From: a virus
Virus record (IMG/VR): IMGVR_UViG_3300033553_000807
Span: 1 to 57,632 of that record
Length of the DNA stretch: 57,632 bases
Direction: 5' to 3' (one strand)
Position 1 is the stretch's first letter. Every line of letters starts with the position of its first letter. Under the pieces are notes generated by a model. The model was not told where the DNA came from, did not search any database, and saw only the letters and a program-made list of their open reading frames with translations. The position numbers and the translations under genes are program-made. Shown here piece by piece: positions 1-57,632 of the stretch.

Positions 1-1281
1 ATGACTAAAATTATTGATAAAATTAAAAACGTACCCTTAAACGTACACTTTTTGACAGCAAGAAAAAAATACACAATTGGCTTTTATACCGGAGGAATAA
101 ACCTCTCGGAATGGAATGATTTATCCAAAACCAGACAAAAGGAAGTGTTGTCTAAAGAATGGTACCTAAGATGGTCCTACAGGAACCCAGAAACTCACAA
201 ACTTGTTCGCCAAAATAACATAAAAGCCGGAGTTAATTATTACAATACAAAAACTGACCGGCTTCAAATTTTAAATACTTTTAAGCGAAATTTAGAATTA
301 TTGCTGGATGGTGGCTACTCTCCTTTTAATAAAGATATTGAGAATTTTTCCATTGAAAAACAATACACTGCAAATGAAGCTCTTGATTTTGTTTTGGCTT
401 TAAAAAAATCTACAGTATCAAGCAGAACCTATAATGATTACTATTATGAAGTTGAAAAGTTTAAAAAGTTTTTGCTCAAGCATCTGCTTTTAAAATCAAA
501 CATTAATAAAGTAACAAAAAATGTAGTTGTCAGGTATCTAAATGAAATCTTAAATGATTCATCGGCAAGAACCAGGAACAACTCAAGATCAAATCTAAGC
601 TCTCTTTTTACATTGATGAAGGATAATTTTATCATTGAAAGCAATTTTATTAAAGCTGATGTATCAAAGCTTTCTTCTTTAGGTAAAACAGACCGGACAA
701 TTCCGAATGATATTCTAAAAACCATTGCTGATCATCTTAAAAAAGAAAATCCCTCCTTATTATTATACATAAAATTTGTAGCCTATAATTTCCTTAGGCC
801 AGTTGAAGTAAACAGGCTTATCATTAAAAATGTAGATCTCAAAGAGAAAAGAATTTATTTCAAGGCAAAAAATAAACAGAATTTCAAAATTAAAAGGATC
901 CCGGATATTTTAGTTGAAGAATTATTGACTTTGAATTTAGATAAATACGATCCAGATGATTTTTTATTTACTCCTTCCGGAACACCTGGGAAATGGGATA
1001 GAGATGATAATGGCAGACGAGAATATTTTACAAATAAATTTAAGGAAAATATTAAAGACAAATTCAATTTAGGTGCTGAATACGGCATTTACAGCTTTAG
1101 GCATACCTACATTACTAATTTATTTAGAACGTACCGGAAAACAATGTCATTCAATACTGCTATTGATTCTTTAATGCCAATTACTGGCCATACATCAAAA
1201 GAAGGCCTGGTTAATTATATCCATAAAATAGATGCGGATATCCCTGCAGATTGGAGTGCGGATTTAGAGTTTATTTTGTAA
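1..1281 (+). CDS. int: Tyrosine recombinase (phage integrase)
   Basis: A 426-residue tyrosine recombinase that would catalyse integration and excision at the tRNA attachment site. The first ~115 residues look like the Bacteroidota arm-binding domain, ~120-220 the SAM-like core-binding domain, and ~235-420 the catalytic domain. Visible catalytic residues are R266 (FLRPVE), R367 in SFRHT (with Y364 where the family often has His), H397 (TGHTS) and the nucleophile candidate Y406 (NYIHK). The ATG is the first base of the window, so its promoter and attL are not visible. It is the only large rightward gene at this end and converges on a leftward gene, overlapping it by 18 bp. Two 12-bp-phased repeats lie inside its first codons. 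Confidence 0.95.
   Translation: MTKIIDKIKNVPLNVHFLTARKKYTIGFYTGGINLSEWNDLSKTRQKEVLSKEWYLRWSYRNPETHKLVRQNNIKAGVNYYNTKTDRLQILNTFKRNLELLLDGGYSPFNKDIENFSIEKQYTANEALDFVLALKKSTVSSRTYNDYYYEVEKFKKFLLKHLLLKSNINKVTKNVVVRYLNEILNDSSARTRNNSRSNLSSLFTLMKDNFIIESNFIKADVSKLSSLGKTDRTIPNDILKTIADHLKKENPSLLLYIKFVAYNFLRPVEVNRLIIKNVDLKEKRIYFKAKNKQNFKIKRIPDILVEELLTLNLDKYDPDDFLFTPSGTPGKWDRDDNGRREYFTNKFKENIKDKFNLGAEYGIYSFRHTYITNLFRTYRKTMSFNTAIDSLMPITGHTSKEGLVNYIHKIDADIPADWSADLEFIL
25..48 (+). promoter_or_regulatory. Probable integrase arm-type sites, left end
   Basis: AAACGTAC occurs at 27-34 and again at 39-46, exactly 12 bp apart, each followed by CCC/CAC. The same 8-mer family with the same 12-bp phase occurs at the right end of the prophage (52731-52762). 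Matching phased direct repeats near both ends are what arm-type integrase sites look like. Here they overlap codons 9-16 of the integrase gene. The role is inferred. Confidence 0.5.
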
Positions 1282-1674
1282 GATTTTTGATAATGATATT
1301 GGACGCCCGGATAATTTAATTGATTTAATAGCTTCATCCATTGTCATCCTTATTTTATGTAGTTTTTTATTCCCGTCTAAAATATGAAATTCATACAAAC
1401 TAAAAACAGTACAAATTGAAATATTTTCAAGGGTACCATGTATGAATGTATCATCTTTTTTATGGTTATTTTCAACATAAATAACATAACTTCCTAAAGA
1501 GACATTATTAATTATTTGTAATGCCAGGCACTCAATATTAAAATATTCCTTAGAGATCCTTTTCTTTTCTGAATTAAATTTTTTTATAGCGTCTTTTCTA
1601 TTATTTAAAAGAATTTCTCTTTTAACCTCTAATTCCTTAATTATATCACTTTTTGATTTTATTATGTTATCCAT
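1264..1674 (-). CDS. Hypothetical protein with N-terminal coiled coil
   Basis: About 136 residues; not recognised. Residues ~5-45 are charged and helical (KELEVKREILLNNRKDAIKK), consistent with a coiled coil, followed by a compact mixed region. I chose the ATG at 1674 because the upstream in-frame codon at 1692 is TTG. A TATTTTTG -7-like box lies just upstream, so it may be transcribed on its own, separated from the lysis operon by the hairpin at 1732-1756. It ends inside the 3' end of the convergent integrase. Position next to int would suit an excision or regulatory factor, but no HTH is evident. Confidence 0.6.
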   Translation of the reverse strand: MDNIIKSKSDIIKELEVKREILLNNRKDAIKKFNSEKKRISKEYFNIECLALQIINNVSLGSYVIYVENNHKKDDTFIHGTLENISICTVFSLYEFHILDGNKKLHKIRMTMDEAIKSIKLSGRPISLSKILQNKL

Positions 1675-1731
1675 GGTATAAATGTAAATCAAAAATATTA
1701 TTACAGCAATAGTAGTTTTATATGATTACAT

Positions 1732-1756
1732 AAAAAAACCACTCTGTGAAGAGTGG
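1732..1756 (-). terminator. Rho-independent terminator of the lysis/late operon
   Basis: CCACTCT and AGAGTGG (7-bp arms, GTGA loop) with a run of A on the left, that is a U-run for leftward transcripts. It lies just after the small gene ending at 1763 and would end the leftward late transcript. Confidence 0.8.
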
Positions 1757-1762
1757 CAAAAA

Positions 1763-1918
1763 TTAAAAAACAGTATTTAGCAAAAATTTATTCTTTCTTT
1801 TCTCAGTGGCGTTTTCGTTTCGCCAAAATTTTGCCCACAACGATACATTTACAATTAATGCCTGGTTGTTAGTGGCGTTTTTTTCTACGGTGTTGACAAG
1901 TCGTGTAAATGCATCCAT
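1763..1918 (-). CDS. Small hypothetical phage protein (51 aa)
   Basis: An uninterrupted 51-codon frame starting MDAFTRLVNTVEKNATNNQ and ending in a basic stretch (EKRKNKFLLNTVF). It fills the gap between the membrane protein gene (stop at 1935) and the operon terminator, with only a 16-bp gap. It is not recognised. The codon use and tight packing look like a real last gene of the late operon. There is no signal peptide or clear membrane segment. Confidence 0.55.
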   Translation of the reverse strand: MDAFTRLVNTVEKNATNNQALIVNVSLWAKFWRNENATEKRKNKFLLNTVF

Positions 1919-1934
1919 CACATAAATTTTAGAT

Positions 1935-2567
1935 TTATCTTCTAATTTTAAATACGGTGAAATTATAACCTATAAAAATTCTTTGTTCTGTATCGTATGA
2001 AGCTGTAATCATATTTCCTTTTGCATTTTGAAATCCGATGTTGGCTTTAAATAGTGGTTTATTAAACAATAGTGTATTGCCAACTTCCAAGCCGGCTAAC
2101 ATTCTGAATTTTACTTCTTTTGGCTGTACTTCAATTTCTTTTGGCTTAATAACATACGATGGTGTAATTTCTTGCACTTCGCCCTGGACAATTCCGTTGA
2201 TGTTTATGATTAAATTGTCATCTTCAAATTTTGTGTCGAATTTATTTAATTGGATGGCTTTTTTGAAGAGCAATTCCTTTTTTAAATCATCAATTTCACG
2301 CTGATATGATTTTAGTAAACTATCGTTTTTAATAATCATTGGCGGTGGAATGGCAGTATTTTTTGACTTGTCATTTTTGGACAAATTTTGTCCTAAATCT
2401 TTTTTAACTATTGGAGTGTGAATTGGCTTTATCGGCTCAAATTTTGCTTCAATTTTAGGCGTTGTAATAATTTGCGGTTTGGTAGTTGGTGCGTTGCTAC
2501 AGTCTTTTAAAAACAGAAATACCAATAATGCAACGATGATTAAGTATGGAAAGGATTTTTTAAGCAT
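1935..2567 (-). CDS. Membrane-anchored periplasmic protein of the lysis region
   Basis: 210 residues. Residues 4-20 are a single hydrophobic segment (YLIIVALLVFLFLKDC), followed by a Pro/Lys-rich linker, a short helical stretch around 85-105 and a C-terminal part that looks beta-rich and outer-membrane-like (GFQNAKGNMITASYDTEQRIFIGYNF). It sits directly downstream of the endolysin gene, where many phages encode spanins or other envelope-disrupting proteins. I do not recognise a spanin by sequence, so that role is inferred from position and topology only. Cys23 is not in a convincing lipobox. Confidence 0.6.
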   Translation of the reverse strand: MLKKSFPYLIIVALLVFLFLKDCSNAPTTKPQIITTPKIEAKFEPIKPIHTPIVKKDLGQNLSKNDKSKNTAIPPPMIIKNDSLLKSYQREIDDLKKELLFKKAIQLNKFDTKFEDDNLIININGIVQGEVQEITPSYVIKPKEIEVQPKEVKFRMLAGLEVGNTLLFNKPLFKANIGFQNAKGNMITASYDTEQRIFIGYNFTVFKIRR

Positions 2568-2614
2568 AATTTCACTTATAAGTTAATTATTCAGTTTTTT
2601 TGTTTTGCATTATT

Positions 2615-3133
2615 TTAAGCTTCGTTTTTAGAAATAACTCCTTCTTTGCCAAGCGCAATAACTCTTACACTATCTGGCTGTGAGAATTTCCATTTTGGAC
2701 GACGAATGCCTAAACACCTCGTTTTTAAAATTCTGGTAACACAAACTTTATCACCTTGGTTACCTCCTAAAACGTGGTAGCAATCGGCATCTTCACCAAC
2801 GTAAAAACCAACGTGTCCGCCTGATCCTCGTGAAAACACCAATATATCTCCTAACATAGCCGTTGGTTGTTTTGTGCCAAATTTTAGCCAATTTCTTGCC
2901 CACAACGGATTTACAACTACTTCTTTATTGGCTCGTTTACAAACAATGGCAACATACAATCCGCACCAGGGGATTTCATCATTGGTATAAACTTTTCCCA
3001 ATCCCAATTCATCTGCCCACTGCATAATTTTAGGATTGTGTTCTTTTCCCAATATTTCCTGAATACCAATATATTTTATGGCTTCTTGTATTAATTTTGG
3101 AGCGGATGTTTTTAGATAGTTATAACTCATCAT
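2615..3133 (-). CDS. NlpC/P60- or CHAP-type endolysin (TIGR02594-like)
   Basis: 172 residues from the ATG at 3133. The longer upstream frame overlaps the preceding gene and is unlikely. The fold is that of a small cysteine peptidase cleaving peptidoglycan peptides: catalytic Cys57 in IPWCGLYVA, His107 in GGHVGFYVG and polar residue N125 in LGGNQGD, with a Trp-rich loop (NPLWARNWLKFG) between them. The N-terminal ~50 residues resemble the helical lead-in of TIGR02594 proteins. There is no signal peptide, so export would depend on the holin-like proteins encoded just upstream. Confidence 0.85.
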   Translation of the reverse strand: MMSYNYLKTSAPKLIQEAIKYIGIQEILGKEHNPKIMQWADELGLGKVYTNDEIPWCGLYVAIVCKRANKEVVVNPLWARNWLKFGTKQPTAMLGDILVFSRGSGGHVGFYVGEDADCYHVLGGNQGDKVCVTRILKTRCLGIRRPKWKFSQPDSVRVIALGKEGVISKNEA

Positions 3134-3150
3134 CTTCGTTTTTTGGTGAT

Positions 3151-3444
3151 TTATTTTTTTAACAATGAAAATATCCACGAGATAAGAGCAACGCCAACAA
3201 CTGCCAACAACCAATTTATTAATTTTACATAAACTGTATTTTTAGTTTTTTCTTCTTGTAACGTTAAAACCCGAGCTTCTAAAATTTCCATTTTTGCCGT
3301 TAAAACATTAATACGTCCTGTTAAACCTTTGTCACCACTTAAAGGATTTCCCAATAATGCAGACTTAATTTCAGCAACGTCGTCTTGTATTTTTGCTACG
3401 CTCACTTCCATAATTTTAAAGCGTTCTAGTTCTTGTGCTGTCAT
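3151..3444 (-). CDS. XhlA-like small membrane protein with coiled coil
   Basis: 97 residues: a charged helical N-terminal two thirds (EVSVAKIQDDVAEIKSAL, then AKMEILEARVLTLQEEK) and a C-terminal membrane helix at ~76-93 (LINWLLAVVGVALISWIF) followed by LLKK. Coiled coil plus C-terminal anchor is the layout of haemolysin XhlA-type phage proteins that assist holins. It lies between the endolysin gene and a second holin-like gene, supporting a role in host lysis. The family assignment rests on architecture. Confidence 0.6.
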   Translation of the reverse strand: MTAQELERFKIMEVSVAKIQDDVAEIKSALLGNPLSGDKGLTGRINVLTAKMEILEARVLTLQEEKTKNTVYVKLINWLLAVVGVALISWIFSLLKK

Positions 3445-3477
3445 AATTTTTCATTTTTACGTGGGGATTTATTGTTA

Positions 3478-3750
3478 TTACTTATTTCTATTAAAATACA
3501 TTTCTATAATACTTTTGTACTTCTCTAATATTTCAGCTCCGATAAAAACCATCGTTAAGGCAACCCACGCATCACCGTCAATACTTCCCGAAACAACCAA
3601 AACACAACCAACTATCCAAGCCAAAAATCTACGGCTTGTGATTTTTCTCTGCCATACATCTAAAAAACCATCTGAGTCAATATCGTTTTTAATTGTTTTG
3701 ACCTTAATATCAGTTATGTTTTCCGCTTTTATTGTTGCTGTTTGTTTCAT
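3478..3750 (-). CDS. Putative holin (two membrane segments)
   Basis: 90 residues. The N-terminal ~40 are polar and acidic (IDSDGFLDVWQRK). Two hydrophobic segments follow, ~43-58 (FLAWIVGCVLVVSGSI) and ~62-74 (WVALTMVFIGAEI), with a basic C-terminus (YFNRNK). Size, topology and position directly upstream of the XhlA-like and endolysin genes fit a class II-like holin, but I do not recognise a named family. Confidence 0.55.
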   Translation of the reverse strand: MKQTATIKAENITDIKVKTIKNDIDSDGFLDVWQRKITSRRFLAWIVGCVLVVSGSIDGDAWVALTMVFIGAEILEKYKSIIEMYFNRNK

Positions 3751-3758
3751 ATTACATT

Positions 3759-4082
3759 TTATTTATCTATGCTTTTAAATGCGTGATTATTGTCTAATTT
3801 GTTCAATAGCCAAACAAGTCTTTTTCCTGTTTTTGTGAGCGTGTTATTTCTTTCATTTTTACCCAATGCGCTTGAAATTGTTTCTCCAATAACACCAAAA
3901 TGGTAACCGTTTTCGGTTCTTAAATATTTATTCCAAAGGGTTCTAAATTCTCGGTTTGCAAATTTGTCTAAACTTATTGCCGAACTTTTAAAATATCCTT
4001 TTTTGTTTTCTACTAAAAAATAATTCCAAACGGTTAAGGGCAAAAAAAGCAGGTAGGCAATTATGAATAGTATGCCGCCCAT
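3759..4082 (-). CDS. Small membrane protein, lysis region
   Basis: 107 residues, with one N-terminal hydrophobic segment at ~2-22 (ILFIIAYLLFLPLTVWNYFLV) and a basic soluble remainder. The gene begins in a TAATG overlap with the stop of the preceding gene, indicating translational coupling. Not recognised. With the next three genes it forms a run of membrane-active products before the endolysin, so a lysis-associated role is plausible. Confidence 0.55.
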   Translation of the reverse strand: MGGILFIIAYLLFLPLTVWNYFLVENKKGYFKSSAISLDKFANREFRTLWNKYLRTENGYHFGVIGETISSALGKNERNNTLTKTGKRLVWLLNKLDNNHAFKSIDK

Positions 4083-4609
4083 TAACTTGTATAATTTATA
4101 GCGATGTAATCTGTAATAATTAAAAGCAATCTATTGTACAAACTTTCACCAACTACCGAAAAACCAATTTCTTCCAATAACTGTTTTGCACTTATCCATT
4201 GCCCTGCCAATACTTCATTTCTTACTGGTATTAATATGCGCTCAATGCCTTTTTGTTCTTCTTCTGTAATAATGCCGTTTAACTTTGCCAATCTAAATTC
4301 TGCGCTTAATGAAGCGTAAATAGTAACGCCATCATTGGCACGTTTGATGTACATGTTTTTTTCGGCTTCCAATGCTTTTGCAATAATTTCTGCTTGAATA
4401 TTGATAACTTCGTAAGTGAATGTATTTTCATTTTGATATAATTCACCTAATTTTTCACCATCAATTATAACAGGCGTAACCAATTCTAAAAAACCTTCTG
4501 CTTCAATTATTTCCGCACTTTCATTTGGAAAGTTTGGGTAATTTTTATAAGGATGCGGTAATTCATTGTAAATCCTTATGCCATCTATTTCTCTTTTTGC
4601 GTATTTCAT
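4082..4609 (-). CDS. Tail-fibre-associated protein, unknown function
   Basis: 175 residues from the ATG at 4609; the preceding spike gene stops at 4620, so longer starts are not credible. Residues 1-60 are Pro/Tyr-rich (YNELPHPYKNYPNFPNES) and residues ~75-160 are helical (EIIAKALEAEKNMY; EEEQKGIERILIPVRNEVLAGQW). The gene follows the tail spike, where tail-fibre assembly chaperones or spike-linked proteins are often encoded. I do not recognise a family. It overlaps the next gene by TAATG. Confidence 0.5.
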   Translation of the reverse strand: MKYAKREIDGIRIYNELPHPYKNYPNFPNESAEIIEAEGFLELVTPVIIDGEKLGELYQNENTFTYEVINIQAEIIAKALEAEKNMYIKRANDGVTIYASLSAEFRLAKLNGIITEEEQKGIERILIPVRNEVLAGQWISAKQLLEEIGFSVVGESLYNRLLLIITDYIAINYTS

Positions 4610-4619
4610 AATTATTATT

Positions 4620-7325
4620 TTAAGAAGTCGTTGATACTCCATAAGAACCCGCATCAATTGTTTTTGTTCCTACAACTTTAGTAGTGTTTAAGCGTTGCCC
4701 TACTGATGATGAATAAACGTTAATTGCTGTTATATTACAAGTTGTTGCAGAATCCCAACCAAATCCAACGCTTGAATTTACCGCCATTTCTAATTTACCT
4801 AATAAGGTTGTGCTTATTATTACCCCCGTACAACCAGTCCAAAAAATTATACCATTGGCATTAACATTGAAAGAATCAAAAAAACAAGCACGTATATCAA
4901 TATTTGCAGTTTCATTTTGAAGTAAAGCCCAATAAGTAGATGCAGAAGTACTCCAAACGGAACAACCAACTAACATCATTTGTGCTTTTACAGTATTTAC
5001 AAATCTCGAATTAAAATTACCATTTACATAAAGTTGAACACCACCTAAAAACACATCACTATAATTTAATGCGATTGATGATGAAGTATATCTTAAAAAC
5101 TGTACAGTAGTTTTACTTCCTTTTGAAAATATATGCCCATTTATTAAAGTTGTTGGCGTTATAATTTCATAAGTATTTGCATTTGAAGAAACACCGAATG
5201 TAATGTTATAATCAGAATTATAGAAATCTTTTCTATATCCGTATGTTTCATATGGACAAGTTAATTCGGTTGCTGTATTACTAATAATTGGCAAAACACA
5301 CCCAATGTTTATACCGCTTGTGATATGTAAAAATTTATATTTATGTTCATTTGTTGTCCAGCTTTTTGTTGAATCTGACGGTTTAAATCTGCCTAAAGTT
5401 GTATCTCTAGCTATGGAAGTAAAAGAACCCGTAATTGATGTGTATTCCCCTGATATTTTAATTTTAAAATCACCCACTGCATTTTTTCCGTTTACATAAA
5501 CTTCTTCATTATAAGTACCAGCTTGAATAACTACATAAACATCACCGTAATATTGTGGCGGTATTTGCTCAATGGCATAAGCTATTGTTCTAAAAGCGTT
5601 TACACCTGTACCATCGCCATAATTAACATTGTCAGTTCCTGTTGGGCTAACCCATATTTTCATTTCACCAAATGAACGAACAGAGTTCCATCCAGCACCA
5701 TTGTATTGCATTAATATATGGCGGTTTGCTTTATCAACTCTGTAAAATAAACCTGTATCTAAACCTGTTGTTGGTAAAGTAGAACCCGAAACAACACCAC
5801 TATCTAATTTCCATATAAGGTCGTAATCCGCAAGCGTACCAAATGTTGTGCCTAAATATTGGTAAACTGCTTTACCGCTTGTTATTGTAGGGTCGGCACT
5901 TGCATCATCAACTTTGTAAAACGCATTTAATATTTGGTCGCCTTGTGCTGCCAACATTGCAGCAATAGTTGCATAAGTTGCTGAAACGGCTGGTGCAGTT
6001 GCTTCACCACCTAATATTAACCCATCTACTTTATTGGCTACTTTTTGAACGGTGTTATCGGTTAGTGCTAAGTTGCCTGCGAATGCGGAAGCATCAACGG
6101 AAACTGCTGCGGCTGTTGTTGCGCCGCCTCCAGCAGCATTAATAACAGGATTGTCAGGGTCGGTTTCATCAATAGTTATATTTGTGCCTGCAATTAATTT
6201 GTTTTGCTTACCTAAAACAGCTGCGCCGTTGGTGGTAATCCAATTGTATGCGCTAATGCAATTATTTATAAATGTTTGGGTAATTTGTTCTAAAACATTA
6301 TAGTTAGAATGTGTATGCGTTGATGGCACTAAAACAGCTGATGTTCCTTGTTGTATTCTAACATCATCAATAAAAATAGTTGTGCCATTTTTATTATTAC
6401 CAACATACATATAATCGTACTCTTCATTTCCCCAAGCACCACCAACTCTAAAGGCTGTACCAGGAATTATAATAGTTTGCCATTGGTTTATAAGAAATGC
6501 ATCGAAATTAAACGTGCCGTGAGCAACGTATATTTCACCAACACGCATTGTACCATTAACCCAAAGCTGTAAACGCAAACTATTGTTTGTTGAATCCTTA
6601 CACCATACTTTAAGAAATACATTTGATAAATTAGATCCTAAATATTTTACGGTAGAGTTTAAATCAAAATGATTTCTATTAACTATTTTTACCGATTTTG
6701 TGCCTAAAAAGGCCTGTTCAATGCTATCTAGTGTAACAAAAGTTGGGTTTGGTGTTGATGTGTTTTTTTCTCCACCTACCTCTTGTAAGTTTTCACCATA
6801 CCATAAAATATTTGAAACACCCAATGGCGCCGTTGCTAAATTTTCAATAACTGCAATCAATAGCTTTATTTGATGACCCCATTCCAATGATGGTTCTAAT
6901 CCGGCAACACCTTCTAAAATAAATAATTGCCCATCTAAATCTGAATCCCCATAAAATACATCTAATCTTGTAGTTCCTGATGCATTAGGATTTGATGTCA
7001 ATGGAAAACCGTTAGAATAATACAAAACGTTATTAAACCTATAAACAAGGTTATTTGTTTTATATGAAAGGCCACCTGTGTATTCTATAGTTCCACTAAC
7101 AATACCATTGATACCGTAGTTGTATTGTGATAGAACAGAAGATTCAACAATTTGCTGGACGGTTATATATTGACTTTCACCATTAATAAATACCCGTATT
7201 TTAGAATCAGCATTTAAAGCAGCTTGAAAAGTAAATTGATCGGTTTTTTTAGCTTTTCCAATGAAATTATTTACTGTAGCCGTTAAATCAGCAAGTTTTT
7301 GCTTTACAACTGATAATTCACTCAT
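4620..7325 (-). CDS. Tail spike / receptor-binding protein with beta-helix
   Basis: 901 residues, probably the host-recognition spike. The N-terminal ~110 residues would attach to the tail. Around 180-335 there is a beta-sandwich-like region resembling carbohydrate-binding modules (FVTLDSIEQAFLGTKSVKIVN). At ~400-520 is a Gly/Ala-rich region of the kind common in fibre shafts. From ~555 the phrase TDNVNYGDGTGVNAFRTIAYAI begins a right-handed beta-helix of pectate-lyase type running to about residue 870. Such helices often bind or cleave surface polysaccharide. No catalytic residues can be named from sequence alone. Its transcript likely starts at its own promoter (7347-7354). Confidence 0.8.
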   Translation of the reverse strand: MSELSVVKQKLADLTATVNNFIGKAKKTDQFTFQAALNADSKIRVFINGESQYITVQQIVESSVLSQYNYGINGIVSGTIEYTGGLSYKTNNLVYRFNNVLYYSNGFPLTSNPNASGTTRLDVFYGDSDLDGQLFILEGVAGLEPSLEWGHQIKLLIAVIENLATAPLGVSNILWYGENLQEVGGEKNTSTPNPTFVTLDSIEQAFLGTKSVKIVNRNHFDLNSTVKYLGSNLSNVFLKVWCKDSTNNSLRLQLWVNGTMRVGEIYVAHGTFNFDAFLINQWQTIIIPGTAFRVGGAWGNEEYDYMYVGNNKNGTTIFIDDVRIQQGTSAVLVPSTHTHSNYNVLEQITQTFINNCISAYNWITTNGAAVLGKQNKLIAGTNITIDETDPDNPVINAAGGGATTAAAVSVDASAFAGNLALTDNTVQKVANKVDGLILGGEATAPAVSATYATIAAMLAAQGDQILNAFYKVDDASADPTITSGKAVYQYLGTTFGTLADYDLIWKLDSGVVSGSTLPTTGLDTGLFYRVDKANRHILMQYNGAGWNSVRSFGEMKIWVSPTGTDNVNYGDGTGVNAFRTIAYAIEQIPPQYYGDVYVVIQAGTYNEEVYVNGKNAVGDFKIKISGEYTSITGSFTSIARDTTLGRFKPSDSTKSWTTNEHKYKFLHITSGINIGCVLPIISNTATELTCPYETYGYRKDFYNSDYNITFGVSSNANTYEIITPTTLINGHIFSKGSKTTVQFLRYTSSSIALNYSDVFLGGVQLYVNGNFNSRFVNTVKAQMMLVGCSVWSTSASTYWALLQNETANIDIRACFFDSFNVNANGIIFWTGCTGVIISTTLLGKLEMAVNSSVGFGWDSATTCNITAINVYSSSVGQRLNTTKVVGTKTIDAGSYGVSTTS

Positions 7326-7346
7326 AATGAAACTGTTTTATTTACA

Positions 7347-7390
7347 CAAATGTAATAAATTAATCCTTATTTAGAATCATTCTAAATAAG
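7347..7390 (-). promoter_or_regulatory. Tail-spike operon promoter with 25-bp palindrome
   Basis: On the leftward strand a -7 box TACATTTG lies at 7347-7354, 22 bp before the spike ATG. A perfect 12-1-12 palindrome occupies 7366-7390; its half-site is CTTATTTAGAAT and its centre is 7378. The -33 position, where TTTG would be expected, lies inside the palindrome and lacks TTTG. A protein bound there could activate or block this promoter. The 7-1-7 core TTAGAAT-N-ATTCTAA resembles Fur-family boxes. The same palindrome recurs at 22386-22424. Confidence 0.65.
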
Positions 7391-7421
7391 AAAATCACTA
7401 TTATTGAATAGTTCTTTTTTG

Positions 7422-7429
7422 TAACTTTG
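7422..7429 (+). promoter_or_regulatory. Rightward -7 box for the 7.4 kb gene pair
   Basis: TAACTTTG matches TAnnTTTG. Its 3' edge is 5 bp from the ATG at 7434, so the transcript would be leaderless or nearly so. A weak TTG lies at 7404-7406. It shares the 7366-7390 palindrome with the divergent spike promoter. Confidence 0.5.
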
Positions 7430-7433
7430 TGAT

Positions 7434-7646
7434 ATGGGTTTTATATTTTGGTTATTTGTAGTGATCGTTGGTGGTTTTTGGCTTATTGGCAAACTGCTCG
7501 GAAGCTTTTTATTTCCAAATAAAAAGGAGGATAAATATACTTTTGTGGACAATTCAGTTCATTATCACGAGCACAAAAGCATCAATATTATTGATGACAC
7601 TACCAAAAAGAAAATTTTTGAATTAAAAGAAAGTATTGAGAAATGA
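7434..7646 (+). CDS. Small membrane protein, rightward moron gene 1
   Basis: 70 residues. An N-terminal membrane helix (FIFWLFVVIVGGFWLIGKLLGSFLF, ~3-27) is followed by a hydrophilic tail with a His-rich patch (NSVHYHEHKSINI). It is the first of two overlapping genes (ATGA) read against the late operon, with its own promoter and a terminator at 7798-7828. Not recognised. Independent transcription unit plus small membrane protein is typical of a lysogenically expressed moron, for example superinfection exclusion. That role is inference. Confidence 0.65.
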   Translation: MGFIFWLFVVIVGGFWLIGKLLGSFLFPNKKEDKYTFVDNSVHYHEHKSINIIDDTTKKKIFELKESIEK

Positions 7647-7810
7647 ATGAAGAAACTAAAATATTAGCTGAAGAAGCTGAAGAAGCTTTGAAAACAAATA
7701 ATTTTGAAAAACTTTTTGCTCTTTCTGATAAATTGAAAAAATGTGATATTTGTAATGAAATATTTATTGATTCAGAAAATAATAATCATAAATGTATAAA
7801 AAGCCACTAA
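7643..7810 (+). CDS. Small CxxC...HxC putative zinc-binding protein, moron gene 2
   Basis: 55 residues, beginning MNEETKILAEEAEEALKTNN, with an acidic helical first half. The second half carries C-x2-C, then about 12 residues on H-x-C (KKCDICNEIF...NNHKC), a plausible zinc-binding knuckle. The ATG overlaps the stop of the membrane-protein gene by 4 bp, so the two are probably translated together. The frame ends within the shared hairpin at 7798-7828. No family is recognised. Confidence 0.6.
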   Translation: MNEETKILAEEAEEALKTNNFEKLFALSDKLKKCDICNEIFIDSENNNHKCIKSH

Positions 7811-7828
7811 TTAAAGTGGCTTTTTTTT
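7798..7828. terminator. Bidirectional terminator between convergent genes
   Basis: AAAGCCAC and GTGGCTTT arms around TAATTAAA, with T8 on the right and A5 on the left, so it can act in both directions. It separates the rightward pair from the leftward tail gene whose stop codon is at 7827-7829. Confidence 0.85.
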
Positions 7829-9818
7829 AATATGCTACATAATCATTGCCTGATGAAAGTACTCCAGGTATTTCCGCTTCTGTACCATCAATAGGAATGC
7901 TTCCGCTTACTTTGGAAGTGTATGCTGCTCCTGTTTTAATCATATTGGCTGTTAATACATAAGTATCAGTATCTCCCAACGGACCTTCAGTATTAAAATT
8001 TCCGTTTTTAACTCTAGGAACACCAGCCATAATCACATTTTCGTGTGATAAAGCAATCATTGTTTTTCTCCACATTTCTTTTGATTGAGGCTCGAAAATG
8101 AACTCATCCCCTTCGCGCAACGATGCGCTCAACAAAATAGAGTTTGTATCGGTATCATGGACTTCGCTTTCATCTTCCGATTTTCCTTTCTTTGAAATAT
8201 AAGGAACTCTAATTTTATGCTGAATGCCGGTGCTGTAATTTATGTCGGTATTGTCACCATTAAAATAAACAATTTCAATGGTGTTTACTTGTTCTGTTTT
8301 TATATCCAGAATTTCACTTATAAAAGTAACTGTCTCAAATTTAGGATCTGTTTCTGTTATTTTTACTTGAATTTTCTTGTCTAAATAAACAGACATATCA
8401 ATATAAAACTCATAATCTTCATAATTGAAAAGGTTGTAAATGCTTCCGGCAATCACATTTATTTCAACTCCTGTATAAACATTTGATATCACAATTACCT
8501 CAGCCAATTTGGTTTCATCAAATAAAATGTCTTCAATTAAATACCAAACATTGTCAATCACTACATAATTTCCATCGCTCACCCACTCAGGCAAAGCGCC
8601 GTTTAACGCATAAACATCTTCAATTTCATTGGTATCATAATTGTATTTGTTGCCAGAATTAAAATAAATGCCGGTTAATCCGTTTCCTAAATTGTATTTA
8701 ATGGCATCGCGCTTGTCTTTTAATCCGATAAAAGCGGTTTTCTTCACTACCGGAATAATATCTTCAGATAAATCACATTTTACAACTTTCACTTCAATAT
8801 TTTGAAAGTTAGATTTAATTTGGGTTGGTATATTCGTGTCGCAACTTTGAAACTTTTGAAATTCAATATCAACTAAAGGAACATCAACTTCATAGCTTAA
8901 GGTGTTCTCATCGTTTTTGTAGTTTCCGCAAATTCCCCAGGTAACCAATTTTTTAAAGCGTATGCTGTTAGATTTTGAAGGCAAATCGGCATAAGGAATG
9001 TCAATGCCAATTCCTGTTCCAACTTCTTCAAAAGAAGTGATCGTAAATTGTTTGGAAATACTGCATCCAAATTGGTCCTTAATGTAAACGGTAAAATTAC
9101 CGGGAGCCAAACCACTGTAAATATTTGAACTTTGAAAAGTAACATTGTCCAAGGAGTATTCCAACGTTAGTCCGGTAGTTTGTAAAACAGTGATGTTAAC
9201 CGTTGCGCCACTTGGTGAGTTAATCACATTTATTGAAGTGTTTGCAGCTGATAGTTTATTTGGCAATGATACAATTTTTGAAGCTGTATTTCCGTCACCA
9301 TCTGCAATATTGATAGTGGTTTCCACACCTCTTAAAAAATCGTACGTAAAAGGATTCAAAGTATTTACAGCACCGTTTACTATGGTGGCCAGCCTGTTTG
9401 TGGTAACGTTTAATTTAACTTTATTGCATTGATCTGTTGTGGCCTGGCTAAAAGTTACGGAATCAATAGTGAGCGGTGGCGTTTCAATCGCGTTAAAAAT
9501 TTCTGTTGTGTATGCGCCATTTCCGGTATTGGTTAGAACATCAAAAACAACATTCGATTGCTTAGCCTCAATAGTTACTGTGTTATTTAAATAATAAACA
9601 AAATATAAATTTGTGGTATTATGGTCTAACATTACCGCATTGTAGTAATTACGAGCCAAAGTGTTCATAACGCTACTTATGGCGGTTATGTAATTTTGAT
9701 CTCTTGTAGGTCTAAAAACCTCATATATCCAAAGCGGTGCAAGGCTGTTTCTGATAGTTAATGTATTGTCATAAACAGGTGTTGAAATAAACGTGATTAC
9801 TATTTTACTCTTTGCCAT
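7827..9818 (-). CDS. Large tail protein with SprB-like repeat
   Basis: 663 residues, probably a tail tip or baseplate component by position between the spike and the 745-residue tail protein. Residues ~195-262 form an Ig/SprB-like repeat (EYSLDNVTFQSSNIYSGLAPG ... CSISKQF), the module found in Bacteroidota surface adhesins such as SprB. The C-terminal 400 residues alternate beta-rich segments and end with VRKxFNTEGPLGDTDTYVL-like turns. It could contribute to receptor contact. It is 4 bp from the next upstream gene, so the two are co-expressed. Confidence 0.6.
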   Translation of the reverse strand: MAKSKIVITFISTPVYDNTLTIRNSLAPLWIYEVFRPTRDQNYITAISSVMNTLARNYYNAVMLDHNTTNLYFVYYLNNTVTIEAKQSNVVFDVLTNTGNGAYTTEIFNAIETPPLTIDSVTFSQATTDQCNKVKLNVTTNRLATIVNGAVNTLNPFTYDFLRGVETTINIADGDGNTASKIVSLPNKLSAANTSINVINSPSGATVNITVLQTTGLTLEYSLDNVTFQSSNIYSGLAPGNFTVYIKDQFGCSISKQFTITSFEEVGTGIGIDIPYADLPSKSNSIRFKKLVTWGICGNYKNDENTLSYEVDVPLVDIEFQKFQSCDTNIPTQIKSNFQNIEVKVVKCDLSEDIIPVVKKTAFIGLKDKRDAIKYNLGNGLTGIYFNSGNKYNYDTNEIEDVYALNGALPEWVSDGNYVVIDNVWYLIEDILFDETKLAEVIVISNVYTGVEINVIAGSIYNLFNYEDYEFYIDMSVYLDKKIQVKITETDPKFETVTFISEILDIKTEQVNTIEIVYFNGDNTDINYSTGIQHKIRVPYISKKGKSEDESEVHDTDTNSILLSASLREGDEFIFEPQSKEMWRKTMIALSHENVIMAGVPRVKNGNFNTEGPLGDTDTYVLTANMIKTGAAYTSKVSGSIPIDGTEAEIPGVLSSGNDYVAY

Positions 9819-9822
9819 AATG

Positions 9823-12060
9823 CTACTTATTAAATTTTAATATTTCCCAATTTCCTTTGTTATTTGGTTTTAGATTATCCAGATAACCTTTTTCTATTTC
9901 ACCTTTTTCATTTTTAAAAGCCACCAACCCATAAACATTTGGAATTGTTTTTCCTAAAATTACGGAACTGCCGGCTAGTATTTGTGTCATCTCAAAATCA
10001 ACCGGATACTCAAATTTAATGAGTGTTGGCACAAACCTTGCTTTTTCCAATTTACTGATTTCAATGTTCCCGTTTTCGGCATATTCCGGCTTTCCTATTA
10101 ATTTGGTTTTTAAATTGCTGTTTCCGGTTGAACTTCCGTAGCGGATGGATTCACTTAAATTTTTGGTCAATCCGCTTGTGATATTACTTCCGTGCCTTAA
10201 CAACATATTGAAAGGCGATAATCTTAAATTTGTGGCCGATTCCGGATCATAAGTTCCTGTTGGCTGCTGATCAAAATCATCTTGCCAAACTCTTTCTTCA
10301 AAAATATCTGTAAGCCCACGTTTTAAATCATTCAGGAAAATATCTTTGTCGTAATTGGTGTCCTCGGTAGGAAAATCTTTCTTTGGTTTTCTTCTGGCAA
10401 TTTCCTGCCCTATTAAATCGGCACGGTATTTTGAAACAATTTGTAAAGTGCCTTTTAACCGGTTTATTGGCGTGGTGAAGGTTGATTTTGCGTTGTACTC
10501 CCACAAACCGTTAATTTCTTCATACTCACCGCCTTTTTCATAGCCAGCTTCCAAACCAGAGTGATAATGATCAATTACTTTGCTTCTTTTAACATTATTT
10601 ACCTGGATATACTCAAATTTTCCGTTGATGACTTTTCCCAGTTTTATGGTGGGATTGCGGTTATAGAAAAAATTTCTTTCTTCAATCCTTATACGCTCCT
10701 TAAAGCCAATTTTCTCAATGCCAATCCTAAGGTTATGTATAGCTAAAAAGCTGACTAAAAAGTCTTTTAATGAAGTGGTGAACTTTTTATACAACTCATC
10801 GCCTTGCTGAAAATCACGAATCCAATGGCCGTGTGACATTCCAATTAAAGAAGCCACGCCATCTTCTGCATAACCTAAATCGGTTCTTCCCAATGCTTCT
10901 GAATATAATATATCTGTTCTGCCTGTAATAATTTGAAGCACGCGTTTACAAACTTCAAAAGGCAGTAACATATTACAAATTGACTTCTCATAAAAACTGT
11001 CCTCTTCAATGTTGATACTGGCCAAGGTTTCTTCAAAATCTACATATAAATAATCATTCGGATTAAAAATTGCACCGCTGAAATTTCCGGAACCAAACCA
11101 ATACAACCCTAAACTTTCGCCAGCCAATAAAGTAATGTTTGCCGTATAATCCACATTTACAATATGGTTGTTCATATTGTAAGGATTTGGCACAACATAA
11201 AGCGGTGTTCGGCTCAATAAATTAAAATCTTCACCGCCACCATATCGCACCAAATCAACACGCATGATAATATTGCTTGCTGAAATACTTCTCGGTTTAA
11301 TTTTGCAGGTAACTTTGATATTAATCTTTAAATTCTTTTCCCGGTTGTTATTTGCATAAAACATTCCTGCTACTTGTCCTGTTGTGATATTGTTCCCGGA
11401 TCCTGTTGTAAATTGAAATACATTTCTTTGTTGATTATGAATATATTCATCCGATTCGTAATTTATTGTTACAGGAATGGCCAATTGCCCTTCATTATAA
11501 CCATCACTTGCCTGTCCTCTGAAACCATCGCTTATTTTGTCAACTTCCAATACTTCGAGCAAACTTTTAAGGAATAATTTACGTCCATTTTTAGCAACTT
11601 TTTTAAGTAAAAGTGGTTCAATTGCCACACCGTCAAGCGTATCCAATCGCTCTAACTCCAACTGTTCACTTTCCCTGGACTTAATTAATTTTTCCAAGCC
11701 GCTTGCATTGAATTTTACGCTCACATAACCATCTTCTTCCTCTAAGGTTGAAAGGTCAAGAAAACCGTCATAAGAACGTTCCCATTTGTCGGTTTTGGGA
11801 TGCCTTACATCTTTGGTTAAACGGATGTCGCCATTAATATCTTCCAGTTCATCAACCAATAAAATATAATCTTTTCCTTCGCCAATAAATTTCAAACTGT
11901 TGCTGAAATTGGTAAACATTCCATCATAGCCTTTTATTTTGGCAAATTCTTTATCATCATCTTTCCATCCAATAGGCTCAGTAATTTCCAAAGGCTTAAA
12001 ATTTTTATTTTTAAGCGTGTATCGCACACGGTTTCTTAAAGTTGGATTTACATTTCCCAT
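9823..12060 (-). CDS. Tail/baseplate protein downstream of tape measure
   Basis: 745 residues from the ATG at 12060, which overlaps the tape-measure stop as TAATG; the longer frame would need a TTG. It begins MGNVNPTLRNRVRYTLKNK and continues as a long mixed alpha/beta protein with an acidic middle. In siphoviruses the genes immediately after the tape measure encode distal tail and tail-lysin/hub proteins, so a Dit/Tal-like role is likely. I could not recognise a domain directly. Confidence 0.6.
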   Translation of the reverse strand: MGNVNPTLRNRVRYTLKNKNFKPLEITEPIGWKDDDKEFAKIKGYDGMFTNFSNSLKFIGEGKDYILLVDELEDINGDIRLTKDVRHPKTDKWERSYDGFLDLSTLEEEDGYVSVKFNASGLEKLIKSRESEQLELERLDTLDGVAIEPLLLKKVAKNGRKLFLKSLLEVLEVDKISDGFRGQASDGYNEGQLAIPVTINYESDEYIHNQQRNVFQFTTGSGNNITTGQVAGMFYANNNREKNLKINIKVTCKIKPRSISASNIIMRVDLVRYGGGEDFNLLSRTPLYVVPNPYNMNNHIVNVDYTANITLLAGESLGLYWFGSGNFSGAIFNPNDYLYVDFEETLASINIEEDSFYEKSICNMLLPFEVCKRVLQIITGRTDILYSEALGRTDLGYAEDGVASLIGMSHGHWIRDFQQGDELYKKFTTSLKDFLVSFLAIHNLRIGIEKIGFKERIRIEERNFFYNRNPTIKLGKVINGKFEYIQVNNVKRSKVIDHYHSGLEAGYEKGGEYEEINGLWEYNAKSTFTTPINRLKGTLQIVSKYRADLIGQEIARRKPKKDFPTEDTNYDKDIFLNDLKRGLTDIFEERVWQDDFDQQPTGTYDPESATNLRLSPFNMLLRHGSNITSGLTKNLSESIRYGSSTGNSNLKTKLIGKPEYAENGNIEISKLEKARFVPTLIKFEYPVDFEMTQILAGSSVILGKTIPNVYGLVAFKNEKGEIEKGYLDNLKPNNKGNWEILKFNK

Positions 12061-15000
12061 TAGTTCCAATTGATATTTTTAGACTTCCAAATAGAATGCG
12101 GAATGTCTATTTTGTTTTTAAGAATAATAGTTTTTTGGTTTTGAATTACCTTCCTGGTTTGCTTTAATTCATCCAACATTTCTTTTCCATAAGCATCATC
12201 AAATGATTGTTTTGCCTGAAAATCACTTGTTTTTCTGCCTTCCATAGCAATTGAAGACATCATTGCTGCACGTTGCAGTTTGTAATAATCTTCAACTGAA
12301 CTATGCACTTTATCACCTTCATTTAAAAAGGTAAGTGTTGGTGTGCTTGGAGTTAAACGTGGATTGTTTCCAAACTTATCTGTAATAACTTCACTTACGC
12401 CACCATCACCTGTAATTGCAATTTCTTCCGGACCGCCTTTTCTACCCATTTTATATTTTGGGATTGGGGTTGCTAGTACTGTTGCGGCTTGTAGTGCCCC
12501 AAAACCTATGATATAAGGTAATAGTGCTAGCCCTAAAACTGGCCCTAAACCATAAGGAGGCGGACCCAATGCAGTGATAGATGCCAAAGCTGTTTGAGCA
12601 GCAATAGTAGCTAAATTCATAATTTTATTAAATACCGCCTGTTTTTGTTGTTCTTTTCGTTTTTTGGCCTCTAATTTTTCGCGTTCTTTTTCAGCTTGAT
12701 TGGTAATTAAATCTTTTTGGATTTGGTCATCACCTGCCAATTCTAATTGGCGATTATAATAATCTTCACTTTTTTGTATGTCCTCATCTATCTTCTGAAC
12801 TCTAGCATCAAAAATGGCGTTTGTAAATTCAACCAAAGCGTCTTTTAACTGAAAAGCCATCTCTTTAACCCTATCCTTAAAGTCTTGCTCAAGTTGCTCC
12901 TTTGTGTAAATATTATTAGCGTAATTTTCAGTTTCCAGATCTGAAACCTCTTTTTTGAAACGGAATAAATCAGCGGTGTATTTTGCTATTTTCTCAGCTG
13001 ATATTCTTTCATTTTCTGGAAGTTTAGATTGTTCTGCTAATAATTCCTCAATCTTTGATATTTGAAAATTCAATCCGTCAATTGCATATTTCTTTTGAAT
13101 GGCTAAAACTCTTTTCTCGTGATCTTCTCTCGCTTTTTCAATTAAATCAAAATTTCCTTTGGCAGCATCCAGCTCATTTGAATAGGTGCCATTTTCAGAA
13201 ACAAGATCCTTATTTAAATTGTTTTCTTTTGACTGCAATTCTGCATCAATACGTTTTTGAATGGCTGCAAGTTCACTGTCAATTATTGCCTGGCGTTTCT
13301 TTTCTTCTGTTGTGGCAATTTCTGTAAGCGCCACCTGATATTTTTCATACAGCAATTGTTGCTCAGCTGTCAAAGTTTTTTTAAGTTCACCTGTTTTAAT
13401 AAATTCACTTATTTCAATATCTGAAAGCTGGCGCACAAATTTTCCGGAATCTTCATCATATTTACCTAATTGCTTTAACTCATTTTCCAATCCTTCCTTA
13501 CTTTTTTGAAGCATCTTTTGATTGGCCACTTCCAATGCATCCAGTTTTTCATCTAAAGAAGATTTTTCGTTTTCAATAATTTTATTATTCAAATCAATAT
13601 CTCTTTGAAGTCGGAATTGTGCTAATTTAAACGCATCATCATCGGCTTTTTTCTCAGCATCATACAATTCTTTTCGTAATTTCTTTTGAGCTTCTAGGAA
13701 TGCTTTTTTCTTTTTTTCTGCTAATTCTCGTTGCAATTCAGCATCCTTTAAATTATTTTGCCTATCTAATTCAGTGGATAATTCTCTATACTTTTTATTT
13801 TCAGCTAAAAGTGCATTGTTTGAAAGTGTTATATTGTTTAATTGATTTTGGCTAGAAACTTTTAAATCATTTAATTTATCAGTTGCTTTTGATTTACCTA
13901 CACTAATACCTACACTTCCTCCAGTATCATTTTCTAATTTTTCAAATGCTGCAATTTCATTTTCCAATATTTTTATTTTCTTTTCAGAATTGGTTTTAGT
14001 ATTATCCAATAAATCATTATTGGCTTTTATACTCATCTGATTTGTTTCAATGAAATTCGCCAACAACTTTTTCTTAGATGCAATTTCTTCTGCATCTAGT
14101 TTTTTAGATTCTCCTTGTTTTTTTCTTTTAAGTTCATATTCTTCTTCAATTTGTTTTATATTTTTATTGTAGAATTCTTCATTATTTTTTGCGGTTCCTT
14201 CTAAAGTTTTTTTCGTTTTTTCAATATTTGCGTTTACTCTGTTTTGGATTTTTTCATTATCAGACAACGTATTATTAAAAACTTTATAAGCCACAGCTGC
14301 TGCTGCTATTAAAGCTATAACAATCCCCCAAGGAGTTGCTGCCATTGCTACGTTTAACCCGGTTTGAGCAACTGTTGCGGCTCTTACTGCTGCCGCCTGT
14401 GCCAATACCGATGTTCTTCCTATTCCGGTGGCCAATGCGAAACTTAATTCAGCAGCGGCTGCTGCTGTTTTTATGGCAGTAAATGAAGCTATAGAGAAAT
14501 TTACCAATTTCATAATGCCAAAATATGCCAACAAAACAGTACCATATTTTATGAAATTATCGATAATGCTTTCTAAATTGTCCGCAACATATCTTAATGT
14601 ATTCGCAATTTTTTGAGTTCCTCCATTTGCCTGATCGGTAGATAAAATATACTCATTCCATTTGTCTTTTACATCACCAATAATGGAAGAAATGCTTTGT
14701 GAAGCTGCTTCAACCTCTTTATTTAACGCCAAATTTTCCTGGTATTCCAAGGTCGCCTGTGATACTGAATCTGCTAATAGATCATAATTTTGACTTAATG
14801 CTCCAATAACAGTTACAGCTCTTTTTTCGGTAATTCCCAATCCATCAAATACATTACCAAGGTTTTCACCTTCTTCTTTAGCTTTAGATAAACCACCTAC
14901 AAACTTCACAAATACACCGGTTGCATCTTTATTAAATTGATCAGATAATTTCTTTTCTGTTAATCCGGTAAGCCTTAATACTTCTTCAAGATTTTTGCCA

Positions 15001-16226
15001 CTTGAAACTGCTTTATCAATAACTCTAAATGTGGTCATTATAGCACTTCTTGAAGATTCCGCCTCAGATCCTAAAGCCGATGTTGCAGCTCCAAGTCCTA
15101 AAACACTTTCTGCAGATGCTGCATAAATAGAAATACCTTTTTGAATTTCTGTTGCGTTGCTTAATACTTGAGCCTCGGTAGTCGCAAAATTATTCCCTAA
15201 TTGCGTTATTACAGATGCTAAACGGTCTGCGTTTTCAAAACTATCCCTTGAAACCTCTATAAACTTCGCAAAATCTTGAACTTGTTCATCTGAAATAATA
15301 TCGGATGTGAGTTTTAATTTCTCGATTGCTGTGGAGAATTTTAAAATATTATCGGTTCCTTTTACGCCCAATTGACCTGCTATTTCAGATGATTTTAAAA
15401 GGCCTTCAATAGAAATACCGTTTAATTTACCACCCAATGCCACAACCTCTGCTCCAAAATCTTTTAAATCCTGACCTGTGATGTTGGTTGTTTTTCCAAC
15501 AGCAATTAACTGACGGTCAAAATCTTTGATGGTTGAGAAAATATCCTTTACAATTTGCCCAAATAAAGCAACCCCGGTTAACAAGCCAAAAGTAGAAATA
15601 AGGCTTCTGGCCGTTTCATTTAAACCTTTAAAGGCGCTGGAGTAATTACCTATGTTTTTAGAATAATTCTTAGTTGCTGCATCAACGGCTTTTACCCTGG
15701 CATCTAACTTATCATATTCTAATTGTGCGGATTTTACCTGAGTAATATTTACTTTTTCGGCACTAAGTAAATTTGCAAGTGTTTTTTGCGCTTCTAATCT
15801 TTTTGAGTTTAATTTTTCATAAGAACTCACCAAACCCAAACGCTCACGAGCCTCTAATTTTAATACTTTTGCGGTCTGTTGTAATTCAACACGTTCTTTT
15901 ATTAATGCTCTGCTGGTTCCTTCTGAAATTAATTGTTTTTTCTTAATGGCACTAATTAACTGGTTTTCTAACTGAATTTGCTCACGCCAAACAACACCTT
16001 GAGTTTTGCTTATTTCGATTTCTTTTGTTTTGGCTTTTATGTATTCAGAATTATTGGATGAATTTTTTATTTGTTTTGCAGCGTCATTAATTTCAATAAT
16101 ACCTTTGGCAAATTCTTTATTTTTATCAATTGCCAATTGCACTTGTTTTTGATATTCCGCACCCCAATTAAGAGCTTCGTCTTCAATAACCTGTTTACGA
16201 GTAATTACACCGTCTCCTGAAGCCAT
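12060..16226 (-). CDS. Tail tape-measure protein
   Basis: 1388 residues. The N-terminal ~200 residues are helical and start with a short motif (ITRKQVIEDEALNWGAEY) that recurs in the mini-protein at 50332-50490. Residues ~230-540 match the TIGR01760-type tape-measure core (VGKTTNITGQDLKDFGAEVV; SAIMTTFRVIDKAVSSG; ITEKRAVTVIGALSQNYDLL). About 545-650 is hydrophobic, with membrane-penetration potential (AATPWGIVIALIAAAAVAYK). From 660 to ~1180 it is long coiled coil, and a second hydrophobic patch lies near 1210-1250. This protein sets tail length and would enter the cell envelope at injection. Confidence 0.95.
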   Translation of the reverse strand: MASGDGVITRKQVIEDEALNWGAEYQKQVQLAIDKNKEFAKGIIEINDAAKQIKNSSNNSEYIKAKTKEIEISKTQGVVWREQIQLENQLISAIKKKQLISEGTSRALIKERVELQQTAKVLKLEARERLGLVSSYEKLNSKRLEAQKTLANLLSAEKVNITQVKSAQLEYDKLDARVKAVDAATKNYSKNIGNYSSAFKGLNETARSLISTFGLLTGVALFGQIVKDIFSTIKDFDRQLIAVGKTTNITGQDLKDFGAEVVALGGKLNGISIEGLLKSSEIAGQLGVKGTDNILKFSTAIEKLKLTSDIISDEQVQDFAKFIEVSRDSFENADRLASVITQLGNNFATTEAQVLSNATEIQKGISIYAASAESVLGLGAATSALGSEAESSRSAIMTTFRVIDKAVSSGKNLEEVLRLTGLTEKKLSDQFNKDATGVFVKFVGGLSKAKEEGENLGNVFDGLGITEKRAVTVIGALSQNYDLLADSVSQATLEYQENLALNKEVEAASQSISSIIGDVKDKWNEYILSTDQANGGTQKIANTLRYVADNLESIIDNFIKYGTVLLAYFGIMKLVNFSIASFTAIKTAAAAAELSFALATGIGRTSVLAQAAAVRAATVAQTGLNVAMAATPWGIVIALIAAAAVAYKVFNNTLSDNEKIQNRVNANIEKTKKTLEGTAKNNEEFYNKNIKQIEEEYELKRKKQGESKKLDAEEIASKKKLLANFIETNQMSIKANNDLLDNTKTNSEKKIKILENEIAAFEKLENDTGGSVGISVGKSKATDKLNDLKVSSQNQLNNITLSNNALLAENKKYRELSTELDRQNNLKDAELQRELAEKKKKAFLEAQKKLRKELYDAEKKADDDAFKLAQFRLQRDIDLNNKIIENEKSSLDEKLDALEVANQKMLQKSKEGLENELKQLGKYDEDSGKFVRQLSDIEISEFIKTGELKKTLTAEQQLLYEKYQVALTEIATTEEKKRQAIIDSELAAIQKRIDAELQSKENNLNKDLVSENGTYSNELDAAKGNFDLIEKAREDHEKRVLAIQKKYAIDGLNFQISKIEELLAEQSKLPENERISAEKIAKYTADLFRFKKEVSDLETENYANNIYTKEQLEQDFKDRVKEMAFQLKDALVEFTNAIFDARVQKIDEDIQKSEDYYNRQLELAGDDQIQKDLITNQAEKEREKLEAKKRKEQQKQAVFNKIMNLATIAAQTALASITALGPPPYGLGPVLGLALLPYIIGFGALQAATVLATPIPKYKMGRKGGPEEIAITGDGGVSEVITDKFGNNPRLTPSTPTLTFLNEGDKVHSSVEDYYKLQRAAMMSSIAMEGRKTSDFQAKQSFDDAYGKEMLDELKQTRKVIQNQKTIILKNKIDIPHSIWKSKNINWN

Positions 16227-16227
16227 A

Positions 16228-16773
16228 TTATATATATTTATTTGTTATATTATTAGTGTTCTCAAAAGACACACGAGAGTTATAAGCCTCAACTTCTGAA
16301 TCAAATCTTCCAAGGGTTTTACTTTGTTTTTTAAACATAATAGTAGCTTTCCATTTTCCTGTCTGCTTACAAAAACTAACCCCAACAAATTCACTTGATT
16401 TATTCTTAGTGTTATTACCGTGACAACAATTTTCTCTTTCATTTACCCATTCCAAATTTTCTATACAATTATCTGTTCTAATCCCATTTATATGATTTAC
16501 TTCTGGTTTGTTTTCCGGATTTGGAATAAATAACAATGCAATTAATCTGTGGATCCTAAAATGCTCTGATTTTTGATTGTTGACTATTTTTATACAGTAA
16601 TAACCAGCTGATATTATATATTGATTAAGAATTCTTTCTTTACGGTTAAAATCCCCTACTTTTTCTCGTTTAATAATTCTTGCCAAACTTTTTACATTCC
16701 CAAGATTTGAAATTTTATAAATACCTTCATACCCTGGTAAATCTTTCCATATTTCTATTTTATTATTTGCCAT
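16228..16773 (-). CDS. HNH homing endonuclease (NUMOD4-HNH-AP2 type)
   Basis: 181 residues in three parts: NUMOD4 at ~8-50 (WKDLPGYEGIYKISNLGNVK), HNH at ~70-112 (IHRLIALLFIP ... EVNHINGIRTDN, with H75 and H94), and an AP2-like DNA-binding C-terminus at ~127-170 (VGVSFCKQTGKWKATIMF). Free-standing genes of this family are selfish endonucleases that spread between phages. It sits between the putative tail chaperone and the tape measure, overlapping the former by 11 bp. It appears intact and does not interrupt either neighbour. Confidence 0.9.
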   Translation of the reverse strand: MANNKIEIWKDLPGYEGIYKISNLGNVKSLARIIKREKVGDFNRKERILNQYIISAGYYCIKIVNNQKSEHFRIHRLIALLFIPNPENKPEVNHINGIRTDNCIENLEWVNERENCCHGNNTKNKSSEFVGVSFCKQTGKWKATIMFKKQSKTLGRFDSEVEAYNSRVSFENTNNITNKYI

Positions 16774-17386
16774 TGCTCCTAGTATTTTGTTTCTTAATTG
16801 AATTTATTTTTGCATCCACCTGTTTTTGAAAAGCGTAATATTTTAAATAGGAAACTGTATTATAGTCACCAATATCAAATCCAAGTATTGAAGAATAACT
16901 AGCCATTACGTCATCAATATTGTATTCATTTTTTTCACCTTCTTTTTTTGGTTCAGGTAACATATTTTGATACAATTCAGCTTTTACGATATAGGCATTG
17001 GCTTCATTTTCAATTTTAGCCAAATCAGTATAATATTGTTCGGTATTGTCCAATGACAGATTGTAGCCTTTCTCAGTAAGAATATCATATATTTCCTGAT
17101 TAAAATCATATTTTAAAGCTTCACAACTCATTAAAACAACTTTGTTTAAAGCCAGCAATTCATCAATATTCTTAGAGAGTTTGAAGATTTTTTTTGATTC
17201 CGTTGTTTGGTTTTTAGATAAATGTTCATCGTACAATTCATTCCAAATAATTGCATACTTCACCAAATTTTCAGGTGAGCAATCGCCTTCCTTTTTAATC
17301 TCGCTGTTTAATAGCCAAAATGAAGCGTGCTCTTCTATTTTAAGGAAGAGTTTGTAAGGGATTGTATCTAATGAATTGTAAATCAT
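16763..17386 (-). CDS. Putative tail assembly chaperone
   Basis: 207 helical residues (YKLFLKIEEHASFWLLNSEI ... VDAKINSIKKQNTRSNGK). No motif is recognised. The assignment comes from position and size: it follows the tail-tube gene cluster and precedes the tape measure, the slot held by G/GT-type chaperones in siphoviruses. No slippery sequence joining it to the downstream frame could be identified, and a homing endonuclease now lies between it and the tape measure. Confidence 0.5.
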   Translation of the reverse strand: MIYNSLDTIPYKLFLKIEEHASFWLLNSEIKKEGDCSPENLVKYAIIWNELYDEHLSKNQTTESKKIFKLSKNIDELLALNKVVLMSCEALKYDFNQEIYDILTEKGYNLSLDNTEQYYTDLAKIENEANAYIVKAELYQNMLPEPKKEGEKNEYNIDDVMASYSSILGFDIGDYNTVSYLKYYAFQKQVDAKINSIKKQNTRSNGK

Positions 17387-17832
17387 ATTCCAATTATATT
17401 TCTGCTGTTTTCAATAAAAAAAGGCAATAACCTATTCGCTATTACCTCTTTTAAATCTTTATCGGGCAATCCAAAGAGTTTGTCAGACAACCAATGTTTG
17501 CTGCTTAATATGTCGTTGGTTTTTGGATCAGTTGAACCAAACCTTAACACTCCTGAGACTTCCTGCATGTAGAAACCTTTAAACCAGTCCCCGGTATCTA
17601 TTCCGGTAAAAGGCGTTCCCCATTTCTTTTTTCCATCAGATAATTCTTCAGTAGCTTTAGAATAAAAACCGATTGGTTTTCCAAAAATATCTTCGCTATC
17701 TTCTGAAATTCTTTTTTTCTCAAGATCTATTAACTCTTTTTCAATACTTCTAATAAACTTATAAAGGTCTTTTTTAAGCCTTTCCGGCTGTATTTTCTTT
17801 GCCCTTTGAAGTTGTTGTTGAAGTGTTGCCAT
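17383..17832 (-). CDS. Tail-region structural protein, unknown
   Basis: 149 residues. A basic helical N-terminus (QQQLQRAKKIQPERLKKDLY) is followed by a compact mixed domain (GTPFTGIDTGDWFKGFYMQ; LRFGSTDPKTNDILSSKHWL). The layout recalls head-tail connector or gp10-like proteins, but I do not recognise the family. Its start overlaps the preceding 69-residue frame by 59 bp, an unusually deep overlap. There is no later Met before residue 89, so the start is probably right. It overlaps the next gene by 4 bp. Confidence 0.5.
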   Translation of the reverse strand: MATLQQQLQRAKKIQPERLKKDLYKFIRSIEKELIDLEKKRISEDSEDIFGKPIGFYSKATEELSDGKKKWGTPFTGIDTGDWFKGFYMQEVSGVLRFGSTDPKTNDILSSKHWLSDKLFGLPDKDLKEVIANRLLPFFIENSRNIIGI

Positions 17833-17986
17833 CTGTAGCTATTTTATAAGCTTTATTCAGTTCCTTAGCTCTTACGGTTGGGTGCATATTTTTAAAGATA
17901 TGAGTTGAGCCAAACTCTTCTTTAAATTCCGCAAAGGACTTGTTATAGCCCTCTGCGAAAGTTATGCCTTGATAGGACTTTTTCAT
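17774..17986 (-). CDS. Small tail-region protein (70 aa)
   Basis: 70 residues: MKKSYQGITFAEGYNKSFAE, a short helical core and a low-complexity Thr/Ser/Lys C-terminus (TDGNTSTTTSKGKENTAGKA). It starts at a TAATG junction with the tail-tube gene, indicating coupled translation, and its last 59 bp overlap the next gene in another frame. The relation of the frames would need a +1 shift, so a programmed -1 fusion is not supported. No family recognised. Confidence 0.5.
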   Translation of the reverse strand: MKKSYQGITFAEGYNKSFAEFKEEFGSTHIFKNMHPTVRAKELNKAYKIATDGNTSTTTSKGKENTAGKA

Positions 17987-18858
17987 TACGATACTGTTAT
18001 TGAAAGTGGTGTAGGACCTTCATACATAATAGTAGTTTGAACTACAATTCCTTTAACACTTACTGTAAATCCGGTTGCAAAAGCTGCTCCGGTTAATTCA
18101 TAAGTATTGTCAACGCCAGGAGCCACAAATGAAGTTGCCACAACAGCACCTGTAAGATCTTTTACTTCAACATCAGCTTCCAATAAAGAAGTTACAAATG
18201 AGTTACCGGCTTTAGCGGTGAATTTAATGGAAGTTGCAGAAGCAGAAACTTGTTGCAATCCAACATCAAAAATTCCTTCTAAATGGCCTTCTTCTAAATC
18301 GCTTTTAACGATTACAGCACTTAAAACATCATCTTTGTCGGCAAAAGTAATTGAGCCTTTTACATAAGGAACTTTGTCATTTGTTGCACGAATTCGTGTA
18401 ACCGACATCGCTGTAATTTTTCTACCTTTCACTTTTACGCCGTCAACAGCATAAATACCTGAGTAATCAGCCTCTTCATTGAATTCGAATAGTTCACCGT
18501 AGTTACCTAATTCTTCATAAGATTTCATTGCAGCATAGGCAGCAACACTTAAATAGCACTCAAAGTTGATTATTTCAACTCCTTTGGCAGTAACTTTTGA
18601 GAAGTTTCCGCTTTCAAACTTGGTATCTTCTGTTGAAGCATCTGCAAGTTCATATACCGGGAATAACGGCACAAGACTTTTTGCTGCAATTGCAGCTCGC
18701 CAGGATGCTACTGTTTTAAAATCAGCAACCGACGCGAACTCGAACCCATTTGATAAAACAGGTATTTGCAACTTGGATTCAATACAGTTATCTCTGTAAC
18801 CTGTATTCTTTTGTGGATTCGCTTCTCCACCGCAAATTTCTATATATGTTTTTGACAT
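17986..18858 (-). CDS. Major tail (tube) protein
   Basis: 290 residues. The N-terminal ~190 residues look like a siphovirus tail-tube subunit (EFASVADFKTVASWRAAIAA; VKGRKITAMSVTRIRATND). The last ~90 residues form a separate Ig-like beta domain (SATSIKFTAKAGNSFVTSL ... TYELTGAAFATGFTVSVKG), as in tail tubes that carry a decorating C-terminal Ig domain. Placement between head-completion genes and tape measure supports this. Function is from position and fold appearance, not catalytic motifs. Confidence 0.7.
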   Translation of the reverse strand: MSKTYIEICGGEANPQKNTGYRDNCIESKLQIPVLSNGFEFASVADFKTVASWRAAIAAKSLVPLFPVYELADASTEDTKFESGNFSKVTAKGVEIINFECYLSVAAYAAMKSYEELGNYGELFEFNEEADYSGIYAVDGVKVKGRKITAMSVTRIRATNDKVPYVKGSITFADKDDVLSAVIVKSDLEEGHLEGIFDVGLQQVSASATSIKFTAKAGNSFVTSLLEADVEVKDLTGAVVATSFVAPGVDNTYELTGAAFATGFTVSVKGIVVQTTIMYEGPTPLSITVS

Positions 18859-18873
18859 GATATATTTTTGTTT

Positions 18874-19401
18874 TTAATTTGTTAAACAACTAATGTTATA
18901 AGAGATTTCTCCACTTATTGAAAAAACATGATACGGATGCGTATCATATAATTTTAAATTTTCTGAATAAAAATCTCCTAGTGATTCTTTTACTCCTTTT
19001 TCCATTTTTTCAAATGAAAACCACGATTTTTTTCTGATCAGCTCAATAGCTTTTATTTGCGCTTCCATATCGGCTCTGTGAGTACTTTCTGTAAATATTT
19101 TATTAAGATTCAGCATAAATACCACTGTAATGGTATTTTTGAATTTTATACCTTCTTTTGAAGTGTGTTTACTGTCTTCAATAAAAAATATAGATCCGCT
19201 TTTTGAATCATTAATCAAAACATCTTCATACTCATTTTTACCTTTATATATTTCAGGAACAATCTTATTGTCTTTTGAAACATTTTTAAAAACACGACCA
19301 TAAACTTCCATATCCCCCCAATTTAAATTTTCAAACAGATACGTTTGTAATTTTTGAATTACGGTGTCAATTCCTTTTGGGTTTATAAGTTTATGATTCA
19401 T
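18874..19401 (-). CDS. Putative tail terminator / head-tail joining protein
   Basis: 175 residues from the ATG at 19401, 5 bp after the previous stop at 19406; the longer frame would overlap. It is a mixed alpha/beta protein (GIDTVIQKLQTYLFENLNW; NTITVVFMLNLNKIF) ending YHVFSISGEISYNIS. Position between the adaptor-like gene and the tail-tube gene is the usual place for tail-terminator proteins. No diagnostic motif. Confidence 0.5.
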   Translation of the reverse strand: MNHKLINPKGIDTVIQKLQTYLFENLNWGDMEVYGRVFKNVSKDNKIVPEIYKGKNEYEDVLINDSKSGSIFFIEDSKHTSKEGIKFKNTITVVFMLNLNKIFTESTHRADMEAQIKAIELIRKKSWFSFEKMEKGVKESLGDFYSENLKLYDTHPYHVFSISGEISYNISCLTN

Positions 19402-19405
19402 AATT

Positions 19406-19987
19406 TTACCATTGAGGCGTTCCGTCAATCATTATTTTATCAGGAAAAAGTATTTTTTGAGCTTTTTGAATTGCTGAACTTCTTTCATAAACAATTCCTT
19501 TAGCAATAAAATGACCGTTGTCATTTTTGGCCCCGTACAATTCAATTTTTAAAGTTTGAAATGATAGTGCTGCATTGCGTTCGGTTAAATTTTTTCTGGA
19601 AGAAGAAATAAACAATTCTAAAATCTTAATGGCTATTGTATAACCAATGGCATCATCGAATATTTTTGCTTTCCCGGTAATAATACTTGAATAATCTATG
19701 GCTTCATCATATAAATGATGACTATCTAAAATAGCCGTTAAAACCTCTGTTACAGATTGCTCTCTAACAGAGGCTAGGAATTTATTGAAATCTACCATCT
19801 CCACATCTACAACAGAAACTGCTGCATAAATATTTTCAACAGATGCCAGCTGGTGAAATGCATTTACTTTTCGTCCGGACGTTGCAGTTTTATTATTGGT
19901 ATCAATAATAATTACGCTATCAGGATCCAAAGGCATTTCCCAGCCTATTCTGCTCACTAGAGATGATATGGTTTCTTCAGAATACAT
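19406..19987 (-). CDS. Putative head-tail adaptor (connector)
   Basis: 193 residues, predominantly helical (EETISSLVSRIGWEMPLDPD; VREQSVTEVLTAILDSHHLY; GYTIAIKILELFISSSRKNL). It directly follows the capsid gene by 3 bp, where siphoviruses encode the gp6/gp15-like adaptor ring. The name is positional; the fold is not recognised. Confidence 0.5.
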   Translation of the reverse strand: MYSEETISSLVSRIGWEMPLDPDSVIIIDTNNKTATSGRKVNAFHQLASVENIYAAVSVVDVEMVDFNKFLASVREQSVTEVLTAILDSHHLYDEAIDYSSIITGKAKIFDDAIGYTIAIKILELFISSSRKNLTERNAALSFQTLKIELYGAKNDNGHFIAKGIVYERSSAIQKAQKILFPDKIMIDGTPQW

Positions 19988-19990
19988 CTT

Positions 19991-21268
19991 TTATACTGCT
20001 GCTATAATGTTAGCTTCAAATACTAAGATTTGTTCCTCAGACAATGCGTTAATAGCAGCTAATAACTTAGCATCAGTTGAAGCAACTGTTAACTTGGTAG
20101 TTGGTTTCGCTAATTTAAGCGCATCAGCTACAGAAGCTTTAGTATAAGATACTCCTTCATAATCAAAATTAGCATCACCTTCTGTTTGTGCATCAATAGC
20201 AGCTTCCTCTGTATCTAACAAATAAATACTATTAACATTGCCAATAACCGGCAATACCAAAGCCTGAGATGAAGTGAATTCTGCAAAAGGTTCTGGCGAA
20301 TGCCATTTCTTCAACAAAATAAAGCCATCGGCTTTTTCGTACATAACGGCTTTATTTTGACGCGTTTCTTCTGCCAAAATACCGTAAACCAATTTACCAA
20401 CTTTAGTGCTTTGCAAGAAAACAACTACGTTAGCAGCCCAAGGCGTTTGAACAGTTCTTACACCATCACGCTCAGTTGTGACAGTTCTGTCAACAATAAT
20501 AATTGCCAATTTGTAACGTTTTTGCATCATTGCATTTACCTGATCTAAATCTGGCACAGGAATTTGAGTTCCTACAAAGTTTTGACTGAATGCATATTGC
20601 TCACGAGTTTGTTGGTTTGCTGCTAAATTATCAAACGCATCTTGGTCCATCATTAAAATTGAGGTCAAGTCTCCGTTTGATTTAGCTGCCTTTATGATAC
20701 GTTTAATATCATCTATTGGTTTAGAATTTGGATCAGACCAAGGTAAAACAGCTCCAAATTTATTTGCTGCCGGATAACCATAATTCACTCTGATTCCAGA
20801 ACCTACATTGGTATCGTCATCTACAAGTGTAATACCTGTTGACAATCCTTGTAAGAACATAAACTCTAATTTTTCATAAATACCTAAAATTACTTTTGGA
20901 GTATCTGCGAAAATTTTACCAATCAAAGTCTTAGTCTCAACGTTTCTTGCCTGAAGCACGTCGATATCTGACATTGTTTTTTCATTTAAAGATAATTTCA
21001 TTCCCAACTTTGGAATATCTCCGGAAGCTGTTCCGAATGAATCTCTTTTTTTCAATGGTAAAGCAGAATCCATTGATACAACATCAGCTGAAACAACTGA
21101 TCCGTCAACGTTTAATGTTTGCCATTTAAGGTCGGTTGACAATTCCTTTGTCAACATTTCTTTATGTAAATAGGTTAAAGGTGTTTTTTTACCATTAACT
21201 CTTTCTACTAAGTCTTTTGCTATTGCTTTAAAAAAAGCAGCGAACTGTACAAATAATGATTGTTCCAT
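19991..21268 (-). CDS. Major capsid protein (gpE-like)
   Basis: 425 residues. The N-terminal part (LTYLHKEMLTKELSTDLKWQ) and the central part (TPKVILGIYEKLEFMFLQGL; SILMMDQDAFDNLAANQQTR) resemble the phage major capsid protein E family, with a C-terminal P-domain-like stretch (VMYEKADGFILLKKWHSPEP). About 70 extra C-terminal residues (YEGVSYTKASVADALKLAKP...) form a small helical add-on. It is flanked by decoration and scaffold genes, in the expected order. Confidence 0.8.
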   Translation of the reverse strand: MEQSLFVQFAAFFKAIAKDLVERVNGKKTPLTYLHKEMLTKELSTDLKWQTLNVDGSVVSADVVSMDSALPLKKRDSFGTASGDIPKLGMKLSLNEKTMSDIDVLQARNVETKTLIGKIFADTPKVILGIYEKLEFMFLQGLSTGITLVDDDTNVGSGIRVNYGYPAANKFGAVLPWSDPNSKPIDDIKRIIKAAKSNGDLTSILMMDQDAFDNLAANQQTREQYAFSQNFVGTQIPVPDLDQVNAMMQKRYKLAIIIVDRTVTTERDGVRTVQTPWAANVVVFLQSTKVGKLVYGILAEETRQNKAVMYEKADGFILLKKWHSPEPFAEFTSSQALVLPVIGNVNSIYLLDTEEAAIDAQTEGDANFDYEGVSYTKASVADALKLAKPTTKLTVASTDAKLLAAINALSEEQILVFEANIIAAV

Positions 21269-21274
21269 AACTTA

Positions 21275-21664
21275 TTAGTCTTTTGTAAATCTGATTAATG
21301 GTAAAGCTGTTATTGCTCCTGCAGGAACAGCGTAAGGAGAAGCAATTTTGTTTATAGAACCACGAACACAAACAGCTGCAAATGGTTTTAAGGTTAAAAT
21401 GCTTGCAATTAACACGCCTTTATAGGTGTGTGATGCTGGTAATGCAGCATAAGCATCTCCGTCAACCGGCATAGGTTTTAAAATACCTGATGAGGTTTCT
21501 TCGATGATTATGTGGCCAGCTTTAATAACTGTTGGTGTAAACCCTGTTACATCCAAAGTTTTTCCACCAGGAATAGTTTCCGCGTTATTGATAACAACGA
21601 TGCTATCATTACTTGTGTCAACAGTTTCTTTGGTGTTGTCTAAATTTCCAGTTGTACCTGACAT
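21275..21664 (-). CDS. Head decoration protein (gpD-like)
   Basis: 129 residues, Thr/Val/Gly-rich and beta-type (GGKTLDVTGFTPTVIKAGHI; SHTYKGVLIASILTLKP). A small protein of this kind between scaffold and capsid genes matches lambda gpD-type decoration proteins that stabilise the expanded head. Assignment from context and composition. Confidence 0.6.
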   Translation of the reverse strand: MSGTTGNLDNTKETVDTSNDSIVVINNAETIPGGKTLDVTGFTPTVIKAGHIIIEETSSGILKPMPVDGDAYAALPASHTYKGVLIASILTLKPFAAVCVRGSINKIASPYAVPAGAITALPLIRFTKD

Positions 21665-21679
21665 AGTTAAAATTTGTTT

Positions 21680-22339
21680 TTAATTAGGAATCATTTCATC
21701 CATAATTTCTTTAATTTCATTGGCACTTGGCTCTTTTTTACCTCCACTTTGAAAAGGAGTTGGTCCTGAATACTGAGTATTGTCTGCAAAGGATTGTTTA
21801 ATTTCAGAATATTCAGTTTCAAGTGCTTTAACCTGATCCTCAATAGGTGTTTCTGAATTTGTATCAACACGTTTAATCCATTGTTGCATTAACTCTGGTT
21901 TCAGTCCTTTTAAAATTTCAGAATCTCCAAACAACTTAGTGGCCGTTTGCGTTTTAGTTTCTGCAATTTTTCCTTTTTCCAGTCCTTCAACTTTTAATAA
22001 CAAAGCTTTTGCCCATTCGGGAGTGTCGTCTGTTGGTGGTGTTGTTGGAGGAATTGTGGGTGGTGCGCCTTGCGGAGTTGTCGGTGGTGTGGCCGGAGGT
22101 GTAATTTCTTTTGCTTTAGCCTCTAAAGTTCTTACTCGGTCATCTTCTTTGGCGATGTCTTCGAAAGAATTAAAGTCATTAGCTTGATTTAAAATTACGT
22201 CCACCGCTGCATCATCTGCATCATCGGCTGGCATTGGAGCAAGTTTAGCCGCCAGTGCGTCTATCCTTTTTGTAGATAAGTTAGCCTTAGGGAATAATGC
22301 CTTAAGTCTTGCCTTAATAATTTCTGGTTTTACTGCCAT
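21680..22339 (-). CDS. Putative capsid scaffold protein
   Basis: 219 residues. A helical N-terminus is followed by a Pro/Thr linker at ~78-103 (PPATPPTTPQGAPPTIPP) and an acidic, helical C-terminus (IEDQVKALETEYSEIKQSF; EPSANEIKEIMDEMIPN). Helical, charged proteins just upstream of decoration and capsid genes are usually scaffolds. No protease motif was seen. It is the first gene of the capsid operon and is preceded by the palindrome/promoter at 22374-22424. Confidence 0.6.
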   Translation of the reverse strand: MAVKPEIIKARLKALFPKANLSTKRIDALAAKLAPMPADDADDAAVDVILNQANDFNSFEDIAKEDDRVRTLEAKAKEITPPATPPTTPQGAPPTIPPTTPPTDDTPEWAKALLLKVEGLEKGKIAETKTQTATKLFGDSEILKGLKPELMQQWIKRVDTNSETPIEDQVKALETEYSEIKQSFADNTQYSGPTPFQSGGKKEPSANEIKEIMDEMIPN

Positions 22340-22373
22340 GAGAATTTTAATTAAATTATTGATTTATAAGTAC

Positions 22374-22424
22374 CAAATATATAAAATATTTTCTTATTTA
22401 GAATCATTCTAAATAAGAAAATAT
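22374..22424 (-). promoter_or_regulatory. Capsid operon promoter with 39-bp perfect palindrome
   Basis: The leftward -7 box TATATTTG lies at 22374-22381. A perfect 19-1-19 palindrome fills 22386-22424 (centre 22405) and contains the same CTTATTTAGAAT half-site as 7366-7390. In both places the palindrome centre is exactly 24 bp from the upstream edge of the -7 box, and the -33 TTTG is missing. A shared regulator of late transcription is the simplest reading. Confidence 0.7.
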
Positions 22425-22431
22425 AATTTAA

Positions 22432-22461
22432 TAAAAAAACCACCCTTTTTAGGAGTGGTTT
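22432..22461 (-). terminator. Terminator after the 22.5 kb gene
   Basis: AAACCAC and GTGGTTT arms with A-run on the left, a U-run for leftward RNA. It ends the upstream portal/terminase transcript just before the capsid operon promoter. Confidence 0.75.
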
Positions 22462-22484
22462 AAGTATGATAATATTGATTGCTT

Positions 22485-22901
22485 TTATTTAATTTCTAAT
22501 TCTTCACCAGTTAATGCGAAGTATAAATTTTGAAGTTGGTGGATGTAAAATATAGAAATATATAATATACTTCTATTACTTTGGTTATAGGATAATTCAT
22601 AATTATATAACTCAGTATCAGTATAAAAACCTTTTTTAGTAATTTTTATTTCAGTATAAGGGATAGATTTAGCTAATTTAAACCCACTCAAATATTTTTC
22701 AAATCCAAACTTTAATAAATATTCTTCATTTAATGGAACTGGTGAATATTTAAAATCTTTATTTTCTATAAAAATATTTTTCAAAACATCAATATCAACT
22801 TTTACTACATAATTATTCCAACCTTTAAATTGATTCTCATCATTAAATTGTTGACCTAATGAATTTATGTAATTTCCAATTCTTAATTCACTTGCTTTCA
22901 T
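22485..22901 (-). CDS. Conserved phage protein of unknown function
   Basis: 138 residues beginning MKASELRIGNYINS and containing VPLNEEYLLKFGFEKY. This opening (LRIGNY...) and the PxxLxEEYLLKFGF stretch recur in many Bacteroidota phage and mobile-element proteins of unknown role. It lies between portal and scaffold genes but ends in its own terminator, so it may not be structural. Confidence 0.6.
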   Translation of the reverse strand: MKASELRIGNYINSLGQQFNDENQFKGWNNYVVKVDIDVLKNIFIENKDFKYSPVPLNEEYLLKFGFEKYLSGFKLAKSIPYTEIKITKKGFYTDTELYNYELSYNQSNRSILYISIFYIHQLQNLYFALTGEELEIK

Positions 22902-22918
22902 ACTGTAAATTTAATAAA

Positions 22919-24328
22919 TTATTTCAATGGTTTAACAGGTTCCACAACTTTATCTTTTGCTTCTTTCTCAATAGCTGCTATTTCCGCAGCTTTATCATCT
23001 GTCATATCAATATAATCAACTGCTGCTTTTAAACTGATAACGCCTGCGCTTCTTCCTAAAGATATTATTTCAACAGCTTCTTTTAAATCATCAGGTAAAA
23101 TAGAGTTGAATTGAATTTTAATCAAAGTTTCTTTTGCGTATTTTTTTAAATTTTGTTCTGTTGTTGTAATAATACCTGAAATTAGTATTTTAATAATTCG
23201 CTGGATCATTGTTCTGTTATCACCTTCATTCATTGATGCTTTTATAATGCTGTCTAAAAATAAAAGTTTTAAAGCGACTCCGGAGATATTGCCAACACTT
23301 CCTTTTAAATTATCAAATGAAAGGTTTGGAGTTGATGATAAACCGTAAATTAAAGATTCTAATGTTTCCATTTCAAACTTAACACTTTCCGGAGCCTGGC
23401 TATTTGTTAAAAATTCAGCATCACCGTGAATGGTTTTCCCTGTTTCATTATCAACTTCTTTCATTGGAAAATTCAATGTTTTACCATCATCATTCCTATC
23501 TGGCATATTTGTTACCGTACCATATGTTTTTAATAAAGGATAACCGGAATAATCATTGCTTGCCCCCAATTTAGAAAGCCCTGTTTCAAAACGGTCTATT
23601 AAGCTTTCCACATCATACCATTCTGGCACATCCTGAGGAATATATACGATAGGGATTTTATCAAATCCGTGAGGTAATTTATTTATAAACGCGAATGTAC
23701 CTCCCTCATCTGAACATCTATAGCAAAGCTTATCAGTCCAAACCCATACGTGTTTAATGGTTTTATCATCGGTTTTAGTGGTAAAGGACCAAGTAAAAGC
23801 CGTCATATCTCCTTTCTCATCAAAATAAGGAGCCATTGTTCCGTTTTCATTGGTCAATAACTTTAATTTAATATCTTGTACCTTTTTACCATCAATATTT
23901 TCAACCTCTTTAGTATAAAATTCAATAGCCACTTCGGTCTGACTTTTCTGAATCACTTTAGCTTTTTGAATTTTATCATCAATACGGTTTTCATCCCAAA
24001 GAAATAGTACTTTTTCAAATAGTTCATTTGTTTTATCAATTGATAAGGTTACCGGTTTCCCAACCTCAAAGGCGCAGGCAGTATTTACTATCTTTTTTTG
24101 ATAAGGAACAATAGACCTAATGGCTTTAACTGTTTTAGTTTGGCCGTCGGATCCCTTAACAGGTTTATCTTTTTGAATAACCCCAACTTGAGACTGTCTA
24201 ATGGTACGGTCCAAATCTTTGTATTCCTTAATGTATTTATCAATTTGCGCAGCATCCTTTTTTGATGTGGTCAGGGTTTTGATCGCTACTTCCGGATTAG
24301 TTTCTAATGATTTTAATAATTCTTCCAT
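22919..24328 (-). CDS. Portal protein (SPP1 gp6-like)
   Basis: 469 residues from the ATG at 24328, 5 bp after the terminase stop at 24333. The long N-terminal extension of the open frame overlaps the terminase and is rejected. Typical portal features are IRSIVPYQKKIVNTACAF near the N-terminus, the central YSGYPLLKTYGTV and LIYGLSSTPNLSFDNLKGS ... SGVALKLLF segments, and a helical C-terminus. It would form the dodecameric DNA gate and bind the terminase. Confidence 0.85.
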   Translation of the reverse strand: MEELLKSLETNPEVAIKTLTTSKKDAAQIDKYIKEYKDLDRTIRQSQVGVIQKDKPVKGSDGQTKTVKAIRSIVPYQKKIVNTACAFEVGKPVTLSIDKTNELFEKVLFLWDENRIDDKIQKAKVIQKSQTEVAIEFYTKEVENIDGKKVQDIKLKLLTNENGTMAPYFDEKGDMTAFTWSFTTKTDDKTIKHVWVWTDKLCYRCSDEGGTFAFINKLPHGFDKIPIVYIPQDVPEWYDVESLIDRFETGLSKLGASNDYSGYPLLKTYGTVTNMPDRNDDGKTLNFPMKEVDNETGKTIHGDAEFLTNSQAPESVKFEMETLESLIYGLSSTPNLSFDNLKGSVGNISGVALKLLFLDSIIKASMNEGDNRTMIQRIIKILISGIITTTEQNLKKYAKETLIKIQFNSILPDDLKEAVEIISLGRSAGVISLKAAVDYIDMTDDKAAEIAAIEKEAKDKVVEPVKPLK

Positions 24329-24332
24329 AATT

Positions 24333-25802
24333 TTAGTAATTAATTCCCATTTCTGAGAGTGATTTAGTTGTTTCGTGTATTTGTGCTTTATTGTTGTGTG
24401 CGATGTGCCCATATCGGGCCATATCCCAAATGTGGTTCCATTTATCAATAGGTTGATTTATTTGAATCCCTCCTATTTCTTTCATTTTATAGTTTTGCTG
24501 TTCCTTAAGAGCTTGATTATAAAGATGGTTTTTAACAATGTGAATTTTCTTTTTCTTCATTGAACCTAACCAAAACATTACCGATTTTGTTTTGCTGATT
24601 TTATAAGCGTGAACAAAACCTTCATTTTTTAAACCTCGCACCATTTCAACAGTGCCTTTGTTCTCACCAGTGTATTTATCGGCCGAATCACAAGGGATAA
24701 TATCTTTTGCTTTGTCAATTCCTAAACTTTCCATCAATGCTGCAAGTGATTGAGGTGTTTCTATGGGCTCATATGATAAAGGTTCAATCCAAATATTATA
24801 TTCATCTTCTGCATATCTGCCTAAAGTATTTGGATCAGTTGTAAACCCAAAGTCATTTGGATAAATTGGCGCTTTATCTTCAGGGAATTTATCAATCCAA
24901 AATACGTTTGGAAATATCAATCCTTTCATTGCACCTCTAAGTCCTAAACCGTATATTTTCCAATAATCTTCATCAGCTGTTCCGTTGGTGATATTTGTTG
25001 GATGAGGCGGAGGTTGATTCGTTTTACTTATTGGCTCTACTTTTCCGGTGGCTTTATTGTAACATTGAATTACACTGTCTTTTACAATGTAAGAACCCGG
25101 CTTCCAAGGTTCAGTAATTAATATCTCGTGTTTTTCTTGTGCTGAAATATATTTATTGTCGTGAAATGTAGTTCTAAGAAAAGCAACATCCGGCCGACTT
25201 AAAGCATTGTCAAAAAACCAATGATCTGTAAATGATGGGTTATAATCTGCCCACCAAAACTTTCTGCAACGCATTTTTACTTGGTCGAAAACAGATTTTT
25301 TAATAAACATTACTTCATTAAAAAAAGCGTAATCACAACCTCCACCGTGCTTACCATCTCCAATGAAATGTATTTTTGATTTACCTAGTTTAAAACTTTT
25401 AATTTCTTCTGCATCGTGGAATTTATTAGGTAAGCCATAATCATCTAAGCGCCTTTTAAAATCATCGTATAAAGTGGTTTTGAATTCGTTATAAGTTTCC
25501 CGGTAAATGTTGATGGTACACCCTTTTGTTTCAATATACAAACAAAGCCAAATGATAATATCTACACCGGACCAAGTTTTACCGGAACGAGAAGATCCTT
25601 CTAATCCAGCACCTCTATATCCTGATACCAGCTCAATTTTTCCATCAATAGTTTCGTATTTTTGATCTAGTATTGCGTTATAAAGCAATTTGTAATTAGG
25701 ATTTGTTTCCTCATTAATATTTTTTAAATGTTGCCTGGAATAGTCTATATCCCTTTCTTTCAAAAGGGTATCTAACTCTAATATTTCGGCATCAGTAAGC
25801 AT
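24333..25802 (-). CDS. terL: Terminase large subunit
   Basis: 489 residues, the DNA-packaging motor and headful/cos nuclease. Walker A is GSSRSGKT (69-76) and Walker B with its acidic residue is CDYAFFNE (156-163). The C-terminal RNase H-like nuclease has D317 (NDFGFTTDP), D372 (IPCDSADK) and D460 (WDMARYG). It most resembles the Terminase_3/PBSX group. The small-subunit gene is about 1.3 kb upstream, separated by small genes, a tRNA-like element and a moron. Confidence 0.95.
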   Translation of the reverse strand: MLTDAEILELDTLLKERDIDYSRQHLKNINEETNPNYKLLYNAILDQKYETIDGKIELVSGYRGAGLEGSSRSGKTWSGVDIIIWLCLYIETKGCTINIYRETYNEFKTTLYDDFKRRLDDYGLPNKFHDAEEIKSFKLGKSKIHFIGDGKHGGGCDYAFFNEVMFIKKSVFDQVKMRCRKFWWADYNPSFTDHWFFDNALSRPDVAFLRTTFHDNKYISAQEKHEILITEPWKPGSYIVKDSVIQCYNKATGKVEPISKTNQPPPHPTNITNGTADEDYWKIYGLGLRGAMKGLIFPNVFWIDKFPEDKAPIYPNDFGFTTDPNTLGRYAEDEYNIWIEPLSYEPIETPQSLAALMESLGIDKAKDIIPCDSADKYTGENKGTVEMVRGLKNEGFVHAYKISKTKSVMFWLGSMKKKKIHIVKNHLYNQALKEQQNYKMKEIGGIQINQPIDKWNHIWDMARYGHIAHNNKAQIHETTKSLSEMGINY

Positions 25803-25806
25803 TAAA

Positions 25807-25986
25807 TTATTTTTCTAAAATTTGTTTAACATTCAGCCAATAATCAATTTCTCTTTTATCGAACGGACTTAAAAAGGCATTAAAGTCTTTTGGTGTTTTT
25901 TCTTTCAGTATGGCATTTACCAAAGCAATTGATGCCGTTGTTCCCAACAGCATTTTAAATAACATCGCTCTAAATTTATAGCTCAT
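25807..25986 (-). CDS. Small hydrophobic protein (59 aa)
   Basis: 59 residues from the ATG at 25986 (the upstream codon is GTG). It begins MSYKFRAMLFKMLLGTTASI, with one possible membrane helix at ~7-26, then a polar tail. It starts in a TGATG junction with the stop of the preceding gene and ends 5 bp before terL. Unknown function. Confidence 0.5.
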   Translation of the reverse strand: MSYKFRAMLFKMLLGTTASIALVNAILKEKTPKDFNAFLSPFDKREIDYWLNVKQILEK

Positions 25987-26246
25987 CACTTTTCGACAAT
26001 TTCAATTAATTTATGGTGAATCATAAAACGTACTTTCTCTTCAATATGAAGTCTGGTTTTGCGCCCAAAAGCTCTTTTTTTTTGTTGAATCAAATAAAAT
26101 TGATCCATAATTTTTTCACGCTCAATTGGATCATTAAGCTTGTATTTTTTAATAACAGCTTTAACTTCCTTTTTTTTATTTCGCTTTCTAATCAGAAATT
26201 GAAGCCTGATCAACAGCCTTTTTTTTATTGATTGAAGTAGTTCCAT
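25986..26246 (-). CDS. Small highly basic protein (86 aa)
   Basis: 86 residues, about a third Lys/Arg (LLIRLQFLIRKRNKKKEVKA; FGRKTRLHIEEKVRFMI), probably helical and nucleic-acid binding. Coupled to the next gene by a stop/start overlap. It lies just upstream of the large terminase. Not recognised. Confidence 0.5.
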   Translation of the reverse strand: MELLQSIKKRLLIRLQFLIRKRNKKKEVKAVIKKYKLNDPIEREKIMDQFYLIQQKKRAFGRKTRLHIEEKVRFMIHHKLIEIVEK

Positions 26247-26264
26247 ACTGCTATATTTTTAAAT

Positions 26265-26426
26265 TTAAGCTGATATAAAATTAGATTTCAAAACTAATTC
26301 AGTATTACTATTTTCTGTAGTTTCAACCCAATCAAGTATTGCTAAACCGATAAGTTCTGGATTGGAGGTTTCCTTTAATTCTCCTTCAATTTCAATAAAT
26401 ACTTTACCATCTTTTATTTGGATCAT
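26265..26426 (-). CDS. Small acidic protein (53 aa)
   Basis: An uninterrupted 53-codon frame starting MIQIKDGKVFIEIEGELKET and ending KSNFISA. It is acidic, probably beta-hairpin plus helix, and 18 bp upstream of the basic 86-residue gene. Codon use is similar to neighbours. It is too short for family recognition, but its packing in the operon supports it. Confidence 0.5.
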   Translation of the reverse strand: MIQIKDGKVFIEIEGELKETSNPELIGLAILDWVETTENSNTELVLKSNFISA

Positions 26427-26500
26427 AATTGCTTTTTGTTTGGCTCCACCGTGTGTGGAAAGTTGACTAAACCCTTGTTAATACTGAATTGTTAATTTTG

Positions 26501-26611
26501 TGGAGAAGAAAGGATTCGAACCTTCAACCTTCAATAAAATGATACTCTAACCGTTTGATACTTTCGCCATACAAGGACCATTGCTTTGACGTATCTTTGA
26601 GCTACTTCCCC
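26501..26611 (-). ncRNA. tRNA-like element, 111 nt, with expanded D arm
   Basis: Read leftward, the ends form a near-perfect tRNA acceptor (GGGGAAG with CTTCTCC, discriminator A). The T arm is GAAGG-TTCGAAT-CCTTT, the variable stretch is AGGTT, and GCTC...GAGT can close a D stem. Two things are wrong for a tRNA. About 42 nt (starting GATACGTC and ending GTATCAAA) are inserted in the D loop. The anticodon arm is only about 12 nt (TCA-TTTTAT-TGA) instead of 17. It therefore looks like a tRNA-like structure or decayed tRNA rather than a decoder. No CCA is encoded beyond the A. Confidence 0.45.
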
Positions 26612-26616
26612 AATTG

Positions 26617-26650
26617 ATAAAAGCCTCTCATTTTTCAGAAAGGCTTTTAT
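26617..26650 (-). terminator. Terminator of the secreted-protein moron
   Basis: Perfect 10-bp arms ATAAAAGCCT and AGGCTTTTAT around a 14-nt loop, 13 bp after the stop codon at 26663. Together with a promoter-like region upstream, it makes the moron an independent unit. Confidence 0.75.
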
Positions 26651-26662
26651 AAAGTTTAATCT

Positions 26663-27046
26663 CTAACAATCTGCTCTGGTAGATATATAAGGCTTGAGAT
26701 AATTGTGCTTAAAATGTAAATTAAAGTTATCATTCAACTTCTGCCTATAGCGTATCGAGGCCGTCTGTCGATTAGAACTAAATAATTCTTCATTGGTAAT
26801 CACTATTAAAAACGGTTTGTAATCCTCTTTAATAGCAAAATCCCTACTTACATTCAACAACTTTACATCAGAATTAACGGATGTCATCTGAAAATCAGAC
26901 ACTACACTTACAGCATTAGTAACAGCAATAAATTGCCGGACTACTTCTGTTTTTTGCTTCTGCTCCGGCGTGGCGGTAGTATTTGCCATGACCGTGAAAC
27001 TAATCATCCCGACTAGTAACATAAAGAACAAACTGAATTGCTTCAT
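26663..27046 (-). CDS. Secreted protein, probable moron
   Basis: 127 residues with a clear signal peptide (MKQFSLFFMLLVGMISFTVMA, cleavage likely after A21 before NTTATPEQ). The mature ~105 residues are mixed (VRQFIAVTNAVSVVSDFQMT; YRQKLNDNFNLHFKHNYLKP) and unrecognised. It sits between the small and large terminase genes yet has its own terminator and an upstream palindrome with a near-consensus -7 box. That is the layout of a moron expressed from the prophage. Export would place it in the periplasm or outside the cell. Confidence 0.65.
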   Translation of the reverse strand: MKQFSLFFMLLVGMISFTVMANTTATPEQKQKTEVVRQFIAVTNAVSVVSDFQMTSVNSDVKLLNVSRDFAIKEDYKPFLIVITNEELFSSNRQTASIRYRQKLNDNFNLHFKHNYLKPYISTRADC

Positions 27047-27054
27047 TTCTTTAT

Positions 27055-27097
27055 TAAAAATAACATTATATATTATAAAGTAACATAATATGTTACT
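27055..27097 (-). promoter_or_regulatory. Moron promoter region with AGTAACAT palindrome
   Basis: A near-consensus leftward -7 box (TATTTTTA, 7 of 8) lies at 27055-27062. A perfect 8-3-8 palindrome AGTAACAT-AAT-ATGTTACT fills 27079-27097, its centre 26 bp upstream of the -7 box. A related sequence with 15 of 19 matches is at 29702-29720, in the same position relative to another -7 box. Confidence 0.5.
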
Positions 27098-27116
27098 AAA
27101 GTTATAAAAAATTTTA

Positions 27117-27572
27117 TTAACTATTTTTTAGGGCTTTTGCGACCAATTGTGCTATCCTGGCTTCTCTTGCTTCTGAATCCCCTTCCGAAATTACAATAGG
27201 GTTTTCTTTGTCGCCTTTAAAAACGGTTACGCGATCAGGATATAAACCTTCCAGCTTATTGATTTCCTTTTTTATACGATTTACAGCTGCCATACCTTGA
27301 GGCGTGCCTTTGTAAGATTCTTTTAATGAACGTGCGTCCTGTTTTAATTCTGCAATTCTTAACGACCTTTTCTGCTCAAGGGAAGATTCCTCTTCCTTGC
27401 GCCAGGATTCATAAGCTCTATTTAATAAATTTTTAGATTGTCTTCTGTAAACACCATATTGCTGCTCAATGTTTTTTAATATCAAATAATCTGGCACACC
27501 GCTAATGATCCAACCTTGAATGGTGAACACTCGCTTTTCGGTTTCAATTTTAGTGGACCTAACGCCTGCCAT
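27117..27572 (-). CDS. terS: Terminase small subunit
   Basis: 151 residues. The N-terminus has an HTH-like arrangement (FTIQGWIISGVPDYLILKNI ... YGVYRRQSKNLLNRAYESW), followed by a helical oligomerisation segment and a region containing INKLEGLYPDRVTV. The latter phrase and the size are common in Bacteroidota phage small terminases, which recognise the packaging site and recruit TerL. Confidence 0.7.
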   Translation of the reverse strand: MAGVRSTKIETEKRVFTIQGWIISGVPDYLILKNIEQQYGVYRRQSKNLLNRAYESWRKEEESSLEQKRSLRIAELKQDARSLKESYKGTPQGMAAVNRIKKEINKLEGLYPDRVTVFKGDKENPIVISEGDSEAREARIAQLVAKALKNS

Positions 27573-27579
27573 AAGATGT

Positions 27580-27816
27580 TTATTTAATTGGGAACATATA
27601 TTTTATAACAGAAATATGTCGGCTTAGTTCCGTAATTCTATCACGCAGCTTAATCGCTTCCTTTTCTCGCATTTGCCTGATTTCATTATCTGAATCTTGA
27701 ATTGCTTGAGGATCATAAGCTTTCAGTGCTTTTTCGAAGATCTCTTTTTCTTCTTCCAAATATTTTAAAATAGTGTCTCTCATCTCAATAAGAATTTCAT
27801 AATTAGTTTCTGCCAT
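27580..27816 (-). CDS. Coiled-coil small protein (78 aa)
   Basis: 78 residues from the ATG at 27816 (the longer frame starts at TTG). Almost entirely charged helix (YLEEEKEIFEKALKAYDPQ; IRQMREKEAIKLRDRITELS). It lies 7 bp upstream of terS, so it is probably co-transcribed and perhaps packaging-related. Not recognised. Confidence 0.55.
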   Translation of the reverse strand: MAETNYEILIEMRDTILKYLEEEKEIFEKALKAYDPQAIQDSDNEIRQMREKEAIKLRDRITELSRHISVIKYMFPIK

Positions 27817-27980
27817 TTTCAAATATTTATTATTACAGGCATAAAAGTAATAATAAACTTTAGATAAACCGGTACGGTGGCCGAAGCCACCGTTATCTTT
27901 TCAGGAGTTTTGATTAAGGTTCAAAACAGTCTCAAAAGGTTCTCATTCGACTGAGAACAGAAAATACAGCATAAAACCTG

Positions 27981-28133
27981 CTATATAGCGTAAAATATAT
28001 CACCGTTTAGCATTAAAACTTTATTGCCGTAAATTCCAAAAATTTCAGTTTGAACTTCAATATTTCCTTTATACATAATCTCTTTTGTATAAGTGATTTT
28101 TTGTCCTTTGCTTAAATTTTCTTTTAGTAACAT
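27981..28133 (-). CDS. Small protein (50 aa)
   Basis: 50 codons from MLLKENLSKGQKITYTKEIM to MLNGDIFYAI, 12 bp after the methyltransferase stop. The pattern suggests a small beta barrel (KITYTKEIMYKGNIEVQTEIFG). Unknown function. The 160 bp between this gene and 27816 shows no other feature beyond a short imperfect repeat around CCACC. Confidence 0.5.
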   Translation of the reverse strand: MLLKENLSKGQKITYTKEIMYKGNIEVQTEIFGIYGNKVLMLNGDIFYAI

Positions 28134-28145
28134 AATTTTCCGTCT

Positions 28146-29642
28146 TTATAACAGAGCAATATTGGGTTGATTATTCAACTCTTCCAAGTCTTCTCCCAAG
28201 TTTAACTCGGGATAATTCTCTTTTATTTTCTTTGGATCACCTTTGTAAAATACCAAGATGTTTTGATGCATTTTACCCACCTTTCTGCCGTTATTAAATT
28301 GCCTGCGTACTCTAATTGCCAAACTGCCTACTACGTTTATCAAAATAATTTCATTGTAAAGGGTTGCTCCGGCATCTTCAAAGCATTGAATGGTATCACT
28401 CACAAAGTTTTTGTAAAATCCTTTCTTGTCTCTAATGTCACCAACTACAAAACAAGCAAAACGGTCATCTTTTAACTGTGCAATTGATTTAAAAATAATG
28501 CTTCTGTATGCCAGATAAAAATCATCATAAGTCATATTCGATAAATCATTTGGATCATCGGAGTATTGCTCCAAATCGTGGTAAGGAGGGCAAGAATAAA
28601 TAAAATCAAATTCTCTTTCTTTACTTACTTCAGTGCCTAAAACCTTATTACTATCTCCAGCATACCATTTTATTTTAACTGGACTTAAGCCTAATTTTGA
28701 TGCTTGCTTTCGGTTAGCTTCACACTGATCGTCACGTAAATCGATTCCTAAATAATCATATCCTAAAACACCTGCCACAATTCCTCTAACTGAACCACCG
28801 GCAAACGGATCTAATATTTTACCGCCAACCGGACAAAACCATTGATAAGACAATTCACAAAGCACCGGATCAAATATGCTGGCGCCTTCATAAACGTGTA
28901 ATCCTTTTTTCTTTGCGTATTCAATAATCTCATCCCAATTAGGCTCTCGCCCTAAAGTATCGCGCATTTTATTACGCAGTTCGTAAATAGCGGTTGATTG
29001 TCCGCTTTTTGCAATCAGTTCAACATCCTCTCTCGTTTCTTGAGAATTAAACCCTAACGATAGCCATTTGCGTTTTCGTTCTTGCCAAACACCGGAACGG
29101 GTATCTAATATTGAAAAAGGAGGAAATATGAAACTGTCTTTTAATGATGAAGGAATAATTGGATCGCCATTGCTTTCGTTTTTATTCAAAAGCCCTTCAA
29201 ATTCAATGGCATCAAAATCTGATATGTTCATGATGGACTGCAAGTCCGGGAAGTCTAAATCAAAATTATTTACAAAGTCCAGCAATCCTTGCTGAGTGAT
29301 TTTTGCGTAAGCCGATGAATATACCAAAACCAATTCTGCAGCTTCCTTCATACTTGAGCAATCTATAAAAGTGGCTGGCAATAGTGCCGGAACTTCTTTT
29401 CCTAATTCAATTACTTTTTCTAAGTCTAAAAACCGATGACGGCCATCCAAACAGTAATTTATGCCTTTATGCTGCCAAACCTTAAACGGATCTATAAATT
29501 GGTATTTTAAAATTGATTCAATTAATTTTTCGGAGCCGTTGTTAACCCACTCTTTAAAGTTTTCTTGCTGAATGAATTTAAGCTCTCGCCAATTTATTAA
29601 CTCAGTTTTCAGTATTCTTGATTCAATTTGTGCTTCTTGCAT
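28146..29642 (-). CDS. ParB-like domain / DNA methyltransferase fusion
   Basis: 498 residues from the ATG at 29642; the upstream in-frame start is TTG and lies in the promoter. Residues ~5-130 are a ParB/sulfiredoxin-like domain (FIDPFKVWQHKGINYCLDGR, with DGRHR at 66-70). The C-terminal half is a SAM-dependent DNA methyltransferase: motif I DPFAGG at 278-283 and the catalytic CPPY (SCPPYHDL) at 351-354. It would methylate adenine or N4-cytosine, probably protecting phage DNA or marking it for packaging. Fusions of this type are frequent in phages; the ParB part may give DNA or nucleotide binding. Confidence 0.85.
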   Translation of the reverse strand: MQEAQIESRILKTELINWRELKFIQQENFKEWVNNGSEKLIESILKYQFIDPFKVWQHKGINYCLDGRHRFLDLEKVIELGKEVPALLPATFIDCSSMKEAAELVLVYSSAYAKITQQGLLDFVNNFDLDFPDLQSIMNISDFDAIEFEGLLNKNESNGDPIIPSSLKDSFIFPPFSILDTRSGVWQERKRKWLSLGFNSQETREDVELIAKSGQSTAIYELRNKMRDTLGREPNWDEIIEYAKKKGLHVYEGASIFDPVLCELSYQWFCPVGGKILDPFAGGSVRGIVAGVLGYDYLGIDLRDDQCEANRKQASKLGLSPVKIKWYAGDSNKVLGTEVSKEREFDFIYSCPPYHDLEQYSDDPNDLSNMTYDDFYLAYRSIIFKSIAQLKDDRFACFVVGDIRDKKGFYKNFVSDTIQCFEDAGATLYNEIILINVVGSLAIRVRRQFNNGRKVGKMHQNILVFYKGDPKKIKENYPELNLGEDLEELNNQPNIALL

Positions 29643-29678
29643 AGGTTTAAAAAGTTTTTCTTTGGTAATATTCTGTAA

Positions 29679-29720
29679 CAAATGTATAAAATATACAACT
29701 AAGTTGCATTATATGTTATT
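29679..29720 (-). promoter_or_regulatory. Promoter and palindrome of the methyltransferase operon
   Basis: The leftward -7 box TACATTTG lies at 29679-29686. Upstream is an imperfect palindrome at 29702-29720 that matches the moron palindrome at 15 of 19 bases, flanked by AACTAA and TTAGTT. The centre is 25 bp from the -7 box, like the other phage operators. Confidence 0.45.
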
Positions 29721-29741
29721 AGTTAAATTTTAAAGTACTGA

Positions 29742-29942
29742 TTATAAGGGTGTTTTGATAAAGCATAACTCACATTGTTTGTAAGCTAAAGTACCCGGCC
29801 TTATATATAGCTTCCATTTATGGTTACAAACTGGCTCCTTTGGAAGTAATTTATTTAAGTATTGTTTAATTTCGGTCAATATTAGTTCCGCATTTTCACT
29901 TTTTAAGGTCGTTTCTTCTATTTCAACAGTGATTATTGCCAT
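29742..29942 (-). CDS. Small putative zinc-binding protein (66 aa)
   Basis: 66 residues. The first half is a beta-alpha unit (MAIITVEIEETTLKSENAEL). The second half has CNHKW and CELC, a C-x-H ... C-x2-C set spaced like a small zinc ribbon. First of four adjacent Cys-bearing small genes. Unknown role. Confidence 0.55.
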   Translation of the reverse strand: MAIITVEIEETTLKSENAELILTEIKQYLNKLLPKEPVCNHKWKLYIRPGTLAYKQCELCFIKTPL

Positions 29943-29944
29943 TT

Positions 29945-30295
29945 TTAAACATCTTTTAATTCAACCGTTTGTCCTTTTAAGAGATGAGTGCAATCATTTA
30001 AAAATTCTATCATACCATTTCTAATAAATGAATGACATACTTCGTGTAAATCGTAAGGTAATTCTGCTCTGGTTGGATATCTATTGTGTTTTTTATAAAA
30101 TGCCTTAGATTTATTATTGTTCTCTGGCGATGAATAATCATACATTATTAAATATGACGGTGATATTGTTGGCTTTTCAAAATCTTGGTTAAATTGCCAT
30201 CTATCATCAAATGCGTGTTCGCAATTACAGCCTGGGCAAACAAATAGATATTGAAATGTATTTTCACTTGCTGGAACTTTCTTTATTTTAGTCAT
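29945..30295 (-). CDS. DUF6527-like zinc-ribbon protein
   Basis: 116 residues. C-x2-C-x-C near the N-terminus (LFVCPGCNCEHAF) is followed by the highly characteristic C-terminal phrase CHSFIRNGMIEFLNDCTHLL plus KGQTVEL. That phrase matches a widespread phage family (DUF6527, often mis-named ammonia monooxygenase). Function is unknown; the Cys/His set suggests structural zinc. It is 2 bp from the next gene. Confidence 0.75.
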   Translation of the reverse strand: MTKIKKVPASENTFQYLFVCPGCNCEHAFDDRWQFNQDFEKPTISPSYLIMYDYSSPENNNKSKAFYKKHNRYPTRAELPYDLHEVCHSFIRNGMIEFLNDCTHLLKGQTVELKDV

Positions 30296-30309
30296 TACAT
30301 TTTATATTG

Positions 30310-30531
30310 TTAATTAGTGGTGTGTAACAATGGACAATAACCTTTTGCAGTTCCAAGCGAACTATTTGGATTTGGATTACATTTATGTCCTTGACAACCT
30401 GTGTAACACCAAGTAGCTTTTTCAATACTCATATCTTTACAATCATTATCATAATCAGGGCAAACTTGATCTTTGTCATATTTTTTAGCAAATTCTTTTG
30501 CTGCTGAAATAGGTGTTATTTTGGATTCCAT
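30310..30531 (-). CDS. Cysteine-rich small protein (73 aa)
   Basis: 73 residues with six to seven cysteines in the second half (CPDYDNDCKDMSIEKATWC; GCQGHKC ... GYCPLLH), probably metal-binding or disulphide-rich. It overlaps the start of the upstream gene's stop by one base, so translation is coupled. Not recognised. Confidence 0.5.
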   Translation of the reverse strand: MESKITPISAAKEFAKKYDKDQVCPDYDNDCKDMSIEKATWCYTGCQGHKCNPNPNSSLGTAKGYCPLLHTTN

Positions 30532-30770
30532 TACTCAATAATTTCATTTTTAAAGGCTGCTAATTTCATTGGATGCATTTGTCCTTTTCCAACTACTTGT
30601 TTGTACCAAATTTTCCCGGTAGCTGAAATCTCGTCCAATTCATCTTGAGTGAATTCAAAACACATATTAAGGCTTCCGTCATTTTGTTGGTACTGAACGT
30701 GAACGGTATTAAACTCGTCTTGGTGTTCAGCAATTTTATTGGTTACTTCCGGGAATTCTACTGATTTCAT
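30531..30770 (-). CDS. Small conserved phage protein (79 aa)
   Basis: 79 residues, mixed beta/alpha (FNTVHVQYQQNDGSLNMCFE; GKIWYKQVVGKGQMHPMKLA). The phrase IWYKQVVGKGQMHPM looks like a conserved motif of small Bacteroidota phage proteins, but no function is known to me. Coupled to the Cys-rich gene. Confidence 0.5.
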   Translation of the reverse strand: MKSVEFPEVTNKIAEHQDEFNTVHVQYQQNDGSLNMCFEFTQDELDEISATGKIWYKQVVGKGQMHPMKLAAFKNEIIE

Positions 30771-30894
30771 AATTTATATTTTAATTTCTTTAGCCTTGCT
30801 ATCTGAACAGCTGTTTCAGAAATTCAATTGATGTTTTAAATTGTACATTTTTAAAACAAAAATTAAACTTTCACAAGGCTCTCTTTCTAGTTTG

Positions 30895-30967
30895 TAGCGA
30901 GAACAGGACTCGAACCTGTGACCTGTGGAATATGAGTCCACCGAGCTACCAACTGCTCTATCTCGCG
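30895..30967 (-). tRNA. tRNA with CAT anticodon (Met, or Ile if modified)
   Basis: A canonical 73-nt tRNA read leftward. Arms: acceptor CGCGAGA with TCTCGC; D arm GAGC-AGTTGGTA-GCTC; anticodon arm GTGGA-CTCATAT-TCCAC (anticodon CAT); variable AGGTC; T arm ACAGG-TTCGAGT-CCTGT; discriminator A. CCA is not encoded. With a 7-bp acceptor the 1:72 pair is C-T, a mismatch recalling but not equal to the C1-A72 of initiator tRNAs. The anticodon stem lacks the three G:C pairs of initiators, so elongator Met or Ile(CAU) is likelier. Confidence 0.9.
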
Positions 30968-30993
30968 GTTTTAAAGTAAACTTGTTCAGATTT

Positions 30994-31461
30994 TTAATCC
31001 TGCCTAAGCTTTTCAGATTTTAAATCCTGTTTACTTTGTTTTTTCTTAAAGTTGTGTATCAGCATAAAAGCATCCCTGGCGTGTTCACTTGTTGAGGATG
31101 CAATACCTGTAATTTTTTGAAACATTTTTTCTTCAATTTTGGTGCCCCCTTTAATTGGGTGCAACATTTCAAAAGTTATTTTGTTTTCTGAATTTTTATT
31201 GATTTGAGTGAGAAAATCTTCCCAAATTTTGCAATCTCTTTTAATTGATCCGGCGCCTTGTTGTTTTTCTTGCGCCCTTTGGCCAAACCACTTTCTTTTT
31301 CTGGCATCTTCAACTCTAATGTGTGCTTCAATATCTTTGTTTGAAAGGCCTACAATAAAATTAATGGCGTTGTGAATGGCCATTGTTTTAGCAAACTTAT
31401 TTTCGCCATTAATATAGCCAATACCAGTTTTAACGCCAGGATCTATTCCTATGTAAATCAA
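30994..31461 (-). CDS. RuvC-like Holliday junction resolvase
   Basis: 155 residues. RNase H-fold resolvase motifs: IGIDPGVKTGIGY (D7), RVEDAR (E51, D52) and SEHARDAF (D130), the acidic set that binds two Mg ions. It would resolve replication or recombination junctions before packaging. The start is a TTG at 31461. There is an in-frame stop five codons upstream and no ATG, and the catalytic D7 cannot be far from the N-terminus, so a TTG (or other non-ATG) start is required. Confidence 0.85.
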   Translation of the reverse strand: MIYIGIDPGVKTGIGYINGENKFAKTMAIHNAINFIVGLSNKDIEAHIRVEDARKRKWFGQRAQEKQQGAGSIKRDCKIWEDFLTQINKNSENKITFEMLHPIKGGTKIEEKMFQKITGIASSTSEHARDAFMLIHNFKKKQSKQDLKSEKLRQD

Positions 31462-31591
31462 TTGATGAAAAATTTATTGAAATATCGTGCCTAAGTGTAT
31501 CTTTAGGACTTTTGAAGAATCTATAACAAGCTCAAATATAGTTAATTCTATTGAATTTTAGCTTGTTTTTTAACTAAGTTTTAGTAAATAA

Positions 31592-31792
31592 TTAATATTT
31601 AATTTTCACATCTTTTAGAACATTAATTGCAAATTGAAGTTCTATTATTTCGAGTTCTATGTTTGCCATATCATTTAAGGCAAATTCATAATCAGTTAAA
31701 AGTTCAGGTTCATCGCTAATTTTTTCAGCCTTGTCAAAAGCTTCATTTAACTTTTCAATTCTTGCTACTAAAGTGTTAATTGCTTTTTGCAT
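31592..31792 (-). CDS. Small coiled-coil protein (66 aa)
   Basis: 66 residues from the ATG at 31792; a TTG at 31813 would add seven. Charged helix throughout (LVARIEKLNEAFDKAEKISD; MANIELEIIELQFAINVLKD). No motif; unknown. Confidence 0.5.
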   Translation of the reverse strand: MQKAINTLVARIEKLNEAFDKAEKISDEPELLTDYEFALNDMANIELEIIELQFAINVLKDVKIKY

Positions 31793-31857
31793 AAAATTTT
31801 GTTTTGATTCCAATTCATTTTAAGTAAGTTTTTTCTAATCCGCTCTACATTCAACAT

Positions 31858-31892
31858 CTGATAAAACCACATAAAAAAACGTGGTTTATCAG
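31858..31892. repeat. Long hairpin upstream of the 31.6 kb gene
   Basis: CTGATAAaACCAC and GTGGTTTATCAG arms around an A-rich loop. The arms pair over 12 bases with one bulge. It has no U-run on either strand after the stem, so it is not a clean terminator and may act on RNA stability. The rest of 31893-32121 has no credible gene; I see only short frames of under 20 codons. Confidence 0.4.
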
Positions 31893-32008
31893 TAAGTTAA
31901 ATGTCATTTGCTCGGTAGAAGGCGTATTTGCGCTACTGTTTTTTTACTCATTTCTTTGTTTCTTTACTTATTTTTGTCGTTTAATATCTTACGCAAACGG
32001 CAGTTAAC

Positions 32009-32636
32009 TTCGCATATAAGTATAAAAAGTAAAATGCCTTTGCGCTTTTTTCCAACGCTCAAATAAATAAGTTTTTCAAACACATTTATTTTTATCCATC
32101 TACGCTTAAACAAAACCTATTCTAATCTTTTTTAAACATAGATTTTATATGAGTAAGCATTCTATCCTCTAATCCAGAAACATAATACTCCACACTTATT
32201 TTTAATTTATCTAAAGTTTTTTCCTCAAACTTCTTCTCAAAAACTTCTTCTTCAAAAACATATACAGTTAATGTTCCGTGATACATCCCATATTCTTCAG
32301 AAGACTTATGCGGTGGGTAAAATCGAGAACTAATACTACAAACAGTTCCGTCATAATCTAATTTTAAACCACAATCCCAAGACCATTCACACTTATTTTT
32401 AGAATCGTCATTAGTTTTTTCCGCCCATTTATGAGCTACATCAAACATATCTTTAGAATTTACGCCCCAAAATTCTCTATTATCTAATTTGTTTTTAAAA
32501 TCTGTTATATCCATAATATTGTCTTTTAATAATTCAAATTTAATCTTTTATTACCGTAAATAGTTTGCGAAAAGCAAACACTTTACTACATTCAATTTTG
32601 CCACTTCTTTTTTACTTTTTATTCTCATATACGCAT
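32009..32636. repeat. Imperfect ~25-bp inverted repeats flanking the 32.1 kb gene
   Basis: CGCATATAAGTATAAAAAGT at about 32011-32030 on the plus strand resembles the reverse complement of 32608-32636 (CGTATATGAGAATAAAAAGT). Both run on into AAAA. The pair brackets the gene 32122-32514. Nearby, TACATTCAA (32587-32595) and TTGAATGTA (32640-32648) form a second inverted pair, and TACATTCAA also occurs at 31846-31854. They may be remnants of a small inserted cassette. Confidence 0.35.
32122..32514 (-). CDS. Hypothetical protein (130 aa)
   Basis: 130 residues. It contains a central beta-type segment (CEWSWDCGLKLDYDGTVCSI; GMYHGTLTVYVFEEE) and a helical C-terminus (VSGLEDRMLTHIKSMFKKD). Not recognised. 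It is isolated from its neighbours by 150-300 bp of non-coding DNA with inverted repeats on both sides, so it may be a separate transcription unit or a recent acquisition. Confidence 0.5.
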   Translation of the reverse strand: MDITDFKNKLDNREFWGVNSKDMFDVAHKWAEKTNDDSKNKCEWSWDCGLKLDYDGTVCSISSRFYPPHKSSEEYGMYHGTLTVYVFEEEVFEKKFEEKTLDKLKISVEYYVSGLEDRMLTHIKSMFKKD

Positions 32637-32659
32637 ACGTTGAATGTAATGCTATAATT

Positions 32660-32857
32660 CTAGTCAGCATTAAACTCATCGCAATTTCTAAAATAACCGC
32701 CGTGTTTAGAATATTTTTCACGTTCCGAACCTTTTCTAAACATCACTTTTTTACCTAATTTACATTGTGCATTTGTAATTATTTTTCCAAACAAATTATC
32801 ATTTTCGATAACTATCGGAATAAAATTCACGCAAAAATTACATTCTACTGTTTTCAT
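32660..32857 (-). CDS. Small Cys-containing protein (65 aa)
   Basis: 65 residues with C-x2-C at the start (MKTVECNFCVNFIP) and single cysteines in NAQCKLG and FRNCDEF. The four could ligate one zinc. The pattern C-x2-C ... C-x-LGK ... C is frequent in small phage proteins. Unknown role. Confidence 0.5.
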   Translation of the reverse strand: MKTVECNFCVNFIPIVIENDNLFGKIITNAQCKLGKKVMFRKGSEREKYSKHGGYFRNCDEFNAD

Positions 32858-32874
32858 TTTTTAGAATCTTTAAG

Positions 32875-33132
32875 TTACCATTCAGTTGATCCAATAATTG
32901 TGAAATCATCACCACAAGACAAATCATATAGTGATATTTCAGGACATTCATCAAAAGTTGAAGTATCTGTATTAGTTAGCATTGTTGTTTTGGCCAGTTC
33001 CTCTGAAATTTCTTCAACTTCATTAATATCTTGAAACCCTTCGTATTCGGCTTCATAACTTTGCAATAAATGAAGTTGGCTTTTTGCTTGAATAAATTCT
33101 GTCCTGTCTGAAAATTCTAATTTGAAAATCAT
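32875..33132 (-). CDS. Small acidic protein (85 aa)
   Basis: 85 residues, strongly acidic (EYEGFQDINEVEEISEELAK; TFDECPEISLYDLSCGDDFT), starting MIFKLEFSDRTEF. No motif. Accessory early-region gene between two Cys/YopX-type genes. Confidence 0.45.
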   Translation of the reverse strand: MIFKLEFSDRTEFIQAKSQLHLLQSYEAEYEGFQDINEVEEISEELAKTTMLTNTDTSTFDECPEISLYDLSCGDDFTIIGSTEW

Positions 33133-33155
33133 AATTTTTATTTTTTTGGTAATTA

Positions 33156-33476
33156 TTAAAATTCAGTTTTTAGTTCTGGATTCTCATAAATATTTCCAAT
33201 AACTCTATTGTTTCCTTGACCAACTATGAAAGATAATAATATAGTTTCTGTTCGGCTTGGTTTAATGGCGTGGTAATTACCACCTCTAAACTCTATTATT
33301 CTTTTACTCTCGCCATTTAAAAATATATCGCCTTCATAAATTTCAACTCCGTTTTTGTCTTTCAGTCCTGTAAATTGCATAACATTATCTTCCAAAGAAG
33401 GTGCAATTGTATCAGATAAATCAAAGTGGTGCATTTTTTTACCATCCCAAGCTCTAAATTTAATTTCTCTATTCAT
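33156..33476 (-). CDS. YopX family protein
   Basis: 106 residues with the YopX hallmarks: REIKFRAWDGKKM at the N-terminus, then MQFTGLKDKNGVEIYEGDI and a C-terminal VIGNIYENPEL. YopX proteins are widespread in phages of Bacteroidota and Bacillota. Their function is unknown; the fold suggests a small beta-rich RNA/DNA- or ligand-binding protein. Confidence 0.9.
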   Translation of the reverse strand: MNREIKFRAWDGKKMHHFDLSDTIAPSLEDNVMQFTGLKDKNGVEIYEGDIFLNGESKRIIEFRGGNYHAIKPSRTETILLSFIVGQGNNRVIGNIYENPELKTEF

Positions 33477-33513
33477 CTTTTTTTGTTTTAAATTTTCAAT
33501 TATATTTATTTTT

Positions 33514-33924
33514 TTAAAACTCCCAAAAAGAGAGCTTTCCTTTTACGTTTAATATTGGCTTCTTGTAAAGTACAGGATTAGCCAGCACCCAATTGTAGAT
33601 TGGTTTTTTTGGATAAAATATTTGATTACCACTTTTAGCAAATTCTGTTTTTTCAGCCCAAATGCTTTTGTGATTAACAACACAATCGACAATGTCAACT
33701 TCGCCAATAATGGCAGATTTTGGATAACAGAATTCACAAAATCCATTTTGAAGTGCTCTTATTTGATCTTCGTTTAAAAGTTCAATTGGTACACCAGCTG
33801 ATTTAGCCGATGCATGAATAAATATTTTACCTCTAAAATTTGTTTTCCAGGTTCTGTTTTCGATATCTTTAATTCCGTGAGCAATTAAGGAAGCCCAAGG
33901 TTGTTTTATGGATAAGCACTTCAT
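33514..33924 (-). CDS. ASCH-domain protein
   Basis: 136 residues. The N-terminus CLSIKQPWASLIAHGIKDIE followed by NRTWKTNFRGKIFIHASAK is the signature of the ASCH beta-barrel, an RNA/nucleotide-binding domain. Known activities in the superfamily include amidohydrolase action on modified nucleosides. It lies among small accessory genes near the replication module. Confidence 0.85.
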   Translation of the reverse strand: MKCLSIKQPWASLIAHGIKDIENRTWKTNFRGKIFIHASAKSAGVPIELLNEDQIRALQNGFCEFCYPKSAIIGEVDIVDCVVNHKSIWAEKTEFAKSGNQIFYPKKPIYNWVLANPVLYKKPILNVKGKLSFWEF

Positions 33925-33927
33925 AAA

Positions 33928-34353
33928 TTACCTTTTTACAGCGTTAATTAATGAAATTTCCGCTTTCTGAATATTAACCATGGTATTGGCTACATCGCAA
34001 ATAGATTTCGCTTTTTTTATTTTTTCATCTGTGGATCCTTCATTAATTTCCTTTAAAACATCCATCAATGATTTTTTAAGCGAAATGTTTTCTGCCGATG
34101 GTTGGTAGCCATTTATGATAATTTCTTTAGGTTCGTTGGTTTTTTCTGGTAAAAAATTATCCTTAGGAAAATCTCTTAAGGAATTTAGAAAAGGTTCTAT
34201 TTCAGAAGGCAAAAAAGTATAGTTTCTTCCATCTGTTTTTACGATAATTGTTTCGCCAACTACCTTAAACGAGTTTATTTTTATTTTTTCGTCTTTGTAA
34301 TATTTTACTTTCCCGATCAATTCTTCTAATTTTTTGCTTGTTTCTTCTGACAT
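33928..34353 (-). CDS. Hypothetical protein (141 aa)
   Basis: 141 residues. A beta segment around 25-55 (SFKVVGETIIVKTDGRNYTF) is followed by a Pro-rich linker and a helical C-terminus (DVLKEINEGSTDEKIKKAKS ... NTMVNIQKAEISLINAV). The C-terminal stretch resembles helical parts of small phage regulatory proteins. No firm family. It is 2 bp from the HNH gene. Confidence 0.5.
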   Translation of the reverse strand: MSEETSKKLEELIGKVKYYKDEKIKINSFKVVGETIIVKTDGRNYTFLPSEIEPFLNSLRDFPKDNFLPEKTNEPKEIIINGYQPSAENISLKKSLMDVLKEINEGSTDEKIKKAKSICDVANTMVNIQKAEISLINAVKR

Positions 34354-34354
34354 T

Positions 34355-35164
34355 TTAATTATTTTTTATGGTTTTATTTATTTTTGATGTTAATCTGATG
34401 ATCGATTTTATTTCTTCCGGATAGCGTTGGATGCTGTTTTTTTTCATATTTTCTTTCCTGGTGATTAATTCTAAATTTTCAGGCTCGCAATTCATTGGGT
34501 TATTGTCGTAAAATCTTAAAATATAACCTTCCGGCACCGGTCCAAATTTTTGCTCCCAGTTATAAACATGCAAGGGTGCCCATACGCCTCGTTCAGCTCT
34601 TATAAATTTGTAAGCTACACCCCTTTTATCTTTCCTTATGGAAATATCACCGTTGCTTACTCCAACTGAATTATGGGGAATGTGTCCTTTAGAAAACCTG
34701 GTGCCTTTTGTTTTTTCTATGGCTTCCGGGCTCATATAATCGATTTGCTTTTTTCCTTTGTTAGCAGGAATACTTCCTTTTCTATACATCCCGTCCAATT
34801 TTCGCTGATCGGCCAATTCCTGGGGAATAGTTAGATTTAATCTTTTTAACGCGACGTTGATGCCTACACCGCTTCTGCCTAAAATATCAGCAATTCTTTT
34901 TACCGGTAACTTTAAATAATTTTCTTTTATAAAAGCATCTTCTTTTTTGGTGAAATTGGTTTTTCCTATTTTGGCTTTTAAAAATGCTTCCAGTCTAAAT
35001 TTCTTTTTTAGATCTTCCGGAACTATCAAATTGTTCTCTTCCTCAAATCGATATACAACCCCTTTGCTTATATTAAATTTTGCAGCAATTGCTTTTCCGC
35101 TTTGCTTCAGATAATTGGCCTTTATATAAGCTGCTATTTTTGGTGTTAATAATGATTTTGGCAT
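34355..35164 (-). CDS. HNH endonuclease with N-terminal HTH repeats
   Basis: 269 residues. Two HTH-like units at ~5-50 and ~70-115 (GKAIAAKFNISKGVVYRFEE; VKRIADILGRSGVGINVALK) precede an HNH domain at ~185-245 (PLHVYNWEQKFGPVPEGYIL ... NCEPENLELITRKENM), with H199 and N230. The middle His of the usual HxxD motif is replaced (RFYDNN), as in several HNH_3 proteins. Probably a free-standing homing or site-specific nuclease, possibly with a host-takeover role. Confidence 0.75.
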   Translation of the reverse strand: MPKSLLTPKIAAYIKANYLKQSGKAIAAKFNISKGVVYRFEEENNLIVPEDLKKKFRLEAFLKAKIGKTNFTKKEDAFIKENYLKLPVKRIADILGRSGVGINVALKRLNLTIPQELADQRKLDGMYRKGSIPANKGKKQIDYMSPEAIEKTKGTRFSKGHIPHNSVGVSNGDISIRKDKRGVAYKFIRAERGVWAPLHVYNWEQKFGPVPEGYILRFYDNNPMNCEPENLELITRKENMKKNSIQRYPEEIKSIIRLTSKINKTIKNN

Positions 35165-35177
35165 TCTATTTTCTTAT

Positions 35178-35684
35178 TTACAAGGTTTTGATAAAACACA
35201 CCCAATGAGTTTTTTGAGCTTTTCCGGAAGGATGTCCAAACAACGGCCGATGTGGCGTACATTTTAAAATTTCGCTCAATCTTATGTCGTGTTCATTCCA
35301 CTTGAAGATTAATATTCCGCCATATTTTAGAACTCTAAAACATTCGCTAAATCCTTTAGAAATATCATCTCTCCAAGTATTTTTATCCAACTTACCATAT
35401 TTAATTGCCATATATGATTTTTCACCAAGTGAAGTAAAATGCGGTGGGTCAAAAACAACAAGCTTGAAATGATTGTCTGGATGTGGCATATTTCTAAAAT
35501 CTGCGACTAGGTCTGGACCACATTCGAATTTTCTTGCATTTTTTCCATTACCAACTATAATTGGTTTTACTACTCGACGATCTTGAAATAATACCTGCGG
35601 ATCCGCTTTATCAAACCAAAACATTTTACCACCACAACAGGCATCAAGTATTATTTTATCTTCTAAATTTTTTTTGTAATTCAT
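35178..35684 (-). CDS. SAM-dependent methyltransferase-like phage protein
   Basis: 168 residues of a minimal Rossmann methyltransferase. The motif I region is ILDACCGGKMFWFD (14-24) and motif IV is VVFDPPHFTS (FDPPH 78-82). RVLKYGGILIFKWNEHDI is the post-motif strand. The DPPH motif suggests base or nucleic-acid methylation. This compact family is common in phages of Gram-positives and Bacteroidota; target unknown. Confidence 0.75.
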   Translation of the reverse strand: MNYKKNLEDKIILDACCGGKMFWFDKADPQVLFQDRRVVKPIIVGNGKNARKFECGPDLVADFRNMPHPDNHFKLVVFDPPHFTSLGEKSYMAIKYGKLDKNTWRDDISKGFSECFRVLKYGGILIFKWNEHDIRLSEILKCTPHRPLFGHPSGKAQKTHWVCFIKTL

Positions 35685-35721
35685 AATATTTTTTATAAAT
35701 ATTTTTGTGTCCAGTTCATTT

Positions 35722-35895
35722 CTATAAATTTTTTATCTGATTTTCAATTCTTGCTTTTTCCTCTTTTAATGCTCTAATTTTCTCCGGAGGCATTTTATCT
35801 TCTTCTAAAAAAATAAAGATTCCAAGCTCTTTTGCATAAGCAATTAGCCTTAAAACATCAGCTACTGTTTCTATTTCACTTACTGGCTGTTTCAT
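35722..35895 (-). CDS. Small helical protein (57 aa)
   Basis: 57 codons from MKQPVSEIETVADVLRLIAY to ENQIKNL, overlapping the DnaC-like stop as ATGA. Residues ~10-30 are hydrophobic-amphipathic and ~35-57 charged (PPEKIRALKEEKARIENQI). Short and unrecognised, but tight coupling to the helicase-loader gene supports it. Confidence 0.55.
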   Translation of the reverse strand: MKQPVSEIETVADVLRLIAYAKELGIFIFLEEDKMPPEKIRALKEEKARIENQIKNL

Positions 35896-36608
35896 AATTT
35901 TTTATTTTTATGTCTAAAACTTTTTCCTTCCCATTTTATGATATTAAACATTGCAGGCAAACGATCACCAATGCGCTCTTTATACCGTTCAGTAATTTCA
36001 GAAGGTGTTAAATTGGTTGTTAAAAATGTAATTGCTTCATTCCTATCACGCTCAAATAAAACCTCTCCTATCAACTCAAAACTTAGAAATGCCAGTTTTT
36101 CAAATCCTAAATCATCTATGTAAAGCTTGCCTCTGTAATAATTTTTTATATCAAAACTTGAATTGGTGTTTTTAATGGATTTCATATACTCATCAACAAA
36201 TGAACCTGTTGAAATTGAAGTGAACCAAAAGGAATTATCTTTGTATTTTAATGATATTTCCCTTCCCATTTCCTGCAGCACTTTAAATAAAAACGATTTG
36301 CCAACACCATAATCACCATAAATTAAAAGGCCTTTATTTAAACTAGCCTCATTTTTTATCAAATTGAATTGATTAAAATTTTCAAGTTTTAAAAAATAGC
36401 ATAAAACAGTGTAAATAATTTCCTTGTTTTGATTGTTAATAGTAAACTCATCATTTTTATTTTTTTTAACTTTTTCGAATTCCTCTCTACTTTTTGAAAT
36501 AAATAAATTCCAAATCATTTTTTTATTTAAGCTTTGCATTTTTTTGGGTTGTTTTTTTATAACAGTATTCCAGTTTTTAAAATGGTTTTCAATTTTAGGA
36601 TCAATCAT
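35892..36608 (-). CDS. DnaC/IstB-like helicase loader ATPase
   Basis: 238 residues. AAA+ ATPase: Walker A GDYGVGKS (98-105), Walker B LYIDDLG (162-168), sensor-like TFLTTNLTPSEI and arginine region ERIGDRL near the C-terminus. It would load host DnaB at the phage origin. It overlaps the initiator gene by 8 bp, giving the lambda O/P-like pair typical of temperate phages that use the host replisome. Confidence 0.9.
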   Translation of the reverse strand: MIDPKIENHFKNWNTVIKKQPKKMQSLNKKMIWNLFISKSREEFEKVKKNKNDEFTINNQNKEIIYTVLCYFLKLENFNQFNLIKNEASLNKGLLIYGDYGVGKSFLFKVLQEMGREISLKYKDNSFWFTSISTGSFVDEYMKSIKNTNSSFDIKNYYRGKLYIDDLGFEKLAFLSFELIGEVLFERDRNEAITFLTTNLTPSEITERYKERIGDRLPAMFNIIKWEGKSFRHKNKKL

Positions 36609-37353
36609 ATTGTTTCATTTTTTCCATTACTGTTTGATTCATTTCACTTACCGGAGTTGATTTTTTATTGGTAAAATTCTTGTCATTTTTTGCCCATGTT
36701 TCCAATCTTCTTTCTAAATCCCATGTTTTTTCGAGTTCCTGACGAAATTTTGTGCCTGACTTATTTGGCTCAGTCCAGTATTTATAAAAATCATTTAAAA
36801 ATTCTTTTCCATAAGTTTCTAAAAAAGGTGAGAGTGCGGAAGAAAATTTTAATTTTCTGGCATTATAATTTTCTTTTATTTCTTCTTCTTTTCTTTTCTT
36901 TTCTTTTCTTTGTGGGTTTACGGGTCCTTTACTTGGTAATAAACCTTGTTTACGTATCCCTAAACTTGTTAAAAGGGTGAGTAAACCATCTAAAGTGATA
37001 CATTTATTATTTCGCTTTTTATAAGCATCTTGCACACTATCAATAAAATCCTGGCACCAAATTATCTTATTATCATTCCAAAGAGTTGCGTCAAATTTCC
37101 CTAAATCAACCAAATCATTTATAATTGATTCCAGCACTTCTTTTGATACTTTGCATTTTGCTGATAAGTACATCATAGTACTTTGTTTTGATAGATTTAA
37201 GTAATGATAATCTGTTTTACCTAATTCTCTTAATATCTTTACAAATGTTGCAAATCCGTCATTCCCATAAGTTTCTTCCAGGTAAAACATTTTATTTCCT
37301 TCTTCACATAAAAAAGGGAAATAATCAACATTATTTCTTTCAGGTCTAGCCAT
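36601..37353 (-). CDS. Replication initiator (DUF4373/DnaD-like) with internal origin
   Basis: 250 residues. The N-terminal winged-helix domain starts ARPERNNVDYFPFLCEEGNK and has MFYLEETYGNDGFATFVKIL, the Lin1244/DUF4373-type opening. The middle (~120-165) is a low-complexity basic linker (NPQRKEKKRKEEEIKENYN), and the C-terminal ~80 residues are DnaD-like helical (LNDFYKYWTEPNKSGTKFRQ). The linker DNA carries origin-like repeats and purine tracts (36811-36986). A broken copy of that DNA lies at 52300-52475. Confidence 0.8.
   Translation of the reverse strand: MARPERNNVDYFPFLCEEGNKMFYLEETYGNDGFATFVKILRELGKTDYHYLNLSKQSTMMYLSAKCKVSKEVLESIINDLVDLGKFDATLWNDNKIIWCQDFIDSVQDAYKKRNNKCITLDGLLTLLTSLGIRKQGLLPSKGPVNPQRKEKKRKEEEIKENYNARKLKFSSALSPFLETYGKEFLNDFYKYWTEPNKSGTKFRQELEKTWDLERRLETWAKNDKNFTNKKSTPVSEMNQTVMEKMKQYD
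36811..36986 (-). other. Probable phage replication origin inside the initiator gene
   Basis: Within the initiator gene, read leftward, are GTTTACTC (36979-36986), CGTAAAC (36948-36954) and CCCGTAAACC (36915-36924), then a run of AAAAG repeats and an AT-rich stretch. Iterons followed by a one-strand purine tract inside an initiator gene is the lambda-type origin layout. The 176-bp segment is repeated, inverted, at 52300-52475. Confidence 0.55.
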
Positions 37354-37354
37354 T

Positions 37355-37510
37355 TTAAAAATCTATTTTAGGTTGGTTAATATTCATTAAATGCTGATCA
37401 ACTTTTACTTCCAATTCTTTGGAGCGTTTTAGCCAGCTTGGGTATTTTGTTTTAAAATATTCCTTTTGGCTATTTCTCATATCTAACACTAATTTTTCAA
37501 ATTCATTCAT
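37355..37510 (-). CDS. Small protein (51 aa) between helicase and initiator
   Basis: 51 codons, MNEFEKLVLDMRNSQKEYFK to DQHLMNINQPKIDF. Helical and charged. It ends 2 bp before the initiator ATG and begins 5 bp after the helicase stop, so it fits the operon without overlap. Unknown. Confidence 0.55.
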   Translation of the reverse strand: MNEFEKLVLDMRNSQKEYFKTKYPSWLKRSKELEVKVDQHLMNINQPKIDF

Positions 37511-37514
37511 AATT

Positions 37515-39188
37515 CTAACTTTTAAAAAGATCCATTACTTTATCAATAAAATCGGTTTTCATTTCATCCGTTGCTCCGGTAATTGCATTGGCAGTTTCGG
37601 CTTTGGATTGTATCATTTCAAACAATTGTTCATCAATGGTGTTTTGCCCAAGGAAGTAAGTACACATTACATTGTTTTGTTGCCCAATACGGTGCGCCCT
37701 GTCCTCGCATTGCACGCAATCGGCATAAGTCCACGGATATTCAATAAAAGCCACCCTTGAGCTGGCTGTTAGGGTAATACCAACACCGGCAGCTTTAATG
37801 TTGCATACAATTAATTTTACATCAGGATTTCTTTGGAAAGCATCAATATTAGCCTGTTTCACATCCATATTATCTCTACCGGTAACCGTAACGGCGTGCG
37901 GAAATTCTTTTAATACAGCATCCACAATGGCGTGTAAACTGCAAAAGACAATCAGCTTTTCGCCGGAGTCTAAAACTTCATTGATAAACTCCTTTACTTC
38001 GGCCAGTTTTCCTAAGGCAGAAATGCGTTTTAATTCACCCATTTTCACCATAATTTCGCCACGTAGTTTTTTGGCTATTTCCTTGTCATCCCAACCCTGG
38101 TCTTCCAAATATTTTACAAACTGATTTTTTGCTCTGCTGTATTCGGTTCTTGTAGTGATGTCACATAAAATGGTTTGGCGTTGTTTTTCCGGCAGGTCTT
38201 TTGCCACATCCTTTTTTTCTCTTCTGAAGAAACAATGTTTGTTTAATAAAAAATTAAGTTCTTTTAAATTTGAAGCGCCATACCCGCCTTCGCAATATCT
38301 CATTTTAAAGCCGATTGCGCCTCCAAATAAATTTAACCTTCCCATAATGGCCAATTGCGCAAATAAGTCAATTGGTTTATTCACAACTGGTGTACCGGTT
38401 AATAATATGCGCCATTCTTTACCTTGAGCAATTCTTAAAGCAAATTTTGTTTGTTGCGTTTTGCTATCTTTGCACCTATGGGATTCATCGATAATTACCG
38501 ACTTAAATAAACCGGCTCGCTCATTCAATATAATATCCATTGAATTACGCATCTTGCCTTTTGGTGGCATAGAAACCACAAAGAATTTTTTTAAACTTTC
38601 ATAATTCACAATAAAAACATCGGCCATTCCCATTTCGTAAAATCGATGCCAGGTTCTTTTGTTTTTATCATCTAAAATAATTGCTTTTCTTCCTGCCCAT
38701 TGCAGCCATTCTCGCTGCCAGTTTATTTTGGTTGATGACGGACAAATAACAAGGCAAGGAAATGTTTTCTCGCCTTGTAAATCGCCTCCGTGTAATGTTC
38801 CAATTGATTGCAACGTTTTTCCAAGTCCTTGCTCGTCACCATTTATAAAGCGTTTCAAAATTAACCCCTGGGCCACGCCCTTGTCTTGGTATGGCCTAAA
38901 TCCAAAACCATTTGGATGATGAAGCGGTAATTTAAAAGACATATTTGGCAATTCAGGAAGATCCACAATATCAACCGATACCTTTTTTTCCACAACCAAT
39001 AATTCAGCTCTATGGGTTCTTACCAATTCCAATACTTCAGATGAAATATGTATTGGCGCCACCCATAGTTTTTTTACCGGATCAAAACGACGGCTGGATA
39101 ATGCTTGTATTGCTGTTAAATTATAGGTCCTGAAATTATCGAACGGTATGCTGATGTGAAATTCTCTGGGATATTGGATTATTTGCAT
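37515..39188 (-). CDS. SNF2-type DEAD/DEAH helicase
   Basis: 557 residues. Residues ~1-90 are a HARP-like/N-terminal extension (FHISIPFDNFRTYNLTAIQA). The ATPase core has motif I DEQGLGKT (118-125), motif II DESH (234-237), LLTGTP (262-267) and motif VI QCEDRAHRIGQ (494-504). Such helicases in phage replication modules remodel protein-DNA or anneal forks (SMARCAL1-like order). Complete; no Zn finger. Confidence 0.92.
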   Translation of the reverse strand: MQIIQYPREFHISIPFDNFRTYNLTAIQALSSRRFDPVKKLWVAPIHISSEVLELVRTHRAELLVVEKKVSVDIVDLPELPNMSFKLPLHHPNGFGFRPYQDKGVAQGLILKRFINGDEQGLGKTLQSIGTLHGGDLQGEKTFPCLVICPSSTKINWQREWLQWAGRKAIILDDKNKRTWHRFYEMGMADVFIVNYESLKKFFVVSMPPKGKMRNSMDIILNERAGLFKSVIIDESHRCKDSKTQQTKFALRIAQGKEWRILLTGTPVVNKPIDLFAQLAIMGRLNLFGGAIGFKMRYCEGGYGASNLKELNFLLNKHCFFRREKKDVAKDLPEKQRQTILCDITTRTEYSRAKNQFVKYLEDQGWDDKEIAKKLRGEIMVKMGELKRISALGKLAEVKEFINEVLDSGEKLIVFCSLHAIVDAVLKEFPHAVTVTGRDNMDVKQANIDAFQRNPDVKLIVCNIKAAGVGITLTASSRVAFIEYPWTYADCVQCEDRAHRIGQQNNVMCTYFLGQNTIDEQLFEMIQSKAETANAITGATDEMKTDFIDKVMDLFKS

Positions 39189-39190
39189 CG

Positions 39191-39514
39191 CTATTCTGTG
39201 GCTTTTTTAATGGCTGATACAGCATTGTTATACAATTCCTTTGAGATCTTTTTGTCAGCTGCAACACCTGTATTTAACCAAGTTTCAATATTATCAGTTA
39301 TTGCGTTTAAAGCTTCTAATAATTCAGGAGCTGCTGCAATTAATTTAGCATTTGCTTTCCCAACATCATCCCTTTGATCATAAACAGCCCCTAATGCAAC
39401 CTTTGTAAAATGTTTACTTTCAACTTCAACCATTATTTCTAAATAATCTTCTGGTTTTAATGGTTCCTCGTCATTTATAAACCATTTTCCTTTTGTTCCT
39501 TTAAATTTGCTCAT
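39191..39514 (-). CDS. Conserved small phage protein (107 aa)
   Basis: 107 residues. The phrase ANAKLIAAAPELLEALNAI is a signature of many small phage and prophage proteins (they commonly read AANARLIAAAPEL). It begins with KGKWFINDEEP. Function unknown. Two bp separate it from the helicase gene. Confidence 0.75.
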   Translation of the reverse strand: MSKFKGTKGKWFINDEEPLKPEDYLEIMVEVESKHFTKVALGAVYDQRDDVGKANAKLIAAAPELLEALNAITDNIETWLNTGVAADKKISKELYNNAVSAIKKATE

Positions 39515-39516
39515 AA

Positions 39517-39654
39517 CTAATTAGAGTTTTTCAATTTATCTTCCTCTAAACATTCTTGATTTAATTCCTCGAAAAAATTTTCAATATTTGGATGCTTTAA
39601 ATCTACAGATGCAATATTTCCAAAATGTTTTATGAATAATTTATTAGTGCTCAT
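39517..39654 (-). CDS. Small protein (45 aa)
   Basis: 45 codons from MSTNKLFIKHFGNIASVDLK to CLEEDKLKNSN. It starts in the overlap with the ParB-like stop codon region and ends just before the 107-residue gene. Acidic tail. No recognised family. Confidence 0.5.
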   Translation of the reverse strand: MSTNKLFIKHFGNIASVDLKHPNIENFFEELNQECLEEDKLKNSN

Positions 39655-39657
39655 GGC

Positions 39658-41265
39658 TTATTGTTTTTTAGAGTTTATTTTTTTGCTTTTCACTTTCACA
39701 TCTTCCACTTCAACAACTTCAATCTGACATTTTAAGGCCTCAATTCTTTGGTTGCTGCGCTCAATTCGTTTATTGGCTATTTCTTTTTGTGAAGCTTCAA
39801 TGGTTTCAATGTCTTCCAAATAATAATTTTCCAAAATTTGTTTATAGGCAGCTGATGTGGTATTTGTTTCGTGAGAACCGCCGTTGGTTACAAATGAATG
39901 ATGAATGAAATGACGAATGATTAAATTGAAAAGTTGATTAGGAATTGCCTCGGATAATATTCTTTTTATATTCAGGTGCTTTACAAAATCCACATCATTA
40001 TGAAGCTGCCAACATTTAGATGACATTGCAACCACCAAGCCCATTTTTTCATTGTTTGATAATGGCGCATCATTATTTTTGAAAGTTGTTTTGTCAATAT
40101 TTTGAATAGCAGCCCACACTTTCTCAGCATCCAATTCTAACGCTCTTTTCGCTCTTTCTTCAATTTTGGAAATATCTTCCTGTATGAAATCATTTTGTGC
40201 AGCTTCTAAGGTTACGCCAGGCGTTTCTTTCGCTTCCTTTTTCACCCAAATTTGTTGATGATTTCCAATTTGTGAACCTGATACACAAAACCCTTTTGAT
40301 TCTGTAAATCCTTTCATTTCATAATTTCGGTAATCATCATACGATTTCAATATTTTAACATTGAATTCCTTACAAATATTGATAATTACTTCATCAGGTT
40401 TTTGTGATCCGGCAACCAAGAAAACAGCCTCATTCTCATTAATAATTCTGGCCACTTCATTTTGCGTGTGGACATCTAATTTATTGCTGAAACATTTTTC
40501 ATCAAAACAGCTGTCTTCATCCTGAAATTCATCAAATAACATTGGGTTTGCTTTTGAGCGTTTAGGGCAAACCACACAGGCGCATACGCCTTTCACCAAC
40601 AAATCATCAGCGATATCAAAAGGCGCTTCTGTTATTTTTAAAGAATTGTCTTTAATATATTCTTTAATACTTTGCATAGTGCCATAATCAGGTTCATCTT
40701 GCTCTTTCCAGGCTTTTGCATCAGCAAATATTTCCTGTTGTTTTTCGGGATCACATTTTGCAATTAAGGTGGCGTGTCCTATTCCTAAAAAACCTGCTTT
40801 AAAATGGTCGCGAATTGGTTCAATCAAATCAACCAATTTTAATCTTCCTGCAATAAAAATCTCAGATTTAGCCAATTTAGCAGCAATGTCAGTCATTGTG
40901 TATTTACCGCTGTCTAACATCTTTTTAAAGGCATCAGCCTCATCCAATGGATGCACATCTTTGCGCTCTAAATTTTCAATGATTTGAATTTCGAAGGCTT
41001 CCGCATCAGTGAGTTCTCTTATGTTGGCCGGAATGCTTTTTTGTTCGGCCATTATTGAAGCTTTAAACCTACGTTCGCCACAAACCAACTCAAACTTTTT
41101 ACCTTTTGGCCTTACTAAAATTGGCTGAATAATTCCTTTTTGGCTTATACTGTCGGCCAATTCTTTTAAACCCGATTCATCAATTGATTTTCTTGGGTTT
41201 GTTTTTGATAGAACGATTTGATCTATCTCTAAAATTTGCAATTTGTTTTCAATTATTTTTTCCAT
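39658..41265 (-). CDS. ParB/Spo0J-like nuclease-domain protein
   Basis: 535 residues. Residues ~10-105 are a ParB N-terminal domain (TNPRKSIDESGLKELADSIS; ELVCGERRFKASIMA with GERR box; IQIIENLERKDVHPLDEADA). An HTH part follows at ~115-180. The rest is a Cys-bearing region (CACVVCPKRS; ENSCF-like EDSCFDEKCF) and a coiled C-terminus. No ParA partner is present, so it is more likely a phage DNA-binding or nuclease-type ParB than a partition protein. Confidence 0.8.
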   Translation of the reverse strand: MEKIIENKLQILEIDQIVLSKTNPRKSIDESGLKELADSISQKGIIQPILVRPKGKKFELVCGERRFKASIMAEQKSIPANIRELTDAEAFEIQIIENLERKDVHPLDEADAFKKMLDSGKYTMTDIAAKLAKSEIFIAGRLKLVDLIEPIRDHFKAGFLGIGHATLIAKCDPEKQQEIFADAKAWKEQDEPDYGTMQSIKEYIKDNSLKITEAPFDIADDLLVKGVCACVVCPKRSKANPMLFDEFQDEDSCFDEKCFSNKLDVHTQNEVARIINENEAVFLVAGSQKPDEVIINICKEFNVKILKSYDDYRNYEMKGFTESKGFCVSGSQIGNHQQIWVKKEAKETPGVTLEAAQNDFIQEDISKIEERAKRALELDAEKVWAAIQNIDKTTFKNNDAPLSNNEKMGLVVAMSSKCWQLHNDVDFVKHLNIKRILSEAIPNQLFNLIIRHFIHHSFVTNGGSHETNTTSAAYKQILENYYLEDIETIEASQKEIANKRIERSNQRIEALKCQIEVVEVEDVKVKSKKINSKKQ

Positions 41266-41280
41266 TTATTGTTGAATTAT

Positions 41281-42054
41281 TTATATTAAATTTATTTGAA
41301 TGATTTCTTCGTGCTTAGTTTGTTCTAAAAATGTTAATACAGTATCTAATTCTGATTTTATTTCTTTGAATCTGTTTTCTTGATCTGTAAATTCTTTTAC
41401 TCCAATTTCATAACCTGTAAAATCACATTTATGTTTATATGCCGAAATTCTATTAGAGCCACTTCCTAAATGAGTATCAATTATTTTAGAACCTTCAGGA
41501 ATAAGATTTTTATAAATCCAATCATATACTTTTACAGGTGTTTGGTTTCTATGAATTCTTTTTTCATTTAGTTTTTTATTACCCTGAGTAATTTTTGGAT
41601 TTAATAATGATTCCCCTTGCATCATACCATTCCACATGTAAGAGAATAACCTGGTGCTTTTAAAAATGTTGGTCCAGAATATTTCACAATCTGAAAAATC
41701 ATTGGTTCCATTTACTTTATCCCAAATAATACGACCGGAAGAAAATTCAGGTATTAAATCAGTGAAATGATTGCCTCCTTTTATTATTTGATATTTAGAA
41801 ATTCTAAACAATTCATTGAAATATGCTTGAGAAGGTCTTTCGTTATCCCAATCAGATTCAGAATAATTTTTTGTTCCAATTTTTAAAAGATTGCCATTTT
41901 TTTGTTTAACCGGAGTATTTCTTGAATCTGGATTAACAGCAGTTTCGTTTATACCCCAGTTAGGATCCACAATTGCATAATCAAAGTGATTATCCTTGTA
42001 TTTAGGCAAATCAACCATACAATCTTTATTATATGTTTTACTGTTTAAAATCAT
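41281..42054 (-). CDS. DNA methyltransferase, DPNW-type catalytic motif
   Basis: 257 residues in beta-class order: motif IV first, VDPNWG at 29-34, and the SAM-binding motif I near the C-terminus (IIDTHLGSGSNRISAY, 191-206). The IGGNHFTDL- and IIWDK-type strands between them fit N6-adenine/N4-cytosine methylases. The usual DPPY is replaced by DPNW, a substitution seen in a phage subgroup. Overlaps the preceding gene by ATGA. A cognate endonuclease is not visible, so it is probably an orphan modifier. Confidence 0.8.
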   Translation of the reverse strand: MILNSKTYNKDCMVDLPKYKDNHFDYAIVDPNWGINETAVNPDSRNTPVKQKNGNLLKIGTKNYSESDWDNERPSQAYFNELFRISKYQIIKGGNHFTDLIPEFSSGRIIWDKVNGTNDFSDCEIFWTNIFKSTRLFSYMWNGMMQGESLLNPKITQGNKKLNEKRIHRNQTPVKVYDWIYKNLIPEGSKIIDTHLGSGSNRISAYKHKCDFTGYEIGVKEFTDQENRFKEIKSELDTVLTFLEQTKHEEIIQINLI

Positions 42055-42683
42055 TTGCTTGTGAAACTCGCTTCAATAGTAATTCCCTTGGCTTTTAAAT
42101 CGGAAACCATTTTTCTTACTTTTCTTGAAGGTGTATTGTCCTCAACAACATCAACATCCATATCTTCTTCTTCATCAAATTCAAATGAAGTTTGTTTTGG
42201 AAGCGGTGCGTGTTTGCCATCATAATATTGGTAAACTTCTTCTCTTAAAGCCTCAATTGCCTCAATAAGTTCACTGATGAATTTGTAGTCTTCATCGTCC
42301 CAACGAATAAATGGCGTGCTTAAACCAATTGATTTTCCGGTTCCTAAATATCTGGTCCCGGAGATAACCACACCTTCTGAATTTGCGGTGCCTGTGATTT
42401 TGAATTCTGAAACTTTGTAATTTTGAAAATAAGATTCTTCAATATCAGGTACATTGATTCCGTTTTTAATGGCATCTTCAATAGTGTCATCTAGATCTTG
42501 CTGTTCACATAGCAGCATTAAGTGCGGAATTAAATTGATGTATGCCTTTTGGCAATCAAAATGGATTGGTAAATCTGATTTTTTGGTCACGGTTTCTGTA
42601 CATTCCTCCTTTTTTTCTTCAAAAGAATATTGCAAAAACATTCCGCTTTGGACTTTGCCTGATTTAATTGTGATTGTTGACAT
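42051..42683 (-). CDS. Hypothetical early protein (210 aa)
   Basis: 210 residues. The centre is alpha/beta (FDCQKAYINLIPHLMLLCEQ; KITGTANSEGVVISGTRYLG), with an acidic linker (FEFDEEEDMDVDVVEDN) and a basic tail (KVRKMVSDLKAKG). Proteins with this layout are common in Bacteroidota recombination modules, but no function is assigned. Coupled to the methyltransferase. Confidence 0.5.
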   Translation of the reverse strand: MSTITIKSGKVQSGMFLQYSFEEKKEECTETVTKKSDLPIHFDCQKAYINLIPHLMLLCEQQDLDDTIEDAIKNGINVPDIEESYFQNYKVSEFKITGTANSEGVVISGTRYLGTGKSIGLSTPFIRWDDEDYKFISELIEAIEALREEVYQYYDGKHAPLPKQTSFEFDEEEDMDVDVVEDNTPSRKVRKMVSDLKAKGITIEASFTSK

Positions 42684-42703
42684 TTATATAATTGATTTAA
42701 TGG

Positions 42704-42955
42704 TTAAATTTTTTTAATGCTTATTCCCGGCAAGTTGTTGAACACAACACCATTTTGTGATGTTTTACCATCGTAAGAATGCTCAACTATTACATCTTCA
42801 TCCAAATTAAATGCATCGCTTACTTTTTTCATAGCGCCTCTAAACTCGATGAACACCAAGCCGCCTTCTGCAGGTTTTATTGTTAGCCTATTTTTTGAAT
42901 GAATGCCTTGAGACATATCTTCAATATTTTTAATTTTGCCTGTTACTAATCCCAT
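42704..42955 (-). CDS. OB-fold-like small protein (SSB/DUF3127-like)
   Basis: 83 residues of alternating beta strands: GLVTGKIKNIEDMSQG, GLVFIEFRGAMKKVSDA, EDVIVEHSYDGKTSQNG, FNNLPGISIKKI. The order resembles the OB-fold of small single-strand-binding proteins from this phylum. It is within the RecT recombination module, which suits a ssDNA-binding role. Not confirmed by a defining motif. Confidence 0.5.
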   Translation of the reverse strand: MGLVTGKIKNIEDMSQGIHSKNRLTIKPAEGGLVFIEFRGAMKKVSDAFNLDEDVIVEHSYDGKTSQNGVVFNNLPGISIKKI

Positions 42956-42956
42956 T

Positions 42957-43301
42957 TTACTTATTTATTTCAGTTAATAATTGTATTGTTTCATCGCTTT
43001 TGGATTTTCTCTTCTCAAAAAAATCAATAAAAACCGGACATTCTTTTTCTAACATTCGCACATACATTGGCGTGTAATTGTTATTGTATTTAAAGCCATC
43101 ATCTTTAACATCACCCGGCATTTTAAACCGCATCACCTGAAATAAACCACGTGCCGAAAAATGCTTATGCCCTATGTTTTTAGCTTCAATGGCCAACTCC
43201 TTAAACTTTTTGTAAATGTTTGGGTACTTTTGATGGTACTCCTTAAACTTTGCAATGTGACTTGCATTTAAATTGTCGAATAAATCTAGTTGAGCGTTCA
43301 T
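42957..43301 (-). CDS. Conserved phage DNA-module protein
   Basis: 114 residues. The sequence KYPNIYKKFKELAIEAKNIG with HFSARGLFQVMRFKM, then NNNYTPMYVRMLEKECPVFI, follows a pattern seen in a broadly distributed family of phage proteins of unknown function. Winged-helix-like character. It starts 4 bp inside the stop of the NinB-like gene. Confidence 0.6.
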   Translation of the reverse strand: MNAQLDLFDNLNASHIAKFKEYHQKYPNIYKKFKELAIEAKNIGHKHFSARGLFQVMRFKMPGDVKDDGFKYNNNYTPMYVRMLEKECPVFIDFFEKRKSKSDETIQLLTEINK

Positions 43302-43738
43302 AAGTATTGTTTGTTATTGTTAAGTTCAATTTCAATTTGTTGCAAAATGGCTAAATCCCTTGGCTCCGGTAAATAGATCCCGGCTTCTTTGCTTGAGAAA
43401 TCCCTAAACCTGTTAATGGCCAAAGTCAATTCATCTTTTGTTACATCGGCCAGGCTTTTGTAAGAAGTCCTCACCTCGCCAGTTTTACGATTGATAAATT
43501 CAAATTCAAATATTGACGGATTCACCAATTTTTTAAAATATTCAAGTTTTATATATTCCAATGTTTCTCCGTATTCCAAGGCGAACCAACCCATGATTAA
43601 ATGCACATATTTTATTTGCGGATAGGTTTTTGAAACCTGCTTTTGTTTTAATTCAAATACCTTCTTCTTTTTAATGAAGTATTTAAGTTTGTCAACAGAC
43701 CGCTGCACATCAATTTCGTTGGATGGATTGTAGATCAT
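43298..43738 (-). CDS. NinB/Orf-like recombination protein
   Basis: 146 residues. The basic N-terminus with KKKVFELKQKQVSKTYPQ and the C-terminal SLADVTKDELTLAINRFRDF, SKEAGIYLPEPRDL follow the NinB layout: a Ser/Thr-x-L-TKDEL helix then a Pro-rich end. NinB/Orf assists RecT/Red recombination by binding SSB-coated ssDNA. Context with RecT supports it; sequence similarity is moderate. Confidence 0.55.
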   Translation of the reverse strand: MIYNPSNEIDVQRSVDKLKYFIKKKKVFELKQKQVSKTYPQIKYVHLIMGWFALEYGETLEYIKLEYFKKLVNPSIFEFEFINRKTGEVRTSYKSLADVTKDELTLAINRFRDFSSKEAGIYLPEPRDLAILQQIEIELNNNKQYL

Positions 43739-43748
43739 TTAGTTTTAT

Positions 43749-44249
43749 TTACTTATGGATAGAGCCTCCTGATAACTCACATAAAAATTTCAACACGCCT
43801 TCCATTTCAGGATTTCTAAAAGCGTGAGATAAACAATTAACGGGAGATGATAGATTATGACTGTTGGTTTTAATGTGTTCATCACAAGCTTTAGAGGTAA
43901 AAAAAGCATTTTCCAATACATTTTCATAATCATAATTTACTTTTCTGTAACCTGCACATTCAAGGATAACTTCTATTTCATAATCTTCAAGTTCGTTGAA
44001 TTCTGACGTGTCTTCATCCCATTCTCTGTAATCATTTACGGCTTCTTCAATTTCTTCATCAGTTTTAAGTAATGCGCCATCACAAAACCAAGCTTCGGTT
44101 CCGTTTCCTTCGGGAACAGCAATCTGCCTTTTAGTTTGAATTTGGAAAAAATAAGGCATTGCAGTACCTCTATGATCTTGGGTATTTAATTCCTTAGATA
44201 GTTCTATTAAAAAATTATAAGTTTCGTCACTTACCTCTATTATTTTCAT
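43749..44249 (-). CDS. Conserved phage protein, unknown (166 aa)
   Basis: 166 residues, acidic. Segment YFFQIQTKRQIAVPEGNGTE and CDGALLKTDEEIEEAVNDY recur in many Bacteroidota phage/prophage early proteins. C-terminus is helical with single Cys/His. No function assigned. Ends 10 bp before the NinB-like gene. Confidence 0.55.
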   Translation of the reverse strand: MKIIEVSDETYNFLIELSKELNTQDHRGTAMPYFFQIQTKRQIAVPEGNGTEAWFCDGALLKTDEEIEEAVNDYREWDEDTSEFNELEDYEIEVILECAGYRKVNYDYENVLENAFFTSKACDEHIKTNSHNLSSPVNCLSHAFRNPEMEGVLKFLCELSGGSIHK

Positions 44250-44269
44250 CTTAAATTATTTTTGGTTTT

Positions 44270-44302
44270 AAAAAACCACCCTTTCCTCATAAAAAAGGGT
44301 GG
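44270..44302 (-). terminator. Terminator after the MBL-fold gene
   Basis: 9-bp arms CCACCCTTT and AAAGGGTGG with A-run on the left (a U-run for leftward RNA). It divides the RecT/MBL transcript from the downstream recombination genes, though read-through is possible. Confidence 0.8.
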
Positions 44303-44359
44303 AAAATTGCTATGAAAAAGATTGACAGTTTAACCCTCCACCTGCCAAGGATTTTTTAA

Positions 44360-45097
44360 TTAAAAAGGTGTTTTATTAAAATTTAAACTGGTTCCGTTGC
44401 TGGCCACAGTCACTGTTTTTCCTGTTGCACTTTCAACAGCTGCTTTAAATTCAATTTCGTTGCTGTTGCTATCACTTAAATGGATAAGCACAATGTTGTT
44501 TACTTTTGACAAGTCATTTGCTGACAAGGTGGTAAGGCAATTTTCCAAAGACATATGGCTTTTAAGAATTCTGTTTCTTAAAAATTCCTTTCCGCTTTCG
44601 GCTCCAAACTTTTTATCAATAATTTTTTTGGAGTAATTGGCTTCAATAATAATGTTGTGAATGTTATTAAAAGTATAGGCACAGTAAAAGGTGTCGGTTA
44701 AAAAAAGCACGTTACCGCATTCATTGTGCTTAATTATAAATCCAAAAGGTTCTGCAGCATCATGATGAACATCAAAAGGCATTACTGTAAAATTGCCAAT
44801 GGCAAAGGCTATTTTATTTTGCATCGAAATTGCACGATGATTTTCAATTTGTAATGCCTTAAATGTTCCGGCAGATGCGTACACGTTAATTCCTGATTTT
44901 ATCACTTCATTTATGCTCTTGGCGTGATCCATATGTTCGTGCGTTACAAGACATCCACAAACTTTTGAAACATTAAAATTTAAAGCTTGTTTAATGGATT
45001 GAACATTTACACCACACTCAATTATAAGAGCTTCATTCTCATTCTCAAGAATGTAACAATTACCTTTACTGCCTGTGCCTATTACTTTTAAATTCAT
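44360..45097 (-). CDS. MBL-fold metallo-hydrolase of the RecT module
   Basis: 245 residues. Metal-binding motif HEHMDH (53-58), downstream D134-type FLTDTFYC and a C-terminal IHLSDSN. Beta-lactamase-fold proteins are often encoded next to phage RecT and may act as the nuclease that produces ssDNA. It overlaps the recT gene by TAATG. No lambda-type exonuclease was found, so this is the best candidate. Confidence 0.85.
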   Translation of the reverse strand: MNLKVIGTGSKGNCYILENENEALIIECGVNVQSIKQALNFNVSKVCGCLVTHEHMDHAKSINEVIKSGINVYASAGTFKALQIENHRAISMQNKIAFAIGNFTVMPFDVHHDAAEPFGFIIKHNECGNVLFLTDTFYCAYTFNNIHNIIIEANYSKKIIDKKFGAESGKEFLRNRILKSHMSLENCLTTLSANDLSKVNNIVLIHLSDSNSNEIEFKAAVESATGKTVTVASNGTSLNFNKTPF

Positions 45098-45966
45098 TAG
45101 AATTGTGGTCCTGATGTTACTGGTTCAACAACTTCTTCGATATTTTCTTCAATTTCATTTTCAAGACTGTATTCAGTTTCGTCTAAAACAACTTCTGAAT
45201 CAATGTACAAAGTTTCTTTGTTGGCTTTTTGTTTTACCTCATTATCAACATAAGCAGCTGTAGTATCGGTAATTTCAATTTCTTCAAATAGATCACTGTC
45301 ATCAGAACTTCCAATCTTTGTTTTTAACAATCTTGAAACCACTGTTTTCTTAGCCATTTCATCAGGAAAATTTATATGTGCTGGTGAAGTTCCTTTTGCT
45401 TTTCCCATTGCCCAGGCACTTCTAATTTGAATCATATTCATTACCTCAGCATCTGTAGTTTCATCATTAAAAATGGCGATGGCATAAGCGCCTTTCACTT
45501 TTTGCGGATTGATGTTTTCAAATTTCTGCTCGTGCTTTGTAATGTTTTTCCTTCCGGTTTTAAAATCAAAACCATATTCGAAAACATCACCTTCATAAAT
45601 GGCAATGGCCACAATGTCTTTAATATTAGCAACTCTTTTACCAACTGCCATTGTTCCCATATAGCTGCGTTGCATCACCAGTTTATTGCCATAAACGATG
45701 TAATAACATTGTTTTTTTGAAGGTGATAAGCCTTGTAATACAGTATCCAATAATGCGTTCGCGATACTTTCTTTGCTACAAACTTCCAAAGCCGGACGTT
45801 TGTTCATATCAACAGTTTCCTGCAATATTAAAAAGGCGCTTCTTAAGGCGTTCTCGGCACTATAGCTTTCTGGAAGTTTTAAACCTCCCTCGGTTGTAAA
45901 CTGATCTACTTTGGTTAAGACTGAACCAACTGTGTCTTCTGTAAATTTTTTAATTTGTGTGCTCAT
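45097..45966 (-). CDS. recT: RecT single-strand annealing protein
   Basis: 289 residues. Recognisable RecT core: ALLDTVLQGLSPSKKQCYYI, QRSYMGTMAVGKRVANIKDI, FINPQKVKGAYAIAIF-like FENINPQKVKGAYAIAI, and the KKTVVSRLLKTKIG basic patch. Acidic C-terminal tail (EEIEENIEEVVEPV). It anneals complementary ssDNA during phage recombination and replication. Followed at once by the MBL-fold gene. Confidence 0.93.
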   Translation of the reverse strand: MSTQIKKFTEDTVGSVLTKVDQFTTEGGLKLPESYSAENALRSAFLILQETVDMNKRPALEVCSKESIANALLDTVLQGLSPSKKQCYYIVYGNKLVMQRSYMGTMAVGKRVANIKDIVAIAIYEGDVFEYGFDFKTGRKNITKHEQKFENINPQKVKGAYAIAIFNDETTDAEVMNMIQIRSAWAMGKAKGTSPAHINFPDEMAKKTVVSRLLKTKIGSSDDSDLFEEIEITDTTAAYVDNEVKQKANKETLYIDSEVVLDETEYSLENEIEENIEEVVEPVTSGPQF

Positions 45967-45988
45967 TTTTTGAAATATTTATGTTTAA

Positions 45989-46228
45989 TTATTTGTCCTC
46001 AACTTTTATAATTATGTCACACCATTCTGCAACCCAATCAATAGGAGTTCCATCCTTAGATTTTATAATAATAGAATTATTGTCACCTGGTACATAGTCC
46101 AAAACTTCACTTTCCCCCCAAACCATACCTGATACACTATGAACTTTTATTATATCTCCTTTTCTTTTCCCATAATACCTATCCCGATTTTCGTTATCCC
46201 AAATAGGTTTTAAATTTTCTTTTTTCAT
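45989..46228 (-). CDS. Small protein (79 aa), recombination module
   Basis: 79 residues from the ATG at 46228, which forms TAATG with the ATPase stop; longer starts overlap. Contains short beta strands (DIIKVHSVSGMVWGESEVLD; WVAEWCDIIIKVEDK), perhaps a small beta-barrel. Not recognised. Confidence 0.55.
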   Translation of the reverse strand: MKKENLKPIWDNENRDRYYGKRKGDIIKVHSVSGMVWGESEVLDYVPGDNNSIIIKSKDGTPIDWVAEWCDIIIKVEDK

Positions 46229-48240
46229 TACGCTACTCTTAAAGTTTTGTCGGGTTTTGATACTATTAGGTTCACTATTTGTGATTTGCATTCAATAATA
46301 TTGATGACACTTTCCCGGTTGTCAATAAATATTGGTGCTGTAATTTTGTAGTACTCGCAAAGTGTATTTATAATGTCTAAGCCGGCATTAATTTTGCTTG
46401 CAGTATTGGCATCAGAAAAAGGAACGCCATCAATTAAAGTGTGGCAGCATTCAACCTCAGCGCCATTAATTTGAGTTTCAAACAATTTGAATTTTACAAA
46501 ACTGAATTTCTCATTGATTAATGATTCCAACGTGTCAATTTTCTTTTTGATGAAATTTTCAATAGTATATTGTTCTTTTTCTAAATCTGAAATTTCCTGA
46601 GCCAATGTAGATTCCTGACTTTGCAATTCTTCAACACGTTTGTTTGAAACTTTAATTTGATCTTCAATAGCCAGGCTTTTATTTATTTCAGCTATTTCAG
46701 CTTCAACAGAAGATTTTGCAGTTTTTAAATCATCAATATTGATGGTTTCCTGATTTTGCAATTGAACTTCTTTCTTAGAAAGTTCAAGTTTAATGTTTTG
46801 GTAATCGGTATTTTTAGCCAGTTCACTTTTTATCAGATCATCAACGTTTACCGTTTCTTTTTTTTCAGATGGTTCTATTGAATATCTTATTTTTTCTTCA
46901 ATGTTTATGATTTCAAGTGAAGCTGTGTTTACACTTTCATTGCCGTTTTTAATTCTGATTTTTAGGCCCGAAATTTCATTTTCAACAGCCACCCTTTGCT
47001 CAGCCAACGATTTACCTTCTGCGTTAATTTTAACCAGATTTTCATTTTTCTTTTTGATGAAGTTTGATTGTAATTCTGTTTTTTTAGCTTCAACATCACT
47101 TGCTTCAAAATCTCTTTTGCAGGTTGGGCACGCAAAATGCTCATTCTCAAAATTTAATTGTTTGGCGTTTTCAGTTTCCCATCCAACTCTTTTAATTGCT
47201 ATTGCTTTTGTGAAATAAAGTTCATTAAGTTCTAATCCTTGTAGCTTTAACTTTAAGGATATTAACCCACTTTCATACGATTGCAATTCTCCTTTTTTAG
47301 TGGCCAGTTCTTTGGTTAAATTGTCAACTTCCGATGTTCCGGTTTGAATAGATCTGCCAACAGTTTGTTTTGTTTCAAACTCAATATTTTGAAGTTTGCT
47401 TTTTAATTCATAAACCTCATTTGCAACGGCATTTCTTCTATTTAAAATTTCATCGAAAGCTTTTGTTTTGTCATCAATTTGAGACTGGATTTCATCGGCA
47501 GATTTTACCAATACCGCTTTATCTTTTTTCAACTGTTCAAAATCAAGAGCTACAGGCGTATTTCTTGAAACTTCATCTACTCTGGTAGGAATTGATTTAA
47601 TATTGTCATTTAATAGTTTACGCTTGGCTGCCAATTGTTTTTTGTACTCGTCTAAACTTTTGTTGGTTAACTTCGCCATTAACTCGGTAAACATTTTATC
47701 GTTTCCGGCAATTTCAGCATCACTTACATTTCCAACTATTTCAATTAAGGCGCTTCTTTTATCCTGCCATTTCAATGAATTAAAAGCCAATGGATTCGTG
47801 ATCATTTTAAAAACCGATTCGTCTAAAATGGTTGCGATTTTTTCCTGGAATTCTTTTTGCTGTTTTGGCACATCATTCCAAAAATATTCAGTTACATTCC
47901 CGGAGAATTCAGCATCCAATGAACCTCTTTTCTTTACCCAGTTTTCTTTTAAGATTCTTTTAATAATAACTTCCTCGCCGTTTACATCAAGAACCGCTGA
48001 AACCTCGTGTTCTATTTGAGGGATTACTTTATTATTTTTATCGAGTGTTTTAATTTCGAAATCCTTACGGTCTGTGCTGTCTTTTCCAAACATCAGCCAC
48101 GTAAAAGCATCGAAGATTGTAGTTTTACCAATACCATTGTCACCAAAAATATTAGTGACATGGTTAAAATTGATCGTTTGATTTCTTAACCCTTTAAAGT
48201 TTATCAGGTTAATTTGTTTGATGGCAATTGAATTTTCCAT
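46228..48240 (-). CDS. Rad50/SbcC-like AAA ATPase
   Basis: 670 residues. Walker A GDNGIGKT (33-40), long coiled coils, a zinc-hook CPTC at 371-374 (CPTCKRDF) in the middle, and a C-terminal Walker B-type segment at ~635-640 (APIFIDNRES). This is the SMC/Rad50 layout used in dsDNA-end processing. Next to RecT and an MBL-fold protein, it could replace SbcC in an end-resection complex. Shorter than cellular Rad50 (~1300). Confidence 0.88.
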   Translation of the reverse strand: MENSIAIKQINLINFKGLRNQTINFNHVTNIFGDNGIGKTTIFDAFTWLMFGKDSTDRKDFEIKTLDKNNKVIPQIEHEVSAVLDVNGEEVIIKRILKENWVKKRGSLDAEFSGNVTEYFWNDVPKQQKEFQEKIATILDESVFKMITNPLAFNSLKWQDKRSALIEIVGNVSDAEIAGNDKMFTELMAKLTNKSLDEYKKQLAAKRKLLNDNIKSIPTRVDEVSRNTPVALDFEQLKKDKAVLVKSADEIQSQIDDKTKAFDEILNRRNAVANEVYELKSKLQNIEFETKQTVGRSIQTGTSEVDNLTKELATKKGELQSYESGLISLKLKLQGLELNELYFTKAIAIKRVGWETENAKQLNFENEHFACPTCKRDFEASDVEAKKTELQSNFIKKKNENLVKINAEGKSLAEQRVAVENEISGLKIRIKNGNESVNTASLEIINIEEKIRYSIEPSEKKETVNVDDLIKSELAKNTDYQNIKLELSKKEVQLQNQETINIDDLKTAKSSVEAEIAEINKSLAIEDQIKVSNKRVEELQSQESTLAQEISDLEKEQYTIENFIKKKIDTLESLINEKFSFVKFKLFETQINGAEVECCHTLIDGVPFSDANTASKINAGLDIINTLCEYYKITAPIFIDNRESVINIIECKSQIVNLIVSKPDKTLRVA

Positions 48241-48277
48241 AATTTTGAAGTATTAATTAAACTTGTTTTTGGTTTGG

Positions 48278-48302
48278 CCACTGTTACAGCAGTGGTTTTT
48301 TA
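48278..48302 (+). terminator. Rightward-facing hairpin in a leftward operon
   Basis: CCACTG and CAGTGG with TTTTTT on the right. It would stop rightward transcripts, but all genes here run leftward. It may terminate antisense RNA from the immunity region, or be a fortuitous hairpin. Confidence 0.4.
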
Positions 48303-48373
48303 TTTAAAAGAGGACGTTTTCAATATAAATTACCAACCCCTTGATATTTAAATTTTCCGCCCTCTTTTTCTTA

Positions 48374-48580
48374 CTAATGCTTACTTTTTTTAAAATATTC
48401 TCTATAAAAGTTTTCAAGTTGAATTTTTAATTGGTACCCAACTGTTGTAATTATTGTCACATTTGCTAATAAGATTATTATAAAAACCGGTATTGAAATT
48501 TCTACTGTTCTAATCAAGTAAATTGAAGCGGTTGGTACGGACGCAATCATAATTATTGCTTTTGTGATTAAATTTTTCAT
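48374..48580 (-). CDS. Small membrane protein (68 aa)
   Basis: 68 residues from the ATG at 48580 (the longer open frame starts inside another small gene). Two hydrophobic stretches: KAIIMIASVPTASIYLI and IPVFIIILLANVTIITTVGY, then a basic amphipathic end (NFYREYFKKSKH). Function unknown. It follows a 35-residue membrane protein gene; the pair might form a complex. Confidence 0.55.
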   Translation of the reverse strand: MKNLITKAIIMIASVPTASIYLIRTVEISIPVFIIILLANVTIITTVGYQLKIQLENFYREYFKKSKH

Positions 48581-48584
48581 ATTT

Positions 48585-48692
48585 TTAGTATTTAATGCCT
48601 TTAACTGAAAGGTTATACACCAATAAGGCAAAGCCAATTATGGCAATTATGGTTAAGATTAAGTTTGTGCCTGAAAGAATTTTGTTTAGCAT
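48585..48692 (-). CDS. Very small membrane protein (35 aa)
   Basis: 35 codons: MLNKILSGTNLILTIIAIIG-type N-terminus, followed by LALLVYNL and a short basic end (SVKGIKY). A single membrane helix. It ends 5 bp before the next small membrane protein. Early gene of unknown function. Confidence 0.5.
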   Translation of the reverse strand: MLNKILSGTNLILTIIAIIGFALLVYNLSVKGIKY

Positions 48693-48717
48693 TTTATAAT
48701 TGAGTTTAGCTTAATGA

Positions 48718-48978
48718 TTAGTTTTTGGATAAATTATTTGAAAGGAGTCCTTCTTTAATAAGGTAATTAACTACTTTTTTAAGATCTGGATATGTAATTT
48801 GAATACCACATCTATACATTTCTAAATTAAGTAAATAGAGTGTTTTTACTTCTATTGCTAAGAAAACGCACAAAATACAATCCATTAAATAGGCGGTGTC
48901 TTCTGTTAAAATAACATTGTCTTTTTCGTCAAATAATCCATCATTTTTGACTCTAAGTAAGTTTTTTAATATTTTCAT
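48718..48978 (-). CDS. Hypothetical early protein (86 aa)
   Basis: 86 residues from the ATG at 48978, in TAATG with the previous stop. MKILKNLLRVKNDGLFDEKD, a hydrophobic middle (YLMDCILCVFLAIEVKTLYL) and LKKVVNYLIKEGLLSNN. Possibly a small membrane-proximal or helical regulator. Not recognised. Confidence 0.5.
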   Translation of the reverse strand: MKILKNLLRVKNDGLFDEKDNVILTEDTAYLMDCILCVFLAIEVKTLYLLNLEMYRCGIQITYPDLKKVVNYLIKEGLLSNNLSKN

Positions 48979-49130
48979 TAGTTCCATTGATAAAGGTTTG
49001 TGAACATTCTTGTAAGAGCTTCTGTCACATAAGTTTTTCGGTTGGTTACGGTGATTTCAATAACACCGTCGGGTCTTTTCTCTTGAATTGCAGTAATGCC
49101 TGTTGCTAAGGGTTTAAAGGTTTTTACCAT
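48978..49130 (-). CDS. Small early protein (50 aa)
   Basis: 50 codons from MVKTFKPLATGITAIQEKRP to LTRMFTNLYQWN. Beta-type centre (GVIEITVTNRKTYVTEAL). It couples by TAATG to the following gene. Unknown; the early position suggests host-takeover or regulation. Confidence 0.55.
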   Translation of the reverse strand: MVKTFKPLATGITAIQEKRPDGVIEITVTNRKTYVTEALTRMFTNLYQWN

Positions 49131-49136
49131 AATGTT

Positions 49137-49313
49137 TTAGTGTTTTACTAATAATTTGATTAAATGATTCATTGCTTGTTCATCGGTAACTAATTGGTTT
49201 TTTTTGCGTGGTTTTTTTACGCCCTGCAAATCCTTTTCAAGTTGGTCTAACAACTTAAATTGCTCCTCTTTTGAAAGAGATTTTACAATTGGATATACAG
49301 TTTCAGCAATCAT
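49137..49313 (-). CDS. Small early protein (58 aa), helical
   Basis: 58 codons beginning MIAETVYPIVKSLSKEEQFK and containing LLDQLEKDLQGVKKPRKKNQ then MNHLIKLLVKH. This matches the short helical regulators with KLLDQL that accompany many Bacteroidota mobile elements. Start in TAATG with the preceding gene. Confidence 0.55.
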   Translation of the reverse strand: MIAETVYPIVKSLSKEEQFKLLDQLEKDLQGVKKPRKKNQLVTDEQAMNHLIKLLVKH

Positions 49314-49531
49314 TATTCAGCGATAACCTTATTTTGGCACTTGATATAATTTTGCATAAACTCGATTAAGTTTTCCTGAACTTTATATTTTTCAGGAATT
49401 TCAAAACGATAGAACCATCCAATTCTTACAGTGCTTGGTTGTACTTTAAATTCTTCGCCAACTTTATTTCTAAAATCTTCCTGGTCCTTAATTTGTTCGT
49501 ACAAACTTTTTATGTTGTCAATTTTTGTCAT
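49313..49531 (-). CDS. Small early protein (72 aa), HTH-like
   Basis: 72 residues from the ATG at 49531; an alternative ATG 21 bp upstream would overlap the previous gene by 14 bp. NIKSLYEQIKDQEDFRNKVG, then EEFKVQPSTVRIGWFYRFEI has an HTH flavour (VQPSTVRI). Possible Cro-like or antirepressor role, inferred only from size and position. Confidence 0.5.
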   Translation of the reverse strand: MTKIDNIKSLYEQIKDQEDFRNKVGEEFKVQPSTVRIGWFYRFEIPEKYKVQENLIEFMQNYIKCQNKVIAE

Positions 49532-49538
49532 TATGTTG

Positions 49539-49712
49539 TTATTTAATTTCATTGTAAATTGTTTCTAGGGCTTTCTGTTCGGCACCGCTTAAATAATCTT
49601 GTTTTATTGGAGCTTCCGAAATGCCAATAATTTTTGTTAAAGCTGAAGTAAGATCTTTTGAATCTTGCTCTGTTAATTCTATTCTGAGAATTAGTTCTTT
49701 GGTGATTTTCAT
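49539..49712 (-). CDS. Small early protein (57 aa)
   Basis: 57 codons, MKITKELILRIELTEQDSKD to AEQKALETIYNEIK. Helical with hydrophobic heptads. It overlaps the first early gene by ATGA. A competing frame (49549-49752) is its shadow. Not recognised. Confidence 0.55.
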   Translation of the reverse strand: MKITKELILRIELTEQDSKDLTSALTKIIGISEAPIKQDYLSGAEQKALETIYNEIK

Positions 49713-49924
49713 AAACAAATGATGTTTTTTGATTTTCTATAGTATTCAACAAATTGTCCTTTTGACAGTGAACTTATACTGTATCGTTTTTTGTTATTGT
49801 CATAACTTCTGCCATTTAAATGGTAAGTAGTTGGATGAACGTGATAATAAACTTCTGATGTTGTTTGAGAATTAAGCTGCGTTAATCCTAAAATAATTCC
49901 GATTGATCTAAGTATTGTTTTCAT
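49709..49924 (-). CDS. First early gene: small exported/membrane protein (71 aa)
   Basis: 71 residues from the ATG at 49924 (the longer frame begins with TTG). The N-terminus MKTILRSIGIILGLTQLNSQ looks like a signal peptide or a short membrane anchor, then a Tyr/His-rich region (EVYYHVHPTTYHLNGRSYD). First gene after the repressed leftward promoter, so made earliest after induction. Function unknown. Confidence 0.5.
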   Translation of the reverse strand: MKTILRSIGIILGLTQLNSQTTSEVYYHVHPTTYHLNGRSYDNNKKRYSISSLSKGQFVEYYRKSKNIICL

Positions 49925-49941
49925 AATTTTCAAGTATCTAT

Positions 49942-50032
49942 TAATTTTCAAAATGTATTTTTACGTATCTTTGTTGTAGCACATTACAAATATACAATAC
50001 ATTTTGAAAAGTACAAAACATAATGTAAAGTA
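49942..50032. promoter_or_regulatory. Divergent early/lysogeny promoters with repressor operators
   Basis: Leftward: -33 TTTG (50014-50017), 19-bp spacer, -7 TATATTTG (49987-49994), a consensus Bacteroidota promoter. Rightward: -7 TATCTTTG (49966-49973). A 15-bp element ACATTTTGAAAAGTA and variants occurs at 49999-50013, 50018-50032 (offset 19) and, inverted with one change, at 49942-49956. Two copies overlap or abut the leftward -33/-7, the third the rightward -33 zone. Probable operators for the XRE repressor; a fourth copy is at 50531-50545. Confidence 0.65.
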
Positions 50033-50037
50033 TTTTA

Positions 50038-50062
50038 ATTATTTATAATGATTCTAAATAAA
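50038..50062. promoter_or_regulatory. Degenerate copy of the late-operon palindrome
   Basis: Compared with the 25-bp palindrome at 7366-7390, the left half matches 10 of 12 and the right half (ATTCTAAATAA) 11 of 12. It ends 2 bp before the ATG at 50065, in the leader of the first rightward gene. It would let the late regulator sense or affect lysogeny transcription. Confidence 0.5.
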
Positions 50063-50064
50063 CT

Positions 50065-50280
50065 ATGGAAAAAAGAATAGAGCGTATTGAAAAAGAGTTG
50101 GAAGTTATGCGCAATGCTTTCAAACAAACAGAAGCATTTATTAAGAGTGATGCTGAAAAAACAGCTGCTTTAACATTGTTTACTAAAACAATTGTGCAGT
50201 TTATGAAAGACACTCACAAAAGTATTAAAGACCTCCAAAATTCTTATGTCGCTATGAGTAAAAGCAATAAACGTCAATGA
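50065..50280 (+). CDS. Coiled-coil protein (71 aa), lysogeny region
   Basis: 71 residues, charged helix throughout (RIERIEKELEVMRNAFKQTE; KTAALTLFTKTIVQFMKDTH). First gene of the rightward lysogeny region and downstream of the operator array. Could bind or regulate the repressor. No family. Confidence 0.55.
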   Translation: MEKRIERIEKELEVMRNAFKQTEAFIKSDAEKTAALTLFTKTIVQFMKDTHKSIKDLQNSYVAMSKSNKRQ

Positions 50281-50331
50281 ATTTATTAAGATCTAGTTAT
50301 TAATAATTAAATAAAAAAGAGAATTTTAGGC

Positions 50332-50490
50332 CTATAATTTACCTAAGCATTTTTTTAGTTTTTGAATTGATTTTTTAAATTTTTTATTCAATTTGATTGC
50401 TTTTTTTATGCTTTTAGCATAATCATCACCCCAGCTTAAAGCTTCTTTTGAAATAATGTCATCTCTTGTAATCAGTTTGTTTTTTGGCAT
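50332..50490 (-). CDS. Mini-protein resembling the tape-measure N-terminus
   Basis: 52 residues from the ATG at 50490: a short Lys-rich lead, then ITRDDIISKEALSWGDDYAK and a basic tail. It aligns with the tape-measure N-terminus (ITRKQVIEDEALNWGAEYQK) at 18 of 36 positions without gaps. It lies leftward between two rightward lysogeny genes, with its own -7 box (50519-50526) overlapped by a repressor operator. A truncated decoy of the tape measure could interfere with tail assembly or DNA entry; this is inference. It could also be a relic. Confidence 0.6.
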   Translation of the reverse strand: MPKNKLITRDDIISKEALSWGDDYAKSIKKAIKLNKKFKKSIQKLKKCLGKL

Positions 50491-50518
50491 AATAGAATTT
50501 TTAGAATTAAATTTTTCA

Positions 50519-50545
50519 CAAAAATACAAAACAAAATGAAAAGTA
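50519..50545. promoter_or_regulatory. Operator between mini-tape-measure gene and repressor
   Basis: ACAAAATGAAAAGTA (50531-50545) is a variant of the 15-bp repeats at 49.9-50.0 kb. The longer block 50525-50545 differs from 50012-50032 at only 2 of 21 positions. It contains the repressor ATG (50536) and abuts a leftward -7 box TATTTTTG (50519-50526). Suggests repressor autoregulation and co-control of the mini-gene. Confidence 0.6.
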
Positions 50546-50970
50546 AGAATATTAATTTAAGCGATTTATCTAAAAGATTTTTAAAAGTTTTAGATGAAAA
50601 AAATATTAGTGGTTATAGATTATCTAAAGATGTTGATGAAATAACTGAATCAAAATTGACATTTATTAGAACCGGGAGGAATGAACCAAGTAAAATATTA
50701 ATAAATGCGCTCCTTGATAAATTCCCTGATATTTCCAGAGTATGGCTCGTAACCGGAGAGGGTGAAATGTTCAAAAATTTAGAAAACAATGAGGTAAATG
50801 AGCCTAGAAATGAGTATCCTATTGAAAAAAAATATTTAATCAAGGATAATGAAATTGTTATTTTAAAGAAAATAATTAAAGATAAAGAGCAAATAATTGA
50901 TTTGCTCAATCAAAAAATAGAATTTCTAGAAATAAACTGTTCTTGTGCTCAAAAAAAGACAACTGCGTAA
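50536..50970 (+). CDS. XRE/CI-like phage repressor
   Basis: 144 residues. N-terminal HTH (~8-70): KRFLKVLDEKNISGYRLSKD, ITESKLTFIRTGRNEPSKIL, then VWLVTGEGEMF typical of Bacteroidota CI-type repressors. C-terminal coiled coil ~95-135 (EIVILKKIIKDKEQIIDLLN) for oligomerisation; no LexA-like peptidase. Probably binds the 15-bp operators and keeps the leftward promoter off. Its ATG lies within an operator copy. Confidence 0.85.
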   Translation: MKSKNINLSDLSKRFLKVLDEKNISGYRLSKDVDEITESKLTFIRTGRNEPSKILINALLDKFPDISRVWLVTGEGEMFKNLENNEVNEPRNEYPIEKKYLIKDNEIVILKKIIKDKEQIIDLLNQKIEFLEINCSCAQKKTTA

Positions 50971-51030
50971 TATGAGTATTGTTTGGACCAGTCAATCAAA
51001 TTAAACATATTTAACCTTAAATACATTCTC

Positions 51031-51726
51031 ATGAAAAAGATTTTATTATTACTCGTAGCAATTTTAATTATTGGATGCTCCAAAGAAGATGATTCCACAA
51101 TAATTTTACCAGATGGAGAAAAAGTACTTGTTTCCAAAATAGAATATTACAATTCAGGCAATGTTTTAAACAGCACCACTACATTTACTTATAATTCAGA
51201 TGGATTTATATCAAAAAGCAACGGCATACACGTAAATGGATTTAAGGACGAAAATAATTATATATATGATAATAAAAATATTGTAAAAATTATAAGCACC
51301 GATAATGAGACTAATAAATCTTCCATTGATGAATTTACATATAGCGATAATGTATTGGTTTTAAAAACTGATACTGATAATAATGAAATAAATGTAATTT
51401 ATTTTGAATACAACTCTTCCGGCTATTTAAAAACGGTAAAATATTCAGATGAAACAATTAATTATACTTATGATTTAAATAATAATGTAATAAATAATGG
51501 TTCCGCAACTTATGAATATGATAATAAAAATGATTATTCAAGATTTTTAGCGCCTGATAACTTTTATAAAATTTTCAGAAAGAGCGATCATAATATTACT
51601 AAAGAAACCTATCCTAACGAAGTGCGCACTTACGAATATATTTATTTAAGCAATAATTACCCTTCTCAAATTACAGAAAAAATAAATGGAGAAGTTTATC
51701 AAATAAGTAAAATTTATTACAAATAA
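51031..51726 (+). CDS. Lipoprotein with YD-like repeats, lysogeny region
   Basis: 231 residues from the ATG at 51031. Signal peptide and lipobox: MKKILLLLVAILIIGC, with Cys16 lipidated, then SKEDDS, an acidic export-type context. The mature part has RHS/YD-like units: FTYNSDGFISKSNG, YIYDNKNIVKII, FEYNSSGYLKTVKYS, YTYDLNNNVINNGSATYEYD. It lies between two HTH genes on the rightward strand. A surface lipoprotein made by the lysogen could modify the cell surface or block superinfection. Confidence 0.7.
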   Translation: MKKILLLLVAILIIGCSKEDDSTIILPDGEKVLVSKIEYYNSGNVLNSTTTFTYNSDGFISKSNGIHVNGFKDENNYIYDNKNIVKIISTDNETNKSSIDEFTYSDNVLVLKTDTDNNEINVIYFEYNSSGYLKTVKYSDETINYTYDLNNNVINNGSATYEYDNKNDYSRFLAPDNFYKIFRKSDHNITKETYPNEVRTYEYIYLSNNYPSQITEKINGEVYQISKIYYK

Positions 51727-51727
51727 A

Positions 51728-51988
51728 ATGTACACTTCCGACAAAAGAATAATAAAGCTTATTGAACTTTTGATATTTCAAAGGAAGATTTCTTTTGTAA
51801 AAGACTTTTGTAATGAAATTGGCATTTTAGAGCAAAGCGTGTCAAAAATCAAAAAAGGCCTTAACCATTTTACGGTAATTCATATTGAAACTATTTGTAA
51901 AGTTTACAATGTAAATGCCAACTGGATATTTGGCATTGAGGACACTGTTTTTAACAGTGAAAATAGTATTAAAATTAAGAAAGTTTAA
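51728..51988 (+). CDS. XRE-type HTH protein (86 aa)
   Basis: 86 residues. Central HTH: RKISFVKDFCNEIGILEQSV, SKIKKGLNHFTVIHIETICK, then VYNVNANWIFGIED, the usual end of Bacteroidota Cro/CI domains. Without a C-terminal domain. It begins 1 bp after the lipoprotein stop, so co-transcribed. May be a second regulator of immunity. Confidence 0.75.
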   Translation: MYTSDKRIIKLIELLIFQRKISFVKDFCNEIGILEQSVSKIKKGLNHFTVIHIETICKVYNVNANWIFGIEDTVFNSENSIKIKKV

Positions 51989-51997
51989 TTGTAAAAA

Positions 51998-52137
51998 AAT
52001 AACCTAATAACCCAGCAAAATAACCTGAGCAAATAACCTGAGAAACCCACCTTTATAAAGAGAAAGAGAAACTAAAGAGAAATTAAATTAAAGAAGAAAA
52101 TAAATAAAAGAAAACAGCGCCAACTTTTAATTATTTT
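51998..52137 (+). repeat. Origin-like cassette 1 (AATAACCT iterons + purine tract)
   Basis: AATAACCT at 51998, 52019 and 52032 and AATAACCC at 52006, the last three starts 13 bp apart. A purine-rich run of GAAA/GAGA to ~52115 follows, then AACTTTTAATTATTTT (52122-52137). No intact gene. It resembles linker DNA of an initiator gene with iterons and purine strand bias. Confidence 0.45.
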
Positions 52138-52260
52138 AAAGAAATAAAAAAGCGAAACGAAAGCGAAAAAAAGCCAATAAGAGAAGATAAGATAATAGAA
52201 GATAATATTAAGAAAAAAGAAAATAAAGAAAGTGGAAGAACACTAACTTTTAATTATTTT
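52138..52260 (+). repeat. Origin-like cassette 2 (AAAGCGAAA repeats + purine tract)
   Basis: Two AGCGAAA repeats near 52153-52166, a purine-rich stretch to ~52235 and again AACTTTTAATTATTTT at 52245-52260, 123 bp (41 codons) after its copy in cassette 1. Both encode TFNYF in the same frame, so the DNA may be remnants of a coding linker. No start codon-led ORF. Confidence 0.4.
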
Positions 52261-52285
52261 TTAAAAAAAGTCAAAAAGTAAAAGT

Positions 52286-52475
52286 ACCCGTAAACCATAG
52301 TTTACTCACCCTTTTACCTAGTTTAGGGATACGTAAACAGGGTTTATTCCCAAGTAAAGGACCCGTAAACCCATAAAGAAAAGAAAAGAAAAGAAAAGAA
52401 GAGTAAATAAAAGAAAATTATAATGCCAGAAAATTAAAATTTTCTTCCACACTCTCACCTTTTTTAGAAACTTAT
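52286..52475 (+). repeat. Origin-like cassette 3: copy of the initiator-gene origin
   Basis: 52300-52475 matches the reverse strand of 36811-36986 over 176 bp with no gaps and about 8 substitutions (about 95% identical). It retains CGTAAAC and CCCGTAAACC, the AAAAG purine run and the AT-rich end, but a substitution makes an in-frame stop (GAG-TAA). An extra CCCGTAAACC lies at 52287-52296, paired with GTTTAC (52300-52305). A duplicated origin or an old recombinational relic. Confidence 0.7.
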
Positions 52476-52838
52476 TAATTTTTAGTTAAATGTAAAATAT
52501 ATGAAACAAAAAATTAAACGAACCTTCAAAATAGCTTTAAAAACATTTTTTAATACATTTTTATAGCTTTTTAACTAATTAACACGTTAGATTACAACTT
52601 AACATTTTAACTGCGCTTAAAAACGCTTAATTTGAAGTTAATTTTTAAAACTATAAAAAATAATATTTAGAATAAAATCATAAAAAAATTAATATCTAAA
52701 ATTACAAAAAAAAATAAAATTTTTAACCAGAAACGTACTCTAAAACATACCCAAAAACATACACTATTTACACCAAAAAGGAACTATTTTTTAGGCCATA
52801 AGCCCAATAAAATCATTATGAAATACATAGGATTGTAA
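52476..52838 (+). other. AT-rich prophage end with three integrase arm-type repeats
   Basis: No gene. The stretch is strongly AT-rich. AAACGTAC (52731-52738), AAACATAC (52743-52750) and AAACATAC (52755-52762) are exactly 12 bp apart, with the same 8-mer family and spacing as 27-46. They lie ~75-110 bp from the tRNA fragment, a usual distance for arm sites. Confidence 0.5.
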
Positions 52839-52880
52839 TTCATAACCCGGAGGTCTCCAGTTCAATTCTGGATCACGCTA
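52839..52880 (+). other. attR: 3' half of a CAT-anticodon tRNA
   Basis: From the anticodon loop TTCATAA: stem CCCGG, variable AGGTC, T arm TCCAG-TTCAATT-CTGGA, acceptor 3' strand TCACGCT and discriminator A. The five bases 5' of the loop (52834-52838) do not pair with CCCGG, so the 5' half is absent. This is the duplicated 3' end left when a phage integrates in a tRNA gene. The intact copy should be left of base 1. Confidence 0.8.
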
Positions 52881-52890
52881 CTTACAAATC

Positions 52891-52924
52891 AAGGACTTAG
52901 GTATTTAACTTAAGTCCTTTTTTA
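52891..52924 (+). terminator. Terminator of the host tRNA transcript
   Basis: 9-bp arms AAGGACTTA and TAAGTCCTT with an 11-nt loop and a T run. It lies 11 bp after the tRNA fragment. It is probably the original terminator of the tRNA gene, now stranded at the right junction. Confidence 0.75.
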
Positions 52925-52926
52925 TT

Positions 52927-53022
52927 TTGCGTGCCAAATTGCGTGCCGAAATTTATCCAAATACCCTTATTTTCATTGCCCCGATATCTATGGCGAAAGT
53001 TACTGTTTCTGTCAATATTTGA
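52927..53022 (+). pseudogene. Possible relic of another integrative element
   Basis: TTGCGTGCC at 52927-52935 and 52939-52947 are 12 bp apart, the spacing seen for the prophage arm-site repeats. Then a short frame, ATG at 52990, reads MAKVTVSVNI and stops (53020-53022). The order tRNA 3' end, phased repeats, ATG start parallels the int end of a tRNA-integrating element. I cannot confirm that the ten residues derive from an integrase. Confidence 0.3.
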
Positions 53023-53051
53023 AATATTTCCTATCTTCAATAATTAATCTT

Positions 53052-56000
53052 TTAACTTTTAGCTTTCCCCAAAAACTTACTTATTTTAGCCATTAAATCT
53101 TCACTATTAAATGGTTTAATTATAATATCATTACAGCCGGCCTCTTTTATAAACTGTTTATCAACAGTTGTAGAAAAAGCTGTTTGCGCTATAATGGGCA
53201 AGTTGGGTGCAAATTTTCTAATTTCTTTTGTTGCCTCAATCCCATTCATTACCGGCATTTTAATATCCATTAACACCAAATCTATTTGTGGGTTTGATTT
53301 GAACAAATCAATTGCTTCCTTTCCATTTTCTGCTCTTAGAATTTTCATATTTGAATATGACAACAACTCTTCTATCAACATAAAATTATAATCTTCATCT
53401 TCAGCAACTAAAATTGTTTTAGTTGCTTCCAAAATAATTTCCTTGGTAGTATTAACATTTTCGTTTAAATCTTTCTTTAAAACTTTTTTAAACGGAATTG
53501 TAACATAAAATATAGCTCCTTTTCCTAATACTGATTGAAGGCTCATTTTTCCGCCCAAAAGCTCCGCATACCCTTTTGAAATGGACAAGCCCAAACCTGA
53601 ACCGCCAAAAAATCTTGTGCTTGTTCTTTCAACCTGACTAAATCGATCAAATATTTCTTCATACATATTTGCGGGAATTCCAATACCCGAATCTTCCACA
53701 TAAATTTCGAGCTGGTTTTCTTTAACTTTATAGCCCATATTAATAAATCCTTTACTGGTAAATTTTAGTGCATTCCCAACCAAATTGGTTATTATCTCCA
53801 TCAATTTTGTTTCATCGGTAATCATGTCGTCTTCTTCATTTGGCAATGCCAGCTGTAAATTAAAATCAATATTTTTAGCTAAAATTTTTTCTTTAAATTG
53901 TTCATAAACCAATTTAAGCAGGGAATTTAATTTAATTTCTTTTTCCGAAATTTTTTCCTGGCCGGTCTCTATAGTCGCTATATGAATGATATCGGTAATG
54001 ATGGCAAGTAACTGCTCGCTGCTTTTTATAACAATATCTGTATATTTGTTCTTTTTTTCAAAAGAAAGCTCAGGTTCTTTAAGAAAATTTGAAAACCCGA
54101 TAATAGCGTTCATTGGGGTTCTAATTTCGTGGGAAATGTTGTGTAAAAATGCGGTTTTTAACTTGTCACTTTCCTCTGACTTTTCTAAGGCTTTTATCAA
54201 TTTAATTTCGTTTTCCTTTTTCTCGGTGATATCTTCTTGTACGCCTAAAAAATGGGTAATTTTACCGTTTTCATCTATAATTGGGGAAATGGACGCCTGT
54301 TCCCAATATAGGCTGCCATCTTTCTTTTTGTTCAACAATTCTCCATACCAGTCTTTTCCTGAAGTAATATTTTGCCACAATTGCTCATATACTTCTTTAC
54401 TTTGACGCCCTGATTTAAATATTCTCGGGTTTTTTCCAATAACTTCCTTTTGGGAATAACCTGTAATTTCTGTAAATTTTTTGTTTACATACTCAATATT
54501 GCCTTTAATGTCTGTAATTAAAACTGTTGCAGTACTTTGTTCCACAGCTACGGAAAGCTTACGCAATTCAGTCATAGCCGCTTTTCTTGTTGTTTCGTCA
54601 AAAATATAGCCCTTAAAAGTTTTTAAGTTCCCCTTAGAATCAAACTCTCCAATTATGTTCGCAACTACATTTATAATTTTACCGTCAGGTCGTTTTAAAT
54701 CTGCTTCAAAAAGGGTTAACATTTTCTTTTCCTTTAATTTTTCAATCATTTCATTTATGCCGCCTTCATTTGCATATAATTTACGCATATCATAATTTAA
54801 AGCTTCTTCTTTGGAAGTAAATCCGCAAATTTTAAGAAATGCCGGATTGCAATTCAACAATTTTCCTTCCACAGTTGTAATATAATCGCCCGTTAAATCT
54901 TCCTCAAAAAAACTTTTATATTCTTCCCTGCTTTTTAATAAGGCTTCTTCCGTGAGCTTTCTCTTAGAAATATCGCGAACAAAAGCACAACTAAGTTCTC
55001 TGTTTCCATATTGTATATAATTGGATATAATTTCAACAGGAAGCAAGGAACCGTCTTTTCTTAACTGCGTGGTTTCAATGAAGAGAGGATGCTTTTCACG
55101 CAGTTCTGTAAAAAAAGCAGACCAAGTTTCAACGTTGAAGTCCGGGTCAATATCTGGTACTGATAGCCTTAGCAATTCCTGACGAGTATAGCCAAGTGAA
55201 TGACACGCTGCCTCATTAACATCAACAATTCGGGCATCAGAGGCCATCCAAAAAATGGCATCACCTGCATGGTCAAAAGTAAATTGAGTTAATTCCAACT
55301 TCTCCTTTGCTAAAATACGTTCAGTAATATCCTGCAATACTCCATAAAGGCGGATGGGGTTATCATTTTCATCCAATTCAAATCTCCATTCACTATAAAC
55401 ATATTTTGTAATTCCATCGCTTGTTAATAACCTGAAAGAAAAATGGGATGCAGCAAAAGTTTCATAAGTTTTTTGGATTGCTTCCTTTACATAGGCAGCA
55501 TCTTCAGGATGAATGAAGGATAAAAAAGCTTCAGGAGAAGGCTCTATATCTCCGGGTTTAATTCCACAGATATTATAAAACTCATCTGACCAAGTTTGTA
55601 CCCCTGTAGTTAAATCTATTTCCCAGTTACTAATATGTAAAAGTGCCTGCGCCTCTTTTAACCTGGCTTCGCTTTCCTCTATCTTTTTTCGTGACAGCAC
55701 TTGTTCTGATACATCCACTGCAAAGAAAAGAATGCCATCAGGTTTACCGTCACTGCCTAAGTGTGGCTGGTATATAAAATTCAAATACTTGTCAACAGGT
55801 TTTCCAGTATTATTTACATCTAATTTAATAAGCATTTCATTGGCAGAAAACGTTTTACCTGTTCGATAAACGCTATCTAATATGTCAATAAACCCTTGCT
55901 TTGCAATTTCAGGCAATACGTCTTTTACATATTTACCAATGATATCCTTTTTACCAATTAATTGTAAGTACAGGGGGTTTGCCATTTCAAACCTATGATC

Positions 56001-57632
56001 AGGTCCGCTTAATACGCCCATGCTGGAAGGCGCTTCAGAGAACAAATCAAAGAATTGCTGCCTCTCAATTTCAAAAGCTTTTTGCAGTCTTTTTTTCTCG
56101 GTCACATCTCTTGCGATCCCATATCTTATCTGGTCTTTTTTATCCCAGCGGGCAGACCATTCAATAGGCACCAATGCCCCATCTTTACGTACATACCGGT
56201 TTTCAAAATGGTAAAGGCTGTTACCTGTCATTACATCAGCGGCTGTTAACTGCGTTTTCTCATTGTCTTCGTGATAAACAAAATTGATAAGGGGTTTGCC
56301 TATAAGTTCCTCAGGCTTATAACCCCAAACAGCTTCGCTTGCAGCACTTACCTTTAGGAAATTTCCTTTTGCATCAACAGCACAAATAACATCCAGCGAT
56401 GAGTCCATTATTCTAGTAATGTCGTTTAGGGCAGATTGTAATTTACCTGACGTAAGCGCCAGTCTTTCTTCTGTTTCTTTTCTTTCCGAAATATCCCGGA
56501 TTATCATTGATGTTCTTTCCTTCCCAAAGGAATCGGTATACTTTACTGAACTCATCTCTCCCGCAAAAGTAGTTCTATCTTTTCTTAGAAGGGTTAGCTC
56601 GCCTTGTGCTTTACCCGTTAGCTGACGTTCCTTAATAAGATTTTCAACTCTGGGGTCAGAGAGATCAACCAGTCCGAATCTTCCGGCATCGCATATTTCC
56701 TGCTCCGTCATATCGAAGATCTTACAGGCCGCAGGATTGGCTGCTAAAATGTTTCCATCGGTTACAGTTAGTAAAAGACCATCCATACTGTTCTCAAAAA
56801 ATGCACGGTATCTGGTTTCACTTTCCTTTACTGCATTTTCTGCTTTTTTTCTTTCTGTAATATCTTGTGCAGTACCAAACAACCGTATAACTTTCCCTGC
56901 TGCATCTTTTACTCCATAACCATGTTCTTGTATTATTCGCTTTTCCCCTTTTGGAGTAGTGATACCGTATTCTAAAATAAACCTATCACCGGTTTCCTTT
57001 GTATGCCTGCTGGTCTGTTCTGCTTTATTTCTGTCAGTTTCATCAATAAGGTGCAGAAAGGAGCCATATGTTTCCGTAAATGCTTCCGTATCCGTATCAA
57101 ATACTTTGTATAATTGCTTCGACCAGGTGAGTTTGTCTACAGCAATATCATAATCCCAGCTACCCAGTTTTGCCAGGCTTTGGGCTTCGGCCAAATGGGC
57201 TGCGGTTTGTTTGAAGTCCTGTTCAATTTTATTTTTCTCTTTTCGTTCATTTGCTTCTTTTAATCCCCTTAGCAGTTTTGTAGTTAGAGTGAATATTCTA
57301 TCTTTCAGCACAAAATCGGTTACGCCATTTTTGATCAGTTCAATAGAATACTCTTCGCCTATTGCTCCCGATACCAGGATAAAAGGAGTTTCCGGTGCTA
57401 ATTGCTCCTTTATTTTAAAAGCAGTTGGTCCATCGAATGAGGGAAACCTGTAATCACATAATATGATATCCGGAATAAAAATTTTGAGTGCTTTGCGGTA
57501 GCTTGCCTCATTTTGAACAATTTCCGAAACAAAATCAATCCCTCCCTTTTTAAGTTCGTTATCAATCATGGCCAGGTCATGTATATCATGTTCTGCTATT
57601 AATATTTTTATGGCAGTATTTATTTTTTTCAT
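53052..57632 (-). CDS. Host multi-PAS hybrid sensor histidine kinase
   Basis: 1526 residues. Order: N-terminal receiver (~8-125, phospho-acceptor candidate D60 in LCDYRFP, K110), about eight PAS/PAC domains (~145-1150; repeated ITERK-type PAC ends), HisKA with H1168 (HNISHEIRTPMNAIIGF), HATPase (N box LVGNALKFT near 1283, G box GGSGLGLS) and a C-terminal receiver with D1456 (LVLMDIKMPVMNG). A cytoplasmic phosphorelay sensor with no membrane segment. The gene ends at the window edge with its ATG. It lies beyond attR and is therefore a host gene. Confidence 0.93.
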   Translation of the reverse strand: MKKINTAIKILIAEHDIHDLAMIDNELKKGGIDFVSEIVQNEASYRKALKIFIPDIILCDYRFPSFDGPTAFKIKEQLAPETPFILVSGAIGEEYSIELIKNGVTDFVLKDRIFTLTTKLLRGLKEANERKEKNKIEQDFKQTAAHLAEAQSLAKLGSWDYDIAVDKLTWSKQLYKVFDTDTEAFTETYGSFLHLIDETDRNKAEQTSRHTKETGDRFILEYGITTPKGEKRIIQEHGYGVKDAAGKVIRLFGTAQDITERKKAENAVKESETRYRAFFENSMDGLLLTVTDGNILAANPAACKIFDMTEQEICDAGRFGLVDLSDPRVENLIKERQLTGKAQGELTLLRKDRTTFAGEMSSVKYTDSFGKERTSMIIRDISERKETEERLALTSGKLQSALNDITRIMDSSLDVICAVDAKGNFLKVSAASEAVWGYKPEELIGKPLINFVYHEDNEKTQLTAADVMTGNSLYHFENRYVRKDGALVPIEWSARWDKKDQIRYGIARDVTEKKRLQKAFEIERQQFFDLFSEAPSSMGVLSGPDHRFEMANPLYLQLIGKKDIIGKYVKDVLPEIAKQGFIDILDSVYRTGKTFSANEMLIKLDVNNTGKPVDKYLNFIYQPHLGSDGKPDGILFFAVDVSEQVLSRKKIEESEARLKEAQALLHISNWEIDLTTGVQTWSDEFYNICGIKPGDIEPSPEAFLSFIHPEDAAYVKEAIQKTYETFAASHFSFRLLTSDGITKYVYSEWRFELDENDNPIRLYGVLQDITERILAKEKLELTQFTFDHAGDAIFWMASDARIVDVNEAACHSLGYTRQELLRLSVPDIDPDFNVETWSAFFTELREKHPLFIETTQLRKDGSLLPVEIISNYIQYGNRELSCAFVRDISKRKLTEEALLKSREEYKSFFEEDLTGDYITTVEGKLLNCNPAFLKICGFTSKEEALNYDMRKLYANEGGINEMIEKLKEKKMLTLFEADLKRPDGKIINVVANIIGEFDSKGNLKTFKGYIFDETTRKAAMTELRKLSVAVEQSTATVLITDIKGNIEYVNKKFTEITGYSQKEVIGKNPRIFKSGRQSKEVYEQLWQNITSGKDWYGELLNKKKDGSLYWEQASISPIIDENGKITHFLGVQEDITEKKENEIKLIKALEKSEESDKLKTAFLHNISHEIRTPMNAIIGFSNFLKEPELSFEKKNKYTDIVIKSSEQLLAIITDIIHIATIETGQEKISEKEIKLNSLLKLVYEQFKEKILAKNIDFNLQLALPNEEDDMITDETKLMEIITNLVGNALKFTSKGFINMGYKVKENQLEIYVEDSGIGIPANMYEEIFDRFSQVERTSTRFFGGSGLGLSISKGYAELLGGKMSLQSVLGKGAIFYVTIPFKKVLKKDLNENVNTTKEIILEATKTILVAEDEDYNFMLIEELLSYSNMKILRAENGKEAIDLFKSNPQIDLVLMDIKMPVMNGIEATKEIRKFAPNLPIIAQTAFSTTVDKQFIKEAGCNDIIIKPFNSEDLMAKISKFLGKAKS

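Follow-up and report, generated by a model that had tools for sequence, protein, structure and literature searches.

A block of 764 bp is inserted between the last lysogeny-side gene and the phage attachment site of a temperate phage of Bacteroidota, and it carries an array of three modules (c1, c2 and c3), the last of which is a non-coding copy of an origin-like segment that lies inside the phage's own replication initiator gene. The explanation that we favor, and consider probable with some reserve, is that the block is made of pieces of initiator-gene linkers brought there by recombination, and that the phage's initiator can probably bind c3.

The DNA analysed, referred to here as the window, is the whole of a 57,632-nucleotide stretch (IMG/VR virus record IMGVR_UViG_3300033553_000807), which holds most of one prophage. 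The integrase begins at base 1; because the record opens on the integrase ATG, attL lies outside the window. Replication genes occupy about 36-48 kb, lysogeny-side genes extend to 51988, the att core is at about 52848-52881, and the sequence beyond is apparently host DNA. The N-terminal domain of the initiator is of the Lin1244/DUF4373 type. The relevant features are as follows.

35892-36608, minus strand: DnaC-like helicase loader, overlapping the initiator stop
36601-37353, minus strand: replication initiator gene, parent of c3 (PF14297 Lin1244_N; PHROG replication initiation protein)
36811-37024, minus strand: origin-like segment within the initiator gene, source of c3
45097-45966: RecT annealing protein gene
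51728-51988, plus strand: small HTH (Cro/CI-type) gene, last before att and left neighbor of the insert (weak Pfam HTH_26 and PHROG regulator matches; relatives in L034-L048)
51978-52741: block of 764 bp for which the collinear relative L155 has no counterpart (blastn)
51989-52150, plus strand: c1, with AATAACCT three times, a purine-rich tract and AACTTTTAATTATTTT; probable decayed initiator linker
52145-52275, plus strand: c2, with a purine-rich tract and AACTTTTAATTATTTT; decayed initiator linker with one forward frame open
52261-52475, plus strand: c3, copied from initiator codons ~110-181 but non-coding; has iteron-like boxes, an AAAG tract and an AT-rich end
52287-52296, plus strand: extra CCCGTAAACC box in c3; the parent gene has no box at the aligned position
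52321-52338, plus strand: ectopic copy of the palindromic box GTTTAGGGATACGTAAAC (found at two places in the window against an expectation of 0)
52476-52741: remainder of the insert, very AT-rich (17% GC)
52742-52881, plus strand: phage att arm and att core, 77% identical to L155 14063-14202

Elsewhere on the phage, a tRNA-Met is found by both ARAGORN and Rfam (30894-30967, minus strand), and a second, longer tRNA is reported by Rfam only (26501-26611, minus strand). An ORF of 247 aa (50983-51726) without a PHROG match lies amid the regulator genes of the lysogeny region, and its internal start resembles a lipoprotein signal, MKKILLLLVAILIIGCSKED.

The insertion is evident from comparison with L155 (MAG CROMO_A_120), which is about 80% identical to the window and collinear with it. 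By blastn, 51728-51977 pairs with L155 13800-14048 and 52742-52881 with L155 14063-14202; the 764 bp of the window correspond to only 14 bp in L155, and the insert is therefore lineage-specific. In other relatives att lies within about 160 bp of the HTH gene and the array is absent, and a core similar to that of the window comes after the HTH gene in L035, L037, L039 and L044. The original prediction correctly placed a non-coding stretch between the end of the HTH gene (51988) and the att core, but its extent of about 480 bp falls short of the inserted block; the expectation that close relatives would carry the array failed, as it is absent from L155 and from the others that share the HTH-att junction. 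Three modules do exist as described, of which only c3 is demonstrably origin-like. When 52476-52900 was searched by blastn, the insert part, 52476-52741, gave only weak matches, and scans of the array for tRNA and Rfam families found no RNA family.

The origin-like character of the parent segment is best appreciated from its box. The 18-bp palindrome GTTTAGGGATACGTAAAC occurs exactly twice in the window, once in the initiator gene and once in c3. The linker encodes S-L-G-x-R-K-(P/Q/L) in a set of 79 unique initiator genes, and the codons of the box are locked across amino-acid changes. The Leu codon is TTA in 55 of 55 cases, against about 49% elsewhere in the same genes, 37 of 46 Arg codons are CGT, compared with about 10% elsewhere, and the base following the Lys codon is C in 54 of 55 even though the residue varies (P, Q, L or T); many of these 79 sequences are related, and the counts do not represent independent events. 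An exact scan of IMG/VR for AGTTTAGGNRTNCGTAAAC returned 26 stretches, 24 of them with the site in an initiator linker. The box is under constraint at the DNA level beyond coding need, which fits a putative intragenic origin. Both the parent segment and c3 combine repeats conserved at the DNA level, as judged by codon locking and by the near-restriction of the box to initiator linkers, with an adjacent AT-rich region consisting of an A-rich AAAG tract followed by AT-rich sequence. This organization resembles that of the lambdoid ori, where the middle of gene O contains repeats and then an AT-rich region, and where iteron number can vary, adding residues to the protein (PMC7466680). In contrast to the lambdoid case, the initiator of the window is of an unrelated type (DUF4373/Lin1244 N-domain), its segment has an 18-bp palindromic box and a purine AAAG tract, and an additional non-coding copy of the segment lies beside attP.

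The linker is also the place where members of this initiator family differ in architecture. Among the initiators of L009-L123, a single conserved DUF4373 N-domain carries many different C-terminal domains, attached at the origin-bearing linker, and the same C-domain is also found behind unrelated N-domains (L025-L033). These architectures suggest that the origin segment is a joint for module exchange within the family. In L116, repeats of the initiator linker (AAGGCGGAACATTCCGGAGTGAAGGCGGA) are found again at L116:8644-8691, about 900 bp upstream of that gene.

The relationship of c3 to the initiator gene is close, as originally predicted: 52261-52475 aligns with 37024-36811 of the minus strand at 89.8% identity over 215 bp, and its last 179 bp are 95% identical to the gene. 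It is non-coding because two in-frame stops replace one Gln and one Glu codon. When the differences were polarized with L049, six changes fell on the c3 branch and two on the gene branch, with one assigned to neither, indicating that c3 is a recent copy of this lineage's own gene that is free of coding constraint. The alignment shows that c3 retains every TAAAC/GTTTA box of the parent as well as its AAAG tract and AT-rich end, and for this reason the phage's initiator could probably bind it. There is also a gain: CCCGTAAACC occurs twice in c3 (52287 and 52362) and once in the initiator gene, and none of 200000 shuffles of 52261-52302 contained such a box. In 399 genomes from a single host family, the matches to c3 are initiator genes, and those to c1 and c2 are only Lys/Glu-rich low-complexity sites.

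The first two modules are of a different nature. They have AACTTTTAATTATTTT in common, as had been noticed earlier, within a 55-bp repeat of 76% identity, and TFNYF does occur twice in one forward frame. Their supposed iterons, AATAACCT and AAAGCGAAA, are not clearly above chance, however, since an 8-mer occurring three times in 51989-52060 arises in 104 of 2000 dinucleotide shuffles and a 9-mer occurring twice in 52141-52190 arises in 792 of 2000. Both c1 and c2 are without the TAAAC/GTTTA boxes characteristic of the origin-like part of c3 and of the gene, and neither has above-chance iterons in common with an initiator gene. As they have no recognizable origin box and no close match to a specific initiator, the proposal of an array collecting origins from three types of phage is not borne out.

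The proposed tie of the modules to initiator linkers holds for c3, is supported for c2 and is suggestive for c1. In 1.75 Mb of DNA from related phages c2 has 16 matches, 10 of them within initiator linkers. The best of these, to the linker of L102 (76% over 71 columns, 50.9 bits), exceeds the scores of all 200 dinucleotide shuffles, and the matches lie wholly or mostly in the frame that is open across c2. Similarity beyond composition, together with its consistency with the coding frame, identifies c2 as a linker remnant. For c1, 4 of 13 weak matches in the same DNA are in linkers, the shuffle rank is 13 of 200 and the frame is partly consistent, which is suggestive of a linker origin by sequence likeness. 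The c2 peptide has no match among annotated phages. An exact scan of IMG/VR for triple AATAACCT, as a route to a parent of c1, returned 49 stretches, mostly tandem repeats, in which no DUF4373 initiator was recognized. A common start of c1, c2 and c3 at the YKKRN codon was also considered and set aside, as a DNA profile of the joint built from 73 sequences gave no convincing match in the array.

Non-coding copies of the linker are rare. A search of 45 related phage records for copies of their own linkers and an all-against-all linker search of 3.6 Mb found them, besides the window, only in L015/L016, which is one of the 45 records (L016); the other matches outside ORFs are on the minus strand (palindromic) or are further views of initiator genes. 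The L016 copy (L016:4443-4690; also L015:6305-6374) is located right after the initiator stop and before the helicase loader, and has five 17-nt iterons spaced by 22/22/21/11 nt and a long AAAG tract, a tract that the adjoining initiator gene has lost. Decay of a tandem duplication of the entire gene was considered as its source and set aside, as the matches lie almost only over the linker region. It is like c3 in being an independent ectopic copy of the origin segment of the same initiator subfamily with more boxes than the gene, and differs in being a single cassette that directly follows the initiator stop instead of lying at attP. Judged from its sequence, this copy shows that an origin segment can exist outside its gene and suggests that it can function there.

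How the block came about and what it does can be viewed in several ways. In the explanation we favor, this phage lineage acquired a 764-bp block at the junction of the HTH gene and attP, and the recognizable content of the block is initiator-gene pieces trimmed to the linker, which encodes a low-complexity hinge while carrying origin-like DNA. Once the lineage had separated from that of L155, the third module was copied from its own initiator gene, and c1 and c2 would be older, decayed linker pieces without a recognizable origin. Recombination at the linker is the likely source, because the linker is a family-wide module joint with a constant N-domain and many C-domains and because the phage encodes RecT; participation of RecT itself is suggested by gene content. 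The original prediction had offered decayed linker fragments left by recombination as its alternative, and this is the best fit for c1 and c2 and is compatible with c3. Against this explanation, the ancestry of c1 is weak and the parent initiators of c1 and c2 did not turn up in the searches. It is also conceivable, on a tentative footing, that the entire block is non-functional debris in which no module binds or replicates, as the stops in c3, the decay and near-chance repeats of c1 and c2, and the absence from relatives would have it. Yet c3 has kept its boxes and gained one, which hints at selection over mere debris, and recognizable content limited to linkers exceeds what is expected of random debris; both points also count against the favored explanation.

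Stronger roles for the block find less credit. That c3 works as a second origin, with initiator binding the boxes, the AT-rich part opening and replication starting also beside attP, is rather doubtful. Retention of all parent boxes with one added, of the AAAG tract and of the AT-rich end would fit it, as would the L015/L016 copy, whose iterons and AAAG tract, the latter lost from its gene, suggest that an origin can live outside the gene; but the gene's own origin segment is intact and a second is not needed, the copy is young (5% divergence) so that boxes could survive by chance, and no other relative has a linker copy at attP. We regard as unlikely a broader version, in which selection maintains the insert as a movable origin cassette. 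The origin of these initiators would then be copied from the gene into non-coding DNA, here and independently in L016, would gain boxes there and would act as a spare origin or a sink for initiator, and c1 and c2 would be what is left of earlier cassettes of this kind, derived from other initiator alleles. A decoy function, whereby c1-c3 would titrate initiators of different types from superinfecting phages and so protect the lysogen, is very improbable. In lactococcal phage-encoded resistance (Per), a phage origin on a plasmid interferes with phage replication; Per is likened to the array by description, and the two differ in host, phage and copy number. Plasmids carrying the lambda origin prevent lambda from replicating, and do so even when the origin is a variant to which O binds more weakly (PMC4488673), and a lambda oop-ori fragment yields an inhibition phenotype (PMC3349717). 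These ectopic origin copies are similar to c3 in lying outside their gene and potentially binding initiator. However, they are engineered multicopy plasmids (20-40 copies per cell; PMC4488673) and the inhibition phenotype requires oop transcription too (PMC3349717), whereas the array is one natural copy in the phage itself. Moreover, c1 and c2 have no origin box, and a decoy array kept by selection would need to be present across related prophages, among which this array is not conserved. A single-copy prophage array with one recognizable set of boxes would be a poor decoy, and a multi-phage decoy array is unlikely.

These observations point to a DNA-level origin box in a widespread, little-studied family of Bacteroidota phage initiators, and show that two phage lineages have a copy of this origin segment outside the gene. 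Should these copies be functional, the origin would be separated from its initiator, and origin exchange, spare origins and natural decoys would become directly testable in phages other than lambda.
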